Origin: Trissonchulus latispiculum
Taxonomy: Eukaryota > Nematoda > Enoplea > Enoplida > Ironidae
DNA: 64,000 bases
Reading direction: 5' to 3'
Assembly (NCBI GenBank): GCA_030248195.1
Contig: JASAND010012522.1
Coordinates: 42,603 to 106,602, forward strand
The first letter of the stretch is position 1. Each line of letters opens with the position of its first letter. The position numbers and the translations under genes are program-made. The notes beneath the pieces were generated by a model. That model was not told where the DNA came from. It saw nothing but the letters and a program-made list of their open reading frames with translations, and ran no database searches. Below are positions 1 to 64,000 of the stretch, one piece after another.

Positions 1-180
1 AGAAAAACTAAGGTGTATTCAGTGTTAACCCTTCTTTAAGGATGACAAAGGTAAGCATTAAGGATTTGATGCTTTACGGCAACTCTTCCAGCTTTAGCTG
101 TTGCCTCTGCAATTTTTGTGTGCAAACTTCAACTGAAGCAAACCAGTATACTGAAGGCGCAACTCCAGATTAAGGGTTAA

Positions 181-1580
181 GGGGGGGGGGGGGCTACGAA
201 CGGGTTGGCACAACATCGTCGGAGAGAGCTACTTTCCCGCCCAACGTTAGCCAACATATCAAAGTAAAAAAGTTTAGGGTGGGCAACAATATATCTCATA
301 TACACCGTTTTTGGCAGGACGCCAAAGTCGAAATTTTGGTGCGAAAAATGGGATTTTTCAAAAAGGGTTTTTCAGCTCTGGTGAATTAACGGTTCGACCG
401 ATTCTGTAACTTTCAGCCATAAATGTTAACTGTTACTAGTGCTAAATATTAAAAGTATTCCGGCTTTCGAGCGTTGCTTCCTTCTTTAGTTATAACAGCT
501 CAAAGTTTGAAATTTTGCAAAAAGTTGCGAGGTGACCGTGCGCCGTTTTCGATCTAATAAAATAGGCAGCCCCTAGCCTACCCCAGCTTTTTACCAGTTA
601 TTAGGCTCTAATAGGGGCATACTGTTTGTGAGTTTCAAGGGCTTTGGTTTTCTGGTTAGTGTGCTAGCCAACTTTTCGTTAAGAAATAACCCTTATTTTT
701 AGGCCTGAAAAGCTAGCTAAGCGCAGTAAAAATGGGGTCAAAAAATTTTTTGTCTCCGATTTTGCCGAAAAGGTGGTTATAGGGGTTATTTGACCTGCTG
801 AATCCGAATATCAAATCCGTTTTTCGATATGACGCTTCCTTCGTTCAGTATGTGCTTACAACTGTCTTAGAGCTTTTTGGAGCGATCGCCATCCATACTT
901 CGACAAATCAATCTAGCATTTATAAACATTGGAACGAGGTTTAGTGACATAGCTTTTGGCACATCTTGGTGCACTCACTGGCCTGTAATGTGCAAAGTTT
1001 CAGCCGATTCTGCCACAGTACTTTGGAGTAATTGACTCACATCTTCGAAATGGCGCCAAATAACAGCGACAATATCGATAATATAATCCAGCACTGCGAA
1101 CACAGGGATTAACGAAATCACGTCATTTATACCAAAGTTAAGACAGATGCTTGGAGTATTAATTGCCGCAAAGTTTGGTTCATTTGGTAAACCACAGCTC
1201 ATTAGAAGTTAGTTAACCTCCACCCGTATAGACCTACAACACCCAATTTTTCGCATTTTGATCGTATCGCACAGAAAAGTAGGCAATGGCCTAGAGATTA
1301 TTTTACGCGATATCAAAGCACTATATATCAGAACTAATTCCTGAAAATTTGGGTACTGTGCCTTGCACATAGCGATTAGGGCGAGGCGAAGTTTGTGTAC
1401 GTGTCATGTCGAGTTTTGGACCGATAACACCAACTTCTGATGGCTCCACAGGACGCTACGCTGCATGGAATTCTTTCAAACTTTAAACTATTTCACACTA
1501 AACCTAATACTATTATATGGCAAAAGACTAGCTAGCTTTTCCAACATCGAACTTTTAGTGAAATTCGTAGCCCCCCCCCC
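181..1580. mobile_element. TTAA-flanked 1.4-kb DNA element with poly-G terminal inverted repeats
   Basis: TTAA stands at 177-180 and again at 1581-1584. The sequence between starts with a run of 13 G then CTACGAA, and ends with the reverse complement (TTCGTAG then ten C). TTAA duplication plus a G/C-starting inverted repeat is the arrangement of piggyBac-type transposons. I see no transposase: the only reading frame of note (975-1202, minus, 75 codons) is not recognisable. It is therefore best read as non-autonomous. The interior has no obvious repeats. Assignment to piggyBac is inference from the ends only. Confidence 0.7.
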
Positions 1581-1584
1581 TTAA

Positions 1585-3168
1585 GCTGAGCAACAGTATC
1601 CCTGAGGTACCGTTCTTATTTAATTAATAGCAATTGGCTAGCGCTACCGAAAAAGAAAGCCTTTGATGGTCTATTAAAAATTTTAATATTTCATAGCCAT
1701 ATTTTAGTACTTTTTGCTTATGCTTATATATAGGTTTAGGATTTGATAGGGAATAGCGCTCTTTTGTTACAAATTTGTTTATTTCAGCTACAAAAATTAA
1801 AACAAATTCCAATATGTAAAATAAAAACTTAGCAGTTTTTGTTTATTATAGCATACAATTTTTGGTTTTAAAGGTATGAAGTTAGTTGTACCTGTGTGCT
1901 GCATAAGTGCTCGAAATTCAACGATTTTCCCCAATGTTTTCTGCTAGTTTTCGATCTCAAAAAATCTTCGACCCCGAGATGAGATTAGCTGCTTTTTCAA
2001 TGATTAGCTTTGTAATGTTGTAACTGTAGCTGTTGAATCGATAAGCAAATTTTATTGGACAGCTTGAAATAGGTCGAGGAAAGTTCTGTGCGACGTTCGC
2101 TTTCTGAAGGGCAGTAGCAAAATGTTTATCTAGATTGAGAATACTTAGTATTTTGGTAAGCTCTGGTAGCTTAAAATTTCCCCAACATATTGGTAAAAAT
2201 GAAACAGACCATATCTTTTTCACAGTAAATATTTGTATATAAATAGTAAAAAGTAAGCAAAAACACTGTTTAAAAACACGTTCATAGCTTTGTGCAGTTA
2301 AATATATTAAGTTTTTATAGCAATTGTCAAAAAAATAAAAAATCGTGTGATTTTAGCTTTTTTATCAAAAATACCAGTTGGAACCGGAACCGGTAGCCAG
2401 AACCGGAACCGGAACCGGTAGCCAGAACCGGAACCGGAACCGGTAGTCAAGAACCGGAACCGGAACCGGAACCGGTTTCAAAAATCGGAACCGGTCCCAG
2501 CACTAATACAAAGGTAGGTAAGGGACAAATACCAACAGCAACGCACAAATCATACGTGTCTACAATAGGCTACAAAGGACCATTACCGTAAAAAAAGAAT
2601 CAGTATCACCAAGTAGAGTCAAAAAACTACTGAAAAATACATAGCTGGAGGGGTAGGGATCATTAGACAACGGAAAACCCCTGACAACTTTTCTTTTTCA
2701 AGAAGGACAAAAAACAACTGCAAGACAAAATCACCAGGTACATTACGTACGCTTGCGTACACACATATACGAGTACGTACACAGGACGGAGCTAAGAGAC
2801 CATATAGGAAAAGCCAAAAGCCAAAAAAACCACTGGATACGCAAGAAGCCTCAAACCAATTAAAAATGTCTGAAAACCACCAGCAAATCCGACCGTAAAA
2901 AGAGGGGGACAAATATCAGAAAAAACTAGTATTCCCAATTCCAGAACCGTCGTTCCCTCTCACAACATTAAAAATAAAATAGAATTCTTGTGCAATTTAA
3001 AAAAGTTCCAAAAATTTTCAGAGAAAACTCCTCTTTCAAGGGAAATTACACGACAAATTAAGACAGAAAACATTTTAGGTGCTGCAGAAATTAGGACAGA
3101 AAAAATCCCAAAAAACTGATCCTTCCTGCCCCACCCCCCATCCGAAACCCTCACCAAATCTAAGTTAC
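1585..3168. other. non-coding stretch, probably tomosyn intron
   Basis: No exon with homology to the tomosyn C-terminal propeller was found here. The stretch is AT-rich with a GGAACC repeat at about 2380-2485. As the leftmost exon seen ends near 3169 and the conserved C-terminal part of the protein is missing, this is most likely intron leading off the window. Confidence 0.5.
2380..2505. repeat. GGAACC simple repeat, possible end of a hAT-like element
   Basis: About 15 imperfect copies of GGAACC/GGTAGCC motifs, ending in GGTCCCAGCACTA. Read from the right this starts TAGTGCTGGGACCGG, which resembles a hAT terminus of the TAGGG/TAGTG type with hexamer-rich subterminal sequence, as in the element at 60,940-62,069. 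I did not find the opposite end. Confidence 0.45.
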
Positions 3169-3514
3169 CTTGGGACTTTGCCCGATCAAGGGGGGACCCA
3201 TAGCCGCTGGCGGAAGCAGCAGTGCCTCCAGGACCGGATCCGGATCCGGGTCCGGTCCCAGAACCAGCTCCGGCGCCAGAAACGGTTGTTGAAGCGGCCG
3301 ATTTGAGGATGGGCTTGCCGGATCGACCGGCACCACCACCAGAGCCAGAGGTAGAGGCATAGGAGGAGGAGGAGGAGGAGGCGCCAGCGACAGCCGAGGA
3401 AAACCGGGAGCCAATGGAAGAGCCAATCGGGGGCGTCGGTGTGCTGGGATTGGAGGAATGGGAATGATCAGCCAGACCCACACTGGCAAACTGCATAGCA
3501 GTGGATTCGCTGTT
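3169..3514 (-). CDS. STXBP5: tomosyn exon 20 (Ser/Gly-rich linker)
   Basis: Encodes a low-complexity linker rich in Ser, Gly and Ala, with a run of six Ser and ending near PLDRAKSQ. The acceptor is at the TTGCAG before 3514. Two donors are possible: CAAG|GTAACT at 3169, or a GTGAGG about 14 nt further. The open frame needs phase 0, whereas exon 19 ends in phase 1, so either a small exon between them was missed or this junction is mis-assigned. It belongs to the tomosyn hypervariable region by position and composition, not by sequence similarity. Confidence 0.6.
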
Positions 3515-6500
3515 CTGCAAACAACAGGAGAATATCAGCACTCACACAAAAGCGGAGACAAAACTGGAGCCTCACCCCCCCTCAGCTGGGATTGTTTTAC
3601 TCACCCTCTTTTCGGAGCCCCCTCCCCACTCTCAGACCCCACACTTTTTGGAAAGCCCCCCGCCCATTTGTTGGGGGACGCCCATAATTGGCAAAAAATT
3701 AACCCTAAAAAATGCCAGCCCAATTGGCTCTCTCCTGTTTCGGACAAAAGGCTTTATCTTGAGTGACTGTAACGTTTTTCACTGATTTTTCTATGACACA
3801 CAGGTAGGTAAATACGAGATAAATTCCGTCTTGTGTCAAAACGGTCAAAGAAAAACTCGATAAATGTTTCCAATTAAAACTAATTTCAATTCAACCCGAA
3901 CGCTCCTTTAATTAGCCCTATAATCATCCAGGAAAGAGTTGGGGTCGGAAGGGGGGGGGGAATTATCCTTTAACTGTCAAATATCATGAGTTGGTGCCCC
4001 CCCCCCTTCGCACTTTCACTCTAGCGCTTTCATGCTGACAAGGATAGACCTGCTTAGACCAGAGCACAAAACATTCTCTGTACTGCACAAAGCACAAAAA
4101 TGTTGTCTAAGCACACATTGGAAGATTATTGTTAAACACAAGGTACTAGTTAATACACGTAATAGCATTTAACAAAGACACTATTTATTAGTATATACAT
4201 CTATCTATGCTACATAGCACAGAAATTTAGTTTTGCTGTTGCTGATAAACAGCACTTGTTTCTATGTCAGGGCGTGGGACGCAAACAAAAAGTTAATGGG
4301 GGTGAGAATAGATTATTATAACTCTAAATTAAGGAACAAGTTATTCATCAAAATCTATTTATACGTACTGACTTATACGAGGTTTCAATGCTTTAATGGT
4401 CAGCTCCGTTATCCTAGAAGCCTTGTTACTAAACTCCAAAAACACAGAAACATAAAGACAACGTGCGTACATATTGTATGGTTAGCGACATGCAAACCAA
4501 CAAAAATAACGAATTTTCACAAGTCGTAAAATTTTAAATTTCACAAAAATGAGCCAGAAAAAGGAAGAAAATAGAATGAATGATAGAAATTATTTGTGAA
4601 AACCTGTGAAAGCCATTTGTATACATATCGTGTGAAAAATCAAAACTGATCGTAAAGCTATTTCTACACTAAATCTCTAAAATTTCTCAAAACCAACCCA
4701 TACATGAAATACCATATCATGCAGTCGGCATTCAACAAGAAAAAAGCAGCGCATCCAAGCAGCCCCAGAAGCAGAACAATTAATCGCTGTTATGATGGCA
4801 ATTAATGCAGGACATGCAGCATGCAACACAAATTCAATTCCAATACAACAAGTTTAAATTAAACCAGCAAACTGTTTGTTTGAAAGGTTGAGAGGTAGAG
4901 CAAAATTAGTGTAGTTACTGTCACTGTTGAGTGATTATTTTCCTTCCACAATAGAGGGAAATCAAATATATACAAAGATTAAACGGGAGCGAAAAAAGAT
5001 ATTGTAGTGGAAGTTCACAAACTTAAAGTTACATAAAATCAAAAGAAAGCTTATATGTAATCCATGAGCCTAAAATCCAATCTGAACTCCTACCAGGCAA
5101 CGTGATGGCAGGCGGCATTTCCGTCTCATCCGTCGGTGCTGCAGCGGTGCTGCAAACAGCCACCGTTCGCTTTCGCAGCAGTCCACCAGTGGTAGTTTCC
5201 GTTGAGCAAGCGGCGGCGCCGCCAGGACCACCAAAAAATCGTGCCGCAACAGACTGTTTTGGACGGGTGGCAGATTTTCCGGACGGAAAATTGAGGGCAG
5301 GCGGTGGCTTGGAGGAACCGCCTGGAAGGGCAGATGGGCAGGACAGGGCCTTCAGAAGGTCCGGTTGACTGAGACTGTTGCGCCGGAGGGCTTCCGGTCC
5401 ACCGGGCCCGGGCACGGCCAGGTCGTCCTGGGCGGTCTCGCGAGTCACCGCCAGCGGGGATCGACGCCGATCCCCGGATACACCGGTGGACGTGCCCGCA
5501 CGACTACGCATCACCTGCTTTAGTTTGTGGGGCTGTGCCGGTGCACCTGTGGTGGCGGTACCACCCTGGTCCAGCACCCCCACTTCTGTACTACTATCAT
5601 CAAAAACATCATCTTTGGGCGTCAGTAGGTGATCCTCGCCACCAAAATCCACCTGATCCGCAGCCGCCGTGCTCCATCGAACCGTTCTCGGCTCGGAGCC
5701 CGCGGCTGACACCGACACAGACTTGAGACCGTTCAGAGACGGGTCATTGCAGGAGGAGGAGGGGACTCCTTTGGCCTTACGTCTCCGGGGCGGGGCTACG
5801 GGCACGGGAATGGGAACGATGGACTCATCCTGCGCTTCCACAGGCTTGGTACCCGCAGGGCCCTCAGTGAGCCCGCCGGATGGCGGAGGGGTTCGATGCT
5901 GCGATTTTCTTGTCTTTGGCATCGATTTGTGGCGACGTTTACCGTCCACAGCATTGTTGTTGGCCGCTGAACTAGTCGAACCGGAGGTGGCGGTATTGCC
6001 AGAAAACTTGCGGTGCGCCGCAGTCTGACACTTGCGCAGCACTAGGGAGGCTTTTTGGCGAAAATCCGACCCAGGACCGCCACCCCCACCAGTGGCAGCT
6101 ACCGTAGGATGTTGATGCTGGGCCGGGGGTAGACTGAGACTGTGACCTAACAGTTCATGCGAGGCGGGCTTGGCTGTGGCTGTCTGGGTGGTCTGGTCAT
6201 CCTCATCTGTCGGCGGCTATAACAGAGGTGATAGAAAAAAACATGACGTTATAAACAATCAATGTACTATTATAAGAGGCATAATAGAATAGCCAAAAAA
6301 AGTTGTGCAACTGGTCCAACTAAACACCATGACGTGTGCGATACGTACAACAAGACAAACCAAAACAGACACGAAAAAGATAGGTGAAACACAATCACTC
6401 CGCTAAGACAATCTCAGTCTCAGAATAGGCTTAAAATTTCGCAGACAGTTTCAGGAAAAAATCACAGACAAGGCCAAAAGTTCAGGGAATGTGAAAATAC

Positions 6501-9500
6501 CGGGGGGGGGGAAAGTAAAAACTCAGGGAAGGGGGCAATTTCGGTGGGAGGTGATTGCTGTTTTCCCACCCTAGAAAAATAATGTCCTGGGCTATGAAGG
6601 AAAACTACGTATGGTTATACTTATCCTAACTAAGGTTTATAAAAGGGTACAACGTTCTTATTCGACACGACGTTGACATCTGAAATGCTTACGCTGGGGC
6701 CTTCCTTTTGAAGCAGATGCTCAAGACAAATGCTGAAAGTTTGCTGAAGAATTTTTCGGGTCCGCAGTGCTGTAGTGACATCCTTCTTTCTTTCGTTTAT
6801 AATCTTGTATTAATCTGTAGGATAAAGGATTCTTTAAAAAAGGAACGTTGGAAGACAACTAAGCGGGGACCCATTGGAACAGGCTCTCCCAGAAAATGGA
6901 ACAAGTTAGTTGGAGCGGGAACAACTCTCGCTTAGTTGTATGCAACACTCACCGGACGACCAAAGGTGAAAATTGATAACTTTTAAGGGAGAACAGCATC
7001 AATTTAATCGATGGAAACAGCATTTCGAAAACCCTCTAAATTTACCTCCACCCACAGCTTATTTTGGAGGATGCTCATCCAGGGATTTTTGGCGCCCAAA
7101 TTTTGGCTACAAATAGGAAAAATTTGAAAAATTTTCCGGCTACGCCGGACATGTTTTCATAAACATGTCAAAATTTTAGCGAAAATGCAGGCATTGTCGA
7201 GAACGTTTTGCGGTCTCTACATACAAAATACGCCAAAAATAACAATTTTTGGCTCATCTTTGCAACAAATCTCCGCCCCCCCCGGGCCCGTCAGAATAAG
7301 AAACTGTGACCTGTCTCGATCCCTCAATAATCCCTCCGAGGTTCTATCGCCTGCAGAATTTGATCTTTACGGCTACGGCGGCTAGTTCATACCTACATCC
7401 CGAGTGAGCCTATCAAGGCTGCAGGGTTGGGAGTCTCGGTCTCGGTCTCGCCCAGAAGCCAGGAAAGACTTGGCCAGTATCGCCTATCCAAAAGTCTCGG
7501 CCTGGAAATTTTTTGAAAACATGAAATTTTAGTGAAAATGTTAAATCAATATAACGGAAATTAACTGACGAGATGCGGAAACCGTATGTTCATATGTTAA
7601 AGTCCTAAACTTCAAAAAATGGAAGAAATTAAGTTTAAGCTTAAAATTGCTAGTGTCGGTCTTGATCTCGCCCAAAAGCCGAGACTTGGCCAGTCTCGGT
7701 CTCGGTCTCGGTGAAATCTCGGTGTCGCCCAACCCTGCAAGGCTGACTCAAAAAACCCTGTTATGACCGGTCCAGTTGGGTTGGAAGAAACCACCTGGCC
7801 GAAACAAAAGCCAAGAAGGTGTCTGCTCCAGCTTCCCATTGTGGGTCAGCATTCAGGCGACGAAGCGAGAGTCATACTAGCTATGACTGATGGGGAGAGA
7901 CAAAGGTTAGCGCCCTCGTATAGCCTCTTGGCTGAGTAGCTCGGCAATAACAACAACAGCAACAACAAACCACCCGGCCGGCCGGCGTTGTCGTGGCGAC
8001 AGATTAGTAGAGCAGGATCTGGCTAGTGTCCTAATCCCTTACAGGCTAGATTTATGACAAGGTATAGCTCATTTGCTGCTCTGACACAGCTATCAAACTT
8101 TCGTTTGCAGAAAAATATTCCTTACTGTATCATTTTCCTACGTTCAACACAATACGTATGTCGGAATCACCTTTGGAGAGCTATTGTGGTGATCGACAAG
8201 TTTTGGAACAAACGCACTTATCTTGTTTTGTGGACCCCCATGAAAATGAAAAATCGCGACCCCTCCCCCCCCCCCTTAATAGCCCTCATCACTTTTAAAG
8301 GGTCACTTCGAAGGTCTAGTGCAGCGACGTAGTGGCGCCAATTGCAGCGCTTCGCTTCCACAATGGAAATCTTCAATTGTGATTCCGCTGCTGTCTACGT
8401 TCTTTCAAAAACACTGAACAATTTTAATATTCAACGATCAACGAGCAAACCGATTTCAGTATTAAATTAAAATTAAATCAATAAAAAATAATATATGTAA
8501 TTCCTAAATTGATTTACATTGTAAAACATTGTAGCAGATATCAAGATTTTAGGTTTGTGTAAATAACTATTACGCTTAGGCAGGCTTAGTCCACTATAAC
8601 GTTCCACGAAAAAGCATTCCAAAAATGAAAAATACTATTTTCTATGTAGTATATACACTATAGATAATAGAAACATCACAGTCATAACCACAATACTGCA
8701 GAAGAAGAAAAAAACCCTTGCTGAAAAATTAAATTAATTTTACATGACCACAGAACTTTAGGAAAGAATTAACTTCACAAAATCACCATACAGTCTTAAA
8801 AACTTCACAAAAGAAAAAGATATTACGCAAGCTGCCTTTTGCCAAGTGATGCCTTTACAAAGAAAAATGTAAAAAAACAATGGTAAAAACTAACAAAACC
8901 AAGCCAATTATAAAAGTCTAAAAGGAAAAACCAATAATTTCTAAAACCCAAAAAATTTGAAAAATCCGCACGTACAGTGGATACCAACATTAAAACTTTC
9001 TGAGGACTCACACAATTAAAATTAGTTCAACCCTAGATTCTCAAAATAAATTTATTAAAATCTGTCCAAAGTCTACTATACCCACTTTTCTATTTCACCA
9101 AAATTTACCTCTTAAAATTAAAGTTTTAAAACTTCAACCCAGCCTCTACCCCATACCAAGTTTTATCCATCCTACCCAGGAGCAATCATAAAGAATCACG
9201 CAATCGTTGAATACAAACCTTATGTACGTATATACGTACATACAAATAAGCGATAACAAAAAACCTAAATTAATTAATTAACTAATTAACACTCATTTAT
9301 TATTAACCTCATTCGGAGGAAGGGTGGGAGAATTGACAGCCTCGGCGTCACTGGAAGGATTCTTTTCCAGCGAATTGCCAGGCGAACGGGCATACTTCAT
9401 ATCACAGTTATCTGGAAAAAGCAAAAAAAAAGAAAAAGAAAAATTGAAATTAGAAATTCAGAAACAATAATTATTTCTACTTACTTACTTACTTCTATTG

Positions 9501-12500
9501 CTCGCGATATTTGCCTTAAATTATTGAGAGTGTTGGGCATAATATATATATACGTATGCCTTGTTGTTGCCTTTTAAAGCGTAAGCTAAAAAGTCCTCAG
9601 AAAACAAAACCACAAGAGGTCAAAAAATTTAACATATAAAAAATATAAAAATAAAAATTCGCCGACTATATTTCCTTTCATAGCTACGTAACTCCAAGTG
9701 CGTATATTAATATGTCGTAAGCGTTTTGACATTACCTATATGCAATATTAGACTAACAAATTTTTAGCATACGCACCTATGTGCCTTCAAAAATTTTTAA
9801 AATTTCCCCTTCATAGAAAGTCCAAACAAGTTACAAAAGTTTCCATCCCCCCTCCCCCACTTACTGTATAAATCCGGAGTGGTAATGGTGAAAATACAAA
9901 GGTGCTGTACAATGTCTATGACAGCCAGACCTTGTTCTGTACTATAGACTAGCCTACAACAGAAAACAACACACAAAACTGCGGTGCCCAAAAGTAAAAA
10001 ATTCTCTACAATAAATGGTCACAATATAAAATGGAAAAATCTACACAACATAAGGGGTTCTAAAACAGTTTGATAAAAACTGACAAAATATAGGAAAAAA
10101 TTAGATATTCTTAAAAATTAAAATTTAAACTTCAAACTTTAAATTTAGATTAAATTTTAATTTCTATACTAAAGCTGCTACAGTCACACTGTAGCTGTAA
10201 CCTACAGTCCATAGGCACTGTTCAAAGCCAAGGCGAGCACGCGTTCGGGAATATCGCGGGCCAGCCATGGAGTGAGACAGATCAGCTCAGCCTGGTAGCC
10301 CGCTGGACGTCGCTGTGGTCCCCCATACACTTTCAGGGGCCAGTAGTAGTCCTAAAGATATAAACTTAATTTAAAATTAAATCAAATTAAATTTGAATGT
10401 ATAATTAAATGAAAATTAAAATTGATAAAATAAACTATAAAAATATAAGAGTAGCCCCCCCCCAACCACATACTTGCCTCCCGCTCACAAGTCAAAGACA
10501 GCAAACCACCATCACAGCGTACAGCAAACAAAAGAAACATTTTTGCTCCAGAACGGTGACAATCAACATGGAAAATACAATCAGAAAAATATTATTTAAA
10601 TTAATTAATAAAAATTAACTAACAAATAAACAAGTATAAATAAATACATCCCATCACCCATATACCTTCTGACTGCCCTCAGAAGTGGCCGAGCTGGCAC
10701 TGGAGACAGAGGTCTGACGCTGCAACTGTTCTCGACGACCCTCAAAAGAGTCACCACCACCTCCACCACCGGGACCAGATCCCGTCGAGGTAGAGGCCCC
10801 GGAACTCGTCGTTACCATTGGGACATCCAAAACCTAAACAAGCGAAGTTGCGAGAATGGGTTGCCGCGGCATTTTCCCTTTGGGGGGGACGGATTTTCAG
10901 AAGAATGCAACAGTATTTTGGTCGTAGTTTTCGCTACACGTATTTCCCGAAAATGCCGCAAGCAGAAAAGTTGTTCAGCTCGACGAGCTCTTTCATTTGA
11001 GTACCATATTGACCACATTTGAAGAAATTTTTTAAAATCCGGGTTTTCGTGAATTCCCGGATTTTCAGTTTTTCGGCTGTAACTTTCGGTAGGTGCATTT
11101 CCGGAAAATGTCGCAAGAAGGAAAGTTGCCCAGCTCGACGAGCTCTTTCATTTGAGTACCATATTGACCACCTTTGAAGAACTTTTTTAAAATCCGGGTT
11201 TTCGTGAATTCCCGGATTTTCAGTTTTTCGGCTGTAACTTTCGGTAGGTGCATTTCCGGAAAATGTCGCAAGAAGGAAAGTTGCTCAGCTCGACGAGCTC
11301 TTTCATTTAAGTACCATATCGACCACTTTCGGAAAAATTTTTCAAAATCCGGAATTTTCCGGGTCCAATATCTCGAAATCCGTAAATTTTCCCGAAATTT
11401 CGATTTCAGTTTCGAAATCAGCGCTATCGAATTACCCTATGACCAACTTTTAAGCAAAATCGGAGACAAAAAATTTTTACGTTTCCCTTGGTCCCCCCTT
11501 ACCATTCTAAGAAATTCCGGGATTCGCCATTCCCGGAATCCGGGAAATATCGGACTGCCCGCGCTTCAGTCAACACTTCACCCCACCCCAAACCTCCACT
11601 GAAAATTTCAGCCCAATCGGGCCACCCTAGCAAAAGTTAGAGGGGGGGACAGGGGGTGGTCACGAGATGAAGATGAATAATAATAATAAACGGACATACC
11701 CAGATGAAAGGGTTGCCTTTTTTGTGTAAAAAGCGGCAACCCAAAAAACCAGAGAGAAGAAAATCACATGGAGGAGGGGCAGAAACGTGAAATTTCTTCA
11801 GTTGGTAGAAATCAGAACCTCCTCTCTCTCTCTCTCTCTAAAAATCTCCTATAGAAAAGAAGATCAGTCACTGCCCCCCTCCCAAAAAAACTATGTTAGT
11901 GTCAGACAAATTTGTTGCTCTGAGATTAAACAACAAAATTTTCTTGATTCAAAACCCCCTCCAATCGTGCGACAACAACAGAAGAGATAAAAAGTCTCGT
12001 TCAAAGACTATCCTGTCACACTCTTATCTATTATGTACTCTTGACACATTCTCAAGGCCGTACCCAGGGGGAGGGTTCAAGAGGTCTAGACCCATCCCTT
12101 TTTGAATATATACCTTTTTGAATATGATACAGCAAAAATGAAACTTTCAGCCACTTTTATAGAAAATCTCACGATTTTTGAAAAGCATTAAGCAATTAGT
12201 CATCACTTTTGATGTGAAAATGCAAACATGTTTGCAAATTAAATGGGCTGCGAACTAAATAATATTCGGGCTTGTCCTTGGTCTGCCCTCCCACCACACC
12301 TTGAACCCCCCCCCCCCATTTCCAAAATACTGGGTGCAGGCCTGTAAATACTGGATGCCTCAAAATCCCCCCACCCCCAATCCTGTTAAAATCACTCCTC
12401 CCGCTAACCGTAATCTCATCCGTGGTTTCCTGCTTCAGGAACCGATAGAAGATCACGTGACCAGAGGCACCGGCCACTGCCAGCAGCCGCGACTCCGCGC

Positions 12501-15500
12501 ACAGCTGAATCAGATCCACGGCGAACAGCGCATCACTCTCCGCGGCGTCCGCAGAGCCCGCCCGGCCACCGGGCCCCGACGACTCCGCCGCAGTGGCACC
12601 CGCACCAGTAGCCGCAGAAGGACGCTCAAAGTGTTTCCAGGTCTTCAGTTTGTACAGAACCTACACAACAGGCAGAAAAAAGAAAGAAAGACAAAATACA
12701 GGAAAAACAGGAAAAGAAAGGATTTTTCCGGTTTCTTGCCCAAAAAAACCGGAAAAATCTAGATTCTGGGGGAGGGTGGGGGACCCCTCTGGGGGGTTAC
12801 CTCCAGGTCCGGGGGGGGGGGTGAAAACCCCAAGCACATACGAGTCCAACTATTTAAGTAAATGAATTATACACATAATAGAAGATAAACAGATATCAGC
12901 AGTAGCTAATTAATTCAGTGGCATAAGATATGGTTGCTACATTTCCTTAAAAATTAAATTCCAGTAATGACTAATTGATTCAATCATTATGAACATAACC
13001 AAATCAGTTGACATGCTAAAACAGTATGCAGCAACCAGCAGCATTTTTCAGCCGTTTTTGTCGAGCAAACACGGGGCAAACTAGCCCCCCCGTCACTTTT
13101 TCAACAAAAAATAAAAAATACCTGCAACGACAGACCAGAACCGTCCCAGAACTTCACTGAACCATCTTCATGGCTGAAAAAACAAACAACAAAAAAGAAA
13201 GTATTAATAAACATAAAAAATATATTTATCAAAATCCAGAAAAACTAAAATTTAATTAATATATACACGTCAACAGCAATGAAGTACAGCGCCCACCCAG
13301 TGATAATAATCTCTGGATAACTGAAAGCGCTTGTAATGGATTCGCCACCAGTGATTGGCCAATTCTAAAAAAACAACAAAAACAAACACCTAAACAATAT
13401 AATAAGAAATAAAAAACAGTCAAATCAATTGACTGGAGTCGTAAGCAGTCAGCAGCTGTGCAGAAAAATTATACAAGAAATAAAAATGCTCCTCTGGAGC
13501 ATGAAAAAGTAATATGGGTGATGGTGAGGTTACAAAATCAAGAGAGGACTAGTCTTTAAAATGCTTAATATGGGGCTAGGTTAAAAAATAGAAGAGGACT
13601 AGGTTGTGAGCGAATTAATATGGGCACAGCTTCGCCGAACAACCCATATTCGCGGTTTGTAAATGTAAATTATTATGCATATCCACGATAGATTTGGTTT
13701 ATAGTTCATAAATAACCTACAGCTACGGTACAGTATGTGCTCGAGCTTTATTCGAACTTGTATTTTAGCAAACGTTTTCTTCGATAAGTGCTTCATACTA
13801 ACCAGCGCATTTTACGTATCCATTTATACGGAAAATTTATATTCAAGAATAATTTAGGACTCTCCCACGATCTTCTATTTCCTCCTGACTTGGACCAATA
13901 GCTTTAGCATCATATCCTTAGATCTCTCCTAGTAGTAGAGCCTGCGGTAGTTCAACACAACAAAATAATGATAATTTACGTATATATTCCTAGCAGCTAG
14001 TCTAACAGTGCATGCAAACAGCTATATTCGATGAGTATTCAACTGCTTAAATTTTTTATTGACTGACATTGATAGCTCTAAGCTAAGACGAAACGTGAAA
14101 TCCCGCGAATATGGGTTGTTCGGCGAAGCTGTGCCCATATTAATTCGCTCACAACCTAGTCCTCTTCTATTTTTTAACCTAGCCCCATATTAAGCCGAAA
14201 AACGCTGTTTTAGTGGGTTTGACCCTGGGCTTATTCTAGTGGGGGGGGGGGTGGGGGGCGCCCCCAATAAACACCCTTCCCCCCCCCAAAAATCGTTCCC
14301 CCCCCCAAAAATCGCCCCCCCCCCAAAAAATCGCCCCCCCCCAAAAAGTGGGTGCCCCTTTTGGTACCAACTTTTGCCCTGAAAAAATCGCTCAGAAGGC
14401 CAAATTTTCAAAAATTTTCCGGCTTCGCCGGAGATTTTTACTCAATTTTTGCCCTTTTCAACACTAAATCTGCTTATTTTTGCTATGAAAATCAACTTTT
14501 ATAGTATATGCCAGAAAATTAGCGCTATTTTTAGCATATTTTTCGAAAAATTTTCGCCCCCCCCCCAAAAATTCCTTGCCCCTCGGACCTTTGGGGGGGG
14601 GCCCCAAGAAGCCCCCCCCAAGAAAAAATCCCTAGAATAAGCCCAGTGACCACTGGTCAATAGGCCCCATAGACCGTAGTGACCACTGGTCACTTCCGTC
14701 GGTTTCGGCGATATGCCCATTGAAACGAGCGTAGTCGATTTACTATACATGCCCCCGACCAAAACGCCGAAAAACGAAGTTGTAGGCCGTTTGAGCAGTG
14801 GTCAATAGGCCCCGTAGGCTGTAGTGACCAGTGGTCACTTCCGTCGGTTTCGGCAATATGCCCATTGGAACGAGCGTAGTCGATTTACTATATATGCCCC
14901 CTACCAAAACGCCGAAAAACGCAGTTTTGGGCCGTTTTACCAGTGGTCAATAGGTCATATAGGCTGAAGTGACCAGTGGTCACTTCCGTCGGTTTCGGCG
15001 ATATGCCCATTGAAACGAGCGTAGTCGATTTACTATATGTGCCCCCAACCAAAGCGCCGAAAAACGCCGTTTTAAGGGGTTTGACCACTGGTCAATAGGG
15101 CCATACACCGTAGTGACCACTGGTCACTTCCCTCGATTTCGGCAATATGCTCAATGAAACGAGCGTAGTCGATTTACTATATATGCCACCAACCAAAACG
15201 CCGAAAACCGCTGTCTAAGGGGGTTTGACCAGTGGTCAGTAGGCCTCCCGAGACCATAGTGACCACTGGTCACTTCCCTCGATTTCGGCAATATGCCCAT
15301 TGAAACGAGCGTAGTCGATTTACTATATGTGCCCCCAACCAAAACGCCGGAAAACGCAGTTTTAAGGGATTTGACCAGTGGTCAGTAGGCCTCCCGAGAC
15401 CATAGTGACCACTGGTCACTTCCCTCGATTTCGGCAATATGCTCAATGAAACGAGCGTAGTCGATTTACCATATATGCCCCGAACCAAAACGCCGAAAAA

Positions 15501-18500
15501 TGCTGTTTATAGTGAGTTTTCCCTACTTTGACCCTGGGCGAGGAACCACGAGAGCCATGCTGACCAGTGGTCACTTCGGGCGGTATCGGCAGTATGCTCA
15601 TCGTTTTCAGCGACCCCGATTTACTATATATGGGGACCACCCCGAGGCCAAAAAACGCCATTTTTAGTGACTTTTAGGCCATTTCTAGAAAAGTAAAAAC
15701 TCCGCCCAAACAGGCCGAAAAATGCAAAGTTTGGGCCCATCTCCTGAAAGCTACAGAGCGAAATTAAAAAATCCCCCTCGTTACTTTGTGCGCATAGTCC
15801 GAAATATTCAAATAAAACCAGTTGAACCAGATGAACCAGGCGAGATACGGTGTCGGCACTATGCTCACCGTGTTCAGCGACCCCGATTTACTATATATGG
15901 GTACCACCCCGAGGCCTAAAAACGCTGTTTTTGCCCGTTTTTAGACTATTTTCAAATTTTCGGACTTCAAAGTAACACCACCAGTGAATTCCCCATGCCC
16001 AATAACCTTTGTATGCCAAATTTCAGCCATCTAGCCATCTTCAGTTGCTTGAACCAGGAACTGGTTCAACTTTGAACCAGTTGAACCAGATCTGGCCAGG
16101 CATGGGTCGGATCACCAAAGTAACACCACCAGTGAATTCCCCATGCCCAATAACCTTTGTATGCAAAATTTCAGCCTTCCAGCTATCTCCAGTAGCTTGA
16201 ACCAGGAACTGGTTCAACTTTGAACCAGTTGAACCAGATGAACCAGGCGAGATACGGTGTCGGCACTATGCTCATCGTGTTCAGCGACCCCGATTTACTG
16301 TATATGGGTACCACCCCGAGGCCGAATAACGCTGTTTTTGCCCGTTTTTAGACTATTTTCAAATTTTCGGACTTAGAAATTTTTCAGCTTGAAGGTGTCC
16401 AAAAACGCTATTTTTTCCATTTTTGACCATCTATAAAAATCGAACCAGATCGAAATTCGGAAAAAAAACATAAACTTGCTAAGTACCTAGATATTCAAAA
16501 AATAGTATAGAAAAATTTTTCCTATGGGCCGTTCGAAAAATCGAGTTAACACAAAATTGGAAAAAATCATGCTGAATACAGAGAAAAAAAACCCCACTTT
16601 CAAACCCGTAAGAGAAAGTCGATTTTTTCAAAGTTCATTTTTTCCGGGCAAGTTTGGTATCATTCGAAAGCTCTTGGCCTGGAGATTTCAAAAATGTAAA
16701 TATTAGCTCTTAATTCCTTCCCGTTAATTAGTTATGCCTAATTAGCACTTTTCAAAATCCGCAAAGTGCCATTATAGCTCATATTATGGGGGGCTCTCCG
16801 AGCTCCCCCATGATATGGTATAATATGTATGTCTTACGTAATCTTAGACCTACAGATAAAGAAATATATTGGAAGCCACTGATAATGGCTGTTTGTCGTC
16901 AGAAATTACTTTGTTTGTTTGTTTGTTTGTTCTGCTTGTTTACCAACCTTATCCGAGAATCCTTGTCGTTTCTGTTTGGAGCCGACCTGAAAGAGGGCCG
17001 GGATGAGGTCGGCCGGACAGTCGGCCTGATACATGCAGAAGCTCACTGGAGATTCATGGAGGTCCATCGGATACGGATTCTCAAAACAGGGATACCTGCA
17101 ACACCGTACAAAAGGGAACAAATAAACAAATAGACAAACAAACACAAAAATAAATAAGTAAATAAGCGCACAAAAAACATCTCAGTACACCCCCGCCCCT
17201 CCCCCCGAAAAAATAGTAAGTACTGACCCGGGCGTAGTGAGGTCAACAATGACTAGATCATTTCGCAGAAGCACTGCAATGGCGTACGGATCTTGAGCTT
17301 CTAAACAAACACAGAAAGTCAGGATAACTCAGGGTATTTTTTACAGGGGGGGGCGGGGGGGCCCCCCGAAATTGACCTCCCCCCGAAAATGCCTCCCCCC
17401 CCCCGAATTCGCCCCCTCCCGGGATTTTTTGGAGGGCCAAATTTTTGCCAAAAATAGTCAAATTTTCAAAAATTTTCCGGCTTCGCCGGAGTTTTTTTTT
17501 AAAACTAGCCATTTTTAGCTTAAATCCTGGCATTTTTGAGAACTTTTTGCGTTTCACCATGTAAAATATATACGCCAAAAAATACCATTTTTTGGCTCAT
17601 TTTTGCAAAAAAATCTTCCCCCCCCCCGGGCCCGGGCCCCCCCGGGAAGCCCCCCCCCCCGAAAAAATCCCTAAAAAATACCCTGAATAACTATGTAATT
17701 AAACATATGGCAAGAGAAGGTGAGGCTAAAAAATCATGAAATACCACTAAACGTAAGTAGTTATCCAAAACAGAAGATTTTCGAGACTTTATACAACACT
17801 ACCTGAAGTTAAGGTTGTGATTCCATTTGGGCACATATTGTTGGCTGGCGGCGTAAATCAAGACGAAATTTGACGAAACTTTCCGAAATACGTTCTTTTA
17901 ACGTTAAAACATCCTCCGAGCAATCCCGATTCAAAAATTCGAGATTTCCGGTCAGGACGGTTATTTCCAATTTCTGAAAGTTTGGCAGCAGCTATATAGT
18001 TATGACTAGGGTTGGTTTTTTTCCGGAAAAAAAAGATTGCCGGAAAAAAAACCTTTTTTTTCCGGTTTTTTTCCATTTTTTTCCATTTTTTCCTTTTTTT
18101 TCCGGTCACCCCAAAATTCACCAATGTGCTAAAAGTTGTGTTATTTCATGTTTCTGCATGCATAAAAGCCGTTTTCAACATATTTAATAGCCCCACCGTG
18201 TAGTGCGCACTTACACAAGTGGTTACAAAGGTTTCCGTATTGATTACAGGAATTAATTTTTCAGCAGACAATGCTGTAGGATAAACTACAGGTGACTTCT
18301 GTATACCTTGACGGTTCTGCTAGACCAGGTCTGTGGTTTTCGTAGGTAATACACCTCGTAAAGTAAAGAATACCAGACGTTTTAAAAGATTTGGGCTGAA
18401 CATTCCATTGTTAGACATGGAATTGTTAACTCTACCTGAGTTACGCAACCATATGCACATTCCATGGCAAAAAATCTTAAATCCCAGAATTAGCTCAACT

Positions 18501-21500
18501 TCATGGATATTGTCTTATTAGTTCATTAAACAGTGTTTTTGATAGTTTCTTAATGTTCTGATTTCATAAATTAACTTTCAGAACATGTCTCGAATATTTT
18601 TCCATTTTTTTCCAATGCTTCGAAAAAACCCAAACACAATTTGGTCAGAATTTAGCATACCCCACCTACTATGACCCACGGAAAAAGTTGTAAATAGTGC
18701 GAAATCGCAGGAAAAGTTCAGAAAACAACATATTCCGCTGTAAAAATCGTTAAAATAACGTTAGGAATATTTTTCCATTTTTTTCCACCCCATCGGAAAA
18801 AAATGGAAAAAAACGGAAAAAAACCTTTTTTTTCCAGTCCTTTTTTTTCCGCGCCCATCCCTAGTTATGACTATAGTCATTCGAAAGATCTCATTGAGCT
18901 TCATATTTTTGCTTTTTAAGGCAACGTTCTAGCTTTTCTCTACCCTGAGATATAGCCGATTTTCTTGTTTTGGCGTCGAAAACTTGTCATTTTTGCAGAA
19001 ATCAAATAATCCATCATTTCTTGAACTATGCAAGCCGTAAAATCAAACTGAGGGCGTCGATCTGAAGGTCTCAAAGGGGCAAATTATCCGATGCACGATC
19101 GTCTTCCAACAGCTATCCCGTAGGCTGCTATCATAAAAAAATGTAGTTTTTGCAAAAACACGACCAAAGATTGTGGAGCATTCACTCTGCAAACTGAAGA
19201 GCTGCTACTTAACAGATGTGTTCTGCACAAATATGACCAGGGACGTTTTTTTAGTTTCCCCGATTACTGCTTTCTAGCTAAAGTAATCGCTTGACAAATC
19301 TGGAAAAAGTTGGCAAAATACAGGTTTCGCACACATTTTAGCTTATTTCTCTATAACGAAGAGCGATTTCAAAATAAATAAAAAATCGTCCCCAGCTATT
19401 TGATGGAGGTCTCGAATGATATAACCGTTGTCTCGTGGACAAATTTACTTGAGTCTGCAAAAAACCTGGAAAATTATAATTCTTCTAAAATGTGTTAAAA
19501 ATATTTTAGAAAAGCAAGATTAATTTCATGGTATGCAATAAAGAGAAAAAATGTCAAGCTGCATTTTGATATAAAAATGGCTTCTTAACTCCAAGTAATG
19601 GATGAGTAATAATGGTGCAAACTTTATGTGACCAAAGGGAATCACCACCTTAAATTGACAACACCTTATTGTGGTTATTTTTCCTGAGGACATGATTTAT
19701 AAAGCGGTTTTTCCCACCAGATTTTCACCAGCACTTATTTGATGGCGTGGATAGGGGACTGGCCTAAAGAGCCTCCCACCCAACCCCCGCCTTTTTGCAG
19801 TACCCTTCCAACCTGAGCCCCCCCCCCAATCGGACTGAGTCATTAAAATCTGACTAGCCCATCAAAATCTACAAAGCAACCACAGTCAGTAACTAACTAG
19901 CTGCCAGCTAGATATATACCATTTCACCCTATGACATAAACAAACTACTACATACGTACGTATATACCTACGCACGTGTATACGTATATACCTCGCTAAG
20001 ACTTAGTTTGTGATAATCAGCCACTGCTCACGACAGAAATATTATACAGAAAAAACCTTCCAGCAAAAAAACAAATTCCAAAAAAATCTAGCCTAGCTAG
20101 GCTAACAGTCAGTTTCTTCTTCTTCTTGCAAAAAAAACGGGGGGGGGGGGAGGAAATAAGATAGATCATGCTGCTAGCTTAGCTACGTATAGAATAAACG
20201 CTGGCCACAGCCCCAGAAATATACTTACCAGAGGGAAAGGAGGAATTGCAAAGGGTTAGAAAGGCCAGTATTTGATGCTCCATTTCCAGGACAGTGGTGG
20301 ACTTCCCGCGCAGCACTGTCACACTCCAACTGGGCTCTTCCGCCGGCAGACCCCCACTAAAGACAATCCATTCCTCCCTGAAATAGAAACAAACGTAAGA
20401 AAAAAGAAAATTAAAAACAACAAGAAAACAAAGTCATTCTGCAGGTATCGGTGGAGGAACTACTTGGAGTATCTTTTAGGGGTTTTTTTTGGGAGGAGGG
20501 CTCCTTTCCCCAAGGCGGAAGAGGTTAGTGGTGTTTTTGGCTAAAAAGAACACAACATTTGGGTAAGCAAAAGTTCCGGCAGGCAGCGAACCAATACAGC
20601 GGAAAGGTTAGAACGATAGGCACCAATTGAAGAATGAACATTAGGCCAACAAGAGACAAAATAAGATCTATGTAAAAGATCCTTGGGGTAGCATTAGCAA
20701 TGACCCAGCCGATGCTAGCTATCCAAAAATTCATGGTACGATGGATAACAAAGATTAGAGCACCCATTACGGTATGCTGCAGACACAGAGTCATACGTAA
20801 AAGTTAGGTGCTTTCACTCGCTGACCACTCTGCCAGACTAAACTGATATTAGTATTCGCCGGGTGTCGCCAGTGGTGTACCGAAATATATTTGGTAAAAA
20901 AGGATAATCAGGATAATCAAGGTAAAAGTTCCGGCAACAGCGAACCAAACCTTTTGGACATTAAAGACACCCGTGGAGTCCCAGTGAAAGCTCAAAATTT
21001 CATTGGTAGAGGCGGCTTTGGGAGAAGAGGTGGTTTGGATGGTGACCTTTCCTCGAACATCCCACTAATGTAAAAAATAACCTGAACATTCTGTGCCCCA
21101 CATACTAACCTATGTAAACGTATGTTAGGCTTGGTGTCTTTGTACAAACGCCCTTCTTTAGCAACTTGTAAAGAAGTTTTGTAACATGTCTATACACGTA
21201 GGTGCTTAATGTCACGTAAACGTAGCTTATCACCAACACTGGCTTATCCCTAGTGAGGGGGGTTGGGTGGGGGGACACCCCCATACGGCAACCTCCCCCC
21301 CCAAGACAAGTCCCTCATAACCCCAAAAACTGCCAAATTTTACCATTTTTACACTACATTTTCAACCATTAAATTTTCACTATTTTAGCCTAAACACGAC
21401 TTGAAATTAGTCATTTTTAGCGAGTTTTCATCAGTTTTTACACAAAAAACCCACAAAAATTAAAAAGTTTCCAAAAATACGCCCCCCCCCATTTCGGGTG

Positions 21501-24500
21501 GGCCCTCCCCCATAAAACGTGCCTAAGGATAAGCCAGCAACGTGACGTGAGTCAAGACTTTTCAAAACATTGTTCCGATTTCCGGAGAATAAAACATCAT
21601 TATAACTTTAGTCGGGCTACGTATGTACTAAAACGACAACTAATCATTGGATAATTAATTAATTTTATTTTATTAATATATAGGAAAGAGAAGAGATAAT
21701 CATTGGATAATTAATTAATTTTATTATATTAATATATAGGAAAGAGAAAAGGTTAGAACGATAGGTACCAATTCAAGACCATACATATAGGCCAATAAGT
21801 GACATAATATGATACATGCATAAAATATCATTGGGTTGCAATTACCCTGTACATGCATGCTACCCAAAACTGAGGAAACGATGGATAACTCATGTGAATC
21901 ACTCACAACTATGTGCTACAGACACAGTCATACAAGTTATGTGCGTTCACTCGCTGACCACTCTGCCAGACTGATACTAGTATTCGGCGGGGGTCGTCAG
22001 TGGCGTACCGACATACTAGTTGCAGCTTTTGGTTTTTTGAGCCCCCTGATTGAAAAGGAATTGAAAAGCGTTTCTGCCCTGTGGTCCCATTCACACGTGT
22101 TGTTTAGTGTATACATGAAAACAAAAAACATAGACCTGACCTCATTGCTGAGACAGGTAAGAGTAAAGTAGAGAGTATTACCAGGCAAGCCTGGTAAGTA
22201 GTACGCACAAGGCGTAATATATCTTGAAATAAGTCAAATAAATACATACATTCTTAATTAATTAGTAAATAATGTGTTCTTACGTTATTTTCATCAGTAA
22301 GTTGGAATTTTTCTTTGATCCATGTTTGTTGTTTAAGTGTTTTGTCTAAGCTGCGTAAGAACATCTTCTTTGAATGTCCTCTATTCAGACAAGTTTCAAA
22401 TAGATCTTTATAGTTTTTTCTGAGACGAATTAATTTGTCATTTATTTCACAGATTCGTGTTAATTGACAGATTATTGTATTTTTCATGATTTTACTGGAT
22501 ATATGAGTCTGCGGGAGGGAATTTGTAAGTACAAAAATCGAAATCATCCCTTTTGTCATACATTTTAGTAGTGAAGTACATTGGCTTCTTTATTACTTGA
22601 ATTAACTTTATTTAGTTCTAAATCTGGGGGGATAAATTTTAGTTTGATTTCTTTCCAAGACGTTGTGGTCATTAATGGTTGTGATATCGTCAATGTATCT
22701 ATATACGTAGATAAGAAATTCAGCCAGGTGTGAATTATGTTTGTCGGTTATAAATTTATGCTCAAAATAGTTTAAGGTTAGATTAGCTATATATAGTTGG
22801 GGCAGCATTTGTTCCCATTGGTATACCAATTTGTTGAAGAAACAATTTGTTGCCCATTGTAAAGTAAGTGTTTTCTATTAAAAACTGTAACATATTTATA
22901 ATATAGGTTTCAGTGTATGTAGTATATTTAGGCGCACCGTTTCCCCAATACGCTTTGCCATATCGTATATGAATACGGTTAGTCACTTCGTTGTTTATTA
23001 TATGGCTTAAAGCAGAAATGATAGTGTTATGTGGCAATGTAGCATACAAGGTATATAGTAAAGTCGTAAGTATTAATTGTTTTGGCCGTTTTATTTCCAT
23101 TTAACTGTTTTAATGTTTTTAGTATAGGCTTATTGCTATCGATGATCCAAAAAGGATTACAGTTTGTAGTACACTCTAATATTTTACTTCGCCTTTTTCT
23201 ACTTATGGAAATAAGCTTGAGTATTTTATCTAGAGTAATGGAGAGAGGACTACAAGAAGTGTTACGACTAGCTATTATAGTTCTGAATTTTATAGGAGTT
23301 TTATGAAATTTTGGAATTATATAGATAAATGGTAGTTTGTTGTTGTCATTACAGCTGATATTAAGAGATTTACAAAATGCATTTATTTTATTTATTATAC
23401 TATTTTCATTATCTGGTTGAATTTCAAGATAAGTGTTGTTGTTTGTAGTATTTAGTATTCCTAGTTCCTTAAACACAGAATAAATGTAAAATTCTTTACA
23501 AATGATAGCTATATTTTGTGAGGCCTTATCTACAGGAGTAAACACAAATTTTTCCTTATAACTGCTTAATAAGTTATGTAAGTCGTATGTTTGATATGGG
23601 CTATAATCAATAGTAACATTCTTTATGAAAGACGAAATTTCTGTTTTTACCTTATTACCCCATATATGCAGCTTTCGATTATCCCAATGATATTTCCTGA
23701 TTATTTTTTCAATATATTTATTGATTCCTTCATAAGTCCGCTCCGATGGATTCCGCTTTGCCGCAGTGGAGCGGCTTACCGAGCGAAGAGAAGATGGTTC
23801 CGTCTGGATTATCACTCCGAAGCTCAACACAAAATGGAATTCAACCCTGTGGTTTCCCCGCTGTCCAGCACCCCAACCTGCCCCCGGTGGACCGTCGGGT
23901 TTTTGGTAGGAGGGCCCGGTAGACCGGTGTACTGGGCCCTCCTTCTTCTCCTAGCCGGCGACATCGAGAGAAACCCCGGTCCCCCCAATCCCAGATGGCC
24001 ATGCGCTACATGTGGCCAAGCTGTCCGCCGGTCCCAGTACTCCATCCTATGCACTCTGTGCGATCAGTGGGCTCATGCGGGCCGATGCGCAGGCCTGTCT
24101 GTTCACGCCTTGAGGTCCCTTTCAGATCACCAAATCAGTGAGTACGCCTGCCCGTCTTGTTCTACTCCTCCACTGGCAAGGCAACCGACGCCAGTGACCC
24201 CTGGCCCCCTCAACACCGCTGACCGGGCCGGTCCCCCCCAGTCCAGCAGACCCTCCCAACCAGCCCAACTCCCCAAATCAGGTCAGCCCTCCCGCCCACA
24301 CCCCTGGTCCGGCTGTCAGGCCAAATCAACCTGACCGCCCCCACCCATCTAACCCTCTACCTCAGGGGGCACAGTCGCCTGGGCTGCCGCCCAAAAGGAA
24401 AGGAACATTAAGGATAATGCAATGGAATATTGGGACAGTCACTACAGCCAAGAAGGCTTTCCTGGCTAAATACTGCAATGATCTCCAGGTGGACATTGTA

Positions 24501-27500
24501 CTACTACAGGAAACCTGGTTGAAACCGGGCGTTGACATCGGACTACCTGGCTTTTCGGAAGAGACCCAGTCTAGAAGGCAAGGAAGGCAGCCGGGTCTTG
24601 TCATTGGTGGCGGGGTTGCTACCTGCATCCGCGCAGGTCTGCCCTATGTCAGGAATACCAGACCCTACCTAGCCCCAAACGATACCACCTCTGATCTGGT
24701 TGCTGTCGAACTTCAAGCAGCTGGCGGCCCAATTTCTGTTGTCAACCTGTATATACCGCCGATCACCCGTGCTGCTGAGGATGCCCGACAGCAGAATTTC
24801 GACCCAGACTTTTTGCCAAGCCATCCACGAACTGTTGTCGCCGGCGACTTCAACTGTCACTCAGAAGCCTGGGACAAGAACCAACCGACTGACCAGAGAG
24901 GAGAAGAATTGCTTGACTGGATCGCGAACAATGCAATGGTGGTTGCCAACACTGGAGATCCAACTAGGGTGAACCCACAAACTGGTGGGGTATCAGCACC
25001 CGATGTGACCCTCCTGCACTCAGACTGGGACCTGAGAAGTTCCTGGACTGTTTTGGAAGAATCATTATCGGATCATAACCCAATTGTCCTGGATCTACAT
25101 ACTGGCAACCCAGTCCCGATCACCAAGCCCCCCAGGTTTCGCTGATACAAAAAGGCTAACTGGGCAATGTTTGAACAGAAGCTGGATGCTCTGCTAGTGG
25201 ATGCTAACGTCCAGCAACTGACCAACGTGCACACCCTGAACAAGGTCCTCACCAATGCCATCACCACAGCCGCCAAGGAAGCTGTCCCAACTAACAGAAG
25301 GAAACAGCCAAAGCCCTGGTGGAGTGATGAACTGTCAACCATGTTGGTGGACGTTAAGCAGAAGAAACGGAAGATGATTGATACGAAATCTGAGCTGGAC
25401 CGGCAGGCTTGGATACAGGCTGTCAGAAATCTGAAACAGCAAATCCGTGAAAGCAAACGTCAGCACTGGATGGGATTCGCCTCTACGCTAAGTGCCAGGA
25501 CCAATCCGGCTGAAGTAATGAGAGTCATCCATGCGCTGGAAGGAAAGAAGGCCGAGAGAAGCTCTGGTCCTGCCATTAAGAAGGGTACGAAGACTCTCGC
25601 GTCGGACAAGTCCAAGGCAGAAGGATTTGTATCAGAATATGCAGCTGTAAGCAGATTCCAGTCATGTAAGGAAGACCGGAAAACGAAGAAGAAACTTTAT
25701 GCCAAGCTGAAGAAGACCTGCAATTGCGAAGAATCCGGAATTCTGTGCATGGACTTCACTCAGACAGAGCTCAGACTAGCCAAACAACAACTGAAACTTG
25801 GGAAAGCGGCTGGGCCGGATGAAATTGACAATGAATTGCTCCTCAGGCTCACTCCGCTCGCTGATGCCACCCTGCTAAAGCTATTCAACCTGTCCTGGCA
25901 CTCCGCAGTTGTACCTACCCAGTGGCGGCGTGCAACTATAATTCCGATCCTGAAGAAGGGCAAGCCAAAGGACCAAATTGGTTCCTTCCGCCCTATTAGC
26001 CTTACTAGCTGTCTTGCCAAGTTGATGGAAAAGCTAGTAAAAGACCGCCTCCTGTACTGGCTGGAAAGGAACAACCTTCTGTCCCCTGATCAAGCTGGAT
26101 TCAGATCCCTCAGAGCCACGGAAGACCAGGTGATCAAGTTAACTCAAACCATCGTCGACGGATTTCGGAGTCGTAAACCGGCTAAACGCACTGTGCTAGC
26201 ACTCATCGACTTCCAAAGGGCGTTCGACACGGTCTGGCGGACTGGCCTGCTATTGAAAATGGTCAAAAATGGAATTCCTGTGTGCTGCATCAAATGGGTG
26301 AAGAGTCTTCTCAGCGACAGAATGGCCAGAGTGAAGATCGGAAGTGACACCAGCAGGTGGAGAACAATGCGGGAAGGAGTCCCCCAAGGCAGTGGACTCT
26401 CTCCACTTCTTTTTGTCATTTTCATCAACGATATTGCCCAGGATCTCCCCCCGGGAGTCGAGATCAGCCTCTTTGCAGACGACCTAGCTATTTGGAGTCA
26501 GGACAGTAAGCTCGCAGAGGCCTCTGCTAAGCTTCAAGAAGCTCTTGATGCTATAGATCGATGGTCCAAGAAGTGGAAACTAGGAATCAATGTGGGCAAG
26601 TCCGAGTATACTACCTTCAGCACATACAACAAGGAAGCGAGTCAGCGATTGAACCTTCGGCTCAGCGGCCAAGATCTGCCCTTCAATCCAACTCCCACTT
26701 TTCTGGGAGTAAAGTTCGACAGACTGCTGAATTTTGGACCCCACGTCAACTCCTTGAAATCCAAAGCTTGGCCACGGCTGCAGGCAATGTCTCGTCTTGC
26801 CGGCACAAATTGGGGTTGTGCTAAAGAAGATCTCCGGCTGGTCTATTTGTCCTATATCCGGTCCACCTTGGAATACTGCGCCTCAGCTTGGATGCCATGT
26901 GCCTCTAGAACCCACCAGCTTTCCGTCGAAAAGATCCAAAATCAGGCAGCACGAATCATTTCTGGATGCTATCGAGCTGCTCCTGTCGAAGCCCTCCAAC
27001 TGGAGGCTAACCTGATCCCGTTTAGCCTCAGAGCCAATGAACTTACTGCAGCAGCCTACGAAAAGTCTGCCCGGTTACCTCCCAACAACCCAAGATCCAG
27101 GCTGTGGCAGCCGCTGGCGGCTGAGCGAAACCTCCAGAGTCAACCATCTTGGAGGCAGAAAGGCAGACTGATGGCGGAGGCCACCGGACTGGCCCAACTT
27201 CCTAGAGAGCCACTCTGCGATGTATCACAGCTCCATCCACAAAGTCGATCTATTCCGGTAACCATATATCCCGATCTGCTGGCAGAAACTGTGAGATCAG
27301 ACGACGCAGCTTTGAGGAAAGCTGCTGCGGAAGCAACTCTCCAGGCTCGTCCCGCTCCCAATATCAGGGTTTTGACGGATGGAGCTGCGAAGGATGGAAC
27401 AACTGACGGAGGTTCCGGTGTTCTGCTGGAATTCGAAAACGGTCAAGATCCTGTCCAACTCAGCTTTCCAGCGGGCAAATTCTGTTCTAGCTTTCGAGCA

Positions 27501-30500
27501 GAGATGTTGGCGCTAAGCAAGGCACTAGACTGGATATTCGACAGAGGAGAAGACTTCTGGAAGGACCAAACCATTGCAATCTACACTGACTCCCAGTCAC
27601 TAACCAAGCTCCTGAAGGCCGGAGTCAGAGCTACATTCAACCCTTTATTCAACAATGTCAGATCCAAACTCACGGAGATCGGCAGGCGTGCAAACTTATA
27701 CATCCAATGGATCCCCGGGCATGCCGGCCTACGAGGAAATGAAGAAGCAGATTCCCTTGCCAAGCAGGGTTGCTCATTGGCCCAAACCGACGTCCCTGTT
27801 GAGTATGGCGACGCCAGAGCAGCCATCAAACGGGCCGTCAAATCCTCCTGGTTGACCGGCATCTCCCACGGCACCACTCTCCAAATCTACGGGACCCGTG
27901 GACCAGTGCCGCCGGAAGCGGAATCGGGTCTCGCAAAGAAGGAGCGGGTGCTTCTCTCCCAACTCAGGACCGGCAAATCCCTCCTCCTTGCGCAATATAG
28001 ACATACTATCAATCCAACCACCCAACCTTCCCCCCTTTGCCCACAATGCGGGGAAGAGGAGGAGGATCTGGGGCATCTTCTCCTCCGATGCCCCAGGTAT
28101 ACTAGATCCAGGTATAATATCCTGGGTCCCTCACCCAACCTCTCTGTCCTCCGGGTTGCCCCTGGCCAGGTGCTGGACTTCTTGCGGGATAGTGGTCTGG
28201 TTGCTTAATCAGGCCGCCGTTTATGGATATCCACAACGACCACCAAATCAACAACAACAACATTCCTTCATAAGTATCCTTAATAGTTTGTAGTTTGCAA
28301 GATTTTTGTGGAATTCTATACTTAGGACCCTTACTGAACAAGGATTCTAATGTATCATTTTCTAATACTTTATAATTACCAGTAATTATATGGTTGTGAA
28401 CTTCCCCCTTCACAGAAACGTCCACCAAATCGCATGCCATTCATCAGTCCTTACTCCTTACCCACTGCGAGAATGTTTCCATTCCAACTGCGTGATAGGC
28501 CGACACCGGTTCCCATAGGGACTGCCCCCACCCCCACCGGCACCCCCTTTGGTACCAGTACCCCCATTTTCCGTCCTACTGCCGCTGACAGTCGTAGTCG
28601 TGCTGCCGGTGGACGCCCCAGGCTTACGACTATGCGGTCGGATCGTCTGAAGGGGTTTCTGGAAATTTTTGACACTCCATGTGGTCAGAGAGCCGTCCCC
28701 ATGGGCACACATAAACTGCTTTCCCTCATAGTGCCAGGCCAGACCCAGTAAAGCCTAAACAAAACAAAACATGACTTAAATCACTGCATAATATTGTATA
28801 TACGTAAACCCAATGCATGCGCACATTTACACTGGTTAGCAGGCGATAAATGCTCCTTCGTCGCATGTAAAATACATATGAATTCACAGGCAGGTCTTAC
28901 ATACACGGAACGGAGCAGGTCTTACATACACGGAACGGAAACTAATGTAAAAATGCATATGAGTTTTGTAGTGAGGTTGTAAATTAAGGAAAACAACAAG
29001 TTGCAACCACCGCTTATGCGTCTGTCCCACAAAAGGAGGCTCATATTGGCGTCATAGCCCAGCGTTCTATTTGCTAAGACAACAGACAGAGCTGGTAGTC
29101 TTCAGTCATCTTACTATAAGATGCTGATTTCATGGTTCCGAGCATACATTAACACGGGGTCCGATTCTGGGGGGGGTCTACCCCGACCTCGGGCAAGGGG
29201 TCCACCCCTGAAAAAATCCAAAATTTTAAGGGGGTATGCCCCGAAATTAACAAAAATTCCGAATTTTTAAGCTTTTTGACCAAAAATTAGCAAAAAACGG
29301 CAATTTTTAGCGATTTTTAAGAAATTTTTTGAAAAAAATGGCTAAAATTTGCTAAAAAATTACAAATTTTCACTGAAAATTGCTGAGGGGTCTACCCTTT
29401 TTTCCTTTCTGGACGAGAGGGTCTGCCCTTTTTTCCTTTTCGCTGAGGGGGTCTACCCGTTTTTTGTCGGTCTGGGGGGGTCTGCACCCCCCCCCATTCC
29501 CCCCCCCCACGTTATCCTATGGTTCCGAGTAGATAAGCGTCTCAATTCAAACCTGTACTCTGTGGCACACGTTCAGTAGATGCCGCAGTTCACCCCTCCC
29601 CCCGTTCGGCCCACAAGCCAAACCCACTTACCGTATCCAGGGTGAGTCGTTGTTCGCCTTGCCGTGTCTTTAGGTCCCACAGGACCACCATGCCCTTCTC
29701 AAAGCCAACCAGCAGCTGAAACAAACAAACAAAGAAAATTAAATTTGAAACTCGGGTAAACAATCACCATCTCTAAACGCTGGCGACCTCAATGGCATAA
29801 ATCCGAAACTCTTAAAAAATCAGGTAAAATCCGCAAAGCAAAGTAAAGCAACATAATACCTGATTTCCAAGGCTCAACCTTTTGTAAAGAATTTTGTAAA
29901 AAAAATTCGTCATGTTTTTGCAAAAACTACATTTTTTATGATAGCATCGACATGATAGCATTAAGATGATTACAATGCCACGAATAATCGGCCTCGTTGA
30001 GACCTTCAAATTGAAACCCTTACCCTGGATTGCAGAAAAATAAGATTAGGACTAATTCCGGATTAGCAGAGGACTAAGTACTGGTTTCCCATTCAAAAAT
30101 TGGACTTTGTCCTCCGCTAATCCGTAGTTAGTTCTAATCTTATTTGGTGCAATCCAGGGTAAGTTTAATTTTAACGGCTTGCGTAGCTCAAGAAATGGTG
30201 GATTATTTGATCTCTCCAAAAATGACAAGTTTTCAACGCCAAAATCAGCTATAGAGAAAAGCTAGAAAGGTGCTTCAATATGCAAAAATCTATAGCTCAG
30301 CAAGATCTTTCGAATGAATATAATCATAGCAATGCAGCTACTGTCTAAGTTTCAAAAATTGGCAAAACGGCCGGGCTAAAAGAACTTATTCTGAAAAGTT
30401 TCATCAAATTTCAGCTTGATTTGAAACGTAAACCAATATGTGCCCACTTGCTTAATTCAATATTCAATTTAAGCTCATTCATTACAACCGATCACTTTTT

Positions 30501-33500
30501 ATTATCTTTTATCCGAATTCTGAAAGCAATCGGAAATTGCGTATCTTAGAACCACCTTGCCCAGGTCGTCAGATATGAATTCTTAGAACCACAAAACAAT
30601 AATCAACTTTATGTTGCTCAAACCCCCCCCCCTCCCCCAAACAAAGATCCGTTCCCAGAAAAATAAAAAAACTTATTCAATCAGAAACTATAAATTAACA
30701 AATTTCTGTGTCTGTCTGTCAGGTGGTGTTACCTTTCCATCATCCGTAGAACAGTCACTGAGATGAATGACAGCGCCGGGATGCGTTTTCACTGATCTAT
30801 AAAAAACTCAAAAAACATTAAAGCGAAAAACAAAAAATCCAACCACAAATTTATTAGCCATAAACACAAAAACAAGAAATCCAACCAAAAAAGTTAAGTA
30901 TAGGTATATTCCAAAAAATAAATGTTTCCCCGTATGAGGCAGCAGTTTAACATTTCGATTTCAAAGATAACAGTCCGATTTTAAACTTTTAAGGATAGCA
31001 AGCAGACTAAAAACTTTTTAAATCATGAACTGGAAAGACAGAAAACGTAATAATTACTCCATCTTGTTCACTGGAGGCCTTCTCACGTTTGGGCGTTTTC
31101 CGCATAGTCGGTCCAGCATCAAATTTTTTCGGCTCCTCCACCACGCCCCCCCCCCACAAGCAAAAAAATCCTTGCGGTTTCTTCCTTCAAAATCTCCTTC
31201 TTGTCTGTCACATTTTAGTTAAATAAAATTTAAAATAATTAAAACTTAATTAATAAACGGCGGGGTCAGAGGGGGGGACTTACATGCCAATGGCTTTGTT
31301 CCAGTTGATGGCATAGCCCGAGAGCTGAAATCCTTCTATACTGAGAACATGCACATTCCCCTTGTCTGTGCCCACATACAGCCATTTGCTTTGAAACGGA
31401 AGATGGGCATAGCTTACCCTGAAAAACAACCACCAAAGAAAATAACACATGCGTACGTATATGTATAGTTTTATAGTACAAAAATTTCAAAAAACACAGT
31501 GAATTGTTGACAGAGCGCGTAAACTCTGAGAACTTCACGTCTGCCTAATTTGCTCCCAGTTTGCAGTAATGCAACACAAAAAAACCTTTCCGTTAAATTC
31601 GCGTAAGGGACGGTTTCCTTTCCGATTTGCCAAAACAGGCAAATTTTTAGACATTTTCTGGCCTCGCCGGAGATTTTCACTTTCCGACCTCATCCAGGTA
31701 TCTTAAAAATGTTTAGCTGATTTGTGATTTCCATGCAAAATACGACTAACGACACCTATTTTTAACTCTGCAAAAAACCTTCCCCCCCTCCCGGTCCAAC
31801 CCTCCGCCCTCCCAAAAAACAAATCTCCAAAAAAATGGGGGAAAGACCGTTCTCGTTGAAACTGAAGACTGTGGACAATTTCCGGTCGTTTCTGTCGAAA
31901 GTTCCACAAATGAAGACAGTCATTCTTGCAGACAGACACCAGGGCGCCCTAAAGCAAAGACACAAATGTATATGCGTACTTTGTACAATTATATATTAAA
32001 GAAACCATACGCAGACTAACGTCACATTCTTTCCATTTTTTCAGTGCCAGTAGTGAAATTGAACTGATTTCTATGATATACATATTTTCACGAAGCTAAC
32101 CTCGCCAAAAAATTGTTTGCCAACACTTATATGCATTGGTGTAGCCAGGAAAAATTTCGGGGGGGGGAGGGGCAAGTTGAAAATGGTTTCGAAATTCTTC
32201 CTGTAACTATATATATACCTGTTTAGCGCCAGATTCAAGTACAGTTCAGAGTTTTGGCTTTGGGGGCAGTTTTATGTAAAATGAGTGCGTTTTTTTGCGA
32301 AAATTGGGCCGCTCGCCACAAAATTGGCCTTAAAAATTTTCTTTTGCCCCCGATTTAGGGGGGCATGCCTCCTTTCCCTTCTGCGTATTCTAGGGATTTA
32401 TTCTTAGGGGCACCAAAAGCCCGAGGGGCAAGGGATTATGGATGGGCGAAAATTTTATCAAAAACTTCTGCTAAAATAGCGCCATATATTTGTCTAGCAT
32501 GCACTGTAAAAGTTGACGTTTATCGCAAAAATAAGCGGATTTAGTGCTGAAAAGGGGGAAAATTGAGTACAAATCAATAGTTTTGGAAATTTGGCATTCT
32601 GAGCGATTTTTCCAGGGCAAACTTTGGCACCAAAAGGGGCCCCCAACGCCACCCCCCCCAACCCCCCGATAGGCCCAGCTTCCCCACACCCTGGCTACGC
32701 GCCTGCGTATATATATGCATAGCAATTCATTCATTCATTCATGACAAACATAAAATTAAAGCAAACCTCATTGACTAGAAACAAAATCTGAAGAACTTCA
32801 GAATCACTTTCATGTTTCAGATGATAGTCCACTCCTGGGCGACCCAATCTAAAAAAACCATGCCCTATGTGAATAAATTAAATGTTCACATTAATTTATA
32901 CCTGAAATTCTACATACATACGTACACACTCTTTACATTTTAAAATTTTTTCAAGCATTAATTTTCCATTCGTGCTGGATTGAGACAGCGTCAGTTCCCA
33001 GCGCGTACGCGTGTGGTCGGAAAAGGCGCGAAACAGGTCGGAAAATGATTGCTGAAAAAACGGAAAAAACGGATTACATGTGCTAAAAGAGGACCAACAC
33101 ACTACAGCGCGCTTACAGTCGAATGGAACCAGTGCGATTTCCAATGGCCAGCAGTTTCTGAATCGGATCAAAAGCAAGACAGCTCGGCTCATGAGGGAAC
33201 CCATGCCGAATTATCTGCAGTAAAACAACCAGAAAACAAAGCACATGCTCCGCTGATGTAGACAGAACAAATAGCATAATATACCTAGCTACATAATTTG
33301 GGGGTCAGAGCTAAGCTAAATAAGTGGTATATATCCAATTACTATATATATACTCTCAAAATTTCTCCCTTCGTAGTTAAGTAGCAGAACCGGCGACGTA
33401 CACTTAAGGTGTGCAGGCAATTCACTATGCACAAAGACTAGTGATGGGAAAACCGGTGTTATACGTATATTTGTTAAAATTTAATATGTCAAAACTTTTT

Positions 33501-33658
33501 AAAAAAGAAATATGTTTTATTGTAAAACAAAACCAGGTGCTCACCTTTGCCAATGAGACGTGATTTTTGGACAGAATCTCCTGGCATTCCAGTTCAGGTT
33601 TGGTGGAAGTGCTCTGAAGATTTCGAAATCCGTCAATCACTCCTCTAAACTTTTTCAT
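3169..33658 (-). CDS. STXBP5: tomosyn (syntaxin-binding protein 5 family), whole gene, C-terminus off window
   Basis: Tomosyn is a cytosolic WD40 protein whose C-terminal R-SNARE motif pairs with syntaxin and SNAP-25 and so inhibits vesicle fusion. Twenty exons were placed by similarity plus AG/GT junctions; reading phase agrees across exons 1 to 19. Diagnostic stretches are the N-terminus (MKKFRGVIDG), FGRPGV-like LLGRPGVD (exon 3), HLWNFRQKRPEIVHSLQF (exon 4), FENPYPMDLHESPVSF (exon 11), SYPEIIITG (exon 12) and HVIFYRFLKQE (exon 14). About 1,230 codons lie in the window, already more than whole vertebrate tomosyn (about 1,150), because of Gly/Ser/Pro-rich inserts in exons 8, 14, 15, 19 and 20. 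The second half of the propeller pair and the SNARE tail are not here. Introns carry most of the mobile elements described below, including a 6-kb compound insertion in the intron after exon 8. Confidence 0.93.
3515..5093 (-). other. intron between tomosyn exons 20 and 19
   Basis: No conserved exon recognised, though the phase mismatch suggests a short one may hide here. At 3945-4015 a run of ten G and a run of ten or so C face each other with GAAGGG/CCCTTC ends about 70 bp apart, a possible tiny foldback insertion. Confidence 0.4.
5094..6216 (-). CDS. STXBP5: tomosyn exon 19 (1.1-kb hypervariable linker)
   Basis: One 1,123-nt exon, open throughout (374 codons plus one base), from acceptor TATAG before 6216 to donor CCTG|GTAGGA at 5094. 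It is basic, Ser/Pro/Thr-rich and predicted disordered, with patches such as RRRKAKG and RRNSLSQPDLLKAL. The segment between the two tomosyn propellers is alternatively spliced and phosphorylated in vertebrates, and this exon occupies that place but is several times longer. No WD repeat is visible in it. GC content is clearly above the flanking introns. Confidence 0.85.
7422..7737. mobile_element. 316-bp hAT-like MITE with TCTCGG repeats
   Basis: An exact 8-bp duplication, CAAGGCTG, lies at 7414-7421 and 7738-7745. Ends are CAGGGTTGGGAG and the near-reverse-complement GCCCAACCCTG. Subterminal GTCTCG/TCTCGG hexamers repeat near both ends. 8-bp duplications with CAGGG ends are typical of hAT transposons. 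No coding capacity. Confidence 0.8.
7746..7970 (+). repeat. retroposon-like 3' fragment with CAA-rich tail
   Basis: The segment ends in a (CAA)n-like tail at about 7945-7968, as does LINE A. It is the target of the hAT-like element at 7422, whose left flank (about 7385-7421) should be part of the same fragment. It could be a SINE or a LINE 3' UTR; I recognise no specific family. Confidence 0.4.
9308..9411 (-). CDS. STXBP5: tomosyn exon 18
   Basis: Phase 1 entry, phase 0 exit; 34 full codons. Encodes a Ser/Asn/Pro-rich piece including ARSPGNSLEKN and SDAEAVNSP, the start of the inter-propeller linker (vertebrate counterpart has RSPRKSR and SGSPHNSDDE at this place). Acceptor TTTCCAG, donor GAG|GTTAAT. 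Confidence 0.8.
9865..9953 (-). CDS. STXBP5: tomosyn exon 17 (WD40)
   Basis: Encodes LLVYSTEQGLAVIDIVQH and more, matching the vertebrate segment LVVFGNCNGIAMVDYLQK. Enters in phase 2 from exon 16 and leaves with one base. Acceptor TTGTAG, donor ACA|GTAAGT. Confidence 0.88.
10206..10351 (-). CDS. STXBP5: tomosyn exon 16 (WD40)
   Basis: Encodes LKVYGGPQRRPAGYQAEL and, at its end, ALALNSAYGL, aligned with vertebrate LKVKNSPLKQSPGYQTEL and SLAVNSSYGL. Donor ACT|GTAGGT splits a Leu codon that exon 17 completes. Confidence 0.9.
10666..10833 (-). CDS. STXBP5: tomosyn exon 15
   Basis: Exactly 56 codons, phase 0 at both ends. Low-complexity: a Gly run of six, then SFEGRREQLQRQTSVSSA. It replaces the Pro/Ser-rich loop found here in vertebrate tomosyn. 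Acceptor TTTAG, donor AAG|GTATAT. Confidence 0.82.
10938..11345. repeat. 155-bp tandem repeat in intron
   Basis: Blocks starting GTTGYYCAGCTCGACGAGCT recur at about 10,970, 11,125 and 11,280, a period of 155 bp; the last two full units are nearly identical. The unit contains the palindrome AGCTCGACGAGCT with its centre at CGA. The short reading frames inside repeat from unit to unit and are not genes. Lies between tomosyn exons 15 and 14. Confidence 0.85.
11346..12408 (-). other. intron between tomosyn exons 15 and 14, left of exon 14
   Basis: AT-rich, with C-runs at 11,873 and 12,307. At 12,053 CAAGGCCGTACCCAG and at 12,330-12,345 CTGGGTGCAGGCCTG face each other as a possible eroded hAT-like pair, without a clear duplication. 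No coding signal. Confidence 0.4.
12409..12660 (-). CDS. STXBP5: tomosyn exon 14 (WD40)
   Basis: Exactly 84 codons, phase 0 to 0. Opens with VLYKLKTWKHFE (vertebrate VLYKLKTSKVFE), has an Ala/Gly/Ser insert, then LCAESRLLAVAGASGHVIFY, matching vertebrate CPESRMLCIAGVSAHVIIY. Acceptor TGTAG, donor ACG|GTTAGC. Confidence 0.93.
13122..13173 (-). CDS. STXBP5: tomosyn exon 13 (WD40)
   Basis: Short exon of 17 codons plus one base: GHEDGSVKFWDGSGLSLQ, matching vertebrate GHADGSVKFWDASAITLQ. Classic GH...WD repeat end. Acceptor TTCAG, donor CAG|GTATTT. Confidence 0.93.
13297..13364 (-). CDS. STXBP5: tomosyn exon 12 (WD40)
   Basis: Encodes NWPITGGESITSAFSYPEII and ends in ITG, matching vertebrate EWPINGG and SYPEIIITGH. 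The last codon is split GG|GTGGGC and completed by exon 13. Confidence 0.93.
13569..14189. mobile_element. 621-bp TTAA-flanked element with 87-bp perfect inverted repeats
   Basis: TTAA at 13,565-13,568 and 14,190-14,193. The arms at 13,569-13,655 and 14,103-14,189 are, as far as I can read, perfect reverse complements, starting TATGGGGCTAGG. No coding capacity. Long identical arms mean a young insertion or gene conversion. The right flank is the first unit of the 145-bp tandem array. TTAA target use suggests piggyBac-type mobilisation; the family is otherwise unknown to me. Confidence 0.8.
14190..15530. repeat. 145-bp tandem array with TGACCACTGGTCA palindromes
   Basis: Units recur every 143-148 bp (GGTCAATAGG/GGTCAGTAGG near 14,655, 14,798, 14,942, 15,088, 15,233, 15,381). 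Each unit holds two copies of the palindrome TGACCASTGGTCA about 30 bp apart, and the phrase GAAACGAGCGTAGTCGATTT. The first unit is split by the 422-bp element at 14,225. Weakly open frames on the minus strand recur in each unit but the period is not a multiple of three, so it is not coding. Confidence 0.88.
14225..14646. mobile_element. 422-bp G-run element, 15-bp perfect TIR, 5-bp TSD
   Basis: Inserted into the tandem array: TGACC at 14,220-14,224 and 14,647-14,651, with the empty site (GTTTGACCACTGGTCA) visible in neighbouring units. Ends are CTGGGCTTATTCTAG and its exact reverse complement. The interior consists of G/C homopolymer blocks separated by AAAATCG-like spacers, an AT-rich centre and the hairpin GGCTTCGCC. 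No coding capacity. The transposon superfamily is not clear. Confidence 0.85.
15531..16350. repeat. diverged array units with TTGAACCAG inverted repeats
   Basis: Degenerate relatives of the 145-bp unit occur at about 15,530-15,660, 15,840-15,940 and 16,250-16,350 (shared phrase CAGCGACCCCGATTTACT). Between them a segment starting AAAGTAACACCACCAGTGAA appears twice, 140 bp apart (about 15,970 and 16,110), each with CTGGTTCAA facing TTGAACCAG. This looks like the decayed edge of the satellite-like block. Confidence 0.75.
16785..16815. repeat. short perfect hairpin, second copy near 55,865
   Basis: ATGGGGGGCTC, three bases, then GAGCTCCCCCAT: an almost perfect 12-bp stem. A second copy with one compensating change on each arm lies at 55,865-55,893. 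Paired changes on both arms suggest that the fold, not the sequence, is kept. Confidence 0.55.
16948..17095 (-). CDS. STXBP5: tomosyn exon 11 (WD40)
   Basis: Encodes YPCFENPYPMDLHESPVSF, then ADCPADLIPALFQVGSKQKR, near-identical to vertebrate YPIFENPYPLSIHESPV and ADCPVDLIPALYSVGARQKR. This is one of the most conserved tomosyn signatures. Acceptor TTGCAG, donor AAG|GTTGGT. Confidence 0.96.
17228..17300 (-). CDS. STXBP5: tomosyn exon 10 (WD40)
   Basis: Encodes AQDPYAIAVLLRNDLVIVDL, matching vertebrate EPYAVVVLLEKDLVLIDL. The acceptor is a tandem TAGAAG: using the first AG ends the exon at 17,300, the second at 17,297; both keep frame and differ by one residue. Donor CCCGG|GTCAGT. Confidence 0.92.
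17329..17686. mobile_element. 358-bp G-run element with 5-bp TSD
   Basis: ATAAC at 17,324-17,328 and 17,687-17,691. Ends TCAGGGTATTTTTTA and its reverse complement. Same internal design as the 14,225 element: C/G homopolymer blocks, AATTTTCAAAAATTTTC, GGCTTCGCC hairpin, AT-rich centre. It begins 28 bp from tomosyn exon 10, inside the intron upstream of it in gene order. Confidence 0.82.
17813..19649. mobile_element. 1.84-kb TTAA-flanked element, host of a nested hAT-like element
   Basis: TTAA at 17,809-17,812 and 19,650-19,653. Ends GGTTGTGATTCCATTTGG and the reverse complement of GGTGGTGATTCCCTTTGG. No recognisable transposase. The 857-bp element at 18,007-18,863 sits inside it. Two partial relatives exist in the window: about 29,880-30,460 (reverse) and 53,844-54,200. 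It is therefore a repeated TTAA-type family in this genome. Confidence 0.75.
18007..18863. mobile_element. 857-bp hAT-like element (copy 1)
   Basis: 8-bp duplication GTTATGAC at 17,999-18,006 and 18,864-18,871. Ends TAGGGTTGG and the reverse complement of TAGGGATGGGCGCGG. Subterminal regions are full of TTTTTTCCATT/TTTTTTCCGG. No transposase. A second copy in opposite orientation lies at 35,952-36,988 with high similarity. Confidence 0.85.
19654..20228 (-). other. intron left of tomosyn exon 9
   Basis: No gene. A TACGTA/TATATACGTA-rich patch at 19,950-20,000 and G/C homopolymers at 19,818 and 20,140 are the only features. Confidence 0.5.
20229..20377 (-). CDS. STXBP5: tomosyn exon 9 (WD40)
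   Basis: Encodes EEWIVFSGGLPAEEPSW and then LRGKSTTVLEMEHQILAFLT, matching vertebrate EPFIILSGGL and MHGKSTAVLEMDYSIVDFLT. Enters completing a Gly codon, leaves with one base. Acceptor TTTCAG, donor CTG|GTAAGT. Confidence 0.95.
20540..22020. repeat. pair of diverged repeats plus a 56-bp tandem duplication and a G-run element
   Basis: A segment at about 20,560-20,890 and a relative at 21,748-22,015 share GGTTAGAACGATAGG, CACTCGCTGACCACTCTGCC and a hAT-like end (CAGTGGTGTACCGA / CAGTGGCGTACCGA). Between them a 56-bp unit starting TAATCATTGG is duplicated in tandem (21,641-21,696, 21,697-21,752). At 21,245-21,535 a G-run element has ends CTGGCTTATCCCTAG and the near-reverse-complement CTAAGGATAAGCCAG, flanked by CAACA/CAACG. 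Confidence 0.65.
23834..24334 (+). CDS. LINE A N-terminal protein: 2A-like leader and PHD-like zinc finger
   Basis: Starts at ATG 23,834. Residues 33-50 read YWALLLLLAGDIERNPGP, a hydrophobic stretch running into the 2A consensus D-I-E-x-N-P-G-P. Then CATCGQ, ILCTLCDQWAH, RC and ACPSC give a Cys4-His-Cys3 pattern like a PHD finger, followed by a Pro/Ser-rich tail. The frame stops at 24,334, but the +1 frame is open from about 24,197 and runs into the endonuclease. A one-base shift in the Pro-rich linker therefore separates this part from ORF2. Whether that is a mutation or a normal ORF1/ORF2 boundary cannot be told from one copy. Confidence 0.85.
   Translation: MEFNPVVSPLSSTPTCPRWTVGFLVGGPGRPVYWALLLLLAGDIERNPGPPNPRWPCATCGQAVRRSQYSILCTLCDQWAHAGRCAGLSVHALRSLSDHQISEYACPSCSTPPLARQPTPVTPGPLNTADRAGPPQSSRPSQPAQLPKSGQPSRPHPWSGCQAKST
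23930..23983 (+). other. 2A-like ribosome-skipping sequence in LINE A
   Basis: The core D-I-E-R-N-P-G-P (23,960-23,983) matches the D-[VI]-E-x-N-P-G-P 2A motif exactly and is preceded by a run of Leu, as in active 2A peptides. The expected event is release of a roughly 49-residue N-terminal peptide before the last Pro. Activity is inference from the motif. Confidence 0.9.
24399..28208 (+). pseudogene. LINE A ORF2: AP endonuclease, reverse transcriptase, RNase H (one stop codon)
   Basis: A single frame broken only by TGA at 25,143-25,145, where LINE B has Trp (RW.KKANW). Domains in order: endonuclease from MQWNIGTV (24,417) with LLQETW, VVAGDFNCHS and SDHNPIV; RT with AGPDEIDNELL, PISLTSC, ALIDFQRAFD, VPQGSGLSPLLF and the catalytic FADDLAIW (near 26,475); thumb ending about 27,050; RNase H with TDGAAKDG, SFRAEMLALS, YTDSQSL and IPGHAGLRGNEEAD (27,375-27,760); C-terminal CPQC...HLLLRC knuckle (about 28,040-28,090). 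All catalytic acids of RT and RNase H are present. Confidence 0.93.
28462..28754 (-). CDS. STXBP5: tomosyn exon 8 (WD40 with Gly/Ser/Thr insert)
   Basis: Encodes LAWHYEGKQFMCAHGDGSL and then TTWSVKNFQKPLQTIRPH, matching vertebrate VAWHHEGKQFICSHSDGTL and TIWNVRSPAKPVQTITPH, then an extra Gly/Ser/Thr-rich loop of about 45 residues before ITQLEWKHSRSG (vertebrate ILKVEFKTTRSG). Acceptor TTTAG, donor GG|GTAAGG. The Penelope-like element begins about 10 bp past the donor. Confidence 0.95.
29143..29518. mobile_element. 376-bp G-run element flanked by an 11-bp repeat
   Basis: ATGGTTCCGAG lies at 29,132-29,142 and 29,519-29,529. Inside, near the ends, TTAACACGGGG faces the reverse complement of GATAACGTGGGG. 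The interior has repeated GGGGTCTACCC phrases and an AATTTTTAGC-rich centre. The TIR does not start exactly at the duplication, so the exact ends are uncertain. Confidence 0.6.
29632..29715 (-). CDS. STXBP5: tomosyn exon 7 (WD40)
   Basis: Exactly 28 codons, phase 0 to 0: LLVGFEKGMVVLWDLKTRQG and on, matching vertebrate LLIGFESGTVVLWDLKSKKA. Acceptor TTTCAG, donor ACG|GTAAGT. Confidence 0.96.
29880..30460. repeat. fragment of the 17.8-kb TTAA family with a nested foldback MITE
   Basis: Reverse-oriented similarity to 17,830-19,160: TGATAGCATCGACAT/TTTTGCAAAAACTACAT on the left and CAAGAAATGGTGGATTATTT, AATATGTGCCCA on the right. It is split at 30,019-30,171 by a 150-bp foldback whose arms (TTACCCTGGATTGCA ... 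TGCAATCCAGGGTAA) extend about 55 bp each. Confidence 0.65.
30019..30171. mobile_element. 150-bp foldback MITE
   Basis: Arms of about 55 bp: TTACCCTGGATTGCA, AATAAGATTAGGACTAA, GCGGAGGAC-like, mirrored on the right with a few changes and a short loop. No coding capacity. Target duplication not clear beyond TTA/TAA at the tips. Confidence 0.7.
30733..30796 (-). CDS. STXBP5: tomosyn exon 6 (WD40)
   Basis: SVKTHPGAVIHLSDCSTDDG and a final Lys, matching vertebrate SKSHPGPVVHISDNPMDEGK. One base completes the split Ile codon from exon 5. Acceptor TATAG, donor AAG|GTAACA. Confidence 0.94.
31284..31418 (-). CDS. STXBP5: tomosyn exon 5 (WD40)
   Basis: VSYAHLPFQSKWLYVGTDKG, then GFQLSGYAINWNKAIG, matching vertebrate TFCHLPFQSKWLYVGTERG and SFTLSGYVIMWNKAIE. 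Acceptor TTCAG, donor AT|GTAAGT. Confidence 0.96.
31848..31948 (-). CDS. STXBP5: tomosyn exon 4 (WD40)
   Basis: GALVSVCKNDCLHLWNFRQ, then KRPEIVHSLQFQRER, matching vertebrate GALVSALADDTLHLWNLRQ and KRPAILHSLKFCRER. Acceptor TTTAG, donor ACG|GTCTTT. A G-rich insertion relic with CTCGCCGG (31,640-31,840) abuts the donor side. Confidence 0.96.
32138..32704. mobile_element. eroded hAT-like G-run element
   Basis: Left end CATTGGTGTAGCCAGG and right end CCTGGCTACGCGCCTG are imperfect inverted repeats of the CAGGCGCGTAGCCAGG type also seen at 46,702. Interior has GGGGGGGGAGGGGC and CCCCCCGATAGG. Flanks share only part of an 8-mer (TATATG), so the duplication is decayed. Confidence 0.55.
32767..32848 (-). 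CDS. STXBP5: tomosyn exon 3 (WD40)
   Basis: LGRPGVDYHLKHESDSEVLQ, then ILFLVNE, matching vertebrate FGRPGVECYCQHDSGAAVIQ and LQFLINE. One base completes the split Leu of exon 2; exits in phase 0 at GAG|GTTTGC. Confidence 0.95.
33117..33214 (-). CDS. STXBP5: tomosyn exon 2 (WD40)
   Basis: IIRHGFPHEPSCLAFDPIQK, then LLAIGNRTGSIRL, matching vertebrate TVRHGFPYQPSALAFDPVQK and ILAVGTQTGALRL. Acceptor CTGCAG, donor ACT|GTAAGC. Confidence 0.96.
33545..33658 (-). CDS. STXBP5: tomosyn exon 1 (N-terminus)
   Basis: 38 codons from ATG 33,658: MKKFRGVIDGFRNLQSTSTK, then an EILSKNHVSLAK end, matching vertebrate M+KF...VLDGL and ETLQSEHFQLCK. An in-frame ATG nine codons upstream (33,685) is possible, but the tomosyn family begins at the MKKF-like Met. 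Donor AAG|GTGAGC. Confidence 0.9.
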
Positions 33659-34736
33659 GATTAGGGAGTCCTCGTCAGGGCGCAAAACTTAGTCGTCCAA
33701 AATCAGTGCCAAACGTTCAGCACACACGTCGCTGTTGGCAAATGATTTAACGGATCACCATTTCGCAGCTCACACGGACAAATTTCGAGTATATATAAAC
33801 ATAGATCAGAGCATATCATCTATATTTTACGTACGTAAGGATATATAGTCTTCCTTGATAGCATACAATCAGAACATCCTCCTATAAAACAAGCACATAA
33901 CTTATTCCGTAGGGCTCAGCCAAATCCTTCCACATCATGACATGGCGAAGTTTGTGAAGTTTCGTGAACTGAACGCGATTTTCGCAAACACAGAAAAAAG
34001 ACCATGAAGGCGATATCGACAGATATCGCAAAAAAATATTGACAATTTTCGAGAACTTTCGTGAAAATCACAATCATATCAATGGCCAAGTCTGAACTGA
34101 AATAATTTTTTAAAGGAAATCAACAACCATACCACCAAGCACATGCTTCCTGTGGACTTCGTGTTGATATAATTGCAAATTCGCAAAAGTTGCCGAAAAG
34201 CGTCAACGTTCTTCGCTAACTGTATTTTCCACGCAGACTTCGCGATTGACGATTGCGATTATATTCTCGTGAAAGTTCGCAAAACCGGCAATATATAGCC
34301 AAAAATTATACATATAGTTCCATGCAGTATATGCAGACTTCACGACGGATGACTGTTATTTTCACGAAACTTCGCAAAATCGTCATTACTTTTCGCTGTC
34401 GATTTCGCCGTGATAATCGTATTCACCAAAGTTTGCAAAAATCGCGCGCAGTTCGCGAAATTTTACTAACGTCGCCATGTCATGATTGGAAGAATTTGGA
34501 AGAATTTTCCTGAGCCGTATACGTATATTGTATGAGTTGACACTATGAGTTTTAGAATATTCCGGTTCTTGGTACTGGAGATAAGCGCCCCCTTGTTGAC
34601 ACTTTATGGCAAGATTTCAATTTGGGGGATTAAAATGGCATGTTCGTCTATTATGTGGGTCTATTTTTTGCGAACGTTTGTGAACCTTGCAATATTTTCA
34701 CCAGGAGGGCGGGTATCTCCCCAAAATTTCAGGTCT
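33659..34736 (-). promoter_or_regulatory. upstream region of tomosyn with promoter-proximal MITE
   Basis: No coding signal between the tomosyn ATG and the end of LINE C at about 34,737, so the promoter and 5' UTR should lie here or just beyond. Half of it is the 553-bp MITE at 33,934. I could not identify a TATA box or initiator with confidence. Confidence 0.45.
33934..34486. mobile_element. 553-bp MITE with about 55-bp inverted repeats
   Basis: Ends ATCATGACATGGCGA and TCGCCATGTCATGAT, with imperfect arms of about 55 bp (GTTTCGTGAACT, GCGATTTTCGCAAAC). The interior repeats CGTGAAAGTTCGCAAAA-like phrases. No coding capacity. It starts about 280 bp upstream of the tomosyn ATG. Confidence 0.75.
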
Positions 34737-35931
34737 CTAGGTGCAGTTTGTCAGTGGGGGTAGATCTGAGGCAGCCAGTGATTTTACGAGCAGCTGTATT
34801 CTGTATCTTCTGCAGCTGCTCTCCCCAGCTGGGTGGGACAGATGGGTACCATGAACCCATACTGTAATCCAGCAGTGATCTAATGTAGGCAATGTAGATA
34901 CTTCTCAGATCTTCTTTTGATGGTCCCCATTGTCGACCGCTTAGAACACCTAGTATGGCTTGTCGGGGCATGCAACCTTCCTTCAGATTCCGGATGTGTT
35001 GGTTGAAATTCAGCTTCCAGTCGAAGGTAATTCCGAGAAATACAGGGTTAGGATCATATGGAAGAGGCCGCTGAAATAGGCTTAGTTGAGGGATATGTTT
35101 GGCTTGGCTGTTCTGTGTTGTGAAAATGCAGCACTGGCATTTATCGGTGTTGATATTCAGCTTCCATCGTAGCGACCATTTCTCGATCGCTGTCAGTGCT
35201 GCTTGTAGTTTCTGTTCAGCCTTTGCCAGGTCGGAGTCGGAAGTCCACAGGGCACGGTCATCTGCATAGATACTGGCTTCCACTCCTTGTGGAAGTTCTT
35301 CCAGGATGTCATTTATGAATACAATAAACAGTGTTGGTGACAGGACTGAGCCCTGTGGGACTCCTTGCCAAAAAATTTTCCGTTTCCCTTTGGTTCCATT
35401 GAACCTGATGCTGCCTCTTCGGTCAGATAAGAATTCATGGATCCACTTTACGCAGCACATCGAGACTCCACATCGCCCCAGTTTCAGCAGAAGGGCAGGG
35501 AGCAGGACAGTGTCAAAGGCTTTGGCAAAGTCAATTAGGGCCAGGACTGTGCGCTGAGCTGGTGGCTTTCGTTGAAAGATGGATTCAATGGATTCAATTA
35601 TCTTCCCGATCTGATCTTCTGTTCCTCTCAGACCTCTAAAGCCTGCCTGTCGCCTGTCCAGCTGATTTGTTGATTCAAGGTGGAACTGTAGTCGGGCTTG
35701 TATCATGCGTTCCATCAGATTCGCCGTGCAGCTGGTTAGGCTGACAGGCCGGTAGGAAGATATGGCACTGGCAGGTTTTCCTTTCTTCAATATTGGAATG
35801 ATGGTGGCCTCTTTCCATTGTCGCGGGACATTTTTCGTGCGCCAGGACTCATTAAACAGCTCCAGTAGGTAGTCCTTGGCCGGTGCAGACAGATTCTTCA
35901 GCAATTCATTTGAAATGCTGTCTGGACCCAC
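34737..35931 (-). pseudogene. LINE C reverse transcriptase palm and thumb
   Basis: One open frame of 400 codons: GPDSISNELLKNL, ATIIPILKKGKP, ALIDFAKAFDTV, VPQGSVLSPTLF, catalytic IYADDRALW and FLGITFDWKLNF. The two Asp of YADD are intact; Arg follows where A and B have Leu or Ile. Cut off on the left after the thumb (LHLE); the first part of the RT is at 37,667-38,100. Confidence 0.9.
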
Positions 35932-35951
35932 TCCTTTCTTAGTCTGTAGAA

Positions 35952-36988
35952 TAGGGATGGGCGCGGAAAAAAAGGACTGGAAAAAAGGTTTTTTCCGTTT
36001 TTTTCCATTTTTTTCCGATGGGGTGGAAAAAAATGGAAAAATATTCCTAATGTTATTTTAACGATTTTTACAGCAGAATATAATGTTTTCTGAACTTTTC
36101 CTGCGATTTCGCACTATTTACAACTTTTTCCGTGGGTCATAGTAGGTGGGGCATGGGCGCACCCAGGGGAGGGGTTTTGGGGGTTCCGACTCCTCCCTTT
36201 TTATCCGAATTACCCCCCAAAGTTTTTGGGGAGAAAGCAAAATCTGAGCAATTTTCAATGTTTAAAACCAAAAAATAGGAAAATTATCAGGTTCGACCCC
36301 CTCCCTTTTCAAAATCCTCGGTGCGCCCCTGAGGTGGGGGTATGCTAAATCTGACAAATTGTATTTGGGTTTTTTCGAAGCATCGGGAAAAAATGGAAAA
36401 ATATTCGAGACATTTTCTGGAAGTTAATTTATGAAATCAGAACATTAAGAAACTATCAAAAACACTGTTTAATGGACTAATAAGACAATATCCATGAAGT
36501 TGGGCAAATTCTGGGATTTAAGATTTTTTGCCATGGAATGTGCATATGGTTGCATAACTCAGGTAGACTTAACAATTCCATGTCTAACAGTGGAATGTTC
36601 AGTCAAAACCTTTTAAAACGTCTGATATTCTTTACTTTACGAGGTGTATTACCTGCGAAAACCACAGACCTGGTCTAGCAGAACCGTCAAGGTATACAGA
36701 AGTCACGTGTAGTTTATTCTACAGTATTGTCTGCTGAAAAAATTAATTCCTGTAATCAATACTGAAACCTTTGTAACCGCTTGTGTAAGTGCGCACAACA
36801 CGGTGGGGCTATTAAATATGTTGAAAACGGCTTTTATGCATGCAGAAAAATGAAATAACACTTAGCACATTTAGCACAACATTTAGCACATTGGTGAATT
36901 TTGGGGTGACCGGCAAAAAATGGAAAAAAATGGAAAAAAAATGGAAAAAAACCGGAAAAAAGGTTTTTTCCGGAAAAAACCAACCCTA
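35952..36988. mobile_element. 1.04-kb hAT-like element (copy 2) with nested MITE
   Basis: 8-bp duplication CTGTAGAA at 35,944-35,951 and 36,989-36,996. Ends TAGGGATGGGCGCGG and CCAACCCTA. Inverted relative to copy 1 at 18,007; the extra length is the 180-bp MITE at 36,152. Inserted into LINE C between the RT N-terminus and palm. Confidence 0.87.
36152..36331. mobile_element. 180-bp hAT-like MITE
   Basis: AGGTGGGG at 36,144-36,151 and 36,332-36,339; ends CATGGGCGCACCCA and the near-reverse-complement of CAGGGGCGCACCGA. The uninterrupted site is present in copy 1 of the host element (near 18,660), which confirms the insertion. Confidence 0.88.
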
Positions 36989-37023
36989 CTGTAGAAGCTG
37001 TAAGGCATTGTCCATTTCCAGCA

Positions 37024-37658
37024 CAGGGGTGCACTTAGGGGGGGGGGCGAACCAGACGTAAAGGAAAAATTTTAGTGATTTTTGCTTAATTTACCCTTAT
37101 TTCAGCGTTTTAAACCTTTCAATAGCAACTTTTTTAACATAAAATTACAAATTATGAAAATTTTTCTCGCCTGCAGCGCTTTTCTGGCTTAATTTCTTTA
37201 AATTTGTTGCGTTCCAAACGCATTTCATTTCGGATACGTACACAGTGTATATATTTCAAATCTTTTAATAAAGGTTGGCATTATAGATTGTTTATAATTT
37301 CAAAATATTCTCAACTTTTATTTATATAAATCTTTTTAAAGATCTCCATTGCGGATTTATTCATAGTTTTAAAATTTTCTCAACTTCTGGGGGGCTCCGC
37401 CCCCCAGACCCCCGTGTGGATGTACGGCAATTTCGAAATCTTGTCCATCTGGCGAAAGCAAACAATTTTTGATGCTCGATTCCCTCTTCAAAATCCTGGG
37501 TAAGCCCCTGTTCGGCGCGAAATTTATTCTATTTTTGTTTAATTTATATTCGCTTATTTTTGAATTCTAAACCTTTGTTTTCAAAAATTTTGCCCCCAGA
37601 CCCCCCAAATTTTTTTGAGGTCCGCCCCCCCTGAAAAAATTTCCTATGTGCGCCACTG
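37024..37658. mobile_element. 635-bp hAT-like MITE in LINE C
   Basis: TTCCAGCA at 37,016-37,023 and 37,659-37,666. Ends CAGGGGTGCACTTAGG and the reverse complement of CAGTGGCGCACATAGG. Interior has two GGGGGGC-rich blocks and a GGCTCCGCC hairpin. Related copies lie at 58,485-58,752 and, partial, near 48,384-48,720. Confidence 0.87.
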
Positions 37659-37666
37659 TTCCAGCA

Positions 37667-38559
37667 TAGTGTATATATTTATTACATAGGACATTGCCAT
37701 TGTTGGCATGGCAGCCGCAGCCCTGACGGAGGTTCTTCTTAGCTTCTCGTGCCATGGATTTTCCACTCCTGTCCAGCTTCACATAGCTTGTTTTCGCATA
37801 CTCTTTCGTGAAGACGTCCGCTTTCTGACGGTCCGTGACGAGTGTGGAGTTCCCATACACCGTGGTTAAGTCCTGATTTTGGGCAGCTTTCTTTCCATCC
37901 AGAGAGTGGATGACTTTCCACACTCTGGATGAATCTGTCTTGACAGTTAGGCCGTCCGCAAACCGCTGCCAGGCTGCTCTCTTCGCTCGATTGATGATGT
38001 CTACTGCTTCCCTTCTTGCTTCAGTGACCAGTGGCCTAGCCGCCGGGTCGTTGGCAGCCCGCCTGCGGGCTTCCTTGCCTCTACGCACTGCGGTTTCGGC
38101 TTCAGGGCACCACCAAGGGACAGGATTTCAAGGCTTCTGTGTCGGAATAGACTTCTTCGTCGCTGCCAGGACAGCTTCTGTGAAAATTCGGTTAGCACGG
38201 TGGACCCCGATATGTCGGGGGCTAGGTGCATGCCGAAGTCTGTCAGCCAGCAGGCGTCGAAATTTGTTCCAGTCTGGCTTGTTATAGTTGAATCTGTTGC
38301 TGCGGTTCTTCCGTTTTGAGGGCCCAGGTCTACCGTGATACCCAGCATAGGATAGGCAAATGGTCTGACAGCGAGACCGGCAGGGCTTCCCAGAACGTTA
38401 CCGGGAGTTTGGATGAGCGGACAATAGTTAGATCCGGTGCTGTTCCCTGTTCCTGGGCAGTGACTCCCGGCCTTGACTCCCGTGACCGTGACTCCCATCA
38501 TTCAGCACGGTCATACTTTCTTCCACGAGCCACTCATCCAGGATATCCCCTAGTTTATC
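37667..38559 (-). pseudogene. LINE C endonuclease end and RT N-terminus
   Basis: Frames are broken, but the line continues C: DILDEWLVEESMTVLN (near 38,500-38,550) aligns with LINE A ELLDWIANNAMVVAN; NPVPWW is near 38,115; then RAKRAAWQRFADGL, VWKVIHSLDGKKAA and TKEYAKTSY to 37,670. Stops and shifts make it non-functional. Confidence 0.8.
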
Positions 38560-38579
38560 TTCTTCTTCCTATTCCTGGA

Positions 38580-39011
38580 CCATCGTGGAGAATATCCAAT
38601 GTGGTTAGAGCAGCTGAGCCGCCCCACATCCCGGAGGAAGGCCAGAACCCGAGGGGGGCCCTTCGATAAAATGTCCAGCCTAGGCCTGCTCCCCAGGTGA
38701 CGGCGCCGGGCGGCGCTATGGGCGGGGCAATGGAGGAGGAGGTGGGCAAGTTCCTCCTCTTGGGTCCCGCAGGAAGGACAAACCGGGGATTGGACAATTC
38801 CTATTCGGAATTGTTGTTTTGCAAGGATAGAGCAGTGACCCTTGCAACGCAGCTGCGACAGAATCACGCGCTCCTTTCGGGTGAGACCGGTTTCTTGGGA
38901 TTTTGGCACGGGCAGATGTTCCGGGTAGATACCTTCGCTGTCGTACCGACCCCACAACTGATGACACTTCTCCTTGATGTTGCGTTTTATGGCGGCTTTG
39001 GCAGCCTGCAT
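38580..39011 (-). pseudogene. LINE B C-terminus with zinc knuckle
   Basis: TRKERVILSQLR, CPSCGTQEEELAHLLLHC and LAFLRDVGRL match the end of LINE A (KKERVLLSQLR, CPQCGEEEEDLGHLLLRC, LDFLRDSGLV). A frameshift separates it from the RNase H part. Confidence 0.85.
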
Positions 39012-39034
39012 ATCGGCGTCAGACCGTCTCTGGT

Positions 39035-39895
39035 TTAGGGAGAGAACATTTTTAGCTGAATATCAGCAGCTTCATTTCCCCAGACTCCGACGTGACTGGG
39101 GACCCATTGGATTGTGATATGGGTACCGGCCGTCGTAACCGTCATCAGATTAGCCCAGATATCCCTTTCCAAGGTGGACATCGGTTGCAGGGGTCCAGAT
39201 CTGAGCTTCTGTATTAACGACCTGGAATCTGTACAGACCCTGAGTTCTGCCAAAGGGCTGTTGTTGTCCTGTCGATTTACAATCCAATCCAGGCCGACTA
39301 GGAGGGCAGTTTCCTCTGCACGGAGACTAGAGCAGACATTGCCAGCTGGTGCCTTCAGCTCAGCAACCTTTGTCCCTTGTCGGTCAGTAACGACAACGCC
39401 GGCACCACCCTTTTTGTTGGCGTCTTGGACTGCACCGTCCGTCCAAAGGGTAAACTCTGGCAACGGGAGAGAAGACAGAGTTAACATAGTGGCAGCCTTC
39501 AACTCGGCCTCCGTCAGGTCTCGCTTCCGGCCACCGGTCGGCGTACAGTCCAGGCAGTCATTGCAGGAGAGTTTGGCTGGAATCATACATGGGAAGATGG
39601 GGGGCAGGGACAGGGGTTCCCTGTTCAGTTGAGACAGACCAGCTGCCTCAGAAATGTTCTTGCCCCATTCTCTCCAGGACTGCTGGGACTGGAGCCGCTG
39701 TTGGACCATCCCGCTGCTGGCAAGGAATCTAGGGTTATCGGTCGGTAGGCGAAGGCTCTTTTCATAACCAATGCCATGCTCCTCCGCACGCAGAGAAAAC
39801 GGAGGGAGATTAGCTTCCAGGCGTGCATAGTCGGCAGGAGTTCCTGTCAAACAGCCTGTGATTTTCCTTACCGCCTGGTTCTGAATGGTTTCCAA
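39035..39895 (-). pseudogene. LINE B RT thumb and RNase H
   Basis: Thumb: METIQNQAVRKITGCL, ARLEANLPPFSLRAEE. RNase H: WTDGAVQDANKKGG, SLRAEETALLVGL, CTDSRSLIQKL, WVPSHVGVWGNEAAD, with the acidic residues in place. RT motif order continues at 39,810-40,360 in shifted frames (MYADDIAIW near 40,340). Confidence 0.88.
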
Positions 39896-40358
39896 TGTTG
39901 GCCGATGTCGATGATATAGAAGGATACCAGGCAGCAGCAGCGTACTTTATGAGTGACCGGATATACGAGATGAAGATGAGCCCGAGTTCTTCCTTGTCTG
40001 GGCCCCAGCTTCGGTCTGCCAGAGCACTGAGTAAGGAAACCCGTTTCAGGGCTTTCTCCTTGACCATTGCCACATGTTGACTGAAGCAGAGTTTCAGTCA
40101 AACTTTACGCCCAGGAAGGCAGGATGAGAATCGTAGGGAATTTCTTTGCCTGGGATTTCCAGTTTAGGCCTGTGAGAGGCTTGGCGGTTGTGGGTAGTAA
40201 ATATGCAGGCCTGGCATTTGTCAGCATTCACAGATAGGCCCCACTGTTTGGACCAGTCCCCGATGGTGTCCAGTGCCGACTGGAGCCTTGCCTCGGCTAC
40301 TGAGATGTCTGGGTGGGAGGACCAGATGGCAATATCGTCAGCATACATGCTGCCTTCC

Positions 40359-40759
40359 TTTCCTGGCTTATTTTTACTGGGGGGGGGGGTGGGGGGGCCG
40401 CCCCCCATTCGGCGACCTCCCCCCCATTCGAGTAGCCCCCCCCATGAAATGCCCCTCCCCCATAAATTCCGACCTCCCCCCCATAACCCCAAAAATTGCC
40501 AAATTTTACCGTTTTCACCCTAAATTTTCAAAAATTTTTCGGCTTCGCCGGATTTTTAACGAAATTTTCACTATTTTAGCCTAAAAACCACTTCAAATTA
40601 TTCATTTCTTAGCGATTTTTACACATTTTTACACGAAAAACCCACAAAAATTCGAAAATTTTTTCCAAAATATGCCCCCCATTTTGGGTCAGCCCCCCAT
40701 CGATGGGGGGGCCCCCCCTGAAGCCCCCCCCCCTAGAAAGTGTTGCCGAAAAATAAGCC
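40359..40759. mobile_element. 401-bp G-run element in LINE B RT
   Basis: The RT gene is split just before MYADD. TGCCTTCC occurs at 40,351-40,358 and 40,760-40,767. Just inside, GGCTTATTTTT faces AAAAATAAGCC; the left end carries six extra bases (TTTCCT). Interior: C/G homopolymers, AATTTTTCGGCTTCGCCGG hairpin and AT-rich centre, as at 14,225 and 17,329. Confidence 0.75.
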
Positions 40760-40767
40760 TGCCTTCC

Positions 40768-42281
40768 ACTCCCTCTGGCAGGTTGTCATAGATGTCGTTA
40801 ACGAAGATGACGAAGAGCAGATGAGAGAGCACAGAGCCTTGGGGAACGCCCTGGTGGGAAATTTTCCATTTACTGTACGTGTTGCTGTGGCTTGCTCGGG
40901 CTCTGCAGTCAGTGAGAAAGGCTTTGATCCACCGGATACCACAAATGGGGAAACCCAGGAGCATCAGTTTCCTGATCAGAGCTTCCCTGTGAACGGTGTC
41001 AAATGCCCTGGAGAAATCGATGAGAGCCAGAGCTGTTCGTTTCGCTGGGGGTTTCTTCTGGAAACCGTCGGCTATATCTTGAATCATTCTGGTCAGTTGA
41101 TCCTCAGTGCTGTGCAGCTGGCGGAAACCAGCTTGCAGAGGGCTAAGGAGGCATCTGTCCTCGAGAATGAACTGCAGTCGATTTTTCACCAGAGTTTCCA
41201 TCAGTTTGGCAACGCAGCTCGTCAGACTTACTGGTCGGTAGGACACCAGATTAGCTGGTTTCCCTTTCTTTAGCACAGGGATAATGGTAGCTCTTCTCCA
41301 GGAACCAGGGATTTGTCCAGAGCGCCAGGACTCATTTACCAGATCCAGTAGATATGCGGCAGCAGATGCCGGGAGATGCGAGGGCATTTCATTCGTGATT
41401 TTGTCAGGGCCGGGGCTTTTGCCCATTTTCAGAGATCGAATTGCCAGTGACATTTCAGTTCTGGTGAATTCACGGCAGAGAAGCGGTTTCTCCTCTGACT
41501 CGTTGGAGCAGGTGCAGGGACGGTGCAGATGGTTGGCGTAGCAGACCCTGTTGATTTTGGATGAGATGGTCGGTTTGGTGTAGCTGACCTTGGCGTACTC
41601 TTTCACGAAGGCGTTTGCCTTCTGAAAGTCAGTAATCTGTTCCCTGCCATTGTAGAGGAGAGAAGAGCCCTTAGTCCTGCTGCGTCTTCCGTCGATGGCA
41701 TGGATTACCTTCCACATCTTCCCAGGATCAGTTCTTGGATCAAGGGGTGTGGCAAAGTCCTGCCAGGCATCCGCTTTCAGCTTCTGAATAGTTTTCCTGG
41801 CTTCCCTCTTGGCTTCAGTCCATTCATTTCTTAGATTCGGATCCAATTTAGCTCTTTGGTAGGCCACCTTACATCTGTTGACAGCGGCAGCAGCTTCCTC
41901 ATTCCACCAGGGGACTGGATTGTTCACTTGGCCCCGGGGTATCGTTCGTTTTGCAGCTCGTAGTATAGCTTCTTGCAGATTTCTCATTGCCCGGTGAACT
42001 CCAATGGTTGCCGGGTTGAGACAGTGTTGAAGATAGTCGTCCACAAGTTGAGCAAATTTGGGCCAGTTAGCTTTCTTGAAAGCCCAGCGCAGCTTGGGTG
42101 GCTGCGGTTTCCTGCGGAAGGCTGCTTCAAGGGTGATGAGGATAGGAAAGTGATCAGACAATGAGTCTTCCTCTACCCGCCAGCAGAACTGGTCTGCCTT
42201 GCTGGAGTGGTCAGGGGAAGTGCCACCTTCCTGCATGGTTACTCCAGGCCGGGTGATGGATCCGTCATTTAGAGTAACCAT
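40768..42281 (-). pseudogene. LINE B endonuclease end and reverse transcriptase
   Basis: Reads VEEDSLSDHFPILITLEAAF (endonuclease end), LRWAFKKANWPKFAQL, VWKVIHAIDGRRSR, SPGPDKITNEM, ATIIPVLKKGKP, ALIDFSRAFDTV, VPQGSVLSHLLF. After the 401-bp insert the palm continues with the YADD motif. No stop in this piece. Confidence 0.9.
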
Positions 42282-42654
42282 ATCTGCGCTGATTAGCCAT
42301 TCTGATACCAGGTCGCCCAGGTCATCGCCTATGCGGCCTGGTTCCCAGAGATCCGAATGGGCGTTCAGGTCGACGCAAATTAGGACATTAGAGCCAGAGG
42401 GGAAAGTCGCAGGGTCGAAATTCTGAGTCCTGTTTTCTTCCGCCTGCCTTTGGATGGGGGGTATGTAGGCATTAACTGCTACCAGATCTCTCGAACCCAG
42501 GTGGATCCGGACCGCCAGAGCGTCGGGAGTGGTATCCAGGTTGCTTACGGGCTGGGCGGGGCATATAGAGTAGGGGAGTGACTGTCGGATAAGGGTTAGT
42601 ACCCCCTCCTCCTTTGATTCGCCCTCCTCCCCGGCCAGTTCTTCTTGCTTGGTG

Positions 42655-43485
42655 TTAGACCGAATAGCGAGGAAAGTCGGGGACAGCTTGACCTTCCTGA
42701 TAGTGTATTTCCTGGATCAGAGCAATATCTATACTGCAGTCCAGCAGTTTCTTCCTGAGCCACGGCAATTTGCTGTTCAAGCGGCCTGCATTCCACTGCA
42801 GTATTCGGAGACAGTCCGACCGCCGTTGGCGTTGAGCACCGGCAGCGATATTGGCGGTTACCACCGGGGCTCCCGGACCCGTGGGAGGTCGTATTCGGTT
42901 GAGATCAACAGGGGCTGCGGGTGCCGCAGCAGCGGGGGTAGCTGGATGGTTGGCCCGCCGTCGCACCGTTAGCAGCAACAGCTACAGGGTTAGCAGGGTA
43001 GAGAGAGGGAGCAGTGCCTTGGGAGGGTTTGGGGCGGAGTGGAGGGGGAGAGGGAGACTGGTTGGGACGGTTGTCGCAGACCGGGCAAAGCCAGACAGTG
43101 TGGTATTCCCTGAAGGCAGTCAGTCCTGAGCAAGGTTTCAGGTGGACCCAAAGATTAGACAGGTTACACCTGACACAGTTCTTAGGAGCGTTTCTGTCGC
43201 AGACCGGGCAGGGCCATTTGGGTACAGGTCCCGGGTTTTCCTCAATGTCCCCAGCCATCAACAGTATGCGGCCCCAGTAGGCTGGTTTACCAGGGCCGCC
43301 AGACAAAAGCCCGGCTGGGCAGGGGGAGGCCAGGGCTTTCCAATACCGGGAGGGTTTCCCGCTTTCGGGTAATGGCTCCACCAGGAGCCAGGGAGTGGGA
43401 AGCCATTCGTTGCCATTCTCTCCGGAAAGACCAGGGGAAAACGGGTTCTGCCAGTCCACCACGGCAAGGTGCTTCCAAGGACCAG
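42655..43485 (-). pseudogene. LINE B leader, 2A, PHD-like finger and endonuclease start
   Basis: Leader with GGPGKPAYWGRILLMAGDIE then the 2A core, CPVCDRNAPKNCVRC, NLWVHLKPCSGL and WLCPVC (PHD-like), Pro/Ala-rich linker, then ILQWNAGRLNSKLPWLRKKL and IDIALIQEIHY. The frame changes near 42,950-42,980, and the middle of the endonuclease (42,281-42,655) is in several frames. Confidence 0.85.
43226..43279 (-). other. 2A-like ribosome-skipping sequence in LINE B
   Basis: Core D-I-E-E-N-P-G-P at 43,226-43,249, preceded by GRILLMAG. Exact consensus match. Confidence 0.9.
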
Positions 43486-44560
43486 CCCTGGTTCATCAGC
43501 TGGCCTGCCAGGTTCCCATGTAGGGGAGTGTCCATTAAAGTCTCCGCCGATGACAACATTCGGGCCAGTCGGAATGTAGGAAGGATTGAAGTGCTGTGTC
43601 CGAGCCTCTACCACCTGACGCTGTATAGGCGGTACATAGGCATTAACCACCGTAACGTCCCCTTCTTTCAAGTGGAGTCTCACTCCTAGAATGTCACTGC
43701 TGTTATCATCCGGGGCCGTCAGAGGGGTCCGGATTCTGGTATATTTGATGCCCTTCCTTATCAGTGTACATAAGTACTCCGCCACCTTTAGGGGGCATCC
43801 CGGCTGCCCTGCCAGTCCTTCGGTTCTCCCATTCGGCAGAGAAGCCTGCGAGGTTTGGGGGCTTGGAGGCATCTGTGAAGTGAGATTCCTGAATTAGAGC
43901 GATGTCGATTTCCAGATCCGTTATAGTTTTCTCAATCCAGGCGGCCTTCCTGTTGTACCCTCCAGCATTCCACTGCCAGAAGCGAAGGGGTTTCATGCTT
44001 TGGCGAAGGTCCGGGGTGTTGCTGGTTGTGACTGACGGGGTGCTGGAGGGAGGGGTAATAGGTGCCTGTGTTGGTGGGGGGATGTGTGTAGGGTAGTTGG
44101 GGGAAAGGCTGCAGCAGCAGCCATAGCTATTGGGCTAGAGCCCGACACTTGTAGGGCAGTTGGAGGGGGAGTTGATTGTAGGCAGGTTGGGCATAGCCAG
44201 CCCCTGGCATATGCTTTGAGATTGCGCAGTCCTGAGCATTTGAGATGGACCCAACCATTGCAGGCTTCACAGAGAACGCAGTTACTTCTGGCGTTGTCAC
44301 CGCATACGGGACATGGCCACCGCGGCCCCGGTTTGGGGTCTGGGTTATGCTCGACGTCTCCAGCCAATAGTAGTTGTAAGGAAACAAGTATATATGCAGC
44401 ATATATCTGCCTTAGCTACAGTAGTAGAATGAGACGCCAGTAGGCTGGATTACCAGCGTCTCCACCCAAAAACCCTGCCGATTCCAGAGTGGGTGGACGG
44501 GGTCCTCTGGGGACATCGATTTGTGGGGTCTCCGTTCCAGGAGAAAAGCTCATAAGCCCC
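43486..44560 (-). pseudogene. LINE C leader, eroded 2A, PHD-like finger, endonuclease start
   Basis: GGDAGNPAYWRLILLL (ends about 44,415), then a short AT-rich insertion with a GCAGATATATGCTGC near-palindrome, then AGDVEHNPDP, CPVCGDNARSNCVLC, WVHLKCSGL, and from 43,996 MKPLRFWQWNAGGYN, IDIALIQESHF, and (43,500-43,870) VVNAYVPPI and GGDFNGHSPTW. Confidence 0.85.
44335..44367 (-). other. mutated 2A-like sequence in LINE C
   Basis: Reads D-V-E-H-N-P-D-P; the invariant Gly is Asp. This change is known to abolish 2A activity. The leader is also split by a short insertion at about 44,368-44,414. Confidence 0.85.
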
Positions 44561-44564
44561 TCAC

Positions 44565-45463
44565 CCCCCGCACCCTCCCCCCAGGGCATAGGTGTACCTG
44601 GGGAGGACCCCTCTCCCCCCAACCAAATGGAAAACTCCCGACCCCACCCTCGAAATTTTGGAGGCAGACTCCGACCCCACCCCCAAATAACCAAATCCCA
44701 GACCCCACCCACCCAAATTTGCCAGCAGACACCAACCTCAAAATTTTCGAAATTTTCCGCAAAAATTCCCATTGCTAATAACCGGTTCTAATATTGCTAA
44801 TTTATGGTTATAAATTGCATCTTTTAGCAACATCGCAAATTTTTTCTTAAAGCTGAAGAAAAATTTTTTTACCCCCTCCTTCAGCATAGGTGTACCAGGC
44901 TACAGTTTACCCCCTGTGAGACCCCCCACGGAGAAGCCAGACCCCCCACCCCCATATCCGACCTCGACTACTCCCCCCAAGCCGAGCTCAGACCCCCCTC
45001 GGCCCCTCCCCCCTAAAATGGGGTCCAAACAAGAGAAAAAATGCTAAATTTTTGCAAAACTTTTTGCAATTTTTCAAAAATTTTCTGAAAAAATTGTCTA
45101 GAAATAGTTAAATAAGCTAAAAAACTAGGTTTTAAAACGCAATACGAGTGGTTTTTAATTAGATTAGATGTCCAAAATAAATAATTAGATGTCCAAAAAG
45201 GGCAACTTTTAGCTGAAAAATTGGGTACAGTTTGGGTACAGTTTTTTGAAAATTTCGGATTTTTGAGACCCCCCCCCAAGCCAGATTTGGATTTTTTACC
45301 CCCCCCCCCAACCCTAACAGGTGGTACACCTATGTCCTTCAAATACGCTTTTTCCTGACCCAACCCCACTCCAAACCGGCTGACCCCACCCCACAGACCC
45401 TAATTTCGGCTAATCCCCACCCCCAACTTTTTTCTCAAGGTACACCTACAGTCATTCATAAAA
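44565..45463. repeat. C-run-rich repeats with GGTGTACC ends
   Basis: Blocks of CCCCACCC, AAATTTTCGAAATTTTC and the phrase CATAGGTGTACC (44,588, 44,886) facing GGTACACCTA (45,325, 45,440). Related to 47,853-48,300 and 63,815-64,000. No gene. Exact element limits are unclear. Confidence 0.5.
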
Positions 45464-45594
45464 AATAGGATAGACCTTTTCGCGATTTATCGTGAAAATA
45501 TTGGCGATATTTAGCCGAAGTCTATAGAAGTTAAATAGTTTAAAAGATTTTACTGCAAAAAGAGCAGTAGTCAATAAGAATACACACATGTCGG

Positions 45595-46702
45595 CACTAG
45601 CGTAGCCAGAAAAAAATTTCGGGGGGGAATGCAAAATTTTTTCGGGGGGTCTGGGGGGCGGAGCCCCCAGAAGCTGAGAAATTTTTCTATTTCGTGACCT
45701 TCGTTGAATTTTTACAGAGCATTCGTTGAAGTTACAATAATAGTTAAGGCGCAGTGCTTGCTCATGCATCCAAATTATGCAGAAGGTGGTCAAAGTAGAC
45801 GAAATAGGGTAATTGGTACCAGTGGCGGATCCAGGATTTTGTAAAGGGAGGGGCCCCAGCTCAAAAGAGTTCAAGATAACGCCAGAATTATGAATATATA
45901 CTAACCCTGAGATCGTAAACGTTTTTCGATAGTGTGCAGAGACAGTTCTAAGCGGTGATGCCTGATTGAAACAAATTCAACGTTCTAAGACTGTTGAGAT
46001 CAATGAAACCAATTTAGTGTGCCTAGTCTTTGGCAATATGCAACATTCTGATTAAATTCTTCAGTTGGCGCAGTTTGAAACTGTTTTGGCGAAAGGAATT
46101 TTGTCAAATGTGCCAAACGAGAACCACGCCGAAGGCGTGCGCGGATGGCCGCGCGTGACGGCCCCATCGCCGCGCGAAAAGCACTTAAAAGATAGAGGAG
46201 ACTTTTCTGATTCAGAATATACTAATCTTAACGCAATACGTTACGTCGTTAGCAAGTTATGAGCGTTTAAAGTTGAGAGGTTAAGTTTTCCCATGGTTTC
46301 CCTAGGCAGCATTCTATCTAAATTTATACAATATTGCCAATGCATTGAAATTTCACAATCTACGATGGAAGGCGCGAAAAGTTGGCGAAAAGAACGACAT
46401 ATTTATCATCACTACTTGTATCGCCAACTTCATAATCCCAGTTCTGCTGGATATTGTGAAAAACCTGGGAAAACTTACAGCAAAGAGCCCTGGGGCCCTC
46501 CCCCTGGATCCGCCACTGATTGGTACTCATTTTTTAGAGCGAAACACATATTATAATGGTATAATACAGGTATTTCGCGCCGAAAGCGCGAAAATTTTTT
46601 GAAAAATAGGTGTTTTACACATGGCAGGAAAAATTCCTGGGGGGCAACACAATTTCGGGGGGGGGGGAATTCCCCCCATTCCCCCCCTTGGCTACGCGCC
46701 TG
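45595..46702. mobile_element. 1.1-kb hAT-like element, middle of nest
   Basis: CATGTCGG at 45,587-45,594 and 46,703-46,710. Ends CACTAGCGTAGCCAG and the reverse complement of CAGGCGCGTAGCCAAGG. Contains G/C runs near both ends and the nested element at 45,820. Confidence 0.85.
45820..46518. mobile_element. 699-bp hAT-like element, inner of nest
   Basis: ATTGGTAC at 45,812-45,819 and 46,519-46,526. Ends CAGTGGCGGATCCAGG and its reverse complement, perfect over 16 bp. Interior has a GCCGAAGGCG hairpin and no coding capacity. Confidence 0.9.
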
Positions 46703-46755
46703 CATGTCGGCAAATATCGCCAAGATTTCGCGATATGTCGCGAAAAGGTCCTATT

Positions 46756-47303
46756 GGTACGAATGTACTGTATAGCTATATACATAAATTTGGCCAAAAA
46801 ATGGTAATTTTTTGAAAAATTTCAATCACTTTAAAACGGTGCAAAAACGCCTAAAACGTTAAAAACAGTCCTTATTTTGAAGAAAAAAGGGCTTGATTAC
46901 CGAAAATTTTGCATTTTTGGACTTTTTTTGAAATTTCTGAGGTCCGAATTCTGTGGGGAAGAGGGAGGTTGGTGGGGAGTACCCCCCATCACATTTCTTG
47001 GGTCGACCACCAACCTTCCAAGATTTACCCCTCCCCAGATCTGGGAAACTATGGCTGCTGCTAATTTTGGGCAGGGGTAGCCTAAATTGGGGGGGGGGCT
47101 GGGGGGCATAGGCGAGCTACCCATAGGTGTTCCCCTCCCCCAACTTTTGGCTACCCCCCCCTAACCCCCCCAACAATTTTTGGACCCAAAAAGTTTGCTA
47201 AATTTGGTCGAAAAATGGTCATTTTTTGAAAAATTTTTCTAATATTTTGACCGCTTTAAAACGGTGCAAAAACGCCTAAAACGTTAAGAAGTAGCCTTAT
47301 TTT
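46756..47303. other. G-run-rich non-coding stretch
   Basis: Diverged pieces of G-run elements (GGGGGGGGGCTGGGGGGC at about 47,090; CCCCCCCTAACCCCCCC at about 47,155) in AT-rich DNA. CTAAAACGTTAAAAACAGTCC at 46,851 and CTAAAACGTTAAGAAGTAGCC at 47,275 show a local duplication. Confidence 0.45.
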
Positions 47304-47852
47304 CAGAGGTGTAAGGTGGGGGGGGTTGGGGGGGGGGGGTAGCCCCCCCCCCAGCCTTTTTTCAACCCTCCCCCAAAACTTTTTGGGGGGGGACGTCCCC
47401 CCCCCCCAACTGGGGGGGGGGGGGGTAGTCGCGCCGAAGGCGCGAAAAATGGCCTAAAATTGGGTATTTTTAGGGTAAATTTTGAAAAAATTTTCAAAAA
47501 TGTCCAAATGTTTGGCTTAAACTGTTTATTATTATGAGAAATACACGTTTTTAACTGTATTATGGATCTTATGACTCAATATTGTCCTTATTTTGGACTT
47601 GGAAACATGTTGGCAATCAAGTTTTTGAGTTTAAAACCACTGTCTAATGTTAAAATTACTGTATGGTTAGATGTATATTATCATTAGAAACGGCTGAAAA
47701 TGCGATTTTTGGCATAAAAAATGAAAAAGTTTTTTGGGGGAGGGTTGGGGGGGGGTCCTGGGGGGAGGGTTGGGGGGGGTCGCCAGAGGGGGCCCCCCCA
47801 GAAAATGTTGGGGGGGGAGCCTCCCCCACCCCAAATCTCCGTTACACCTATG
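47304..47852. mobile_element. CATAGGTG hAT-like element (copy 3)
   Basis: Left end CAGAGGTGTAAGG and right end TTACACCTATG. The interior is nearly identical to 63,283-63,795 (shared phrases GGACTTGGAAACATGTTGGC and GTTTAAAACCACTGTC). It abuts another GGTGTACC element at its right tip, so its target duplication is not visible. Confidence 0.7.
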
Positions 47853-48300
47853 GGTGTACCTGGGGGCGGGGGGGGGGGGGGGAACCCCTCCCCCCAAATG
47901 GAAAAGTGCCGACCCCACTCTCGAAATTTTGGAGGCAGACCCCACCCCCAAATGGCCAAATCCCAGACCCCACCCCATCCACCCAAATTTGCCAGACCCC
48001 ACCCTCAAAATTCCTCAAAATTTTGAAAATTTTGCCTCAAAATTAGTAAAAATTCGAAATTTTTGCAAAAAATCCAAGTTTTTTCGAATAAATGAGCAAA
48101 AATAAAGAATTTTTAGTTGGAAATAACGCTTTTTTAACAAATTTGCGAATTTTTTCTAAATTTTTGACCAAAAAATTTTACCCCCCCCCCTAATTCTATT
48201 TTTCCGGACCCCACCCCACCTCAAGTCAAAACGGCTGACCCCACACACCCTAATTTCGGCTACCTCCTCCCCCAAAGTTTTCTCAAGGTACACCTATGGA
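47853..48300. repeat. GGTGTACCT element, C-run rich
   Basis: GGGTGTACCTGGGGG at 47,853 faces CTCAAGGTACACCTATGG near 48,283-48,300. Interior of CCCCACCC blocks and AAAATTTT palindromes, as at 44,565-45,463. Confidence 0.55.
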
Positions 48301-48383
48301 GCCACCTGTTTGAGTTGGAAATCTTTACCCAAATTTTTTCAGCTAAAAATGGCCCTTTTCGCCATAAAATCTACTATTTTCGA

Positions 48384-48720
48384 CCAGTGGCGCACATAGG
48401 AAATTTTTTCAGGGGGGGCGGACCTCAAAAAAATTTGGGGGGGTCTGGGGTCAAAATTTTTGAAAACCAGATTTAAAATTCAAGAATAAGCGTAAATTAA
48501 ACAAAAACCGAATAAATTTTGCGCCGACCAAGGGTGCACCCGGGATTTAGAACAGGGGAGTCGAGTCTCAAAAAGTTTTTGCTTTCGCCAGGTGCACAAG
48601 ATTTCGAAATAGCCGTTCCGCCATCGGGGGGTCTGGGGGGCAGAGCCCCCCAGAAGTTGAAGAAATTTTTTGTTTTTGCAATAAAATCGGTCTTCGAATC
48701 TTTAATTCTTGTCATACTGA
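48384..48720. repeat. partial CAGTGGCGCACATAGG hAT-like element
   Basis: Starts CAGTGGCGCACATAGGAAAT, the right end of the MITE at 37,024-37,658, and continues with matching interior (CGCCAGGTGCACAAGATTTC). The other end is not found. An unrelated segment with GTGCACCCGGG interrupts it. Confidence 0.6.
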
Positions 48721-48932
48721 AGAACTGAGAAAATTTTTTAAAATTCTTGACATTTTTAGGCAAAAATGGTAATTTTCTCCGAAAAGTCGGATGCGTTCCA
48801 AGCTTTTTCTTCATAAATGCAATAAATATGCCGTTACAAACTAGAAAATTCGCGCCGAAGGCGCGAAATTTTTTGGTTTTTTGCCCTTTTTCCTCTTTCT
48901 CTCCTTAATTTTTCCTACCTTCGAATCGCGAC

Positions 48933-48939
48933 GGGGGGG

Positions 48940-48972
<33 letters not shown>

Positions 48973-48997
48973 CGGGGGGGGGGGGGGGGGGGGGGGG
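48933..48997. repeat. 65-nt poly-G tract
   Basis: 63 of 65 bases are G on the plus strand, interrupted by two C. The longest homopurine homopolymer in the window. Confidence 0.95.
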
Positions 48998-51138
48998 CCT
49001 TATCTTTCGGCCTGGGTGTTTTGGGTTTTCGACATAAATCTAATCAAAAACAACTCGTATGGTGTTTTAAACCCCATTTTTAACGTTTTTAACAATTTCT
49101 ATCCAATTTTCTCAATTTTTTCAGAAACTCTTTGAAAAATTTGCAAAAATTGTTGCTAACATTTTGCATTTTTCTCTTGTTTGGACCCCATTTTAGATGT
49201 GGAGGGAGGTCTGAGCTCGCGTTGGGGGGAGGGAGTAGTCGAGGTCGGGTAAGGGGGACCTCGGTGGGCTGTCCTATTGGGGGTGGGGGGGGGTCAGTTT
49301 AGCTTTAAGTTAGATAAATTTTGCCAAAAAATGTTAATTTTTGAAACTTTTTCTCAAATGTTGTCACAATATTGCCAGAAAACCGTGCAGAAACACCTAA
49401 AACGATGAAAACATGTCTACTTCTGACTACAAAACTTTTTAAATGCAAAAACATTTTGCGTTTATTCGCTAATTTTTGGTAGGGGGTTGCTGAAACCAAT
49501 ATCTGAAACAGCTTTTTCATCATTTGGTTTATAACTATTGTCCCCATTGCTCCTGAGAATCATCCCGATCCAAAACATGATATTTCTCGACGTTGTTCGA
49601 ATTTAAAAACATTTATATTATTGGCATCAGTCGATAACTTTTTCAATGCTAACTTAACTTATTCTAAAAGTAATTATTACTACATTGTAATGATCAATAA
49701 AATTTCGTAAAAACTCAGACATCCCTTTCAACCAATTTGAACTGACTACCTGCATCAGCATGATTTGTGAAATAAGTTTATCTTGACAGAGGAGTTGGTC
49801 TTTAAAAAACGACTTATTTATACAAGATCTGATTAGCCATAATCAAAGCCATGAAGAAAATGGAAAACAGGAATGCTGGGTCTGGGACGGGGGACCATAG
49901 AGTTGGAATCAATAATTGCGGAAGTGCCAAGGAAAGGTTTGGGAGCAACCTTAAGAAGTAGAGCTATTGGGTTAGTTTATATCAGCACTATCCTTAGACG
50001 AGGATATGGAAAACAAAAAAGTGCTGGACCCAAAATCAAAGACAGGAGGGAAGGGAAGGGGAGAGCCTGCTTTTAAGTTTGCCCCTATCTCTGGTATATA
50101 GAGACTGAATCTAACGGCAGTAGAATCTGTGTCGTATTATAGCAGTCAGTTTGTGGGGACAGTCAAGCTGAGCTAGGCCAACACTAGATATGCCTATGCT
50201 CACGCACATACATGAGCAAAACACAGGAACATGAACACAAACTAACACATGCTAACGGAAAACGGGCGAACGCACGCTCGCCATATAGTTACAGCTCAAC
50301 CTTTATAACATCCCTACGTTCCACAAACATGCATGTACGCGCCAGGCTCCTCTTTGTCTGCTCTCTTCATATATATATATACATTACTTGTATTAATCAG
50401 TGCTATATAGCTCCAGAGATAACTACGTATATATGCATAGGTTAGTCTCCAACCAGACTTGCCTGCTCCAAACAGCCAGCTTATCTGCTTGTCATGACTG
50501 AAGGTAAGACCCAAGAGAAGCTCTACACAGTCTGTAAGCCTATCTCGGTACAGGAAATCTAGATCCGTGAAGTCTTGGAAGGCTACTTCTTAATACAGAT
50601 GCATAATAATCTACTAAATTTAGCAATTTAATGCAGTTTAGAAAAAAGCTAATGAAAATCCTATTTTGTATCACATTTCTATCTATCTTTGATGCACAGT
50701 GCACTGCAGCATATAATCTAATTTGAATGGCACAAAGGACATCCATGTTCTTCAACATATTTCTTGATCAATTTCTTGTTTCATTCAGTTGAATTATGGC
50801 AACGACCTAATAAATGCAGTGTCTGAGTAGGAACGTATGTTATAACTCTATCAGAAGGCATTAGTGTAGGAACTCATTACGTTTTACAAATATGAATGAG
50901 GTAGCGTGCGTTAACTATCTATAATATGGTTAGTTCCTGGTTCGCATTGACTGACAAAACATGTGTTAATGTTTCAAGAGTATTTCACAGCCAATAATGC
51001 TTGCCCTAGCACTTAGATACAAATGCATTCATAAACGATTCAAGTGTGGATGAACCTATTGGATTTCCTTGTTCTGGAGTCTTTAAAATTTATCCTTTCG
51101 CCACTACGGCAATATTTCCAAATTGCAAAGTTACTTAT

Positions 51139-51281
51139 CCGCACGGTGCACGCTGGGAGGCCTGGACCTAAACTAATTTGCTTCGCCATGCAGAGAAATG
51201 CATAGCGCAGCAGTGTGTGCAGCTGCGCTCCAAGCTAGACAGCTCAGATGCACACCAAAAAAAGGCCTCCCAGCCTCGGCA
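51139..51281. repeat. foldback with GGGAGGCCT arms
   Basis: CGCTGGGAGGCCT faces AGGCCTCCCAGCCTCG about 120 bp away, with the internal palindrome-like CAGCTGCGC. Possible small MITE. Confidence 0.5.
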
Positions 51282-51423
51282 ATTTGCTGATAGATAATCT
51301 TTAAAATTGCTTGAATTTATGCTCTCAGCTGCAGCATCAGAGAATCAAGTTTCATTAGTTTAGTGGCAAGCTTCATTTGTAGCTTGTTTCGTTGTATAAG
51401 TACTTTACAACACGACATTACTT

Positions 51424-51547
51424 GCATTCAGAGATTAATGCAGCGTCGCACGGGAAGCCCTCGTGCGTGGCACTCGTGCGCTTCGCGCACTCGTGCCACA
51501 CACTTGAAGCTTCCCGCACGGCTTGCGTATAAATCTCTGAATGCACG
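51424..51547. mobile_element. 124-bp foldback MITE with 60-bp arms
   Basis: Left arm TGCATTCAGAGATTAATGC, GCACGGGAAGC, GTGGCACTCGTGCGC; right arm its imperfect reverse complement ending AATCTCTGAATGCA. The loop is only about 3-6 bp (TTCGCG), so the single strand would fold into one long hairpin. Confidence 0.75.
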
Positions 51548-52832
51548 CAGATCCGTGCTATAAAGTATACTTGTTCTATAGTTCAAATATTTATATACAG
51601 GCACCAGAAGACAATAATCTTCAAAATGAGAGAATGTAAAAATGGAAATTAGGAAATAAGTGTAACCTAATAGGGTTGTAGAATTTGAAATTTATAGTGT
51701 GATTCTAGAAATAATTGCAAGTTCGTGAAGAGTATGTGATTTTAAGATCCCTAACAAATTTTAGAAGAATGCAAGGACAATAATCTTTCTTTAATTCATA
51801 AATAATTTTCACAGTATACAAATAAATAAGAAATTTACCGTGCCCATACCTCTCCTCTGCCCCCATAAACAAGCTTTAGCCCATTAGTCCTGAAGTGGTA
51901 GTGAAATCGTCCATGTGGAATTGATTTGGCGGATGAAAATGAAGTTATTGACCGAATATGCGAATATATCTCTGCCGTTATATTCGAAAACTAATTTGCA
52001 TATTGTACAAATGTGTAATTTGCTGAAGACAGCTGAAAGGCGAAGCCAAAAGTTCTACACAGGAGGAGGATAGCTAACTTTCAAAGCGGATGAATTTACA
52101 CAGAAGCAAGAAAGGAATGTAGTAGTTTGGCATAATTTCAACTAAGCTCTACCATGCTGCCGTGAATTTCCCACAGGGAGACAAAACCCGAACTTCCCAA
52201 GTACGAGCTCCCCAACAACTGGCGTTGCGCGCCAATTTTTACAAAAATGAAGTATTCGGGAACACCGGCCACACTGAACAGAAGTGCAATTTAGTTTGAA
52301 CGTTTGCTATGATAACTCCAACTTTTGAACAACTGCAAAATAAAAATCAAGGAATATTTCCACAGCAGCATGGATTTCATTACGGTGGTGGTAACTTTTA
52401 CAGCTGTTATTTTCCAGACGTTACATACAACATGTCCAATTTAAGGACTTCTATAGCAAATGATACACCATTTTAAAGCTTGAAATCAGGATATTTTAAT
52501 TATCTAGTCAAAGGTTTTGTGTAACTACTTTCTAAACCGATGTACACAGAGGAAACAATAACTATTTTTATACAAAGACTTCATAAATCTGTGCAAATTG
52601 GTCAAACTTTAGATCAACCTGATTTGCATAGTCTTGCCAAGGGGCATTTATCTTAGTTTCGTCAGAAGTTACCTATAACAAGAGAAATTTGTGAAAAAGT
52701 TGAAAACTTGTGAAATTTCATGATTTTCGACATTTCAAATGAGTATTACTGAACTTTGTGAAAGTTTCAGCAAAAACCAAGAAAAGTGCGAAGAATATTT
52801 CTGTAAAGTAGTTTGTTAATTGAGGCAGTTAA

Positions 52833-53822
52833 GTGGTTGTACCACTACTGGGATGGACTTTGAACTGATACTGTGAACCATAAATTTAATCAATCGCCTT
52901 GAAATTTGGCACATTTGTTCTTATCATGTTTTCCATCAAATGAGTATGGCTACTACGTTGCGGGGGGCTGGCTTGCTGTTTACACAAGAGGAAATGTATT
53001 AAAAGTTTTGAATTTAAATATCTCCTTCAATGCTTTGTGAATTTGTTTGAAATTTTCCATGCTAGCTTTTTTTTGCGCTCAGGCCGTTTTTTTAGTTTTT
53101 CGTAAAAGTGGATTTTCGATTTTTTAGCTTATTTTGAAATATTGTAAATTCTATATCTTGCCCACTTCTGCGTTTTTTCAAAAACAGAAAACGGCCTGAG
53201 CGTATGCAGATATAAAACATATCTGGAAAATTTGGTCAAGTTTGGTTGAAGCAGTGACGAGAAAACCAAAAACAAAGAATTCGCAACTTTCATTGTTTGC
53301 TATGGTTTTACGAATTCGCTATGCTTTCAATCAGCTGCATAGTGTCTTTTGTTAAATAATACACATACGTAACACAAGGACAACCTCTGGAATCCAATAG
53401 ATGTAATTTTGGTATAAAATGATCCTACATTTAATACATTGCTTATGCAAACGGTCAGCGTCATTATTTAAAATAAGCCATATGTAAAGTCATCTGTAAC
53501 TTTTGACAGAATCCACGTACAGAAGAAATATGCACATCATTTTTGCGTCATCATCACATCATATGCACATCATTTTTAAATATGCGCTTTTTGTGCTCTT
53601 TCAGATGGTAGAGTAAAATTTAATATATGAAGCTTAAAGAAAATTTTGGTTATTTGAGCATGCGCGAAGCCACGGTGGTAGCTAGCCAATTATACGCTTT
53701 CTTACACTATTATGTTGCCCAGAGGCAGCTGGTCAACCAGATTTAATTCACCAAAATTTTTGACAAGATTGCTTCGTCCATACAAAAATTACGTAGAAAA
53801 TCCCGGTAGTGATACTACCACC
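52833..53822. mobile_element. 990-bp TTAA-flanked element
   Basis: TTAA at 52,829-52,832 and 53,823-53,826. Ends GTGGTTGTACCACTACTGGG and the reverse complement of GGTGGTAGTATCACTACCGG. No transposase frame. A third kind of TTAA-type element in the window. Confidence 0.72.
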
Positions 53823-53843
53823 TTAAGAGAAATCCTTGTTTAA

Positions 53844-54205
53844 GGTGGTGATTCCTTTTGAAGATATCAAATTTGAACCCTATTACTCATTCATTCCTAG
53901 GAGTTAAGAAACCATTTTTATATCGAAATGGATCTTAATATTTTCTCTTTCTAACGAATACAGTGAACATAACTTTAGTTCTTGAAATTATTTTACTGTA
54001 TTTTCGAAGTAATTTAATTTTCCAGATATTTTGCAGACTAAAGCAAATTTTTTCGTGTGGCGTCGGCCATATCATTCGATTCCACTATCAAATAGCTCGG
54101 GACCGTTTTTAATTGCTATGAAACCGCTCTTCGTTATAAAGAAATTAACTAAAATGTGTGCGCAACCTGGATTTTGCCTACTTTTCCCAACTTTGACAAG
54201 AAAGA
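53844..54205. repeat. truncated copy of the 17.8-kb TTAA family
   Basis: TTAA at 53,840-53,843, then GGTGGTGATTCCTTTTG and similarity to 19,320-19,649 read in reverse (GAGTTAAGAAACCATTTTTA, CGAAGAGCG-like). Cut short where LINE D begins. Confidence 0.65.
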
Positions 54206-54214
54206 AAGAAAGAT

Positions 54215-56380
54215 TTACTCCAAATGAATGCGAACGGAATAACAACAATACAACTGCATAACAAGCGAAAATATTAGAAACTGAAAATCATGAACACGTA
54301 GAAAACTGACCAAGACATCACTTTCATTTAATCCATTCTTAAATTCAGTAATGTGTTTACTTAATTCAATCGACTCCGGTAAAGCATTCCAGGGTTTGAG
54401 TACTCGGCAAGCAAAAGAAAATTTATGAATATCAGTATACAATTTTGGAATTTTCAATTTAAGCAAATGACCTCTCGTAGCATAAGGCGAATCCACAAAA
54501 TTGAACAAATCAGGTGGCAAGTATAATCGTGTAATCATACATTATTTTATACACCATAACTAGGTCAGTAATTAAACGTCTTAATTCAAGAGATGGAAGA
54601 GAGAGAATAGCACACTTATCTTTATAAGAATAACCTTCAAAAAATGCAAAAGACGAGCAAAATCTTTTTTGAACCTTTTCAATAGTTTCAATGTCTTTTT
54701 TTAACCAAGGGTTCCATATTTCGTACGCATAAGACAAAGTTGGAATAACATACGCTTTATATAATTTCATACTAAGTTGTATATTATCAAAAACAAAGTT
54801 ATTTAGTGATAAGGATAAAACAGACATTGCTTTATTTTTATTAAAATTAAAAAATAAATAAAATAAATTTAAATTTTGTTGATATGAATCGCAAATTTTA
54901 AATTCTCCGTAACCCAGACACCTAGATCTGAGTAGCCATATACTTTCTTAAGAATCTCGTTTTGAAAAAAATACTGAAGTTTTTCATTTGAACGGCCGAT
55001 GTACAGAATTACAGTTTTAGGAATCGAGACAGTTAATTGCCATTCGTTGACGCAATTTTGTAACCTATTAAACAAAGACTGCAAGGTTCTGTGACGATTC
55101 ATCCCCGAAGCAAAAAACTTAATATCATCGGCATATGCACAACAATGTATATTCTTGCACGCATGCAGTAGTTCATTAATAAAAACTAAGAACAAGGTAG
55201 GTCCACATACGGACCCCTGCGGCACACCACTAACGACATCACATCAGTCAGAAAAAGATTCGCTTATTTTAACCCTTTGCCTTCTCCCACACACAAAGGC
55301 TTCGATTATATTTAAGAATTTTTCAGTAATACCATAAGCTTCAAGTCTGACTTTCAATTTCGGAATTGATAGTAAATTAAAAGCTTTTTTAAAGTCTATG
55401 TATGCAATGTCAATGGACTGCTTAGAGTCTATATCTTTAAACCACTGAAAAGAACAGTTTAATAAATATGTAACAGTAGACCTTCCTTTTAAAAACCCAT
55501 GTTGATTTGTCGCAAGTATTTTATTTTTAATGCAATGATTCATAACATGTGTAATGAAAAAGTTTTCGTTTTCGTTTTCGTTTTTCGTTCGCCCAAAAGT
55601 GTCAAAAAATAAGGTTTTTGGGGTCAAATTTTCAAAAATTTTCTCAATTTTTAGCTAATTTATGGACTTATAAGCTCATTTTAAGCTTAAAAACAGCGAT
55701 TTTTTGCGTTTTTACCTTAAAAATGCTAATTTTTCGCTAAAAATTTCGGTATATTTTACTTTTGGCTCGCCCCCCCCCACTTTTCGGAAGCCCCCCCCAC
55801 TTCCCCCTCCCTAGGGGGGGGGCGAAGCCACCCCCCCACTTTCAAAACCCTAAAAAAATGCCAGTATTATGGGGTGCTCTCCGAGCTACCCCATGAATAG
55901 GCACCACATTTGCATCACGCCAACCTTGAGGCACTTGACCAAGATGGTAACAGAAATCAGTAATACAGTATATAGGATAAGCTAATTCTGCAGAAAAAGT
56001 CTTATAGAAGATATACGGAATGTCCTCGGGACCAGCAACTAGAGTAGGTTTCAACCTATATAAAACTTCAAATACATCAAGCACATCAAAGTTCATACGT
56101 TCACAACTAGTCACACACCTATGGACCACAGTTGGCAATCTCCCATCATCATGAGTATAGACTGAGCCAAAAAATTCACATAAAGCTTTACATTTATCCA
56201 TGTCTGATACAGCAGATTGCTGTTGGTCCAGTTTAAGCACAGGGATTTCAGGTAACTTTGAGCTTTTGGTTGGCATGAGCTTTTGGTTGGCATAGAATGA
56301 ATAGAAACATTTTGCTGCCAATTTCTTGCACCCGAAGGAACGGACCCCCCCACCCCCAAGAAGCATACGCTTGTCACACT
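54215..56380 (-). mobile_element. LINE D, decayed CR1/Jockey-type non-LTR retrotransposon
   Basis: RT pieces in coding order: PTLVAGPEDIPYIFYK and VPQGWRDANVVPIH (56,366-55,890); QHGFLKGRSTVTYLLN and IAYIDFKKAF (55,560-55,260); VPQGSVCGPTLFLVFINELL and CAYADDIKFF (55,235-55,100); LYKAYVIPTLSYAYEIW and KDIETIEKVQKRF (54,790-54,650); RGHLLKLKIPKLYTDI and VLKPWNALPE (54,480-54,360). No RNase H after the thumb. Frame shifts and stops between pieces; a C-run element replaces the segment at about 55,571-55,870. It is different from LINEs A-C. Confidence 0.85.
55571..55870. mobile_element. G/C-run insertion in LINE D
   Basis: Separates VVPIH from the QHGF part of the RT. Starts with TTTTCG repeats, has CCCCCCCC and GGGGGGG blocks, and ends next to the hairpin ATGGGGTGCTC...GAGCTACCCCAT (55,865-55,893) that also occurs at 16,785. 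Terminal repeats not resolved. Confidence 0.5.
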
Positions 56381-56490
56381 CTTAGTTATTATGTACTCTT
56401 GCTATTATCATAGAGGAGTCTACCCGCTAGGAGGGGGGGGGGTACAATTCCTTACAGAAAGTTATCATACAACACCTGGTAGAATCGTAC

Positions 56491-56550
56491 CTTGTGGCTG
56501 CAAAAATGTCATCAAACTTTGACTTTACATTCTTAGCTTCACTCAACGGC
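56491..56550 (-). CDS. RAD50: RAD50 exon 6
   Basis: [19 protein letters not shown] with a split Arg codon, matching human PLSEGKALKQKFDEIFSAT. Acceptor TTTTAG, donor AAG|GTACGA. It is the last RAD50 exon seen. Confidence 0.93.
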
Positions 56551-59500
56551 CTAAAATAAATGACAAAAGGAAATAAAAAAGTTACGTTCCTGTAAAAAAC
56601 GCGCTATGAACTACGGAATGCCCGGCCCGAACACTTCTGTTAGAATTTTCGGATACTCTAAAACACTGCAAGCGCCCAGAATATCAGAATTTTGTTGACA
56701 TTCAGAAGCCCAATATTTCATTCACCGAAAAACTCCTAATAATTTCAGCCCTTCCAGTAGCTTGTAAAATTGTCTAAATTCAGTAATTTTTTAGAAAATT
56801 TCCCACTTCATGGAACTCCGCCCCACCTTTTCAACTCAATACAAATTCTTCCCTAAAAACTGCCAAACATTAAAAGGCCTTCGTTCTTAAAATCTGCACA
56901 GACTAACTTTCCTTACCACACTAATGTTTGCTAACGTATACTTTAAATGTTTCTCTGAGAACTTAATTGAAACGAAACTTTTATTAAATTGTTGGAGGTT
57001 TTAGACCACTTTTACGTACGTTTCCAATACTAGTGCTACACGTACAAATAAGCTAAGTTGCTCGATAATCTCAGAAAAGAATAGTTTGTAGAATATATAC
57101 ACAAACTGTTAATTAATAATAATTAATAATTATATAATAATAATTAATAATGCACATCCACTTATATATACCAATTGGAATCCTCTTGATGACAGAAAAT
57201 CACATTGGTCAGAACTGCCTTTGAGACTCCCAGAGCCGCTATCATTTCCTTGTCCATCTCACCACACTTTGAGCTCAGAGTAACTATCTGAAATAAATGG
57301 AAATCCAGGTATTATACGAAACAAGAAAACTGGTGAAGAATGTCTGAAGTCACACTGTTGCCGCTCTTCAGTCTACAGAAATCAAAGAAAATCGAGACCA
57401 ACCTATGCGAAATTGGGGCGATTATTGCCGAGATTTTGATAGCGGCAAGACTTGCGAAGTTAGCGACAGGGTAACGCATCACAGTAATTCAGTTGACACA
57501 GGCACACGGTGTAGAAAAAAGGTTCTTTTACCCGCCCGCCATGATGTCGAAAAGAGCTTCAACTCTTGAATGGGATGTAGTAAAGGAAGAATAACTAAAT
57601 AACTTTGAAAAAGAAGATGGACAATATTGAGATAAGATTCGTTGATTGCATTGTTTTGATTGTCTGTCATAAAGCGTATTTTTGGGTAAGCACACCCAGC
57701 AATAAGTGTCTGAAACATCATTTGAAAGGCTGAAACATCATCTTCTGCGTAGGTATATATGCACAGCCAGGCGGGGCCATACGACAAATACAAACTCGAG
57801 AAGTTAAGTTTACCGACTTCGTTTACTGGTACATAATCCGCGCAAATTACAAAAAATACCTATTCATACCTCACCAGTCGGCGACCGCCGTTTAATGGTT
57901 CCTTCCAAAGTCTTTGTCTCCATCTTTTTCTGCTAAACCAGCATAAAATAGGTACGCAAGTACGTATATACGTATATGCAAACATTTAAACAAAGCAAGC
58001 TCAGATACAAGCAAACAGGGGCGACGGGCGTATCCATGATTTTGAGAAGGAGGGGTCGGTCCAACCCGAAAAGGGGGTCCCAATCAACTTTTTCAAAAAT
58101 GCCGAATTGGCGACAAAAACAGCTCAAAATTTCAAAAAAAATTCCCGAAAAGGCGCGTGTCCGGACTCTGAGCACTCCGCCTCCCTTCCTGGATAATACA
58201 TCCCAGCTTTACACTTACTTTGTAATATATCCCCCAGAGACAGTTTGAGATTTTCTACTAGTTTTCAATAAAGCCAACATTCTCCGCTTGCAAACCTTCT
58301 GAGTGGAAACAAGGGAACGAGTGACCACAACTTCCCGACCAGAAACATCATGCAATTTCAGCTTTACTTGTGCCTTAACTTCGCATTCTTTCGCCAGCTG
58401 AAATCAGCGTAATAGAACTAGAAAATACATAGATTTGATCACACCAAAACATAACTTCAGCACAGATGGAATTAGTAATATGCACAGGCGCGGACTTACT
58501 TAGGGAGGGGGCCGAAACCAGACGTGATGGGAAAATTTTATTGTTCGCGCTTGCTTTTACCCCTATATATATACATTTCAGCGTTTTAAACATTTCAATA
58601 GCGACTTTTTAAAATTTTCAAAAATTTCAGCGCCGTCGGCGCGAAATTTACTCTATTTCTGCTTTTCAAAGCTTATTTTCAAAAATTGTTCAACTCAACT
58701 TCAAATTTTTCTGAGGTCCGACTTCCACGAAAAATTTTTATGTGCGCCACTGAATAAGCAAATGTATAATTAGTGGACAGCCCTATAAATCTAGACAGTT
58801 TCCAAAATAATTGTGGACTCCGTTTCAAATATTTTTACGTACTTCTGATTTACTTAGGCGGAAAAATTGGGAATAGGAAAATGGTGTGGAGTCCCCCCCC
58901 CATTGGAGAGACCAGGGGGCAGTGTTTTTTTTTGCTCAAAAACGCGTGTAATTACACACTTTTTTCTGGAAAATAGCAAAAAAATTTTGGCGACTGTGTA
59001 ACGTTACTCCAAAATTTTGGACAAATTTTACCAAATGGTCGGAACTTTTTCCAATGCTCATTCATTTGCTTCCACATATTTACCGTTCCTGGGGGGCTTC
59101 GCCCCCCAGACCCCCCTTTTGCACCAAGTCTTGCATTTTATTTTCGGTATTATTTAAGTATATATTAGTTATATGCATATTATATTTGCTATATTTGTTC
59201 GTTCTTGTATTAAAATATGTCTAATTTACGTGTACGCGTACACACCAAAATTTTTCAGCTTATGAAACAAAATTTAACTGGTTCCTTGCCAAGTTTTGTG
59301 CTACAGGAGGCCTTTCGAAAAATGAAGTTCCCTCGGTGTAACTGGTGTTTTCCTTCGTTCTATCAAGTCAAAACCAATAAATGCAAATCATCGATGTAAC
59401 TACTCATTTTTTTAATTTTGTCGATCTGATTTGGTGAAACTCCAAATATTGCTGTAAATAAGATGTTTAAATTTTACTTATAATTTTTTAACGGAATAAT

Positions 59501-60334
59501 TTTGTTAACTATACAATTGTATATATACACGTGTTAAGCAAAACGCGCGTAAATTAGGAATTTTTAGGTAGTTACACACTTTTTTCTGAAAAATAGCAAA
59601 AAATTTTGGAGAGGTGTGTAACGTTACACATAAGCCGTCGGCGAAAAAAAAACACTGCCAGGGGGGAGTAGATAAAAAGCTACAGGGTAATTCATCAGAT
59701 CGCCTGAGAAGCAACAAATATAATTAAAAAAGCATGTGAGGACGGGACAGGGGGTTTAGCTTTTGCAAGAAGGAAAAATAACTTCTAGGCAAAATATGAA
59801 AACGCCTGAAATGAATTGGCAAAAAAGCTGACCTTAGGATCATGAACAAACAAGGATCCTTTGGCTCCAGGAGGCATGTCACCGGTACACACATATCGTA
59901 AACTTTCTATCACAGTCTGAAATAATGAAAAATTGGAACTATCATGCACAGACAGGGTTATAGGTAGATGCAATTAATCCGAGTTTTAAAACTGGGCTTG
60001 TGCAACTAATATTTTGACTGCTTGAACGGTAATATTTGCAAGGTAATATTTGACTCCTTGAACGAATGCGCATACGTACTAATTGGATCAGGGATGGGAC
60101 CGGAAACAATGTTTTCTGCTGCCTTCAAAAAATTAGGGAGTTTTAATGTAAAACGAGGAAATGACGCATAAAATGTCCGCAATATTTACGTACGTATAGA
60201 CGCACACGTACCGTTTTTCCACTACCATTTGGTCCGACTAGAATTGTCAAGGGAGACTGAAATTCTAGCATTTGTGGCTTTTCAGGGCCAAAACTGCGAA
60301 TCCCTCGAATCATTATCTTGTCAAGAGAAGACAT
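56491..60334 (-). CDS. RAD50: RAD50 (5' exons only)
   Basis: RAD50 is the SMC-like ATPase of the MRE11-RAD50-NBS1 complex for double-strand break sensing and end resection in the nucleus. Six exons give about 182 in-phase codons covering the N-terminal ATPase lobe: Walker [29 protein letters not shown]-like, CHQEDSNW (Q-loop region) and [20 protein letters not shown]. Full-length RAD50 has about 1,300 residues; the coiled coils, zinc hook CxxC and Walker B lobe were not found left of 56,491. The last exon seen has a normal donor (ACAAG|GTACGA), so the gene should continue. Confidence 0.93.
57172..57287 (-). CDS. RAD50: RAD50 exon 5
   Basis: [20 protein letters not shown], then [18 protein letters not shown], matching human [20 protein letters not shown] and [18 protein letters not shown]. 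The Trp codon is split TG|G. Acceptor TTTCAG, donor TTG|GTATAT. Confidence 0.95.
57870..57932 (-). CDS. RAD50: RAD50 exon 4
   Basis: [20 protein letters not shown] then Glu, matching human [20 protein letters not shown]. The acceptor is a tandem TAGCAG; the first AG keeps alignment with human. Exactly 21 codons. Confidence 0.9.
58296..58397 (-). CDS. RAD50: RAD50 exon 3
   Basis: [20 protein letters not shown], then [14 protein letters not shown], matching human [20 protein letters not shown] and ELIAVQRSMVCTQK. 34 codons, phase 0. Acceptor TTTCAG, donor AAG|GTTTGC. Confidence 0.93.
58485..58752. mobile_element. 268-bp hAT-like MITE
   Basis: AATATGCA at 58,477-58,484 and AATAAGCA at 58,753-58,760 (7 of 8). 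Ends CAGGCGCGGACTTACTTAGG and the reverse complement of CAGTGGCGCACATAAAAAT. Shares GAAACCAGACG and TTTCAGCGTTTTAAAC with the MITE at 37,024. In the intron between RAD50 exons 3 and 2. Confidence 0.78.
59833..59916 (-). CDS. RAD50: RAD50 exon 2
   Basis: [20 protein letters not shown], then SLFVHDPK, matching human [20 protein letters not shown] and NTFVHDPK. 28 codons, phase 0. Acceptor TTTCAG, donor AAG|GTCAGC. Confidence 0.94.
60212..60334 (-). CDS. RAD50: RAD50 exon 1
   Basis: 41 codons from ATG 60,334: [31 protein letters not shown], with Walker A at residues 34-41. Human begins MSRIEKMSILGVRSFG. Donor ACG|GTACGT. The Met is chosen by family match. Confidence 0.95.
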
Positions 60335-60489
60335 ATTTGAGTCAATACAAAATGCAATTAGAGGTTACAGCTAAAGAATTGAAGATAATGCCGCATAAAA
60401 TGACAGAACACGTTGCAAGTTTGCAGATGTGCAGTGTGATAAGAAATAAAATAGATAAAAAATGGCCAAACATTGGGATTTTTAGGGTA

Positions 60490-60745
60490 AATTCGGCAAA
60501 ACTCTTCATAAATGTCTAAATTTTTAGCTTATAGCGTTTATTATTGAGAGAAATACAAGTTTTTAACTGCATTATGGACTTTCTCTCTCACTCAATATTG
60601 CCCTTATTTAGGACTTGGAAAAATACTGGCAGTCAAGTTTTTTAAGTTTGAAACCATTGTCTAATGACTGTTAACAATACTTCATTGTTGGATGTTTTTC
60701 GGAATAGAAACGCCAGAAAATGCGATTTCTGGCATAAAAATGAAT
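60490..60745. repeat. diverged copy of the CATAGGTG element interior
   Basis: TTTTTAACTGCATTATGGACT, TCAATATTGCCCTTATTTAGG and AATGCGATTTCTGGCATAAA match the interior of 47,304-47,852 with many changes. No ends found. It lies just upstream of the RAD50 start. Confidence 0.65.
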
Positions 60746-60939
60746 ATATAATTCTTGACACAGGAAGAACTTTTATGGGTAAAATCGTTGGAAATTGCTG
60801 CGCAAGGTACAACTATTTTACCACGGAACTTTAATGAAATTTTTTAATAGTGTTAATATATACACTGTTTATATCAGTTTTTACCATGAGATGTCAACGA
60901 ATTTACAACGCTTTTTATTCGGTTTTTATACGTATATAT

Positions 60940-62069
60940 TAGGGATCGGACGGAGGTGGGATTTTGCCTCCGGCCGGAGCCGGAGGCAGGTCACCTCCGG
61001 CCGGAGCCGGAGCCGGAGGTAGACTAAAAATAATACTAAATTTTTAAAAAACAATTTATGGAATTCTGAACTTAATTTTTGCAGTTTTTGGAAGTGTTAT
61101 TATTTTCGGTCTTCAGGCATCCGAAACAAAACATTTGAATATTTTAATGCGTTCATATATTGTATGATGCTTAATAATTTCGTTCATTGAAATTTTCTAA
61201 TGCAAGTAAAATTTTGCTTTATTTCTCTAAGGTCTTTTTCCTCGAAGGCCTACAAAGTATATATATATATATATATATATAGTTATACAGATTCAGTGTA
61301 TAGCTATGTATACCAATCAACAAGAAACAATTAAGCCAAGATTGGTATATATTTTATGTTTAACATTTGACAATTAATATTTATTTAGTTCAATCCCTTT
61401 TAAGCTTTAATAAAAGAACTGAAACTGAAAGTATATACGTCAGCTTCAGAAGTGAGTATGAAGTTAAAGTTTACATTCTTGTGCATGTATATACGTACAT
61501 ATATATATAGTTTCATGTATATATTTTTTATTAAAAACATTTAAATCTATTATATTTAAATGCTTTTAAATTTTATGCGTAATTATTTCTCAGGTTGTAG
61601 TTCAGAAAGAAGAGTCGAAGATACGTATGTATTGGGAAAAAATTGAATCGGATTTACAGTAGTGAATTGATCAAGCATAACACTACCACTCGTCAAGCTT
61701 TAATTTCCATTTTTTAAATTCTACTTCAAGTTATTGTTTCGAACTAAATTGCTATTCCAATTGCTAATTTGTTCCAACCTGTTCCAAAATTGGAAAGTTT
61801 CCGCAGCAATTAAAACCTTGCATTTTGATGGAAATGTGGCAAAAATACTGAAATGTTAATAAAACTTGGCATCTCAATGAGAATTCAGACTTGATATTTA
61901 CGCAAAAACATAAGAAACAATATTTTCGAGATTTGAATGAGATAATTTAAAGTTCCTCCTTGAACTTACAGATCTCTTTGAAAAACTCCGGCTCCGGCCA
62001 CCTTGCCTCCGGCTCCGGCCAGCCGGAGCCGGAGGTGCCAACTCCGGCCGGAGCCGGAGCCGATCCCTA
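60940..62069. mobile_element. 1.13-kb hAT-like element with GGAGCC subterminal repeats
   Basis: GTATATAT at 60,932-60,939 and 62,070-62,077. Ends TAGGGATCGG and CCGATCCCTA (perfect). Next to each end are clusters of GGAGCCGGAGG/CCTCCGGC (60,950-61,020 and 61,987-62,060) in opposite orientation. The interior is AT-rich, with a TA repeat at 61,257-61,281 and no transposase. Confidence 0.87.
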
Positions 62070-62089
62070 GTATATATGTATATTTACAA

Positions 62090-63245
62090 TATTTTTACTA
62101 CGTTGTAAAATTGTGGTTAATCCGTTGAAAAATCGTTGTAAATGAAATTGGACCAATTTACAATGGTTTTACAATTTTTATAACGAATTTACAACATTTT
62201 TACAAAGATTTTACGACATGGTATATACATTTGTTGTAAAATCATGGTAACTGCTTATAACGCTTTTACAACGATTTTAAAACAAATTTACAACGTGGTA
62301 AATATGCAGTAAAGTTGTTAAAACTTATGCTGAAGCATTGTAAAAACGTTGTAAACAGTTACGATGATTTTACAACAAATGTACCATGTGGTAAAATCAT
62401 AGGTGTAACGGGGATTTGGGGTGGGCGGCCCCCTCCCCCCGAAAGTTTGGGGGAGCCCTTTTAGACCCCCCACGCCCCCCCCAAACCTTCCCCAAAAAAA
62501 TTTTCAATTTTTATGCTAAAAATCGCATTTTCAGCCATTGCTAATGCCGAAAAACATGAAAGCATTAAGTAATTTTGACATTAGACAGTGTTTTTAAACT
62601 CGAAAACTTGGGCACTAGCCAACCAGGGGGGGGGGAAATCCCAGATACTGCAAAATCAAATCTACACTTTATGGGTATATCAGTGCCTATGTTTAACATA
62701 TGGCAACATGTTTCTGAGTCCAGAATAAGGTCGATATTGAGTTTAGAAGTCCATAAAACCGTTATAAACGTGTATTTCTCGCGATAATAAACACGTTAAG
62801 CCAAAAATTTGGACTTTTATGAAAAATTTTGCAAAATTTGCCCTAAAAATGCCCAAATTTTGGCCAATTTTCGCGCCTTCGGTGCGACTACGCCAGGGGC
62901 CCCCAAAAATTTCTGGGGGAGTTTGAAAAAATGGCTGGGGGGGTTCCCCCCCCCAATTGCACCTATGGGTAAAATCGTTGTAAATTCGTTGTAATTATAA
63001 AACCATTGTAAATTGGTCCATTTTAATTTACAACGGATTAACCACAATTTTACAACGTAGTAAAAATATTGTAAATACGTATAAAGCCGAGGAAAAACCG
63101 TTGTAAATTCGTTAAAATCTCATGGTAAAAACGGATACAAACATTGTAAATCCATTCAAAAATATTAAAATTTCATTAAAATGTCGTGGTAAATTCATGG
63201 TAAAATCGTTGTACCTTGCGCAGCAATTTACAACGATTTTACCCA
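62090..63245. repeat. ACAACGATTTTAC-rich repeat block
   Basis: Phrases such as TTACAACG, GTTGTAAA, ATGGTAAAAT and ACGATTTTACAAC recur dozens of times in both orientations, interrupted by the element at 62,398-62,967. Left and right halves are roughly inverted copies (CACGTTGTAAA... / ...TTTACAACGTAG). Looks like a decayed inverted-repeat element of its own. Confidence 0.6.
62398..62967. mobile_element. 570-bp CATAGGTG hAT-like element (copy 1)
   Basis: GGTAAAAT at 62,390-62,397 and 62,968-62,975. Ends CATAGGTG and CACCTATG. G/C runs at both sides, TTCGGTGCG hairpin, interior in reverse orientation to copies 2 and 3. Confidence 0.85.
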
Positions 63246-63282
63246 TAAAAGTTCTTGTGTGAGGTGTGGTTGGGATGGGAGG

Positions 63283-63795
63283 CATAGGTGTAAGGTGGGG
63301 GAGGGGTTGGGGGGGTAGCCCCCCCAAGCCTTTTTTCAACCCTCCCCAAAAACTTTTTGGGGGGGGACGGCCCCCCCCCCAACTGGGGGGGGGGGGGGTA
63401 GTCGCGCCGAAGCCGCGAAAAATGGCCTAAAATTGGGTATTTTTAGGGTAAATTTTGAAAAAATTTTCAAAAATGTCCAAATTTTTGGCTTAAACTATTA
63501 TGATGAGAAATACACGTTTTTAACTGTATTATGGATCTTATGACTCAATATTGTCCTTATTTTGGACTTGGAAACATGTTGGCAATCAAGTTTTTGAGTT
63601 TAAAACCACTGTCTAATGTTAAAATTACTTTATGGTTAGATGTTTTTATCATTAGAAACGGCTGAAAATGCGATTTTTGGCATAAAAAATGAAAACTTTT
63701 TTTGGGGGAGGGTTGGGGGGGGGTCGCCAGAGGGGGCCCCCCAGAAAATGCTGGGGGGGGAGCCTCCCCCACCCCAAATCTCCGTTACACCTATG
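63283..63795. mobile_element. 513-bp CATAGGTG hAT-like element (copy 2)
   Basis: ATGGGAGG at 63,275-63,282 and 63,796-63,803. Ends CATAGGTGTAAGG and CCGTTACACCTATG. Nearly identical to copy 3 over about 400 bp, so the family moved recently. Confidence 0.87.
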
Positions 63796-63814
63796 ATGGG
63801 AGGTCCCCAGAGGG

Positions 63815-64000
63815 AGCCCCCAAAAACGTAGGTGGACCAGGCTACGTACAGTTTACCGCCTAGACACGAGAAGGCCAGACTCCCCTCCCCCTATTTAAGC
63901 CAAAAAGTTGGACATTTTTGAAAATTTTTGCAAACTTTACCCTAAAAATATTCAAATTTTTTATTCCAAAACCAAAGGCCATTGTTCGCGCCTCCAGCGC
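63815..64000. repeat. partial GGTGTACC-type repeat at window edge
   Basis: GTAGGTGGACCAGGCTAC, GTACAGTTTACC and AGGCCAGACTCCCC resemble 44,886-44,950. Runs off the window. Confidence 0.5.

Follow-up and report, generated by a model that had tools for sequence, protein, structure and literature searches.

A 2A/StopGo sequence at the N-terminus of a LINE in the window (the whole 64,000-nucleotide stretch of DNA analysed) lies beside a conserved frameshift-like pseudoknot in the RNA, and many families of the element are missing an in-frame AUG. 2A sequences in LINEs are of an already known kind; the pseudoknot beside the 2A and the missing AUG merit follow-up. Among the titles and abstract starts listed by a literature search, none links a frameshift signal to a 2A in a LINE, which is weak evidence of absence. 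We consider it slightly more probable than the reverse that ribosomes enter the main frame by frameshifting and that the 2A then drops the leader, both events being predicted.

The window element is an APE-type LINE with RNase H, as seen from its endonuclease, reverse transcriptase (RT) and RNase H domains. Open reading frames, a target duplication and Pfam matches delimit a full-length insertion at 23738..28261 on the plus strand, composed in order of a 5' UTR, the 2A, a PHD-like finger, the APE endonuclease, RT, RNase H, a sub-threshold zinc finger and a CAA-repeat tail. The target-site duplication ATTCCTTCATAAGT, 14 bp, flanks it on the plus strand at 23724..23737 (left copy) and 28262..28275 (right copy). 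The PHD-like zinc finger directly follows the 2A (24002..24160, +; PF00628 with an E-value of 2e-4, below the gathering score, and PHD chains in a PDB sequence search), the APE-type endonuclease lies at 24417..25076 (+; PF03372, PF14529), and an open frame at 25146..28205 (+) holds RT (PF00078) and RNase H (PF00075), its terminal zinc finger being sub-threshold only (PF13966, E 0.05). The sequence-only reading had called the element a nearly intact LINE. The 14-bp duplication and the tail of CAA units bear out a full-length insertion, but the copy is damaged twice according to the ORF list, by a change of reading frame in the interval from 24198 to 24334 and by a TGA stop in frame (25143-25145). 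L006, another copy from this family, is open over 1519 aa. The insertion interrupts a minus-strand ORF at 23027-23734, which may resemble a Penelope-type element; a Pfam search of this ORF gave no match.

The leader with the 2A-like sequence occupies 23834..23983 (+), residues 1-50 counted from AUG 23834, and reads MEFNPVVSPLSSTPTCPRWTVGFLVGGPGRPVYWALLLLLAGDIERNPGP. It contains a core of the 2A/StopGo class, D(V/I)ExNPGP, in the form DIERNPGP at residues 43-50 (23960..23983, +), with a predicted break between Gly49 and Pro50. DIERNPGP after a Leu-rich stretch was what had been noticed at 23834-23983 (+) from the sequence alone, and coordinates, frame and residues all proved correct. About 1e-4 occurrences of D[VI]E.NPGP are expected by chance in the six frames of the whole window, where we observed two exact cores and one NPDP variant, each preceding a Cys-rich, finger-like stretch. 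Pfam called a PHD finger on this stretch in the first window copy (below cut-off) and in the third, and not in the second.

The 734-Mb host assembly was searched with the N-terminal 166 aa, and 150 matches were scored of 1314 candidates. The exact core D[VI]E.NPGP was present in 142 of these 150 copies (85/90 of the first and 57/60 of the others). Since such a search favours copies with a good N-terminus, it was repeated with the endonuclease alone, with 150 rows scored of 1832 candidates. Among the scored rows, 59 had an open frame of at least 1000 aa, and 50 of the 59 carried the exact core. Forty of them were copies from the N-terminus search (exact core in 39/40); among the 19 extra copies the exact core was present in 11 and absent in 8. 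One of these eight has the finger, but the stretch before it is changed; another is cut by a contig end just after the site and begins PNPGPRWPC; the other six have no recognised N-terminal region and are probably truncated at the 5' end. When frames of at least 1400 aa were considered in the same 150 scored rows of 1832, the exact core was found in 32 of 33, the exception being L075 with NQGP; three of the 33 frames contain one TGA. Conservation of the motif among related LINE copies had been proposed as a check, and the result shows that the motif does not vary freely.

At the four-fold sites of the core codons, compared between pairs of 16 family representatives, the third base was common in 113 of 394 comparisons, which is about random, and D, E, N, P, G and P of the core were unchanged across these representatives. 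Because the synonymous sites of the core are saturated and its amino acids constant, selection acts on the peptide, and by this codon comparison the 2A/StopGo sequence at the LINE N-terminus is kept by selection on amino acids. A 2A that is present but inactive, a relic, is conceivable in so far as a matching core does not guarantee activity, according to the excerpt of PMC11512398; given the amino-acid constraint beside saturated synonymous sites and the retention of the core in the endonuclease-found frames of at least 1400 aa, we regard a relic as extremely improbable.

Outside this genome, 15 of the 120 proteins listed among 414 matches carried the core in their first 400 residues, with D, G, C or N allowed first; many of these 120 have no N-terminus. 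At least seven further listed relatives have H at the third core position (counted by eye), and several relatives with the core have a Cys-rich stretch after it. A protein database search with the 166-aa N-terminus returned 68 candidates, none of them scored, and a search of IMG/VR for relatives of the RT returned none. 2A/StopGo sequences of APE-type LINEs were reportedly the subject of Odon 2013 and the 2A sequence in L1Tc that of Heras 2006; L1Tc is said to carry its 2A at the N-terminus, ahead of endonuclease, RT and RNase H. The N-terminal placement of the 2A had been thought unusual. The excerpt of PMC4981915 describes LINE 2A sequences as internal; in sea-urchin NLRs, however, it has the 2A signals following a Leu-rich stretch right at the protein's N-terminus, so that the position itself is known.

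The upstream context LLLLLAG-D matches, in a by-eye comparison with section 10 of PMC12846837, the L-rich upstream class of StopGo sequences, which in that section is LLLLSG-like and ends in (A/S/C)G before D. The Leu-rich stretch therefore seems to be a better fit to this class than to a conserved signal peptide. It had been suggested that the released leader may be a signal for one fraction of the protein; on such a reading the leader is a signal sequence and the unskipped protein enters the secretory pathway (dual targeting), for which the excerpt of PMC4981915 provides a precedent in sea-urchin NLR proteins. The hydrophobic run, 11 residues long in the window family and most other families, would suit this role, but R, Q or E break it in six families (N2-N6 and SF2) and likewise in window copy 2; it is shortened to 8 in SF6, and it was short or charged in the eight leaders of outside relatives that were compared. 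An uninterrupted hydrophobic core across families, the mark of a secretory dual-targeting 2A, was thus not found, although the window leader itself has its 11-residue run. The residues upstream of GFL are neither conserved between families nor held in one frame, and skipping itself needs the Leu tract according to PMC12846837 and PMC4981915; in the latter, changes of the Leu tract in sea-urchin 2A signals cut skipping and had no discernible effect on localisation. A signal sequence is therefore very unlikely in our judgement, though the leader of the window copy itself might act as one. Compared with the sea-urchin signals, the LINE also differs in that some of its families lack an intact hydrophobic run and in that a large part of what is conserved in the leader is constrained as RNA.

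The sequence-only reading, in its account of the leader, had passed over this RNA signal beneath it. GGGTTTTT, a candidate slippery sequence at 23897..23904 (+), was present in 132 of 149 copies, and it is followed by a 14-bp stem 1 (5' strand 23908..23921, 3' strand 23930..23943, both +) supported by pairing and covariation between families. An H-type pseudoknot arises where the 8-nt loop of stem 1 pairs with the Ala-Gly codons that immediately precede the core. The 5' strand of stem 2 (23924..23928, +) lies in this loop, and the 3' strand (23954..23958, +) ends one nucleotide before the 2A core; stem 2 covaries and was complete in 131 of the 136 copies in register. The rules for -1 frameshifting, as given in the excerpt of PMC8777194, are an X_XXY_YYZ heptamer and a structure 5-9 nt downstream. 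GGGTTTT, a heptamer of this form, was found in 135 of 149 copies, and the spacer from slip to stem is approximately 4-6 nt, falling to 4 nt, below the usual 5-9, if the first A-U pair is counted. GGGTTTTT with the stem and pseudoknot resembles a -1 frameshift signal. The tallies of 149 copies omit L150, and L151-L169 are in none of them.

GGG TTT TTN and the core are spaced 63 nt apart in 86 of 89 copies and 72 nt apart in family N1, whereas the stretch between the 5' end of the element and GGG ranges from 106 to 178 nt, with frame-changing differences within families. We compared third bases among the 16 family representatives, a set that omits N1, N4-N6 and window copy 2. The third base of GGG was common in 120/120 comparisons, that of the stem-loop codons in 515/791, that of the Leu codons after the stem in 67/251 and that of the codons after the 2A in 520/1578. 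When all 136 copies that keep the 63-nt register were counted, whether damaged or not, stem 1 was paired in 1829 of 1904 cells (96.1%) and stem 2 in 674 of 680 (99.1%), a count that omits 13 copies, among them N1, four of other length and one cut by a contig. The varying pair of stem 2 joins two synonymous third positions (GC 98, AU 37, mismatch 1 in the 136 copies), and its covariation rests on few independent events.

We also analyzed the distinct modules of the first 90 copies, taking 41 of the 44 and omitting three of unequal length. Cells were paired at 98.3% in these 41 modules and at 96.3% in 20 chosen modules, and the pairing values and covariation scores of either set were reached by none of 500 shuffles; for the 20-module set, 7/500 shuffles had at least as many pairs with both partners changed as the natural modules, and 54/500 had at least as many further pair types. 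In a folding test by family, confined to 87-nt modules without stops, most synonymous shuffles folded less well than the natural codons in 11 of 14 families, and shuffles often matched them in SF5, SF10 and SF11. Six endonuclease-found copies (L164-L169) spell the stem quite differently and retain the pairing. Taken together, the comparison of copies indicates that the RNA signal, consisting of GGGUUUUU, the spacer, the 14-bp stem and the H-type pseudoknot, is kept by selection on nucleotides.

The GGG codon is replaced by GTG in N4 and N5 and by GAG in N6; the N6-like L158 keeps GGG, and L043 has no slip sequence. Lineage N4 (L136-L138, L145, L160, L161 and L163) has GTGTTTTT in place of GGGTTTTT and keeps the pseudoknot, and some of its copies have 2A-frame AUGs. 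This lineage offers a natural experiment on whether the element can do without its slippery site. Other functions considered for the region were rejected: a splice acceptor at TTTTTGNTAG, where the AG is absent in SF3 and SF9 (by eye); a non-AUG start at TTG after TTT, which is TTC in 4 of 16 representatives; and kissing-loop dimerisation through the CCGG palindrome, as non-palindromic CCAG loops still pair with the downstream strand.

Reading frames were counted in the 127 copies with a complete 5' end, and AUGs within the module after the slip were not counted as 2A-frame starts. A 2A-frame AUG reaching the slip was present in 55 of the 127, the window family included, and 72 had none upstream, so that by this count there is no fixed AUG in the 2A frame across families. 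In 54 of the 72, a -1 shift at G_GGU_UUU would bring an AUG frame into the 2A frame; 10, chiefly SF4 and L058-L060, could get there from an AUG only by -2; and in 8, six of them SF7, no AUG ORF extends to the slip. The 54 copies of the -1 type are not independent (SF3 20, SF1 14, SF5 8, N1 6), with the SF5 AUG placed just 5 nt upstream of GGG. In 118 of 149 copies, ribosomes that stayed in the frame before a -1 shift would meet a stop within five codons of the slip. The cleanest -1 case is L164-L169, where a 36-codon AUG ORF ends GGT TTT TGA at the slip in 6/6; a further AUG directly follows GGGTTTTTG in 4/6 and is absent in 2/6, and L167 and L168 have no AUG besides that of the 36-codon ORF. 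In the window family, two earlier AUGs in another frame precede AUG 23834; AUG 23834 is itself in the 2A frame, so a frameshift would be unnecessary there. Nearly all of the 55 copies with a 2A-frame AUG still keep the RNA signal, which counts against a need for frameshifting. In SF7 (L052, L063, L064, L080, L081 and L105) no AUG occurs from the 5' end to the slip, and by eye UUG replaces the AUG.

We propose that ribosomes start on the short upstream AUG frames and, on meeting the pseudoknot, may reach the main frame by slipping -1 on G_GGU_UUU (or -2 on G_GUU_UUU). Approximately 27 codons after the slip, the 2A peptide would release a short, variable leader at NPG/P. Because the 2A would release the leader, the large protein would begin with Pro and the PHD-like finger regardless of which leader was made. 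Conservation reveals both a peptide code and an RNA code; from them we infer the shift, the skip and the order of their use. In its full form, the proposal is -1 entry (-2 in some families) from short leader frames at a frame-tolerant GGGUUUUU-pseudoknot that also encodes the StopGo, which in turn removes the leader, all within one cassette of about 90 nt; we would put this at somewhat short of an even chance. To our knowledge, how translation starts in single-ORF LINEs is a largely open question, and the conserved compact cassette would offer a concrete answer to it. It would also offer a natural role for an N-terminal 2A, namely trimming the leader left by frameshift-dependent entry. If this is true, two recoding events would be linked by a peptide code and an RNA code that overlap, in a 90-nt module that is directly testable.

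The R2 protein has a binding or packaging site in the 5' RNA of its own element. The pseudoknot could be such a site in the present LINE, with ordinary or near-cognate starts in the 2A frame. The 2A-frame AUG in 55/127 complete copies is in line with this idea, as are the UUG that SF7 has (by eye) where others have AUG and the binding of pseudoknotted RNA by the R2 protein in the excerpt of PMC12222951, but the near-invariant GGGTTTTT at a fixed distance and the stops of the -1-type frame at the slip are left unexplained by it. We consider a binding site of this kind distinctly unlikely.

The 5' end contains a second RNA candidate, an HDV-like ribozyme. Its P1 helix would be formed by 23738..23744 and 23768..23774 (+) at the exact 5' end, and all 7 bp were paired in 109 of 127 complete copies, a tally lowered by the P1 of family N1 and a few single copies that were read out of register. 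P1 shows double changes between families, e.g. CTGCTCC/GGAGCAG and CGTCTCC/GGAGATG, and immediately upstream of P1 the flanking sequence varies among copies. A candidate P2 pairs 23748..23754 with 23836..23842 (+), the latter strand overlapping AUG 23834, and a helix of similar length is found in many, not all, families. The position of AUG 23834 within the candidate P2 strand could account for the retention of an AUG-like sequence without retention of its frame. An Rfam search of the window 5' region and 18 short loci returned no ribozyme family, and in the window 5' region weak miRNA-type matches cover the hairpin. Folded alone, the 5' UTR stretch had a z of -0.96, which is not unusual.

Ribosomes might also enter independently of an AUG, if the 5' ribozyme and/or the pseudoknot placed them in the 2A frame in an IRES-like manner; GGGUUUUU would then be part of the landing site, and the upstream AUG frames would be irrelevant. 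HDV-like ribozymes of LINEs have reportedly been linked to translation initiation (Ruminski 2011), the AUG frames differ between and within families over the 106-178 nt from the 5' end to the slip, and SF7 is without any AUG upstream of the slip. However, 54 of the 72 complete copies without a 2A-frame AUG carry the frame for a -1 shift, this frame usually stops right after the slip, and the putative entry codon has the structure on its 3' side, the arrangement of a frameshift signal. AUG-independent entry thus seems to us rather unlikely.

The proposed arrangement of frameshift and 2A has partial counterparts in known systems. The L1Tc/ingi elements of trypanosomatids have a 5' HDV-like ribozyme, which in L1Tc is the Pr77 region (excerpt of PMC4035085). 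LINE 2A elements including L1Tc have the core motif in common with the window LINE, and the Pr77 ribozyme parallels the candidate found here; in contrast, the 2A code here adjoins a covarying pseudoknot behind GGGUUUUU, and many families are without an in-frame AUG. Cardioviruses likewise have a StopGo and a frameshift signal within a few dozen codons and a U-rich slippery site, but their shift lies downstream of the StopGo and requires the viral 2A protein (excerpts of PMC8777194 and PMC5009743), whereas in the LINE the slip precedes the core by 21 codons and is accompanied by a pseudoknot. Arteriviruses undergo -2/-1 frameshifting on a slippery XXXUUUUU, and GGGUUUUU would in principle permit both -1 and -2 re-pairing; arteriviruses, however, use a C-rich motif and proteins in the excerpt of PMC6675879. 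HeT-A is a non-LTR telomeric element whose expression needs a frameshift, but this lies in a Gag-like gene, and the excerpt of PMC5009743 mentions no 2A.

The window contains other retroelement sequences. A diverged copy 2 of the LINE at 43226-43315 on the minus strand reads DIEENPGP and has GGGCTTTT instead of GGGTTTTT, with the stem and pseudoknot kept in different letters. Copy 3, at approximately 44335-44500 on the minus strand, reads DVEHNPDP; GGGTTTTT and the stem are present, and an insert of about 45 nt with a stop separates the stem-loop from the core. A fragment of another reverse transcriptase (PF00078) lies at 54872-55243 on the minus strand and is part of a further retroelement.
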